A stretch of 26,456 nucleotides of DNA from a virus: IMG/VR virus record IMGVR_UViG_3300009183_000323, positions 1-26,456 of that record. One strand, given 5' to 3'. Each line of letters opens with the position of its first letter. Positions within the stretch are counted from its first letter, which is position 1. The notes beneath the pieces are model-generated. The model was given only the letters and a program-made list of their open reading frames with translations, did no database searches and was not told where the DNA came from. The translations under genes were made by a program, and so were the position numbers. Shown one piece after another: positions 1 to 26,456 of the stretch.

Positions 1-2228
1 CCGCCAGTGACGCTTACGCGAAAAGGTCTACCTTCTTTTTCTAACCCTATAAACTTACCCTGTTCGTTGTACAAGTTGTAGTCGCTATCACGGTAAGAGC
101 CATCTGGCATCTTAAAAAGGCCAGTGGAATAATCATAAGTTGTTCCATTTTCAAATGTTTTGGTGCCAGTAGATTGCACGGGTTTTGAAACGCCCGCATC
201 CGAAACAACTCCGGTATTTACCGCAGCGGTTTGCTCACCACCGGCCATTGTGGTGTCCGCAGGCTTCCAAATAGATGCTTTGTACGCATCTACATTGCCG
301 CCAAATTCTTGGTACGCTTTGTAGTCAGGAAAGCCTGCTTCCTTCGCTTTTGTTGCCGCAAAAGACTCAAGCTCAGGAATAGCCGTTTCTGTGTAATCCT
401 TGCCAGCAAACTTTTTGGCTTCTTCATCCGTAATGGAAAGACCGTAATCGCGCTGGGCCAAGTTCTTTACATCCGATGTAGACAACAAGCGGCCAGCGTC
501 TTCGCTAAAGTCAATTTTTGATCCATCAGCGCCGGTAAGATCCATTGGCTTTTGATTGATGCCAGCGGCATTAGTAAACTGCTGCACGCCTTCTTGCACA
601 AACTTGCCGTCCTTGGTCAAGGTCATGCCATTGGACAAAGACCAGTTGCCATCCTTGTCTTGCGTGGTGGCAGTAATAACACCAGAATTTATTGCATCAA
701 TGGTTGCATCGCGTGTTGCAACTTCGGCCAATGCCTTGGTGTAGTTCTCTGCTGATTTGTCTGCTTCGGATTTTGAAGCCGCCCAAAGGTCATAATTGGA
801 TTGATAATCTTTGGAGGCGTCTTGAAGTCTTTGAGCAAGATTGCCATCTTTTGGCGTTTCAATATCAGACTTGATGGCGTTAAAGTCTGCTACTTTTTTG
901 TCTATATCAGCGGCTTTGGTTGGCAACGAGTCAAGCATTGGCTTGTTGTCGTTGTATAGCTTGGTGGCAGCATCTTGAATTTCTTTTGACTTGGCTGCGG
1001 CAGCATTTGCTTTATCTGCTGCTGCATTTGCCGCATCAATAAACGATTGCTGCGAGGGGGCATCATATGCATATTGAAAATTAGTCCTTTCCTCCCCGCC
1101 GCGAGTTATTGATACATAAGTTCCAGTAACCCTTGCGGGCACTGCCATTCCTTCGCCAAGATCAATGTTTTGGTAACCGAGTTGTTCTAACTTGGCACTA
1201 TAGTTTTCAACCGCCCACTTGTTGTCTTCAAATGCTTTTTTGTTGGTGTTAAAAGTAGATGCCTGAACATCGTTTGCTGAAATTAGATCATCGTATTGCT
1301 TCTTAAATGGGTTGTACTGATCATCAATTGTTTTTTGGTACGCAGCGGTATCATCGTTGACCGACTTGCGTAAATCTTCAGCAGCTTTTAATTGTTTGTC
1401 GTATTCGGACTTTTCAGCAGCATATTTTGCTTGTGCTTTTTCTGTTGCATCGGTGTTTGTGGTTAATGACTTATACGTCTCCTTTGCCTTGTTGATCAAA
1501 GACGATTCAGCCATGTTGATGCTGGCGTAAGCAATGTAGTTGCCAACGGCTTGCGCTGGGTCACCTTTGCCAGACACTATGGTGTTCAATGCGGTGCTTG
1601 TGGCACCCTTCATCAAATTAATAGTGGTAGGGCTTAAACCCCAGTTGGGATTTTTATTGATTGAGTCAAAGTAGCTATCGGTTGATGAGTAGATTAATCC
1701 AGAGGTAAAGCCAGAAGAGATGCCTGTTGCAATTGACTTGCCGCTAAGTGCTGCGTTGATACCTCCAATTAAAGACGAGTTCAGACTAGCGCTTGCTACC
1801 TTTGAAATCTGCACAGCCGTATCCGCTGGCAAATTGAACGTCTCCATCATGGAGTCGGTGAAGTCCCCGGCCCACTGATTGGTTGTGTAGTTCTTGATGT
1901 CCGCGCCTATTTGCGTGTCAGACATGAAGCTGGTAGTAGCATACGATATGGCGGCAGACTTTGCTATGTCTTCAAGATTACCGCCTTTGGCCGCAGTAAT
2001 AACCGCAGACGTAACGTAAGGCGGTATACCGATTGCCATACCCGCATAAGACAATAGCGTCGGAAGCGGATCCTTGATAATTGCTTTGATTGTGTCTCCA
2101 GCAAAGTCACCTAGCTTCTGAATTCCTTTGCCAACTGCGCGGAGAGCATCGCCCGCGACATCTCCAACGGCTCTTAGTCCGTCACCAATCTTGTCTCCAA
2201 GCCATTGAACCGCCTTAGAAAGACTCAT
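1..2228 (-). CDS. giant Ala/Lys-rich helical protein, N-terminal 742 aa (runs off left edge)
   Basis: From ATG 2226-2228 the frame stays open to position 1 with no stop, so only the N-terminal 742 residues are seen. AAAGGGG lies six bases upstream. The product starts MSLSKAVQWLGDKIGDGLRA with an amphipathic helix (KGIQKLGDFAGDTIKAIIKD). Residues ~50-230 are hydrophobic-alternating Ala/Ser/Gly-rich helices (LLSYAGMAIGIPPYVTSAVI, AALSGKSIATGISSGFTSGL). Residues ~265-500 are long charged coiled coils (QAKYAAEKSEYDKQLKAAED, DAANAAADKANAAAAKSKEI). Residues ~515-740 are short beta or loop repeats (GVITATTQDKDGNWSLSNG, LFKMPDGSYRDSDYNLYNEQ). Amphipathic N-terminus plus coiled coil plus position after the tail-tip genes suggests a DNA-ejection or internal core protein; the role is inferred. 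No peptidoglycan-cutting motif is seen in the visible part. Confidence 0.65.
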   Translation of the reverse strand, partial: MSLSKAVQWLGDKIGDGLRAVGDVAGDALRAVGKGIQKLGDFAGDTIKAIIKDPLPTLLSYAGMAIGIPPYVTSAVITAAKGGNLEDIAKSAAISYATTSFMSDTQIGADIKNYTTNQWAGDFTDSMMETFNLPADTAVQISKVASASLNSSLIGGINAALSGKSIATGISSGFTSGLIYSSTDSYFDSINKNPNWGLSPTTINLMKGATSTALNTIVSGKGDPAQAVGNYIAYASINMAESSLINKAKETYKSLTTNTDATEKAQAKYAAEKSEYDKQLKAAEDLRKSVNDDTAAYQKTIDDQYNPFKKQYDDLISANDVQASTFNTNKKAFEDNKWAVENYSAKLEQLGYQNIDLGEGMAVPARVTGTYVSITRGGEERTNFQYAYDAPSQQSFIDAANAAADKANAAAAKSKEIQDAATKLYNDNKPMLDSLPTKAADIDKKVADFNAIKSDIETPKDGNLAQRLQDASKDYQSNYDLWAASKSEADKSAENYTKALAEVATRDATIDAINSGVITATTQDKDGNWSLSNGMTLTKDGKFVQEGVQQFTNAAGINQKPMDLTGADGSKIDFSEDAGRLLSTSDVKNLAQRDYGLSITDEEAKKFAGKDYTETAIPELESFAATKAKEAGFPDYKAYQEFGGNVDAYKASIWKPADTTMAGGEQTAAVNTGVVSDAGVSKPVQSTGTKTFENGTTYDYSTGLFKMPDGSYRDSDYNLYNEQGKFIGLEKEGRPFRVSVTG

Positions 2229-2230
2229 TC

Positions 2231-2716
2231 TTAACCCCTTTGCTTACCAGTTGATACGGTAAAAACGCTGTCGTCTTTGTCAAAGTGCGTTTTAACTTCG
2301 GGGTCTTTCATTTTTTTAGCCGCAAGTTTTAGCATTGTGACTATTTCTGTAGTATGCGGAAAAGCCACAAGAAAATCAAAACCAATTTTTCTGGCGGCGG
2401 CCATAAATTGATGCATATTCTCAATGTAATTTTTTGCAATGTCTCCGTTGTAGCTCTGCACAACACCAACACGGCCTTCAAATGCGGCAATTGTAAAAAG
2501 GGTGTTTCCCTCTCTGATGCGTATCAATCCTTTGTTGCTGTACATCTTAATCATTGCCGCATAAAGCATACGCTCAGGAGAAACGTGCCCTTTTTTTGCC
2601 GCCTCTTCAAGAGTTTTTTGACCATATTTATCATCATGCGCCGCTACTGCAAAAATGTCAGTAGGGTTGAGCATATGCTTCTTTGAGTCAACGGGATGGA
2701 TTCCTTGTGCGGCCAT
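2231..2716 (-). CDS. hypothetical protein (161 aa)
   Basis: The 161-residue product begins MAAQGIHPVDSKKHMLNPTD. It is mixed alpha/beta: FAVAAHDDKYGQKTLEEAAK, MLYAAMIKMYSNKGLIRIRE, NTLFTIAAFEGRVGVVQSYN, DFLVAFPHTTEIVTMLKLAA, and a charged end TVSTGKQRG. The central pattern of a strand with LFTIAAF, a loop and a helical NYIENMHQFMAAARKIGFDF is faintly like an acyltransferase (GNAT) fold, but no acetyl-CoA loop (Q/RxxGxG/A) is present, so I do not assign it. It sits between tail genes and a giant protein gene, so a structural or ejection-related role is plausible. A weak AGG site precedes the ATG. Confidence 0.6.
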   Translation of the reverse strand: MAAQGIHPVDSKKHMLNPTDIFAVAAHDDKYGQKTLEEAAKKGHVSPERMLYAAMIKMYSNKGLIRIREGNTLFTIAAFEGRVGVVQSYNGDIAKNYIENMHQFMAAARKIGFDFLVAFPHTTEIVTMLKLAAKKMKDPEVKTHFDKDDSVFTVSTGKQRG

Positions 2717-2720
2717 ATAG

Positions 2721-2978
2721 CTACCTACCTACACTTGGGTTAACGGCATTTACCAGCGCTTCCGCCCAATCATGCCAATCATTAAACTGGTCAGTCCTTG
2801 GAATGGCCTCGTTTGTAAAAACGTCAATGGCAGACAACCCGTTGCCCCAAGTCTTCCAGTCAGTGGTTGGTGATGGTATCTCAAGCTGCTGAGGAGAATA
2901 AAGCTCCACCATGAGCGATGCCCACGAGTCAAACGTGTGGTAGCGGGGGTCGTATACCTGTGCCGGATTAAGAGCCAT
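2721..2978 (-). CDS. small conserved phage protein (85 aa)
   Basis: The 85-residue product begins MALNPAQVYDPRYHTFDSWA and contains TTDWKTWGNGLSAIDVFTNE and TDQFNDWHDWAEALVNAVN. It is acidic, Trp-rich and mostly helical with no membrane segment. I recall very similar short proteins directly after nozzle-type genes in environmental phages, which suggests a linked structural role, but no function is established. It overlaps the nozzle-type gene by 11 bases, so translation is coupled. Its stop TAG lies within a GTAGGTAGGTAG run just before the next gene. Confidence 0.65.
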   Translation of the reverse strand: MALNPAQVYDPRYHTFDSWASLMVELYSPQQLEIPSPTTDWKTWGNGLSAIDVFTNEAIPRTDQFNDWHDWAEALVNAVNPSVGR

Positions 2979-5451
2979 ATGGCCTCGTATCGCCGATCTC
3001 AGCGGTTACTAATAGCTTACCAAGCTGGTAATTCCCGCCAACAACATTGGAGACAAAACGCAGCCTGATTTCCCTGCGCTGCTCACGCATATCTAATTTG
3101 CCGGTGTTCTCATCAAAGACGTATGGGCCAGTAGTCACGTCCTCGGCCTGAGCAAATGGCCGTCCTGTAACATAAATTTCCATCTCACCGGATTGCACAA
3201 AGTCAGGCTCAATGCGGTCAACCCGAAGCCATCTGTTTGCACCTTCCGGCGATGGCTGTGATGGGCCACCACTTACCCAGCCTAGATCATTGGTCTCAAA
3301 ATAGCTTGGGATGGCAGTCACTTCTTGGCCGTTTACCTCATCGGTGCCAATCTCGTGCTGGTAGAAGTCAATCAAGTTTGGCGGAGTTGAAAACGTCAAG
3401 GTATTTGTTCCGCTTGCTGTTGCGGCCAAGGAAAGCTCAATTGCCTGCGCGTAAATTGCAGTCACAGGAATTGAAAAACCAGAACCAGTACCGCCTAGCG
3501 ATGCCGCCGTTGCGCTCAAAACATCGCTAACTGCATAGTTGGCTCCCCTAGCAGTGATGGTCACGGACGTTACCGAAGCACCAGTAATGACGATAGTCGC
3601 CTTTGCATTAAATCCCAAACCGCCAGTAAGGCTGACATTGGTGTATGTTCCATTGGTGTACAAAGTGCCGCCTGTGATGGCACCAATTGTTTTGATGGCG
3701 CTAGATGTAATGCCATTAACGGTAGACCCAGTTGCTATTCCCGTCCCAGAAACAACTTGCGACAAAACGGCGGATGATTGATAAGTGTCTGTGTATGCAA
3801 AGTAGCTTCCACTTGTCAGCACATAGGCAGCAGAGAATACTTTGACGCTCTTTGTGGTCGTCCAGCCAGCCTCGATTGGGTAGGCAAACACTTGCGAGAA
3901 GTACCCTGCACTACGGTATGCGCCAGTTGATTGGCCTACGTCATACCAAACATTCTCACGCACGTTGTAGACAATGGCATCAGTGCATTCTGTTGCGTTA
4001 CCACGAGGATAGAACCACCAAATCTCGCCAAACCTTGGCACCTTGGTAACCCATACCTTTTGACGCTGGTTGTAGTTCAGGTTGTCAAAGAACCAGTTCT
4101 GGTTCATGTTGTTTGGGATTTCCTTCACAACACCGTTGTACATCAGGAATCGGTCAACTCCACACCAGTAGTACACGCCATCGTACTCAATGGCGCACTG
4201 GCTGGACATGATGGATGACTGGCTGCTGATGATGTCGTAACGCCAATATTGGGCAGGAGTTCCTGTCCCGCCGATGTAGGACACGCGAATTAGGCTGTCA
4301 ACGCTCCAAAACAGGCCAGAAGGCGAGTTGGAGCCGCCCCTGACGGGTAAGCCTTGGACAATCTTTCCGGTCGCTACATTGGTCGCATTTGCGTCCGCAG
4401 ACACCCAGTCGTTGGTGTTGCCTGCCGCGCAGTTTTGGATCAGGCCGTTGTTGCCGTACACAAACACATACGGGTGTAAGGACACAACCCCGCCAGAGAC
4501 CGAGATGTTGTTGTTGAACGTGATCGTGGTTGCGCCAGAGCTTGCGGTTGCCGCATTTGAGATTGTCACCGCTTGGAATTGACCAAGGGTAAAAACAAGC
4601 CCAGTGGTTGTGCCTGCGGTGGTGACAATTGCTGGGCCTCCCGAAGTGGCCGACAAAGTAAAATCGGTTGCAAAGGTTGTCGTGGCTATGATGAAATAGG
4701 TTGTGGCGGTCGCAATGCCAGTTGCAGTGCCTGTCAACGTACCAGAAGTTCTTACCGTCTGACCAACAAACAACCCTGCGGTTGAGGTGCAGCTACATTG
4801 ACCCCCTATCCCAGTAACGGCAACAGCGCCCAAGTTTGGCGCAGAAAGCGTTGAAGCGGTGACGGTAGTGCTTGCGGGGATGCCTGTGCCAGAAATAGAT
4901 TGTCCAGCGCCAATCAAGGTGTTGGTGACAGCTAACGACATTGTGGTGGTGCTATTTAACACCATGCTGGCAGTAAACACGCCAATCTGGCTCATTGTCG
5001 AGCCAACAATGTCGCCTATCAAGACTGGGGTATTGACTGTGTTAGTGATGTCATAAAGATTTTGGCATGGGGAAGCAAGTAATGACTGAATTCCAGAACC
5101 AGCCACATCATAAAAACCATCAAACTGCCACAAGTTACTGTTTGAGGCAGTGAAGTTTGACAGCGTGTAGTTGGTAAATCCAGCGCCAACCCCGTTGTTG
5201 TCAACACCAAAGGACTGCAACCCATTGTTGTACCCGCTGTAGATGTAATTAGTACCGCTTTGTGCGTTTAGCCAAACACCACGCGAAGGGCCGGTCAACT
5301 GAGCAGACATGACCCTATACCCGCCAATTTTGCGAGGACGGCCACGCTGGAACCTAACCCATTGACCAGAGGTGTAAAAGTTTTTGTCAAAGACTGTTCC
5401 ATCCCGCTGGATGCCGGGTTGCGTGCCAAGAGAAAAGACTTTTTGTCCCAT
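2968..5451 (-). CDS. tail nozzle / DNA stabilisation-type protein with two beta inserts
   Basis: The 827-residue product starts VFSLGTQPGIQRDGTVFDKN followed by FYTSGQWVRFQRGRPRKIGG, a signature of the phage stabilisation (P22 gp10-like) type proteins that form the tail hub or nozzle. Propeller-like segments include NLWQFDGFYD (~107), FWSVDSLIRVSYIGGTG (~381), DGVYYWCGVDRFLMYNGVV (~424-442), and GEIWWFYPRGNATECTDAIV (~475-494). The end is REIRLRFVSNVVGGNYQLGK with VTAEIGDTRPYGS. Two Thr/Gly-rich inserts interrupt it, at residues ~157-320 and ~540-690. It would close the portal channel after packaging. The start overlaps the previous stop (TAATG) with no clear Shine-Dalgarno. The family name is from memory of motifs. 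Confidence 0.65.
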   Translation of the reverse strand: MGQKVFSLGTQPGIQRDGTVFDKNFYTSGQWVRFQRGRPRKIGGYRVMSAQLTGPSRGVWLNAQSGTNYIYSGYNNGLQSFGVDNNGVGAGFTNYTLSNFTASNSNLWQFDGFYDVAGSGIQSLLASPCQNLYDITNTVNTPVLIGDIVGSTMSQIGVFTASMVLNSTTTMSLAVTNTLIGAGQSISGTGIPASTTVTASTLSAPNLGAVAVTGIGGQCSCTSTAGLFVGQTVRTSGTLTGTATGIATATTYFIIATTTFATDFTLSATSGGPAIVTTAGTTTGLVFTLGQFQAVTISNAATASSGATTITFNNNISVSGGVVSLHPYVFVYGNNGLIQNCAAGNTNDWVSADANATNVATGKIVQGLPVRGGSNSPSGLFWSVDSLIRVSYIGGTGTPAQYWRYDIISSQSSIMSSQCAIEYDGVYYWCGVDRFLMYNGVVKEIPNNMNQNWFFDNLNYNQRQKVWVTKVPRFGEIWWFYPRGNATECTDAIVYNVRENVWYDVGQSTGAYRSAGYFSQVFAYPIEAGWTTTKSVKVFSAAYVLTSGSYFAYTDTYQSSAVLSQVVSGTGIATGSTVNGITSSAIKTIGAITGGTLYTNGTYTNVSLTGGLGFNAKATIVITGASVTSVTITARGANYAVSDVLSATAASLGGTGSGFSIPVTAIYAQAIELSLAATASGTNTLTFSTPPNLIDFYQHEIGTDEVNGQEVTAIPSYFETNDLGWVSGGPSQPSPEGANRWLRVDRIEPDFVQSGEMEIYVTGRPFAQAEDVTTGPYVFDENTGKLDMREQRREIRLRFVSNVVGGNYQLGKLLVTAEIGDTRPYGS

Positions 5452-6695
5452 TAGTATGTGCCGCCAAAAACTCCGCTGGTAAAGTTGCCAGTACCAGTAA
5501 TTGACAGTCCTGTTGCCGTGAGGTCAAATCTTTGCGTTCCAAGGATAGAGATACCAAACTCACCAGATCCGGGACGGTAAATACCTGTTGAGGTCTCCGA
5601 GCCAAAGTTCAACGATGGGCCGCCAGCCGTTCCATCAATAAGCGACAAAGAATTAGCGCCTGCGGTAATGGTTGCCGCATTGAGCAAGTTGGTAGAGTCG
5701 CAAACAAGAATTACTTGTTGACTAGGGGTTATTACTGCCGAAGATGCCCCAGACACATTGGTGGTAAATGTGATCGTGTATCCCGGCCCGCCACCATTTG
5801 TCTGATTTGTGACGTAGTAGACCTGAATTGTTTGCGGCACCACAATGGTGACGTTGCCAGTCAAAATGCCTGTGTACTTCTGGATGGTGTTTGACGCCTC
5901 TGCGGCGGTCAATGTGTACGTTCCAGAGGTAACTGCCTTGGTCAACTGGCTGAAGTTGAATTGCGTGTTTTGACCAAGACCAACGGTGTAAAAAGCCGAG
6001 CCAGAACAGCAAATAATGCACGAGTCATCAGGCTGCAAAATGATGGAAGCAGCGCCATTAATCAGGTTACCACCCGATGGGGAAACGGTCAGCGTACCAG
6101 TGCCGCCGTTTCTAAGCAGCATGAACCAATTATTGCCAAGCGTGCCGACAGAGGAGAGCGTTAGGGTTCCAGCGCCGCCAGTCCAAACGTAGGATGTTGC
6201 CCTGTCAGTAGTAAGCGCCGTGTAGTTTGTTCCAAATGTTTGTACAGGGTGCGCAGTGTTGAGCGTGTTGGTGATTGCAAGCAGCCCATATCCAGCAAGC
6301 GTTGCGGCATCAGTATTGGATGAACCCAAACCAAACGCAATGATTCCCCAAGTGCCAGACTCAGTTGGATTTGCAGTGATGTAGATGTACTGCGCCTGAC
6401 TGGGCTGCACAGTAACGATTACATGGGCACCAGAGTAGTCATAAACCGTAACTGCAAAGCTGCCAGTATTGCGGATTAAGGCATCCTGACCAACAGAGGC
6501 TTGGTTTGCTGGCGGCATATACAGGCCGTATGCAGCGGATGATGAACTAACCTGCATGATCCGAGCGGCCACACTGTCCGTAACGCTGCCATTGATGGGC
6601 CACTGCAACTGCGTATTTGCAGTCAGGGTAATTGAACGGAACGAAACGTCCGTTGGCTGGATTACTTGTCCAGTAAAAGGTGATGTAAAACTCAT
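5451..6695 (-). CDS. tail fibre-like virion protein (414 aa)
   Basis: The 414-residue product begins MSFTSPFTGQVIQPTDVSFR, an N-terminal element I associate with a conserved fibre or tail family of environmental phages. It is beta-rich: ITLTANTQLQWPI, QDALIRNTGSFAVTVYDYSG, SGTWGIIAFGLGSS, YVWTGGAGTLTLSSVGTLG. A Cys cluster (SCIICCSG, residues ~225-232) is unusual for such a protein. Residues ~360-400 (SLNFGSETSTGIYRPGSGEF, GISILGTQRFDLTATGLSI) match a segment common near fibre C-termini, and the end is GVFGGTY, like the GGTF end of the 786-residue fibre. GAGG precedes the ATG. It lies between an adaptor-like gene and the nozzle-like gene, so it is probably attached to the tail base. Confidence 0.65.
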   Translation of the reverse strand: MSFTSPFTGQVIQPTDVSFRSITLTANTQLQWPINGSVTDSVAARIMQVSSSSAAYGLYMPPANQASVGQDALIRNTGSFAVTVYDYSGAHVIVTVQPSQAQYIYITANPTESGTWGIIAFGLGSSNTDAATLAGYGLLAITNTLNTAHPVQTFGTNYTALTTDRATSYVWTGGAGTLTLSSVGTLGNNWFMLLRNGGTGTLTVSPSGGNLINGAASIILQPDDSCIICCSGSAFYTVGLGQNTQFNFSQLTKAVTSGTYTLTAAEASNTIQKYTGILTGNVTIVVPQTIQVYYVTNQTNGGGPGYTITFTTNVSGASSAVITPSQQVILVCDSTNLLNAATITAGANSLSLIDGTAGGPSLNFGSETSTGIYRPGSGEFGISILGTQRFDLTATGLSITGTGNFTSGVFGGTY

Positions 6696-7327
6696 GTGTC
6701 CCTCACAATTGCTTGGCGGTCAGCTACGCGAATCACATTCTCGTTTTGCAATACAGCAATGATTTTGTCGTACTGGCCTTGCCACATGGGAATGCGCTCG
6801 TCGTTTTTCAGGAAAGGCATTGCTTGCAGCAACGAGCCATAAAGTAACGCCTGTGGGGCGTATTGGGTGAACCAGTTGGATTGGTTGGTCGAATCAAGGG
6901 GCTGGTTGCGCTCGTAGTACAAGACCTCGTAGCTGTACGCAGCCGCCGGGGTGGGCGCTATCAGCCAATGCTCGTAGTCGTAGTCGCAGAAGTACAGTGG
7001 AACGTCCGTTGAACTGGCGCTGGGCCAATACTCACGCAAGTATTCGTAGGTGCGCAGCAGGACGGGTTGGCGTTTACCGGCCACCGTCACGTTCATGGAG
7101 ACCGTCTTGCGCCAACGCGCTGGCTTTGCAATGGTGGCCTCGCCCAGAACCATGTTGCTGCCCACCACCACCAAGTTGCCAAGGAATTTGATCTCGGAGG
7201 CAATAATTTGCTCCGCCAGCATGATGAACTGAGGAATTTTTGCCAGCGTGGCGGCGTCCGTCCGCTCCAAGTAGGACTGAATGTCTTCTACAAGGGAGTC
7301 ATACGTCATTACCGAAGCGGTTGTCAT
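6692..7327 (-). CDS. second adaptor-like tail protein (211 aa)
   Basis: The 211-residue product begins with helical TYDSLVEDIQSYLERTDAAT and LAKIPQFIMLAEQIIASEIK. It then has ATIAKPARWRKTVSMNV, VLLRTYEYLREYWPS, YDYEHWLIAPTPAAAYSYEV and a helical end (LLYGSLLQAMPFLKNDERIP). This layout (N-terminal helices, a beta middle, C-terminal helices around QYAPQALLYGSLLQA) is that of adaptor proteins joining portal to tail in short-tailed phages such as SU10, as I know the family. No enzyme motif is seen. AAGGA precedes the ATG, and the stop overlaps the next gene as ATGA. With the 353-residue protein this genome would have two adaptor-like proteins; which one contacts the portal is not clear from sequence. 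Confidence 0.6.
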   Translation of the reverse strand: MTTASVMTYDSLVEDIQSYLERTDAATLAKIPQFIMLAEQIIASEIKFLGNLVVVGSNMVLGEATIAKPARWRKTVSMNVTVAGKRQPVLLRTYEYLREYWPSASSTDVPLYFCDYDYEHWLIAPTPAAAYSYEVLYYERNQPLDSTNQSNWFTQYAPQALLYGSLLQAMPFLKNDERIPMWQGQYDKIIAVLQNENVIRVADRQAIVRDT

Positions 7328-7336
7328 CTGTTTTCC

Positions 7337-7678
7337 TTATCCGACATTGCGCTCGAAATGTGGGCAATCCACCAAGGACTTGAAATTCCCGCCCCAACGG
7401 TTTTTTGGGTGTAGCGACTCCCAATAGGTTCCCAAAGGCGCGAGGACGCCCTTGTCCCATATTATCTGCCCATCCTTGAAGAAATTCAAGTCAATCGCGC
7501 ACCTCTTCAGGTGAATTGAATTAAGGGTCTTAGAGCGGCCTGTATTGACGTAAATGGCCTGTTGCTCTGGTGTGCGTGCTAACTCGCCTCCAGTGACCAT
7601 AAAACCTTGTTCTGTGGCGTATTTGATGAGGGCGCAGGCATCCAGTAGGAATGCGGCTTGTTCTTGACTCAGGCTCAT
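7337..7678 (-). CDS. endolysin, M15-type L-Ala-D-Glu/D-Ala-D-Ala peptidase
   Basis: The 113-residue product is a compact M15-family peptidase. H56 and D63 lie in SIHLKRCAIDLNFF, the SxHxxxxAxD zinc motif. WESLHPKNRWGGNFKSLVDC contains the NRWGGNF signature, and D104-C-P-H107 supplies the third zinc ligand with an acidic residue at the place of the catalytic base (E in Ply500-type enzymes). It would cut peptidoglycan stem peptides after the holin opens the membrane. It has no signal peptide, so release depends on the holin. AAAGGGGG lies just upstream of the ATG. Its length is short but normal for single-domain phage enzymes. Confidence 0.85.
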   Translation of the reverse strand: MSLSQEQAAFLLDACALIKYATEQGFMVTGGELARTPEQQAIYVNTGRSKTLNSIHLKRCAIDLNFFKDGQIIWDKGVLAPLGTYWESLHPKNRWGGNFKSLVDCPHFERNVG

Positions 7679-8193
7679 TCTTTGCCCCCTTTACGCATCT
7701 CCATGACCTTCTCAACGGTACGACCGCCAAAGTAAGCAGTCATCACCAACATACCCCATTGGCCCAGCAAATTGACGTAGGCTTCTTGAACTTGAATCCC
7801 TGCGGCGCTTAGACCAGCAAAAATCAAATAAGCGGTGAGGATGTACAGCAGAGTGCCGGGGCGTATATTCTTAGATAACCACGAGTCGGAAGCCATATCA
7901 GCCTTCCAACGGTCAGTGACGTTGTTGTCTTGGCTGGCTTGAGCCGCCAACAAGGCTTTGAGTTCTTCCTGCTCCAAACGGGCTTTCTCAATGCCGAGTT
8001 CAAGCAAGCGCTCTTCGTGGTCATATTGCAACTGGCGCAACTTGGCGACCTCAGCATCAGATGGATTGTCGGAAATCTTCACGCCAAGGGCGTTCTCGAC
8101 AACTTCTTTGCCCTTTGCTTGAATCGCAGAAGACAAAAGACCCAAGCCGTTTGAAGCGAGGGTCGAGAGTAGGGAGGCTACGATTGGAATCAT
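7675..8193 (-). CDS. holin (3TM / GTA_holin type)
   Basis: The 172-residue product matches the build of the GTA_holin_3TM group. It has an N-terminal hydrophobic or amphipathic segment (IPIVASLLSTLASNGLGLLS), a charged coiled coil at residues ~48-90 (DHEERLLELGIEKARLEQEE), the conserved-looking DRWKADMASDSWLSKNIRPG (~94-113), and two hydrophobic segments (TLLYILTAYLIFAGLSAAGI and LGQWGMLVMTAYFGG). It ends EMRKGGKE. It would form inner-membrane holes at lysis time and release the endolysin encoded directly downstream, whose ATG overlaps this stop (ATGA). AAAGGA precedes its own ATG. Confidence 0.75.
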   Translation of the reverse strand: MIPIVASLLSTLASNGLGLLSSAIQAKGKEVVENALGVKISDNPSDAEVAKLRQLQYDHEERLLELGIEKARLEQEELKALLAAQASQDNNVTDRWKADMASDSWLSKNIRPGTLLYILTAYLIFAGLSAAGIQVQEAYVNLLGQWGMLVMTAYFGGRTVEKVMEMRKGGKE

Positions 8194-8194
8194 G

Positions 8195-8548
8195 TCAGTC
8201 CTTTCCAGTTACAGTTTTGAGTGATTTGCTCACTGGAACCTTCTCTTCCAAGATTGCAATGTGCATTCGGTTCTCTGCAATCTGGTCTCGGTTGCGTTGA
8301 ATCTCTTTTTCAAGGTCTTGGCGCAATTTTTCACGGGCCAGTTCGGCTCCAGTGTTTGAAGCCTGCTTGTTATCTGATGTGACAACAAGCGAAATTTTGC
8401 TATTGAGGATGGTGACCTCATGCGCCAAGTTGGACAAGGCGCTCATCAGGTAGACGACGCAAGAAAATAACAGAGGAAGAAGAGCGAACGTAATCTTCTC
8501 AATGAGTTGACTTTTTGCTTCCATGCTATGAATTTTTTCCTCGCTCAT
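8195..8548 (-). CDS. one-TM plus coiled-coil membrane protein, lysis cassette
   Basis: The 117-residue product has a short cytoplasmic N-terminus, a membrane segment at residues ~19-38 (ITFALLPLLFSCVVYLMSAL), then a long coiled coil (EVTILNSKISLVV, LAREKLRQDLEKEIQRNRDQ). An N-in anchor with a periplasmic coiled coil is the layout of inner-membrane spanins (Rz type). However, no outer-membrane lipoprotein partner with a lipobox is visible nearby, so this remains a candidate; another membrane-anchored accessory role is equally possible. It overlaps the previous gene as ATGA and ends one base before the holin gene region. Confidence 0.55.
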   Translation of the reverse strand: MSEEKIHSMEAKSQLIEKITFALLPLLFSCVVYLMSALSNLAHEVTILNSKISLVVTSDNKQASNTGAELAREKLRQDLEKEIQRNRDQIAENRMHIAILEEKVPVSKSLKTVTGKD

Positions 8549-8760
8549 AGTCCAAGCACCTTCTTGACAAACTCAGCAGCAACACCCGGCCCTAAAAGCA
8601 CCGCCGCTATGACCACATACAAGAGGTACTCAATCCTGTTCATGCGCTTGGAGCCATCGTCAAAGCGTGCCTGTATGCCCTCATACCGCTGGGCGCAGAT
8701 TGCCTCATGCACGCTTAGGCGCTTGTCGGTCTCCGTGGCAAGTTCGTGAACTGCTTCCAT
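8545..8760 (-). CDS. small one-TM protein, lysis cassette (71 aa)
   Basis: The 71-residue product has a charged N-terminal helical half (VHELATETDKRLSVHEAICA) and one hydrophobic segment at residues ~46-62 (YLLYVVIAAVLLGPGVA), followed by AEFVKKVLGL. This build resembles XhlA-type haemolysin/holin-accessory proteins, though the likeness is architectural only. AGGA lies nine bases before the ATG. The stop overlaps the next start (ATGA). Placement before another membrane protein, a holin and an endolysin supports a lysis role such as a holin partner or antiholin. Confidence 0.6.
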   Translation of the reverse strand: MEAVHELATETDKRLSVHEAICAQRYEGIQARFDDGSKRMNRIEYLLYVVIAAVLLGPGVAAEFVKKVLGL

Positions 8761-8762
8761 AA

Positions 8763-8909
8763 TCAGTTTTCCTGTTCGGCAATCTCAATGTCTTTTGGCT
8801 TTGCGGCCTCTTGGATTGCCTGCACTAACTGGTACACCTCTTGGTAAGGACGAGTTCCAAGGTAGCCAAGGATTTGGTTTACGACTTCGACTGGGAGTGA
8901 TAGTTTCAT
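8763..8909 (-). CDS. small phage protein after the adhesin (48 aa)
   Basis: This gene is very short: ATG at 8907-8909 and TGA at 8763-8765. The product begins MKLSLPVEVVNQILGYLGTR, continues PYQEVYQLVQAIQEAAKPKD and ends IEIAEQEN. It is helical and acidic at the end; the VVNQILGYLGTRPYQEV pattern is one I recall from short conserved proteins next to tail genes in various phages. It starts three bases after the adhesin stop and ends two bases before the next gene, so it is part of the same operon. No function is known. The Shine-Dalgarno is weak (GGA). Confidence 0.6.
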   Translation of the reverse strand: MKLSLPVEVVNQILGYLGTRPYQEVYQLVQAIQEAAKPKDIEIAEQEN

Positions 8910-8912
8910 GAT

Positions 8913-11900
8913 TTATCCGAACATAAGAAAGAATTTGCCGCCGCTGCCTGTGACTGCACCAGCGCTGAATATCCATCCCAACGACCCGTTGTTGGTTGAG
9001 TTGGCCCCTGCGTACCAAGTGCTTGACAGGTTGTACGCACGCACACCAGTGATGGCTAAGTAATCAGGCGTTGTGACCGTACCGCTTGACAGGATCAACG
9101 TGCCGGGGCTAGATGCCGATGTGCCTTGGATTGTCAGCACCTTGCCGACTGTGCCTGTGCCGGTGAATTGAGTCACCGTCTGGGTTGTTGTGTCAATGGT
9201 GATGTTGGTTGCGGCTGTCGCACTGTAGGTGTTGGTGATGTTCTTAAAGGTGTTGTTGCCGGAGATCGTCAACGCACCAGCACCGCCTTGGTTCAGGGTG
9301 ATGCCTGAGTAGGAGATGCCGCCGCCAGCAAAGGTCTTGGCAGATGCGCTAGTCAGGCTGATTGTGCCTGTGCCTGTGACTGTAAGGTTTGTTGAGTTTG
9401 TGGCAACAAATCCACTTGTCCCTGCAATCAACAAAGTTCCAGAACCAAGGGCAACTGTTCGGACGTTTGAGTAAGAAGATGCAAAACTAGAGTTTGCCCC
9501 TGAAAGGGTTACGTTGTAAGTGTTTGCGTTAAACGTGCCTCTTACAACATCAACAGCCCCTCCAATGTTTCTGCTAGTCTCAAATGCGTCTTGCAGTGTT
9601 ACAGACCCTCCGGGCGTATCTATGGAAAACGGCTGAGTAAACGTCCTGCCTGCGCTTGTAATTGTCTGACTGCCGCGCCCTGAAAAGTTCAAATACCCCG
9701 TACCCGTCAGCGTAGTGCCAGTACCGTTGATCCAGTTGCCGTAGATCGTAGGTGTAGTTGTTCCTGTAGCCAGCGTCATCGTGTTGCTGGTACGGGCAGA
9801 CATATCAATCGTGCCGATGTTGTAATTGGCGTTGACCGTTACTGTGTTGCCGCTAGACAAACCAGTTGCTTCAAAGAGGCAGGTATCTTGTGCAAGCGGG
9901 AAGTTGTTTACCGCTGGCGCACCACCGCTAGTAGCCGCCCAACCAATCGCGCTCCAGTTGCCACCAGCAGCAAGGTTCCAGTACCGAGTAACCCCTGCAC
10001 CAAACGTAATCCCGCTGTTGCCTTTAGCGTCACCCAAGCGAGTACCAGATACAGGAGCAGCAGCACCAGCAATAGTGATGTCACGGAAGTCAGCGTCTGT
10101 TCCTGAGAAAGCAGCACAGGTCAATGTGCGTGTTGTGCCTATGGTGTCTGAACGCAAGAATTGACGCATTGTTGCGTTGGTTCCTGCGGAGAGCGTTAGA
10201 GTACCGTTGATGGTTTGGTTGTCGCCCATGACGGCATTTTTTAATCCAGCGGATGTGATGCCAGTCAACGACAGGTTGTTGAAGGTGTTGCCATTACCAC
10301 CACCCCCATATATTGATATCGTACCTGCAATAGTGCTAGTAAAACTTACGTTATAAAAAGTTTGGTTGTTTCCAAAAAGTATTGGGCTAGAGGAAGATAG
10401 ATTTATTTGAGATGTACTTGCGGTGCAAGTTAAATTAGCGCGATTTGTTTCAACGGTTCCAAAATTAATTGGGGTAGTACCGGAAATAGTTGTTGTTCCT
10501 GTTCCAAAATTTATGGTTCTTAAATTTACATTGTTTGAACTTATACCTGCTGTTGTTAAATTATAAGTAGCAAGACTAAATGAACCATTTGTCACAGTTA
10601 ATGTTGACGATCCTATGTCCAATGCACTGCCAAGCGTCCAACCACAACCAACACCGTTAACCGTAGTAGCGGAAGCCAGCGTCACACCATTAGTCGTTAG
10701 CGTCCTGCCTGTACTAGAACCAGTCAGCGTAATTGTTCCGGTGTAGGAGTTTGTAATACCCGTAGCAGCCAAACTCACATCGCCGTGGATAGCCAATGGC
10801 GCAGTGCCAGCAAAAGTCACGTTACCCACAGCAGGGCCAGCCATCGTCAATGCAGCACAACGAAGCTGCGTGGCTGTGCAAGTGACCGTGTACGCCGTGG
10901 CGTTGGATAGCGAGTCAAATATCACTGCATCCGCAGATGTAGGAACCGATGCAGGGCCAGCACCACCAGAGGTTGTTGCCCAGTTGGTTGTGGTCGTTGC
11001 GTCCCATGTGCCTGTGCCACCACGCCAGTAGCGCGTTGTAGCGGTAGGAGCAGCGGTAAGGATAAATCCCGTGCCACCGGTAGAGTTAGCGCCAGCATAA
11101 AACTCGCCGGGGGACGTACCTGACATAGCTGCGGTGCCAAGAGCAAGGTAGTCTACGCCGGATACCCGCGCACCAGCAATCGTAAATGTTGCCGCTCCCG
11201 TAACTGTGACTACGTTGCCTACCGTGCCGGTAACTGTCCACGCGCCATAGGTTACTGATGTAGCAAAGAATGAAATTGTGTGGGCAACAGTTTTAGTAGA
11301 CGCAAGTTCTGTGAATTGACCGCCACCTGAAATATCTAGTGTTGATATGCCAGTTGCCCCGCCAATCGTAAGTTTGTTATAGGAAAGCCCGTTAGCATTA
11401 AAAGTTCGTGCTGAAGTGCTAGTGTCAGAAAGAACAATATTAGCTGTGCCTTTATAAAAGGCCAAAGTTGCGCTGGCTGTCCAAACAGTTCCTACTCCAG
11501 ATAGTGTCCATGTGCCACTACCCATCTTTAAGGTTGCGGAAGTTGCATTTGCAGAAAATAAACCCGTAGTCACGTTGTACGTCACAGCATCAAACGTGCC
11601 GCTGGTCAGGGTCAGGGTTCGTGTAGCGCCAACCGTTAGAGCATCAGCAAGTTGTACAGTGCCTGTTACGGAGTCAATTGTTATTGGGCATCCAAAAGTT
11701 ATTGCATTACTCGTAATGGTTTGAGTGCTACGTCCACCAAATGTAATAGTTCCCGTTGTACTTGAGGATGTAACGCCTGTACCAAACAACCAATTACCAT
11801 AAACAGATGGCGTATTGGTGCTAGTTGTCAACGTCATTGCACTTGTTCGTGCAGAAGCGTTAAACGTACCGATGTTCCACGCGGCGTCAATTGTGATTGT

Positions 11901-13880
11901 TCCTGTCACACTACCCGTGTTGTCAAACACCGCAGTGTCTTGCGCTAACGGAAACTGATTGATGTCAGGCGTTCCACCAGAAGCAGGACACCAACCCGTA
12001 GCGCTCCAGTTCTGAGCGCCAGCAAGGTTCCAGTACACCGTCTTAGCAACAGGGAACGTGATGCTTGTGTTGCCACCGCAGTCCCCCGCCCTTGTTGGCG
12101 ATGATCCTGCCGCAGCACCAGCAAGCGTGATGTCGCGGAAGTCGCAGTCGGTAGCGGAGAGAGTGCCAACAGTTAGAGTGCGGGCAGTTCCTATAACGCT
12201 AGAGCGGACAAAAATGCGGCGTACTGCTGTGGCTCCAGCAACGGTGAGGGTTCCGGTGATGGTTTGGTTCGCCCCGAATCTACAGCCAATAAAACCAGCA
12301 GAGGCGGGGGCTGTAAAGGTTAAATTATTAAAAACATTAGCCCCAGTTATATCGCATGTCCCGGCTGTTGTCCCTGTAAATGTTGCGTTATAAAAAGTAG
12401 CTCCGTTCCCAATAATAGAAGCCACCGCAGATATATTTATTTGAGATGTTCCAGAATTAAAAGTTAAAATTGGGTTTACAAAATTGATTGGAGTAGAACC
12501 GCTAAAAGTTAATGTGCTTGACCCAAGGCTAATTGCCGCAACTGTAGAACTAGAGGCTTGAATACCAAGAGCGGTAACATTGAAATTTTTAGTGTCAAAC
12601 GTGCCGTTGGTGACGGTCAACGTAGTTGTGCCAATGTTTAGTGCATCAGCAAGTTGAACTGTGCCGCCATAAGAATCAACAGTTAGCGCCTGTGTAAATG
12701 TTTTTGCAGCACTGGTAATTGTTTGCGTATTGCGACCTGAGTAAGTAAGTGCGGCTGTGCCAGATAGAGTTGTACCAGAACCATTTGTCCAATTACCATA
12801 AATAGTGAATGCGGTTGTAGCCAACGTCATTGCGCTAGTGCGACCAGACATATCTACCGTGCCCGTATAGGGGATGGAGGCATTCATTGTGATCGTGCCA
12901 GTCACCGAGCCAGCATTGGTGAATGTTGCAGTGTCTTGCGCTAATGGAAAGTTGTCTGTTGATGGCGTACCTGTTGATGTGGTTGCCCAGCCTGTTGCAG
13001 ACCAGTTTTGCGCCCCAGCAAGGTTCCAATACACCGTCTTGGCTGCATCAAAAGTAATTCCGGAGCAACCAGCCAAGTTGCCGATGCGTGTGCCAGAGAT
13101 AGGCGCAGAAGTGCCAATGACGTAGATGTCGCGGAAGTCTGCATCAGTCAGGCTTGGTGCGCTGTTGATGGTGAGGGTTTGGGCAATGCCGTATGTGACT
13201 CCACGGAACCATACTCGGCGGTTACCTGCTGTGCCTGTGGTGGACAGTGTGCCGTTGATTGTTTGGCGAGAGTCAAAAGTAACTTGCGTTACGCCAGCCG
13301 ATGCTGGTGCAGTCACAGTCAAATTGTTAAACGTGTTTGCACCAGAAATGGGTTTTGTTTGTGCGGCTGTTCCTGTAAAAGATACGTTGTAAAAAGTTAC
13401 ACCAATACCCAAATTTGACCCACCATCAATCGAAACAACACCGCCCGAACCAATAATTGAGGAAGTTCCTGCATTAAAAGTTAAATTTGTGTTGGTGGTA
13501 AAAGAAACTATTGTTGTGCTTGCAGTCAACGTCACCGTACTGCTACCCAGATTGATCGTGCGGGTGTTGCTGTTGCTGGACGACAGGGATGTCGCAGTGA
13601 CGTTGTAGTTGTTGGTGGTGAAGGTTCCTTGGGTTAACGTGATAGCACCAGACAAAGTAAGCGTTCCACCAAGACTCAATGTTGCAGTGGCAGCGTTAAT
13701 CGTGACCGAAATTACAGATACGTTGTAGTTTGTGGTTACTGTAAAACTACTGTCAATAGTTACATCGTCGGCAGCGCCGGGAACAGACGCACCACTAGCG
13801 CCACCAGATGTGGCAGACCAGTTTGTCGTAGTGGTCGCGTCCCAAGTACCTGTACCGCCAACCCAAAAACGTGCAGCCAT
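8913..13880 (-). CDS. giant modular adhesin-like virion protein (1655 aa)
   Basis: This is one uninterrupted 5-kb frame, very rich in Thr, Ser, Gly, Ala and Asn, with beta-strand periodicity throughout and almost no Lys or long helices, so probably a beta-helix or beta-solenoid. It begins RFWVGGTGTWDATTTTNWSA (residue 4 on). Trp-rich headers recur at W6, W285, W617, W952 and W1301, dividing it into five modules of 279-354 residues. Two header types occur: WxGGTGTWDATTTTNW (W6, W952) and YWNLAGxxNWSAxGW (W285, W617, W1301). It ends YAGANSTNNGSLGWIFSAG followed by GGKFFLMFG. Comparable beta-strand repeats occur in bacterial adhesins and phage appendage proteins. No enzyme motif is seen. CAGGAG lies six bases upstream of the ATG. 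Position between fibres and the lysis cassette suggests a host-contact appendage. Confidence 0.65.
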   Translation of the reverse strand: MAARFWVGGTGTWDATTTTNWSATSGGASGASVPGAADDVTIDSSFTVTTNYNVSVISVTINAATATLSLGGTLTLSGAITLTQGTFTTNNYNVTATSLSSSNSNTRTINLGSSTVTLTASTTIVSFTTNTNLTFNAGTSSIIGSGGVVSIDGGSNLGIGVTFYNVSFTGTAAQTKPISGANTFNNLTVTAPASAGVTQVTFDSRQTINGTLSTTGTAGNRRVWFRGVTYGIAQTLTINSAPSLTDADFRDIYVIGTSAPISGTRIGNLAGCSGITFDAAKTVYWNLAGAQNWSATGWATTSTGTPSTDNFPLAQDTATFTNAGSVTGTITMNASIPYTGTVDMSGRTSAMTLATTAFTIYGNWTNGSGTTLSGTAALTYSGRNTQTITSAAKTFTQALTVDSYGGTVQLADALNIGTTTLTVTNGTFDTKNFNVTALGIQASSSTVAAISLGSSTLTFSGSTPINFVNPILTFNSGTSQINISAVASIIGNGATFYNATFTGTTAGTCDITGANVFNNLTFTAPASAGFIGCRFGANQTITGTLTVAGATAVRRIFVRSSVIGTARTLTVGTLSATDCDFRDITLAGAAAGSSPTRAGDCGGNTSITFPVAKTVYWNLAGAQNWSATGWCPASGGTPDINQFPLAQDTAVFDNTGSVTGTITIDAAWNIGTFNASARTSAMTLTTSTNTPSVYGNWLFGTGVTSSSTTGTITFGGRSTQTITSNAITFGCPITIDSVTGTVQLADALTVGATRTLTLTSGTFDAVTYNVTTGLFSANATSATLKMGSGTWTLSGVGTVWTASATLAFYKGTANIVLSDTSTSARTFNANGLSYNKLTIGGATGISTLDISGGGQFTELASTKTVAHTISFFATSVTYGAWTVTGTVGNVVTVTGAATFTIAGARVSGVDYLALGTAAMSGTSPGEFYAGANSTGGTGFILTAAPTATTRYWRGGTGTWDATTTTNWATTSGGAGPASVPTSADAVIFDSLSNATAYTVTCTATQLRCAALTMAGPAVGNVTFAGTAPLAIHGDVSLAATGITNSYTGTITLTGSSTGRTLTTNGVTLASATTVNGVGCGWTLGSALDIGSSTLTVTNGSFSLATYNLTTAGISSNNVNLRTINFGTGTTTISGTTPINFGTVETNRANLTCTASTSQINLSSSSPILFGNNQTFYNVSFTSTIAGTISIYGGGGNGNTFNNLSLTGITSAGLKNAVMGDNQTINGTLTLSAGTNATMRQFLRSDTIGTTRTLTCAAFSGTDADFRDITIAGAAAPVSGTRLGDAKGNSGITFGAGVTRYWNLAAGGNWSAIGWAATSGGAPAVNNFPLAQDTCLFEATGLSSGNTVTVNANYNIGTIDMSARTSNTMTLATGTTTPTIYGNWINGTGTTLTGTGYLNFSGRGSQTITSAGRTFTQPFSIDTPGGSVTLQDAFETSRNIGGAVDVVRGTFNANTYNVTLSGANSSFASSYSNVRTVALGSGTLLIAGTSGFVATNSTNLTVTGTGTISLTSASAKTFAGGGISYSGITLNQGGAGALTISGNNTFKNITNTYSATAATNITIDTTTQTVTQFTGTGTVGKVLTIQGTSASSPGTLILSSGTVTTPDYLAITGVRAYNLSSTWYAGANSTNNGSLGWIFSAGAVTGSGGKFFLMFG
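8913..13880 (-). repeat. five ~1-kb tandem modules inside the adhesin gene
   Basis: The first bases of the header Trp codons lie at 13865 (W6), 13028 (W285), 12032 (W617), 11027 (W952) and 9980 (W1301). Spacings are 837, 996, 1005 and 1047 bases, then 1068 to the end of the gene. Recurrent internal segments include DADFRDI/DCDFRDI with GTRxGN before YWNLAG headers, DYLAL/DYLAI with FYAGANST/WYAGANST at the other module ends, TFYNVSFT/TFYNATFT, and NTFNNLTVTAPASAG/NVFNNLTFTAPASAG. Copies are similar but diverged at the DNA level; some short words are identical, e.g. the 15-base word at 10401-10415 and 12435-12449. Confidence 0.8.
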
Positions 13881-13883
13881 GCT

Positions 13884-14054
13884 TTACTCCTGTGGAGTTT
13901 CAGCGGGAGGTGCAGTTACCACGGCAATCCAGTTGTCCACACGTTGCTGCTTCATCGCTTGGATTTCAGCATCGGTAAGCGTGTGGTCATCCGGTAGATG
14001 CAAGGCATCAGCAAACTTGCCGTGGGCGGTTTCAAATTCAAAGTCGATCTTCAT
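13884..14054 (-). CDS. small acidic protein before the giant adhesin (56 aa)
   Basis: This short gene starts at ATG 14052-14054 with AAGGAG six bases upstream and ends TAA at 13884-13886. The product begins MKIDFEFETAHGKFADALHL and continues PDDHTLTDAEIQAMKQQRVD, NWIAVVTAPPAETPQE. It is acidic, with a predicted beta then helix arrangement and a Pro-rich tail; it has no membrane segment. I recall similar short proteins next to tail fibre genes of environmental phages. Its stop lies in the ribosome-binding region of the 1655-residue gene (CAGGAG immediately precedes the TAA), so the two are closely linked. A fibre assembly helper is possible but unproven. Confidence 0.65.
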   Translation of the reverse strand: MKIDFEFETAHGKFADALHLPDDHTLTDAEIQAMKQQRVDNWIAVVTAPPAETPQE

Positions 14055-14064
14055 GTCATGCTCC

Positions 14065-14877
14065 TTATGCTTGAGTCGCTACAGCGACCACATCCCAACG
14101 AGTGTTTGTGCTGTTGTAGATGCAGCCAACGTAAACCATTTTATTCGCGGTAGTGGTGGTGGGCAGCGTTACGCCAATGACGGTGTAGGTGGCGTTCCAA
14201 GAGATGGTCTGGGCAGTGCCGTTGTCCAAGATGCGGATCGTCAGCCTGTTGCCGTCCACTGGGGTGCCTGTGGGCGCTGCCACCGTCAATCCTACCGCCT
14301 GAGCGGTCAGGTTGTACTGGTCAAAGGATGATATGTCTGGCGTCAGTGTGGCAGTTGATGCGGAGCTAGAAGTCCGTGGATCAATGCGTTTGTTGGTCAA
14401 TGTTGCAGTCCCGCTGCCAGTTGGAAAGCCGCTTGCTGTGTTTGTGTTGTTGCCAAGGGCCGTGACAACGCCAGTGCCTGTAGTGGTCGTTGCAGGAGCA
14501 ACCCCAGCGCCACCACCCAAGACGATCGCACTAGCCGCCAATACGGCAGAGGTAGCCCAAGCCGTTCCGCTGGTAAAGTAAGGAATACCTCCGCTTGTTC
14601 CGGCCACGGTCAGGGCCAAGGTGCCGCTTGTGGTGATTGGAGAGCCGCCAACAGAAATAATGCCGCCAGTGAACGACTGGGCCACCGATGAGACGGTTGC
14701 GGAAGATGAAGTATTGGATGCCAGCAGCTTTACAACGCCTGAACTGTTTTTGAAGTACAGCTTCTCGTCTAGGGTGTTTAAGGCAAGTTCGCCTGCGACC
14801 AAATTGCCAGCAAGCGGAGCAGTAGCAGCCGTGGTGCTGTAGTACAGCGATATGGGGGTGTAACCAGTTGCAGCCAT
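14065..14877 (-). CDS. second tail fibre-like protein (270 aa)
   Basis: I chose the ATG at 14875-14877 (MAATGYTPISLYYSTTAATA), which has GAGG eight bases upstream and starts the conserved element; an in-frame ATG eight codons earlier would overlap the preceding gene. Residues ~10-50 (AGNLVAGELALNTLDEKLYF) form a fibre N-terminal element where GELALN and KLYFKN are typical. The middle is Gly/Thr/Ala-rich. Residues ~170-270 form a compact C-terminal domain (DISSFDQYNLTAQAVGLTVA, NRLTIRILDNGTAQTISWN, NSTNTRWDVVAVATQA) known from the ends of other phage fibres and probably receptor-facing. It forms a fibre set with the 786-residue protein directly upstream. Confidence 0.7.
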   Translation of the reverse strand: MAATGYTPISLYYSTTAATAPLAGNLVAGELALNTLDEKLYFKNSSGVVKLLASNTSSSATVSSVAQSFTGGIISVGGSPITTSGTLALTVAGTSGGIPYFTSGTAWATSAVLAASAIVLGGGAGVAPATTTTGTGVVTALGNNTNTASGFPTGSGTATLTNKRIDPRTSSSASTATLTPDISSFDQYNLTAQAVGLTVAAPTGTPVDGNRLTIRILDNGTAQTISWNATYTVIGVTLPTTTTANKMVYVGCIYNSTNTRWDVVAVATQA

Positions 14878-14887
14878 TTTTTCTTCC

Positions 14888-17248
14888 TCAGAAAGTGCCA
14901 CCAGTAACGCCTGCGGTCAGGGCATTATTGGTGTAATTGTAGGTCAATAAGGTGTTTGTTGTAGTGGGTTGATTGCCTGTGGCACTGGCAGAAAAATGAA
15001 GATAATTTGTTGCCCCAGTGCCCGCCGTAAGAGCCACGTTGGTGGCGTTTGTTGCAGTACCAGCAGTCGCCGCATTCAGGTTGGCTACCTGCGTAGTGGA
15101 GGCCACAGTAAATGGTGCCGTACCAGTTGCCAAGGTTGAGGTAATAACACCAGTGGCCGATACCGTGGTAAATGCGCCTGTGCTGGCCGTAGTAGCGCCG
15201 ACCGTGCCATTGATGTTGATTGAAGCCGTGCCAGTCAGGTTGGTGACCGTGCCACTGCTTGGAGTACCCAGAACGCCGCCATTGACCAATACAGATCCTG
15301 CGGTGCCTACCGCAATAGCTAAAGCAGTTGCAACCCCAGTACCTAGACCAGTGATAGAGCCTACCGCTGGCGTAATCGTGGTGTTGCCTGCCAAGGTAAG
15401 CTGGCCCTGTGCATTGACCGTAAAGGTTCCCACCGCCGTGGCCGAACCATATGCGCCAGCGGTAACCGCTGTATTGGTTATGCTGAACTGCGTGCCAGTA
15501 AGGGTTAATCCTGTGCCCGCCGTGTAGGTTCCCGCGCCAGAGAACTGCGTCCAAGAGATTGGACTTGTGCCAACCGTGGTCACTGGTAGGGTCTGCACCC
15601 AGCCTGTGTTGGCGTAGAGCGTACCGCTGGTGACAAACGTAAAGTCGCCGCTGGCAATCTCAACATTGGTGTCAAAGTCAGTAGCGCGGGTAAGAACCGT
15701 GCCGCCAGTGGCCCATGTGTAGATGCCGTTGTTGGCAGACGTAACTTCGTTCTTGATGAGCAAACGGTCGCCATTGACCAGCGTGTAACCATCCAAGACG
15801 GTCAAAGCAACCGACAGGGTAAGGGTTGCCCCGACCCCTGAAGCGCCATTGTTGTAAGTTACCGTGCCGCCAGTGATTGAGGCAAGGGTTGCTGGAGTGG
15901 CAGCACTACAAGATGCATGGACATTTAGACTCTGGGCTACTGCGTCCACATACTGTTTGGTGGCAAGCTGCAACGCCGATACGGGGTCTTGGGTAACGGC
16001 CACCGAAGTCAGTCCGCCAAGAGTCAAAGATGAGCCGCCAAGCGATATGGCGGTTGTTCCTACGGTCAAAGAGCTATTGGTCAGTGAGGCATTGGCTATG
16101 TTGGAAAGCGTGTTATTTGCCCCGCTGATGGTCTTGTTGGTCAGCGTCTGGCTACCCGTCAGCGTTGCCACGGTGCTGTCTATGGCAATGGTCACCGCAG
16201 CAGACCCGTTGTAGCTTGTGCCAGACAGCCCAGTGCCAATGGTCAAAGCGTTGGAGGCTGTGGCCGTCACGGTGACTGAACCACCCAAACTCACCGATGA
16301 GCCGTTGATGGTGATTGCGCTGTTGGTCAGGCCAGCATTGGGGATTGTGGTGGCCGCAGTCATCACGCCAGTGCCGTTGCCGTACACATAGCCCGTCAAT
16401 GTTGCTGCGCCAGTGCCTCCGTTTGAGGCATTTAGAACTCCACCCAATACAATTGGCCCACTTGTTGGAATAGAGGGAGTAAAACCAGTTGATCCCGCGC
16501 TGAAACTATTGACAACGCCACCACCAATCGTACTAAAAACTGTCCAAGATCCGTTGTTGTACCCCTCGTAGGCCAACAAATCCACGTTGTATCGGATTTG
16601 TCCGTTTGATCCAAGAGGCTGCTGTGCGTTGGTTCCAACAGGAACGGTAACTGCACCAGTTCCGGGAAGTATTGGGTTGTCAGCAATTGCAATCGTTGGG
16701 TTGGCTAAAGCTCCGTTGCCGTCTGCAACAGAAATCTGATCCGATGTGCCAATAATGTTGCGCCCAGCAACGGCAGTGCCCGTAGAGTTAAGCGCAAGCA
16801 TTCCCGTGCCGCTCAGGTCAGCAATGGATTGCGCCAGACCAGACAAAGCCAATGTAGGGTTTCCACTAACGCCATTTGCATTAGAAACACTCAATCCATT
16901 GCCAGAAACAACTATCGAGCGTGCAACGACCGTTGAACCAGAGGTCTTCACAATCAGGCCAGTGGAGGCTGTTTCCAAGCTGCCAGAAGCGCCATTGAGG
17001 CTTAATCGGTAGAAGGACTGTGCGCCGCCATCAGTAAGGCCCAAACCAGTGCCGGTGGAGAAGTACCTGCTGTTTGGCAGGGTTGGCTCTTGATTGATGG
17101 TCAGGAAGGTTTGAGTTTGGCTTGGAGAGGCCGCGATCGCAGCCGTGGTGGTTCGTACCGTTACCCCGTTCTGGACGATGGGGACGGCCTCAGTACCAGT
17201 AATAGCACCAGCGGCAGGCAATTGGGTAATAACAACTTGTGCGGACAT
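14888..17248 (-). CDS. tail fibre protein (786 aa)
   Basis: This is a long Gly/Thr/Ser/Ala-rich protein of fibre type. Residues 4-35 (VITQLPAAGAITGTEAVPIV) form an N-terminal element shared by many phage fibres, presumably the virion attachment end. Residues ~195-240 (NGQIRYNVDLLAYEGYNNGS) match a small domain recurrent in fibres. Residues ~360-415 carry TLTNKTISGANNTLSNI and ISLGGSSLTLGG repeats. LQLATKQYVDAVAQSLNVHA (~427-446) leads into a domain at ~480-555 (DGYTLVNGDRLLIKNEVTSA, ANTGWVQTL). Residues ~630-700 hold a GTP/GTG repeat block (NGGVLGTPSSGTVTNLTG). It ends LTAGVTGGTF. The likely role is host recognition or structural extension on the tail. Its start is coupled to the zinc-finger gene (TAATG). 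Confidence 0.75.
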   Translation of the reverse strand: MSAQVVITQLPAAGAITGTEAVPIVQNGVTVRTTTAAIAASPSQTQTFLTINQEPTLPNSRYFSTGTGLGLTDGGAQSFYRLSLNGASGSLETASTGLIVKTSGSTVVARSIVVSGNGLSVSNANGVSGNPTLALSGLAQSIADLSGTGMLALNSTGTAVAGRNIIGTSDQISVADGNGALANPTIAIADNPILPGTGAVTVPVGTNAQQPLGSNGQIRYNVDLLAYEGYNNGSWTVFSTIGGGVVNSFSAGSTGFTPSIPTSGPIVLGGVLNASNGGTGAATLTGYVYGNGTGVMTAATTIPNAGLTNSAITINGSSVSLGGSVTVTATASNALTIGTGLSGTSYNGSAAVTIAIDSTVATLTGSQTLTNKTISGANNTLSNIANASLTNSSLTVGTTAISLGGSSLTLGGLTSVAVTQDPVSALQLATKQYVDAVAQSLNVHASCSAATPATLASITGGTVTYNNGASGVGATLTLSVALTVLDGYTLVNGDRLLIKNEVTSANNGIYTWATGGTVLTRATDFDTNVEIASGDFTFVTSGTLYANTGWVQTLPVTTVGTSPISWTQFSGAGTYTAGTGLTLTGTQFSITNTAVTAGAYGSATAVGTFTVNAQGQLTLAGNTTITPAVGSITGLGTGVATALAIAVGTAGSVLVNGGVLGTPSSGTVTNLTGTASININGTVGATTASTGAFTTVSATGVITSTLATGTAPFTVASTTQVANLNAATAGTATNATNVALTAGTGATNYLHFSASATGNQPTTTNTLLTYNYTNNALTAGVTGGTF

Positions 17249-17616
17249 TATGTACTCGTTGGTGGGTTGGGGGCTATGGTATCCAAATTCCCATTGTTTT
17301 GAGGCGTCTGGGTGTTGCCCTCGGTGGAGATTTGGAACTGGCTTGAACCATCAAGGTTTTGACTTCCCGTCATCAGGTAGTTGTCATTTGCCGCTATCGG
17401 CAGGTCTGGCCGAGGAAAGCGGATTGTGATGCGCTCGGTCTTGCGGGCGGCAAGCCTATAGGGATCAAGCTGGTCAGCGCATCCTTCATTGCACACCCGC
17501 AGGCCGGGGAAGTTTGGGTCGTTCCTCATAACCGCATGGGGGCGCTTCATCTTGCAACGGTCGCAAATTGCGATTGCAATGTCTGAATAACCGAGGGTGT
17601 CCAGAAAGACTGGCAT
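17248..17616 (-). CDS. small zinc-finger phage protein
   Basis: The 122-residue product begins MPVFLDTLGYSDIAIAICDR. It carries four Cys in a zinc-ribbon arrangement: C18-x2-C21, then C42-x3-C46, followed by DQLDPYRLAARKTERITIRF. The C-terminal ~40 residues are Asn/Gln/Pro-rich and probably disordered. I know this N-terminal pattern from small proteins in phages of environmental proteobacteria, without a proven role. GAGG lies five bases before the ATG. The stop overlaps the following fibre gene start as TAATG, and that fibre start has no good ribosome site, so fibre translation likely depends on this gene. It may bind nucleic acid or be a zinc-stabilised virion part; the context favours the tail region. 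Confidence 0.6.
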   Translation of the reverse strand: MPVFLDTLGYSDIAIAICDRCKMKRPHAVMRNDPNFPGLRVCNEGCADQLDPYRLAARKTERITIRFPRPDLPIAANDNYLMTGSQNLDGSSQFQISTEGNTQTPQNNGNLDTIAPNPPTST

Positions 17617-17618
17617 GA

Positions 17619-18680
17619 TTACCTCGTGTAAACGCTGATATTTGGCGCAAAGTAGATTGGAGACTTGTCGCGCTCTTCCTCTTCGGCTTGCGATAGGTAC
17701 TTGGCAGCTTGCGCCTCAAGATAAACAACGCGGTTCAAGTCCACACCGGGCAATTCCAGCCCCATTTGGTGGGCCAGCATACTCACCACGGCCATGTACC
17801 AGCGCTGTGGCACCTCTAACTCGCCATACAGGTCACCAACGTCCATGATCTGACGCGAGTACCAAATGGTCATCTGGTAAAAAGCGTTTTGAGGCGTCGG
17901 CCACAGCACAATCTCGCTTTGAGGGATCGTGCGGTTGAACCAAAACTGGAACGGCTGGTTGGCTGTGAAGTTCTTGTTGGGCAGGTTGGTGTAGTCGTCG
18001 CGGTTTAAGCGCGACATGGTGATCTCGGTGGAGTTATTGCCCAAGTACCACTCACGCAAGCTCAATGTGGTGCCGTTGTAGGCTCGAATGCGGTAGTACG
18101 GCACAGTCTGGCCGTTATCAATGTCCGTCCAAACCCATTCATTGTTGGTCACCGTGATTGTGCCAAGGTCAACCAGCGTCTTCCAAGTGGTGTTGTCCTG
18201 AGAGTATTCGTAAATGATCGACCAAGTGCCCGATGCCGCAGGAAGAAAGCCAATTGATCCTATGAAAATGGGATTTGATGGGCCGTAATTGACCGCAATG
18301 TTGCCATTTGCCGATGTCTGGGTGCATATCGTGTCCACATCACCGTCATAGACGTTACCCAAGGTGCCGCCAGCAGAAGACGTATACGCGCCGCTTGGGC
18401 GCTCCATCCAGCGATACAAGGCGTTTAGAACGTCATTGCCGCCAACAGGCAGCAGGTATGTTGCTCGGTCAGGAGAGAAGCCGTAAACCTTCTTGTCGAT
18501 GGCCCAATATTGGATGCCAATGTTGATCAGGTTGGACAGCAGGAAGAACAGCGACTCACGGGCCGACAGAACCTGCTCGGAAGTCAACTCCTCGGCCAGC
18601 TTGCCGCACCGACGAGCGCCGTGGTCAATCAGGGTTTGGACTGTGATTACCGTTGTCCCAACCGTTCCAGAGTAGGCCAT
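17619..18680 (-). CDS. head-tail adaptor-like protein with inserted beta-sandwich
   Basis: The 353-residue product starts with a helical region (VQTLIDHGARRCGKLAEELT, then SARESLFFLLSNLI) and ends with a helical domain (PQRWYMAVVSMLAHQMGLEL, KYLSQAEEEERDKS). Together these resemble the gp4-like adaptors that bind under the portal in short-tailed phages. Between them, residues ~96-216 form a distinct insert (NVYDGDVDTICTQTSANGNI, IIYEYSQDNTTWKTLVDLG, YYRIRAYNGTTLSLREWYLG) with the look of an F5/8 type C (discoidin-like) galactose-binding-type beta-sandwich: a loop binding pattern, a Trp-rich edge and a C-terminal YYRIRA strand. The backbone resumes at TEITMSRLNRDDYTNLPNK. AAAGGA precedes the ATG. 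Adaptor function is inferred from family likeness and position; the exact connector role is uncertain. Confidence 0.6.
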   Translation of the reverse strand: MAYSGTVGTTVITVQTLIDHGARRCGKLAEELTSEQVLSARESLFFLLSNLINIGIQYWAIDKKVYGFSPDRATYLLPVGGNDVLNALYRWMERPSGAYTSSAGGTLGNVYDGDVDTICTQTSANGNIAVNYGPSNPIFIGSIGFLPAASGTWSIIYEYSQDNTTWKTLVDLGTITVTNNEWVWTDIDNGQTVPYYRIRAYNGTTLSLREWYLGNNSTEITMSRLNRDDYTNLPNKNFTANQPFQFWFNRTIPQSEIVLWPTPQNAFYQMTIWYSRQIMDVGDLYGELEVPQRWYMAVVSMLAHQMGLELPGVDLNRVVYLEAQAAKYLSQAEEEERDKSPIYFAPNISVYTR

Positions 18681-18690
18681 GTGTTTTCCT

Positions 18691-18942
18691 TTACCAACCG
18701 GGACAATTCCATCGCTGCATTGAAGCCCTTGAACGGCTTCCCTTTTCGCTTTTCTCAGCTACTGGCCCCATTCGGGCGCAGAATGAATCGCGTCTTGAGC
18801 CACCCTTTGGCTGTGGCGCTTTAAGGTGAGATCCGGTCTCTCTATTGTATTTCTCTCGGCCTTTTTGCGTAAGCCCTGCACCACGGTCAACGGACAATTT
18901 TTCTCCGCGACCAACGGCAAGGCTTACATTCTTCTTGCTCAT
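18691..18942 (-). CDS. DUF6321-like small basic protein
   Basis: The 83-residue product contains GAGLTQKGREKYNRETGSHL (residues ~22-41), then KAPQ, then RRDSFCARMGP (~50-60) and a C-terminal RASMQRWNCPGW. This order (GLTxKGRxKYNRETGxxLKAP, RRxSFCARM, and a final W-N-C) is that of the DUF6321 type of small phage and bacterial proteins as I remember it. Two Cys (in SFCARM and WNC) and the basic charge are conserved features; metal or nucleic acid binding is possible but unproven. The ATG overlaps the preceding stop (ATGA), so these two small basic genes are translationally coupled. Confidence 0.65.
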   Translation of the reverse strand: MSKKNVSLAVGRGEKLSVDRGAGLTQKGREKYNRETGSHLKAPQPKGGSRRDSFCARMGPVAEKSEKGSRSRASMQRWNCPGW

Positions 18943-19217
18943 TTTACTTTGGCGGTCTTTGCAGACTGCTTGAAGTCTTGAGCAGTTGGCGCACCTTTGC
19001 TGCCAACTCGGCGCATCTTTTCGCCAGAGCCTTCGGCAATCCGCTCACGTTTTGCATTGATGTTGGCATACAGACCACCCCCTTTAAATTTTTTACCCTC
19101 GTCAGCATTGGCAAATTCTTTGCCGACTTTTGCGGGGATGCCGACCTTCTTGGCGAACGCAGGATTGTGCGCTACCGCCTCCATCAAACGATGTTGAGCA
19201 GGTGACTTGCTTGGCAT
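18939..19217 (-). CDS. small basic two-segment phage protein (92 aa)
   Basis: The ATG at 19215-19217 gives MPSKSPAQHRLMEAVAHNP; an in-frame TTG two codons upstream is the less likely start. Two segments stand out. Residues 1-~35 (SPAQHRLMEAVAHNPAFAKK, then VGIPAKVGKEF) form a helix-rich element found at the N-terminus of many small phage proteins. Residues ~48-85 (GGLYANINAKRERIAEGSGE, then KMRRVGSKGAPT) match a second recurrent element of environmental phages. The whole protein is strongly basic and ends KTAKVK. It is soluble with no membrane segment. The biochemical role is unknown; a nucleic-acid-binding or structural role is possible. The stop overlaps the next start as ATGA. Confidence 0.65.
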   Translation of the reverse strand: MPSKSPAQHRLMEAVAHNPAFAKKVGIPAKVGKEFANADEGKKFKGGGLYANINAKRERIAEGSGEKMRRVGSKGAPTAQDFKQSAKTAKVK

Positions 19218-19219
19218 GA

Positions 19220-19636
19220 TCAACCTAACGGATTTACATAGTGTTTGACCATCTCCAGCACCACCGTGTAGGTGTCGCCAGCGCTTGCATCAAGCGTGGT
19301 GAACGTGATTGCGCCGTCAACACCAGTACCGGCGTTGTTGGTCAGGCCACCAATATTTTCAAAGTCTTGCTGGTATGAATTGTTCTGGGGGATCGTTTCG
19401 ATGACCACAGGCGTGCTTGCCTTCCACTTCAACTGCACTTCCATGCCGTGAGTTAAAGCGGTGATTTTTGTGATCGTCACGCGATCGCAAGCGCCACCAG
19501 CATTGGATGAAGACAGCGTCGCAGGGTTGACTTTGACGACGTTGGTCTCACCAGTGCCATCGCTGGTGTTTGTGAATTTCATAATTGCCTTACGCTCACC
19601 ATCAAAGAGCGTTTGGCTTCCAACTGCATCAGCCAT
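19220..19636 (-). CDS. small virion-type protein (138 aa)
   Basis: I chose the ATG at 19634-19636, giving MADAVGSQTLFDGERKAIMK, because GGAG lies six bases upstream; an in-frame start four codons earlier has no such site. The product has a beta-rich pattern (MKFTNTSDGTGETNVVKVN, VTITKITALTHGMEVQLKW) and ends HYVNPLG. I associate this N-terminus with a conserved structural protein family found between capsid and connector genes of environmental phages, possibly a head-completion or decoration protein, but have no assigned function for it. It is the first gene after the UUCG terminator, and its stop lies two bases before the next start. Confidence 0.6.
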   Translation of the reverse strand: MADAVGSQTLFDGERKAIMKFTNTSDGTGETNVVKVNPATLSSSNAGGACDRVTITKITALTHGMEVQLKWKASTPVVIETIPQNNSYQQDFENIGGLTNNAGTGVDGAITFTTLDASAGDTYTVVLEMVKHYVNPLG

Positions 19637-19640
19637 AAAA

Positions 19641-19674
19641 ATCTCCAAAGAAAGCAGGGGCCGAAGCCCCCACT
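19641..19674 (-). terminator. terminator with UUCG tetraloop
   Basis: Read on the minus strand, AGTGGGGGC and GCCCCTGCT (positions 19666-19674 and 19653-19661) pair over nine positions, including two G-T wobbles, around a TTCG loop. TUUCG-type loops give very stable hairpins. A short T-rich stretch, TTTCTTT, follows. It lies in the 43-base gap between the Lys/Gly-rich gene and the next gene, whose GGAG ribosome site starts right after it. The T run is weak, so termination may be partial, or the hairpin may act as an mRNA 3' stabiliser. Confidence 0.7.
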
Positions 19675-19679
19675 TGTTT

Positions 19680-20591
19680 TCAACAGGCGCGTCCGCCTTT
19701 TTTCATTGGCGCAACAGTAACCGACTCTTTCGACTTGGTTACGCTTTTTGGGTTCACAAAACCACGGCCAGCACCAGCTTCCTTCTTGCCTGCAAACAGG
19801 CTGTCCATGAAACTATGCGCCTTCTTCGCAAACCCCATACCCATCGGAGGCTCATTGAGTGTGTCATCGTAGGCACCTTTTGACAGGTCTACATCACCAC
19901 CATCTTTGAGCTTCATCTTGCTGGCAACCCGGCCACCACGCTTGTAGGTTCCAGCAAGTTCATTGATGGCTACAGGCTTGGAGGCGGGTTTACGGCCTTG
20001 TGGCATTGCCACGGCAGAACCAGTGCTATTAACACTGCCCCCCGTGGCGAAATGCTTTTTTGCTTCACCGCCTTTTTTGTAGCCGCCGCCATTTGACTTA
20101 GCAACGCCACCCGTTGCATATCCGCCTTGGCCTTCAACTACACCGCCAGTTGCAAAACCACCTTGGCCGTTTACAACGCCGCCAGTAGCCATCTTGCCGC
20201 CTTTTTTCAGCTTCAGATTGGTGCCCTTGCCGCCCTTATGCTCTTGCATATCGTGCTGCTTGAACGCCTTCTTGATCATGGCCTTGTCTTGGCCCATGTC
20301 AGCCTTGCCGCCTTCTTTCATGCGACTTGCTGCCATGCCAATAGGAGCCGCTGGGCCAGAACCCATCATCTTCATAGCGCGGCGACGAGCGGCCAACGAG
20401 GGGGCCAAGGGAGCTTTCGCACCCATTGGGCCGCCACGAGCAGGCATTGCAGGGGGCATTGCAGGAGGCATAGCGGCAGGAGGGGCCATCATCCCGCCAT
20501 CAGCCTTCTTCACCATGCCGCCTTTTTTGAGCTTCAGTTCGACTGAAGGCTCAGTGGTCTCCATCTTCACCATCGGTTTAAATTGTCCCAT
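19680..20591 (-). CDS. highly basic Lys/Gly/Met-rich repeat protein
   Basis: The 303-residue product is low-complexity and strongly basic. KGG-type motifs recur throughout: KLKKGG near residues 20 and 127, KKGGEAKK near 172, YKRGG near 216, and MKKGGRAC at the C-terminus. Residues ~35-50 are Pro/Ala/Met repeats (AMPPAMPPAMP). Residues 134-169 contain three tandem 12-residue units (ATGGVVxGQGG type), with a fourth FATGG displaced at ~181. There is no recognised domain, signal peptide or membrane segment. AAAGGAG lies six bases upstream of the ATG. A terminator follows the stop, so it ends a transcription unit. A nucleic-acid-binding or packaged internal role would fit the charge, but this is only inference. 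Confidence 0.55.
   Translation of the reverse strand: MGQFKPMVKMETTEPSVELKLKKGGMVKKADGGMMAPPAAMPPAMPPAMPARGGPMGAKAPLAPSLAARRRAMKMMGSGPAAPIGMAASRMKEGGKADMGQDKAMIKKAFKQHDMQEHKGGKGTNLKLKKGGKMATGGVVNGQGGFATGGVVEGQGGYATGGVAKSNGGGYKKGGEAKKHFATGGSVNSTGSAVAMPQGRKPASKPVAINELAGTYKRGGRVASKMKLKDGGDVDLSKGAYDDTLNEPPMGMGFAKKAHSFMDSLFAGKKEAGAGRGFVNPKSVTKSKESVTVAPMKKGGRAC
20085..20192 (-). repeat. three tandem 36-base coding repeats (ATGGV units)
   Basis: Three consecutive in-frame 36-base units encode MATGGVVNGQGG, FATGGVVEGQGG and YATGGVAKSNGG. The first two differ at only a few bases; the third has diverged in its second half. A further copy of the FATGG core follows about 24 codons from the start of the third unit. 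Units of this size in a low-complexity gene are prone to slippage, so copy number may vary between related phages. Confidence 0.8.
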
Positions 20592-20602
20592 GTCGCTCTC
20601 CT

Positions 20603-21565
20603 TTAGGCTTGAGTTACACCGAGAGCGCCAACGCGGGTAGCGTTAGGGCCGACAGCAATGGCTGGCAACAAAATTCCCATCGTTGTACGAACGATACCGT
20701 CCGATGCAGTTGCTGGGGTGTATGTACCACGAACGTCGCCAGTGGTGGTGGTTGCAGTCTGAGTTGCGGCGGCTACAAAAGTTCCAGTGTCTTGCGCAAG
20801 TGTGTTATTGCTCTTGACGCTTGCAATGTAGGAAAAATTGAACACGCGAACCGGCAGACCCAGAACATCGCTTGTGCCAACCACAACAGCAGTTGCAGAG
20901 CCAGCAATCGTCACGCCAGTGATTTGGTAGAACGCCTTCAAACCAGTCACGGCAGTAGCGGCAATTGCCACGGTGATAACTTCACTCATTGCCTGTCCGT
21001 AGTAGTCGTAACCACTGACAGTGAAAGCACGAGCAGTTGTTGAGCAGTTCACCTTGACAGCGCGAGGGCAGTCAAGTTGCAACACGGTAACGCCATCATT
21101 GCGAACAACAGACTTAACCGAAGTACCAGCGGTCAAAGTGACAGCACCAGCGGCGGCGGCAGTTTGCGATGCGGCAATGTTGTTGGTCACAGCGGCTTGA
21201 GGAACGATGTCCCAAACGTAGATGCGACCTAATGGGCCAACACCCAAGTCCATGGGAGAAGGGTTGTCAAGCGGCACATTCGTGTGCGCAGTAATTGTGG
21301 TGCTGGATGCGGTAGACGAGGCGCTTACTGTGTAAGTACCTGTGCCACCAGTACCAGTGCCAAATGCGGTAATGTAGCTACCGTCGGTCACACTAGCGCC
21401 GTCAATGTACATACCAAGCACGATTGGTGAGCCAGTCAACATTGCGGTGACGGTCAGCGTGGTTGTTGCAATTGAGCCAGTAAAGGTTGAGGTGTAGGGG
21501 CGCAGACCCGTGCCCATGTAAGTTTGGGCCGGGCCTAAGAATAGATCATCAGAATATTGAGGCAT
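20603..21565 (-). CDS. virion structural protein with inserted beta module
   Basis: The 320-residue product starts [20 protein letters not shown] and continues after an insertion as [20 protein letters not shown]. That backbone belongs to an unnamed structural family I associate with the gene after the capsid gene in environmental phages. Residues ~24-95 are a Thr/Gly-rich module of the type TGSI-TTLTVTA ... [17 protein letters not shown], which also occurs in unrelated phage virion proteins. The C-terminal half alternates hydrophobic and Thr/Val residues ([20 protein letters not shown]), suggesting an all-beta fold. AAGGAG lies six bases upstream of the ATG. It follows the capsid terminator, so it may need its own promoter or readthrough. 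A decoration or head-completion role is possible. Confidence 0.6.
21280..21496 (-). other. inserted beta module in the 320-aa structural protein
   Basis: Codons ~24-95 of the structural gene encode a Thr/Gly-rich unit, [20 protein letters not shown] ... [20 protein letters not shown], between YMGTGLRP and [13 protein letters not shown]. The flanking segments read as one continuous domain without it, so it looks like a domain inserted into a conserved protein. Modules with the same order (TGSI-xxTTLTVTA, V[22 protein letters not shown]) recur in unrelated virion proteins of environmental phages. Confidence 0.6.
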
Positions 21566-21590
21566 CGTCTTCTCCTTGAAAAGTTTGACG

Positions 21591-21631
21591 AGTTAAAAAA
21601 CAAAAAGGGCTGGCTTTTTACACCAGCCCTT
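21591..21631 (-). terminator. intrinsic terminator after the major capsid gene
   Basis: On the minus strand, a perfect 9-bp stem AAGGGCTGG/CCAGCCCTT (positions 21623-21631 with 21605-21613) encloses a nine-base loop. It is followed at once by a T-rich run, TTTGTTTTTT (21604 down to about 21594). It begins seven bases after the capsid stop codon. This is a textbook rho-independent terminator and the clearest transcription signal in the window. It should lower expression of the genes beyond it relative to the capsid genes. Confidence 0.9.
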
Positions 21632-21637
21632 GGTACT

Positions 21638-22552
21638 TTACACGCCGGGTGTACCGTACATTGCACGCGGATCAGTGAATCCGGGGATGTAACGCTCTGT
21701 TGCCTTGTAGCGCATAGAGTCGGTCTCAAAATCACCTTCCATGGTTTTTTCGAGCTTACGACGCATCATGAGCTTCATGCCTTCAGGAGCATCAGTCTGC
21801 ACAAAGAACGCGGTAGCGCTTGTCAAGCGGCTGATAACAGCAGCGCCTTCGTCCAGCAAGCCAATAGACTTGACAGGGTTCAGGTCGTTGTTTGCTGTAC
21901 CAGAACGCAGGACGCTCTTCAACAGAACTTCGGCTTGGAAGACGTTACCGGGGGCCACCACCAATTGGCGGGGCACCAGACGAATCTTCTTGCCGTTGTT
22001 ATCCACAGCTTGGCGGATCTGAATCAGCATCTGCTCCAGAGAAGTCTGGCTCAGATTAGCGGCGGTAGACAACTGGTTGCTGAACGTGCCGTTCACGATG
22101 GGATGGGATGTGTTAATCAAAGACACGCCATCGCCGCCGGGGTAGGCGCTGTTGAAAGCACGATTGATGATGTTCGCGCACAGAGTCTCTTTGGTCTCGA
22201 TGAGAGACTGAGCCAAGTGACGAGCATAAACCTGACCGATGCGGATGTGGTCGCCATCTTCAACCAACACTTTGGTCAACGCGAAGGCCAAGCCATACAC
22301 GTTGTACACATAGCGTTGCAAGAAGAGTACGCCGCCCTGCTGGTACGAAACAGGAGTTCCGTCAGGCAGTTGAGGCGCTGCGCCAAATCCATAAAGGACA
22401 GGCTCTTCGTGGTAGTTGCGGGGAATACCGTCTTGCTCACGGAAAACCCGTGACCATTCGTCGGTACGTTGATCATAGACTCCATCGAAGCACTCGTTCA
22501 TAATTGGTTCAACGATGCTTCTAAAGTCCGTACTGCGCATTGGTGCTGCCAT
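21638..22552 (-). CDS. major capsid protein (Mu gpT-like / HK97-fold type)
   Basis: The 304-residue product is the best major capsid candidate. Segments such as FGAAPQLPDGTPVSYQQGG, YGLAFALTKVLVEDGD and LINTSHPIVNGTFSNQL match the pattern of Mu gpT-like major head subunits: an N-terminal arm, an E-loop-like stretch, a spine helix with RIGQVYARHLAQSLIETKE, and a P-domain with the LVVAPGNVFQAEVLL segment. Subunits would self-assemble into the icosahedral shell on the scaffold and portal. A strong AAGGAG lies seven bases before the ATG. An intrinsic terminator begins a few bases after the stop, fitting a gene needing high and separately controlled output. Its size is in the normal range (about 300 aa). 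Confidence 0.8.
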   Translation of the reverse strand: MAAPMRSTDFRSIVEPIMNECFDGVYDQRTDEWSRVFREQDGIPRNYHEEPVLYGFGAAPQLPDGTPVSYQQGGVLFLQRYVYNVYGLAFALTKVLVEDGDHIRIGQVYARHLAQSLIETKETLCANIINRAFNSAYPGGDGVSLINTSHPIVNGTFSNQLSTAANLSQTSLEQMLIQIRQAVDNNGKKIRLVPRQLVVAPGNVFQAEVLLKSVLRSGTANNDLNPVKSIGLLDEGAAVISRLTSATAFFVQTDAPEGMKLMMRRKLEKTMEGDFETDSMRYKATERYIPGFTDPRAMYGTPGV

Positions 22553-22563
22553 GATTGGACTCC

Positions 22564-23136
22564 TTAAATGGCGTTAATGGTTGCGACGTATTGGCTGCGA
22601 GAGACTTGTACTTGCACAACTGTGTAAGCATCGCCCCAAGCGTTGTCAACGCCGTTTGAAAGACCGATGATACGCATATCACCGACCGCGCTCGAACCCG
22701 CCAAAGTAGTGGAGATCGTGCATTGCGACAAGCCCGTGGTCGTAGAACCAGCGGAGATGTTGCTAAAGTTTGCTTGATCGCCAATTGAGGTTTGAGCCAA
22801 ACTACCGTCTGCTTGAATGTCGTAAACGATATTCGGGTCAGAGTAGTAGTAAGTCACTTGAGAGCCAGTTTGGTAGGAGGTGTTAGCCACCCACTGATTG
22901 CTGACCAAACGACGACCAGTAACATCGGTGTACTCATGACCAGCAAAAGCGCCTTGGTAGGCGCTGCCAGCAGTAGCAGCAATGATGTTTCCAGACGTAT
23001 TAAGGGCAACAGGTTGACCCTTCAGAATTCCGGTTGAATAACCAGAAGCAATACCGTTAGCGAGAGCCACAGCGCGATCCAGACCCGATGGGTGGAACGA
23101 AGGACGCAAGCCGAACGGAGCATTTGTCGCTGACAT
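22564..23136 (-). CDS. probable head decoration / small virion protein
   Basis: The 190-residue product starts MSATNAPFGLRPSFHPSG, an N-terminal signature (NAPFGLRP) of a small structural protein family common in environmental phages. The rest is rich in Gly, Ser, Thr and Ala with alternating hydrophobics, typical of an all-beta protein; examples are YSTGILKGQPVALN and YQGAFAGHEYTD. A strong AAGGAG lies six bases before the ATG, as expected for a highly expressed virion gene. It lies directly before the major capsid gene, the position held by capsid cement proteins such as lambda gpD, hence the proposed decoration role. That role is inference; a second coat subunit is an alternative. Confidence 0.6.
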   Translation of the reverse strand: MSATNAPFGLRPSFHPSGLDRAVALANGIASGYSTGILKGQPVALNTSGNIIAATAGSAYQGAFAGHEYTDVTGRRLVSNQWVANTSYQTGSQVTYYYSDPNIVYDIQADGSLAQTSIGDQANFSNISAGSTTTGLSQCTISTTLAGSSAVGDMRIIGLSNGVDNAWGDAYTVVQVQVSRSQYVATINAI

Positions 23137-23159
23137 ATGAAACTCCTTTTGTTAAGTCC

Positions 23160-23702
23160 TCATCCGTAAAATACGGGTGTTTGGACGGTTCGGTTCAAAT
23201 TGCCAAAGCCTTCACCTTCAACACTTCCCAGACTCTTGCCTGAGCTATCGCGGTTTCCTTGAAGCTGCTCAATTTGGACTTGGACTTTGTCCGCCTCCTC
23301 CATGGGTGCCTCATGGTGCATTTGAATCATGACCTCTTGATAAACGTCCATTGGAAGTTTATACAGACGCATTTCATTGCACGCGATAAAACCTATGTCT
23401 TCTCCAGCCTTTACGCGGTAATTGTCGAATCCGGGTAACTCATCCGCTCTCACGGGAACATACCCTAATCGCATCCGCTTGTCGATGCTGTCGTAGCCAT
23501 TGGTAGTTGATAACCAGCAAAGATGCCATCCCGGAATATCCGGAACCTTCGGCAGCGCACTTTGTGTCCATTCATCGCTCCACATCTTGCGACGTTCCTG
23601 CGTAGAAATGAACTTCTCTTCGGGAGCGGCGCGGCTTGCATCTTGTGAAGATCTTTGCTCACGGCCACCAGCGTTGAGAGTTTTTTTAAGACGAGAATCC
23701 AT
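23160..23702 (-). CDS. conserved phage protein between scaffold and capsid genes
   Basis: The 180-residue product has a Lys/Arg/Ser-rich N-terminus and a compact middle (PGWHLCWLSTTNGYDSIDKR, then MRLGYVPVRADELPG) that I associate with an unnamed family lying beside capsid genes in environmental podovirus-like phages. Residues ~112-160 look helical (LPMDVYQEVMIQMHHEAPME), and the tail ends QTPVFYG. There are no catalytic motifs or membrane segments. TAGGAG lies eight bases before the ATG, supporting this start. The position suggests a head assembly or minor capsid role, but the function is unknown. Confidence 0.6.
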   Translation of the reverse strand: MDSRLKKTLNAGGREQRSSQDASRAAPEEKFISTQERRKMWSDEWTQSALPKVPDIPGWHLCWLSTTNGYDSIDKRMRLGYVPVRADELPGFDNYRVKAGEDIGFIACNEMRLYKLPMDVYQEVMIQMHHEAPMEEADKVQVQIEQLQGNRDSSGKSLGSVEGEGFGNLNRTVQTPVFYG

Positions 23703-23707
23703 AATGT

Positions 23708-24643
23708 TTAGCTCCTATTGTTTCGTGCTGCTTCTGCATACCGTTTGATCATCTTCGCGCGTTTTTGTGCGTCATCCCACATACCAGCGTCTTTCATTGC
23801 GCGAACCTGTTCGGGTTCAAGAACAAAAGAATTGCCGCTACCACGAGGTGACGACTCACGAGAAGAGCCGGTCACTAAACTTTTAGGTCTCCTTCTGGAT
23901 TGTTCATCATGACGATCATTATACTTATGAGGGAGCCGCCTTTGCAAGCGGCTGTCAAGCTCCTCCCAATACTCGTTCGTGGCGGGGTCATACCCCTCCT
24001 GAACCAATCGGTTGTCGATCACTTTGGCGATCTGGGAGTCCTCATCCTTGCCGTCTGGGTCGTACCAGCCGTTGTTTTCCATCCAGCTATTTGCCAGACG
24101 TTGTAACTTGGGGTTAACCGCCCCAGCCTCAGATCCGCTCTCGGCAGCCCGCGACTTGAAGTTTTGCATGGATTCCAGCTTGCGCTTGGAGTCGTACCAA
24201 AGCTCCTGCGCCCTAGCAAAAGAGGTGCCGTCAGCGTTGTCCGTAGCCTCTTTGAGCTTGGCCGTGGCGTATTGCAGGCGTAGCTGCTCATCCTCAATTG
24301 CCTTGTCAAATCGGGCCAAGTCGGCACCTGATTGTTTGCGCTCCAGCACGGATAGGCGCTCCACAAGCTGCTGGTTCTGGCGTTCCAGTAGCGTCAGCTT
24401 GGCGTCCTTCTCAACGTGGGTTTGTTTGATGTACTCCTTCTTGGCTCGGCGTCGGTTGCGACGGGCCTCTCGGATTGCATTGGTGTCACCCGGTTGATCG
24501 TTGTCGCCGTCATCGGAGGCGGAGATTTCACCGCCCTCGTTGTGGGGCGACTCAATGTGATCGGGTAGCTCTACCGTGGCAGAGCCGTCTTGTTCTTCAA
24601 CGACTGCGATGTCGTCAATGTCTTCTTTGGTTTCTTTGTTCAT
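23708..24643 (-). CDS. scaffold-like head assembly protein
   Basis: The 311-residue product has the build of a phage scaffolding protein. Residues 1-55 are very acidic (EDIDDIAVVEEQDG, ASDDGDNDQPGD), residues ~57-75 are Arg/Lys-rich (REARRNRRRAKKEYIK), and residues ~78-165 form a long charged coiled coil (LLERQNQQLVERLSVLERKQ). It ends in a basic helical tail (DDAQKRAKMIKRYAEAARN), comparable to the capsid-binding C-terminal helices of P22-type scaffolds. It contains no enzyme motif. Its position after the portal and before the capsid genes is the usual place for a scaffold. The ATG overlaps the GroES-like stop (TAATG) without a clear Shine-Dalgarno, so translational coupling is likely. The function is inferred from architecture and position rather than sequence identity. 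Confidence 0.65.
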   Translation of the reverse strand: MNKETKEDIDDIAVVEEQDGSATVELPDHIESPHNEGGEISASDDGDNDQPGDTNAIREARRNRRRAKKEYIKQTHVEKDAKLTLLERQNQQLVERLSVLERKQSGADLARFDKAIEDEQLRLQYATAKLKEATDNADGTSFARAQELWYDSKRKLESMQNFKSRAAESGSEAGAVNPKLQRLANSWMENNGWYDPDGKDEDSQIAKVIDNRLVQEGYDPATNEYWEELDSRLQRRLPHKYNDRHDEQSRRRPKSLVTGSSRESSPRGSGNSFVLEPEQVRAMKDAGMWDDAQKRAKMIKRYAEAARNNRS

Positions 24644-25080
24644 TAGATAAACGCTTTCATAGCAAGTGGGTCACCAGTTAGCTTTGCGATCACCTCGTGA
24701 TCGTTTAGCACCATGAATAAAGCTGGGTCTTCGTGGTCATCAGCGCCCGGAATAGGCACCTCCCAACGATCTCCGCCCCATTTGGGTACGCGGATGTATT
24801 CGCCAACCTCAATCCACGACCCTTCGGGCCACGGTTGCATGGTGTCGCGGTGTTTGAACGCCAGTGGGCCGATCTCTATGACCTTTGCCACCATGTTCTG
24901 CCACTTTTCGGTTTCTTTGGTTTCTTCAACCAATATGATTCCCGCGCTAGTTGTCTTCTGCTTTGCACGACGGAGTTGCACCAAGATGCGTCCGCCAAGG
25001 GGTTTTGCGCCGGGGTCTACGCTCGGAAAAGCCCAAGCTACGTCAGCTTCGTTAAAAGCTACCGGGTCATTCATTTTCAT
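24643..25080 (-). CDS. GroES-like co-chaperonin
   Basis: The 145-residue product resembles Cpn10/GroES. Around residues 28-34 is PLGGRILVQL, matching the conserved GroES start (PLxDRVLV). Residues ~40-52 (KQKTTSAGIILVEETKE) correspond to the mobile loop, with an Ile-Ile-Leu tripeptide where GroES carries the GroEL-binding Ile-Val-Leu. Then VAKVIEIGP matches the beta strand of the barrel, and EVGEYIRVPKWGG and LFMVLNDHEVIAKL match the distal strands and C-terminus. It is longer than bacterial GroES (~97 aa) because of an N-terminal extension and a Trp/Pro-rich roof region. Family knowledge (T4 gp31, RB49 CocO) suggests it works with host GroEL to fold capsid proteins. No GroEL gene is in view. 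The start could be this ATG or the one six bases downstream. The stop overlaps the scaffold start as TAATG. Confidence 0.75.
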   Translation of the reverse strand: MKMNDPVAFNEADVAWAFPSVDPGAKPLGGRILVQLRRAKQKTTSAGIILVEETKETEKWQNMVAKVIEIGPLAFKHRDTMQPWPEGSWIEVGEYIRVPKWGGDRWEVPIPGADDHEDPALFMVLNDHEVIAKLTGDPLAMKAFI

Positions 25081-25252
25081 CTGTTTCTTTCATTAAGTCG
25101 TTAAGGATGTCAAGGGATTCTTGCAATCCAAAATAATGCCCAACCATGCGTTGATAAGTCTCCCAGTTCGCCGCATTTCCAGCAGCAAGGGACGCAGCTA
25201 TTGCTACCTGCTTAGACTTAATCCCGCCGATCAGATCGCCAAGGGTTTTCAT
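25067..25252 (-). CDS. small hypothetical protein (61 aa)
   Basis: The product starts MKTLGDLIGGIKSKQVAIAA and is predicted by eye to be largely helical, with an acidic C-terminus (LMKETDENE). No domain is recognised. The ATG overlaps the previous stop as ATGA, and the stop lies inside the start region of the GroES-like gene, so translation is probably coupled on both sides. Similar short helical proteins between portal and scaffold genes occur in environmental phages as far as I recall, without known function. Its Shine-Dalgarno is weak, which also points to coupling. Confidence 0.6.
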   Translation of the reverse strand: MKTLGDLIGGIKSKQVAIAASLAAGNAANWETYQRMVGHYFGLQESLDILNDLMKETDENE

Positions 25253-25395
25253 TTTTTCTTAGCCTGTGATAAGCCTCCTGACTGTTTGGTTGGCGCGGAA
25301 CCCTTCATGCTCTGGCCGTCGAGCTTCTCGCCCATAGCCATGCGCTTGTGCTGGGGAACCTGCACACTCTTTTGCTCTTGATCACTGGTTGCCAT
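25249..25395 (-). CDS. small basic hypothetical protein (48 aa)
   Basis: I chose the ATG at 25393-25395 because AAGGAG lies six bases upstream; a longer frame upstream lacks such a site. The product begins MATSDQEQKSVQVPQHKR and ends SGGLSQAKKK. It is short, hydrophilic and positively charged, with no membrane segment or recognised domain. It overlaps the portal stop by 14 bases and its own stop overlaps the next start as ATGA, so it sits inside the head operon and is probably translated together with its neighbours. I recognise no function. Lys-rich tails of this sort recur in several small proteins of this genome. Confidence 0.6.
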   Translation of the reverse strand: MATSDQEQKSVQVPQHKRMAMGEKLDGQSMKGSAPTKQSGGLSQAKKK

Positions 25396-26456
25396 AAGGT
25401 ACTCCTTGGGTTTGTACAGCTTGGTTCTGCTCAAAATTGAGCTTTGCCGCATCTCGCGTTAAGCGTGCTGTCTCGATGCGTTGTTTGGTCTCTTGGTCGC
25501 CCTCGGCGATGGCAAGGCGTAGCTGCAAGTCTTCCATGTCCAACTGGCGCTGCTGCTCCAGCTTCCTCATGTCCATCTCGACCTTGGCCTGCAACTCCTT
25601 CTCCTTGAGTCCCATCTCCGCTTGGTCGCGCTGGGTGCGGCGCTGCGTCTCGGCCATGCTGGTGTCCAGCAACACCTTGGTGTCTGGTGCCATCGGGGGC
25701 TGGGGCTGGGACTGCTGCAACTGCTGCATCATCTGCTGGATCATCGGCATGACCTTTTGCAATGCCTCGTCGCTGTCCATGCGAACGTGCTGCGATACCG
25801 CCGAGAACAGCTTGTCGATCTTGGCTGGCTGCTTTGCCATCTCGTAGTCTTCCGTAGCGCCTTCCATCGACATATCCACATAGCCGTTCATGCGGTTCAA
25901 GTACCACAAGGTCAAGTGCTGCTTGATGTGATCCATTGCCCGTGGCAGGTAGGTAGGCGCAATGGCGGGGTTTGCACCCAGCGCAGGGTTGGTAGCGAAG
26001 TCCAAGATGACTTGGATGTGGGCAAGGTGATCCTGCTCGATGTAGACGTAGGCCGCTTGGCCCATAGCCATCGCCACGTTCTCGTTGGCGGCGTCAATCT
26101 TGACCGGCGCAGGCGTATCGACCATCAATTCGTTGATGCCGGGCACCTTGATCTGCTTTAGGAAGCGCTCAATGACCACTTTCTTGTTAAATAGCTCAGG
26201 ATTCTTCTCCATCATCGTCATCACAGCCTGAGTTTGGGCCATGCGCTGCGTTTCAGAGAAGATGTGCGGGTCAGAGACGGGGATAACGTCCGTCACACGA
26301 GAAAAGTCCTCGCGGGTGACCTCCAGATCCTCTACCACCTCGCCACGGCGCATATCGTCCAAGTACCAACGGTTGATGCGGCTCAAAACCTTTAACACAC
26401 GGCCCTGAGACTCGTGCAAACGTGCGTGGATGGCCGAAAACACCGCTGCACCCTGC
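25382..26456 (-). CDS. portal protein, C-terminal part (5' end outside window)
   Basis: The reading frame is open through the right edge, so the N-terminus is missing; 357 residues are visible. A GTG at 26441-26443 is only an internal codon. The first ~200 residues match the helical C-terminal region of podovirus-type portals as I know it (HARLHESQGRVLK, RINRWYLDDMRRGE and YLNRMNGYVDM are typical segments). A Gln/Pro-rich linker follows (QQMMQQLQQSQPQPPMAP), then a long charged coiled coil (KEKELQAKVEMDMRKLEQQR) reminiscent of the P22 portal barrel. Portals form the dodecameric ring at the capsid vertex through which DNA enters and leaves. Scaffold and capsid genes downstream support the call. 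The terminase genes would be expected just outside this edge. The stop codon overlaps the start of the next gene by 14 bases. Confidence 0.8.
   Translation of the reverse strand, partial: QGAAVFSAIHARLHESQGRVLKVLSRINRWYLDDMRRGEVVEDLEVTREDFSRVTDVIPVSDPHIFSETQRMAQTQAVMTMMEKNPELFNKKVVIERFLKQIKVPGINELMVDTPAPVKIDAANENVAMAMGQAAYVYIEQDHLAHIQVILDFATNPALGANPAIAPTYLPRAMDHIKQHLTLWYLNRMNGYVDMSMEGATEDYEMAKQPAKIDKLFSAVSQHVRMDSDEALQKVMPMIQQMMQQLQQSQPQPPMAPDTKVLLDTSMAETQRRTQRDQAEMGLKEKELQAKVEMDMRKLEQQRQLDMEDLQLRLAIAEGDQETKQRIETARLTRDAAKLNFEQNQAVQTQGVPYGNQ

Follow-up and report, generated by a model that had tools for sequence, protein, structure and literature searches.

A five-module protein with a predicted beta-helix fold and a small conserved partner gene: a candidate surface fibre of uncultured phages

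Background

The described proteins closest to the one reported here are the tailspikes of phages P22, Sf6 and HK620 and the bacterial adhesins EtpA, Fap2, Ag43 and HMW1. Tailspikes and PL6 lyases cut polysaccharide, and a P22-type tailspike has a separate N-terminal domain. In structural models, the giant protein described below resembles the three tailspikes as a phage-encoded parallel beta-helix about one module in size (Z 12.9-15.8), and the four adhesins in its beta-helix fold (Z 9.8-15.3); the long adhesive rod of the latter may serve as a working analogy. The best tailspike matches span about one module, whereas the giant protein has five in tandem, with no separate N-terminal virion-binding domain and no enzyme family match. 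Unlike the adhesins it is situated in a phage structural operon, and no secretion domain or autotransporter barrel was matched at the sequence level in Pfam or NCBIfam.

In its proposed role the giant protein may be compared with the long tail fibre of SU10, and adaptor genes lie near the giant gene. The available parts of PMC9509320 describe SU10 long fibres that dock on the adaptor ring and consist of two proteins, each a trimer. Limnohabitans phage DC31 (PQ492658), which is long-tailed, has the giant gene and its small partner gene in common with the phage studied here. BFVD holds a 754-aa model, A0A6J5T8W4, named only 'Parallel beta-helix repeat'. A literature search that left most subscription papers outside its reach found no description of the giant protein or its relatives, and the available parts of PMC12195039, PMC9509320, PMC5964084 and PMC6802176 do not describe it. 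The sequence analysed here, referred to as the window, is the whole 26,456-nt stretch of the IMG/VR virus record IMGVR_UViG_3300009183_000323.

Results

A single frame of five modules of two kinds

The giant gene is a single open frame on the minus strand, read from an ATG at 13880 to 8913 and encoding 1655 residues; the plus-strand reading of the same interval contains stops throughout. The frame opens directly with the first module header, with no domain ahead of it and no signal peptide visible by eye at the N-terminus. The protein is rich in Thr (20.2%), Gly (12.8%), Ala (11.4%) and Ser (10.3%), and poor in Glu (0.3%), His (0.1%) and Lys (0.9%). The motif T-x-T occurs 98 times, compared with 67±6.4 in shuffled sequences (n=500). 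The gene and its modules are as follows.

8913..13880, minus strand: giant gene, 1655 aa, five tandem beta-helix modules (fold predicted)
13044..13880, minus strand: module 1, residues 1-279; header A, body α
12048..13043, minus strand: module 2, residues 280-611; header B, body α; top structural match Sf6 tailspike, Z 15.8
11043..12047, minus strand: module 3, residues 612-946; header B, body β; matches PfbA, Z 14.1
9996..11042, minus strand: module 4, residues 947-1295; header A, body α
8916..9995, minus strand: module 5, residues 1296-1655; header B, body β, plus C-terminal tail; top structural match P22 tailspike, Z 15.1

A first-pass annotation of this DNA had placed header tryptophans at W6, W285, W617, W952 and W1301 and given module lengths of 279, 332, 335, 349 and about 354 residues. 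The positions proved exact on recheck, and the tryptophan spacings are 279, 332, 335, 349 and 354. Internal similarity was found throughout, all ten module pairs scoring above every one of 100 shuffles each (Z 8.6-37), and the proposed origin of five homologous modules by internal duplication is borne out by these alignments. The best-related pairs are modules 2 and 3 (145 identities in 311 aligned residues) and modules 1 and 4 (141 in 270). Five homologous repeats thus stand; five equivalent ones do not, as a five-way alignment separates the modules into two kinds. In that alignment header A, R(F/Y)WxGGTGTWDATTTTNW, begins modules 1 and 4, and header B, (V/R)YWNLAxxxNWSAxGW, begins modules 2, 3 and 5. 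The body ends are likewise of two types, α in modules 1, 2 and 4 and β in modules 3 and 5, the labels being assigned by best score because the two profiles overlap and the β profile also scores α bodies. The resulting architecture is A-α, B-α, B-β, A-α, B-β. Module 3 ends in the coupling motif FYAGANSTGG, and module 1 of the window is short, at 279 residues against a median of 332 aa across 21 homologues, counting the window's phage.

Tandem Repeats Finder reported no array in the DNA of 8913-13880 because the DNA copies are too diverged; a DNA repeat search of the giant gene recovered short repeats spaced by about 1.0 and 2.05 kb, most with 60-80% identity.

Predicted fold and structural matches

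AlphaFold2 was run on two halves of the protein, with 45-row alignments each. Mean pLDDT was 87.2 (pTM 0.74) for residues 1-946 and 85.5 (pTM 0.79) for residues 947-1655, falling below 50 at residues 1-48 and about 1620-1655, and almost all secondary structure in the models is strand. Rather than unrelated consecutive domains, the prediction gave confident all-beta models with beta-helix proteins as best matches; the body of the protein is predicted to be a parallel beta-helix. Foldseek, run against PDB with the second half only, returned no significant E-value (best 1.1); its list comprised mostly beta-helix proteins, and also the S-layer protein RsaA and Toll-like receptors. The fold match therefore rests on the models and on a second look with VIA-align. 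Among 86 chains aligned in this way, the Sf6 tailspike scored Z 15.8 (residues 282-647, 293 aligned, 4.2 Å), the EtpA adhesin Z 15.3 (residues 280-603), the HK620 tailspike Z 14.2 and PfbA Z 14.1 (residues 648-946). Among 61 further-aligned chains, the P22 tailspike matched the second-half model over module 5 with Z 15.1 and the Fap2 adhesin scored Z 14.9. PL6 lyases were also among the structural matches, a beta-helical antifreeze protein aligned with both models (Z 11.5 and 12.1), and leucine-rich-repeat chains ranked lower (Z 4-6). These lists hardly bear on modules 1 and 4, and families absent from them were not counted as excluded. The adhesin-like, beta-rich build claimed at first pass agrees with this predicted all-beta fold, which resembles both phage tailspikes and bacterial adhesins.

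In BFVD, which includes relatives from uncultured Caudovirales phages, there were 11 matches at E 0.001 or better, not all of them clear relatives. The best, A0A6J5T8W4 ('Parallel beta-helix repeat', uncultured Caudovirales phage), was found at E 4.7e-63 with 59% identity over 766 alignment columns and a TM-score of 0.72 by query length; by sequence and fold similarity, the giant protein belongs to the same family. Searches of Pfam, NCBIfam, PHROGs and PDB sequences gave no convincing match, and no PHROG fibre family was matched up to E 1. The top lines, DUF881 in Pfam (E 0.0056, 17 of 25 bits), phrog_4306 in PHROGs (E 0.08) and PRK09506 in NCBIfam (E 0.094), were taken as chance. In these searches the giant protein had no match to a standard tail family, in keeping with the earlier remark that the standard podovirus tail does not explain it.

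A conserved partner gene and the surrounding virion genes

The genes around the giant gene include the following.

6692..7327, minus strand: 211-aa SU10-type adaptor protein (PF24175, 8.4e-23)
7337-7678, minus strand: endolysin, a lysis gene downstream of the giant gene
7675-8193, minus strand: holin, a lysis gene downstream of the giant gene
13884..14054, minus strand: conserved partner gene, 56 aa, 3 nt upstream of the giant gene
14065..14901, minus strand: 278-aa protein, phrog_3030, with a GELALNTLDEKLYFK stretch, upstream of the partner gene
14888..17248, minus strand: 786-aa fibre-like protein (phrog_30390, phrog_2647 'head decoration')
17619..18680, minus strand: 353-aa protein, weakly SU10-adaptor-like (20.3 bits, below Pfam's 27)

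Fibre-like and lysis genes thus flank the giant gene, as the first-pass annotation had it. Also downstream are genes for a 414-aa protein that weakly matches a tail fibre and for a structural protein of 827 aa in phrog_3287. The window's phage has two SU10-adaptor-like genes (17619-18680 and 6692-7327), one strong and one below cut-off, and a GroES-type co-chaperonin gene (24643-25080, minus strand; Pfam Cpn10, 9e-7) lies within its capsid gene block.

In 77 of 83 sequences (not all distinct; two are cut) the giant gene is immediately preceded by a homologue of the partner gene. Of the remaining six, four offer under 100 nt of upstream sequence, and in two the partner is found one or two predicted frames further up. 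With the partner gene as query, relatives were found in 547 of 579 IMG/VR candidate stretches, of which the best 80 were analysed; four of these had too little downstream sequence, leaving 76. Among these best matches, the partner runs straight into a header-A frame at 63 of the 76 loci and reaches one past an inserted frame at 10 more; of the last three, two reach the contig end without a header and the third has 271 nt downstream. Another frame follows the partner gene at 13 of the 76 loci, and the two inserted genes examined (L181:6274-6801 and L164:4409-5128) encode HNH endonucleases. The partner protein looks more conserved than the giant protein in most relatives. Its match to Pfam DUF2673, just above the cut-off (21.6 bits against 20) and shared by 8 of 10 members up to E 1, is uninformative. 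In phage records the partner gene was found in DC31 only, at E 0.01.

Among the 83 sequences with the giant gene, the cluster of the 211-aa adaptor is present in 37 and the phrog_3287 cluster, of which one representative was scanned, in 24; at least one of the two is present in 48. Relatives lie near differing capsid and portal types (phrog_1328 and phrog_267; phrog_156 and phrog_1216), one representative of each cluster having been scanned.

Limnohabitans phage DC31

DC31 was the sole match at E 1e-5 among 50,697 phage records. It carries the same five modules, read in two pieces (L082 and L083), and a 57-aa partner gene. Its giant gene spans the record ends; only the C-terminal end is annotated, as a hypothetical protein, and the record places two small genes within it on the opposite strand. 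The gene order is terminase, portal, ..., ORF5, ORF4, 57-aa gene, giant gene, head maturation protease, ..., major capsid, ..., tape measure, with the giant gene about 7.7 kb ahead of the tape-measure gene. Upstream, a 589-aa protein matches phrog_30390 and phrog_2647, like the 786-aa protein of the window (phrog_2647 'head decoration', 5.1e-17 in the window and 2.4e-26 in DC31), and a 118-aa protein contains a GELALNTLDEKLYFK-type stretch by eye.

We took DC31 to be a siphovirus because its tail is long (203 nm by TEM, according to the available text of PMC12195039), a tape-measure protein is encoded (phrog_24, 3.4e-51) and no tail-sheath match was found in it; the taxonomy line of the record reads Pakpunavirus. 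The available text of PMC12195039 names ORF4 and ORF5 as tail proteins, and another passage of it states that tail proteins 'are not identified'. ORF numbers were equated here with locus-tag numbers, which fits the authors' terminase (ORF12) and capsid (ORF126).

The C-terminus varies and is sometimes encoded separately

Two elements close the window's protein.

8973..9017, minus strand: coupling motif WYAGANSTNNGSLGW, residues 1622-1636
8916..8972, minus strand: 19-aa C-terminal tail, ending KFFLMFG

The C-termini of 71 distinct proteins were sorted. A short fused tail was found in 26: one of these (L017) is cut by the contig end, and the other 25 finish with hydrophobic residues, for example NFFLMF. 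A longer fused extension of 92-565 residues, some cut by contig ends, was present in 19, and in another 19 the gene is split just before a WYAGANSTNNGSLGW-like motif. The other seven are of other or incomplete type, and two of them end KFFFVFG. Between the window and relative L003, identity is 79% over the common part; after ...NSTNN of the motif, one continues for 24 residues and the other for 211.

Where the gene is split, the stop codon that follows VRAY(PL) shares bases with a -1 frame ATG (CTATGA, TTATGA, TAATGA or TGATGA). The split-off frame encodes M(T/S), at times one more residue, and then the WYAGANSTNNGSLGW-like motif; such frames run 48-433 codons as counted, the shortest being cut by a contig end. 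Programmed frameshifting, an idea raised by the 19 frames that stop after VRAY(PL) with the match continuing in -1, was put aside: no slippery heptamer was seen by eye, and a new ATG overlaps the stop. The split junctions (L012, L028, L055 and 16 other loci) take several forms, and the split may therefore have more than one origin. VTGVSATGxVGxV-like repeat proteins occur as a split-off C-terminus at L028:9575-10873, where no Pfam match was found, and as a separate upstream gene at L067:7182-7952, where no PHROG match was found.

Module order, module number and mosaicism in relatives

A relative was encoded in 357 of the 370 candidate stretches of IMG/VR found with the giant protein, and a search from another family member gave 303 relatives. 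The best 80 of the 357 and the best 80 of the 303 were analysed, two overlapping sets that favour full length. Among the relatives examined, 74 of 76 distinct closed frames with module hits show the standard module order. The two exceptions are both at L139: a frame of 1534 aa has five modules but body β in module 2, and one of 855 aa is short. Another 18 frames are truncated at the end of a contig or record and are consistent with the standard order as far as they extend; the DC31 gene accounts for two of them. A further short relative, of 623 aa, is encoded at L200. The first-pass annotation had held that length depends on module number. Since module number and order hardly change among the closed frames, this dependence is not supported; length varies mainly through module 1 and the C-terminus. 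Expansion and contraction of the array as a source of length was likewise unsupported in the relatives examined, which are best matches favouring full length. The short relatives at L139 and L200 show that module number has varied at greater distance.

In a tree of 105 modules from 21 loci, with bootstrap values that had not settled, the modules at positions 1, 3, 4 and 5 are each a single group, supported at 100/99 or better; module 2 is the exception and needs two changes. Module 1 groups with module 4, and module 3 with module 5. Modules group by position across phages; therefore, the duplications predate the spread of the family.

Identity between the same two phages varies from module to module, with inter-position correlations of 0.10-0.40 in 67 proteins. 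For L033 and L058 the five values are 65, 99, 83, 73 and 100% (L058 is cut inside module 5). Such unevenness indicates that the genes are mosaic. Tracts of at least 120 codons at 95% identity or more occur in 10 of 2211 pairs (19 loci, with two near-copies), compared with 38-53% identical codons elsewhere. A preference of recombination breakpoints for module borders was considered but not demonstrated. A loose first test placed 0.277 of breakpoints there against 0.125, a result inflated because headers are conserved; in a strict test, limited to long tracts and with the control on match vectors, 22 collapsed breakpoints gave a fraction of 0.227 against 0.149 (P 0.22).

A single scan of bacterial and archaeal genomes gave 38 candidate stretches, one of which encodes a relative; its contig is binned as Verrucomicrobia. 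As this contig also carries phrog_3287 and major-head-protein genes, it is probably a binned phage. At L139:9098-17120, on a Verrucomicrobia-binned contig with phage structural genes, giant-family genes of 855 and 1534 aa are nearly adjacent.

A diversity-generating retroelement, with the giant protein as a tropism protein of the Mtd type, was also rejected: no RVT_1 reverse transcriptase was found in any of 12 records holding the giant gene, including DC31 ('complete genome'; the others may be fragments), whereas 3 of 14 control rings were positive.

Discussion

With modest confidence, we read the giant protein as an elongated surface fibre of the virion, an adhesin of five tandem parallel beta-helices, which is tail-associated at least in podovirus-type phages. 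We infer a virion location, a rod shape, attachment to the particle, adhesion and a role for the 56-aa protein. The headers would cap every helix and hold the modules stacked as a stiff rod. A beta-helix rises 4.8 Å per coil, and if each module of about 335 residues forms 15-16 coils, a number that is assumed, the rod would be about 36-40 nm long. It may attach near the tail adaptor, perhaps via the upstream fibre-like proteins since there is no domain ahead of the first header, with the 56-aa protein as a possible assembly or attachment partner. The exchangeable C-terminus, whether fused or separately encoded, could be a tip or contact element. Through the fibre, the phage would reach a component of the host surface ahead of engagement by the tail proper. 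Diversity of the C-terminus and mosaic tracts fit a host-facing part.

The position of the giant gene among virion genes (SU10-type adaptor, fibre-like and phrog_3287) argues for a virion fibre, as does its occurrence with several capsid and portal types; the absence of a separate N-terminal virion-binding domain argues against one. That absence also makes the way of working of a beta-helix adhesin more likely than that of a P22-type tailspike. Attachment to the tail is favoured by the adaptor ring being the docking site of SU10 long fibres (available parts of PMC9509320), and by the DC31 gene following two genes that its authors named as tail genes. The place of the DC31 gene in the head block makes a head position a serious rival, in which a beta-helix rod anchored on the capsid as a decoration fibre would bind surfaces or host glycans weakly and reversibly. 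There the giant gene comes after the portal gene and precedes those for the head maturation protease, the major capsid protein and, at some distance, the tape measure, and in both phages an upstream gene matches 'head decoration' phrog_2647. We nevertheless consider a head fibre possible but rather unlikely, given the adaptor, fibre-like and phrog_3287 genes beside the window's copy, the adaptor and/or phrog_3287 cluster in 48 of the 83 sequences, and the naming of both upstream DC31 genes as tail proteins in the available text of PMC12195039.

That at least one beta-helix module cuts surface polysaccharide, as a tailspike-type depolymerase, is suggested by the tailspikes and PL6 lyases among the structural matches. 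Likeness of fold shows no function, however, no enzyme match came near cut-off in Pfam or NCBIfam, and the scarcity of Glu, His and Lys across the 1655 residues makes such an activity improbable. A role outside the virion, in which the phage makes a surface or secreted protein that acts on the infected cell, would accord with the missing virion-binding domain and with bacterial beta-helix adhesins matching about as well as tailspikes; with the gene inside a structural block, and a frame that opens on a module header where inspection by eye shows no signal peptide, we regard this as very improbable. Least credible of all is a Thr-rich beta-helix that binds an ice or mineral surface. Thr makes up 20% of the protein and the antifreeze protein aligned with both models, but other beta-helices outscore it and the excess of T-x-T (98 against 67±6.4 in 500 shuffles) is expected in any Thr-rich beta-strand protein.

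Beyond the fibre reading itself, we raise a further and distinctly tentative suggestion, that the 56-aa protein and the five-module rod form a portable two-gene cassette. It would pass across short- and long-tailed phages with unrelated heads, use a common docking and bear an exchangeable C-terminal tip, which in some phages would be separate, translationally coupled and re-joined via WYAGANSTNNGSLGW.

Conclusions

The solved beta-helix proteins that match best comprise about one module each; here five occur in a nearly fixed order in many uncultured phages, and the design recurs with a small, highly conserved partner gene. If this is an adhesion organelle, it would open a way to study how uncultured viruses recognise their hosts, and the adhesion reading can be tested now with DC31 and its Limnohabitans host.
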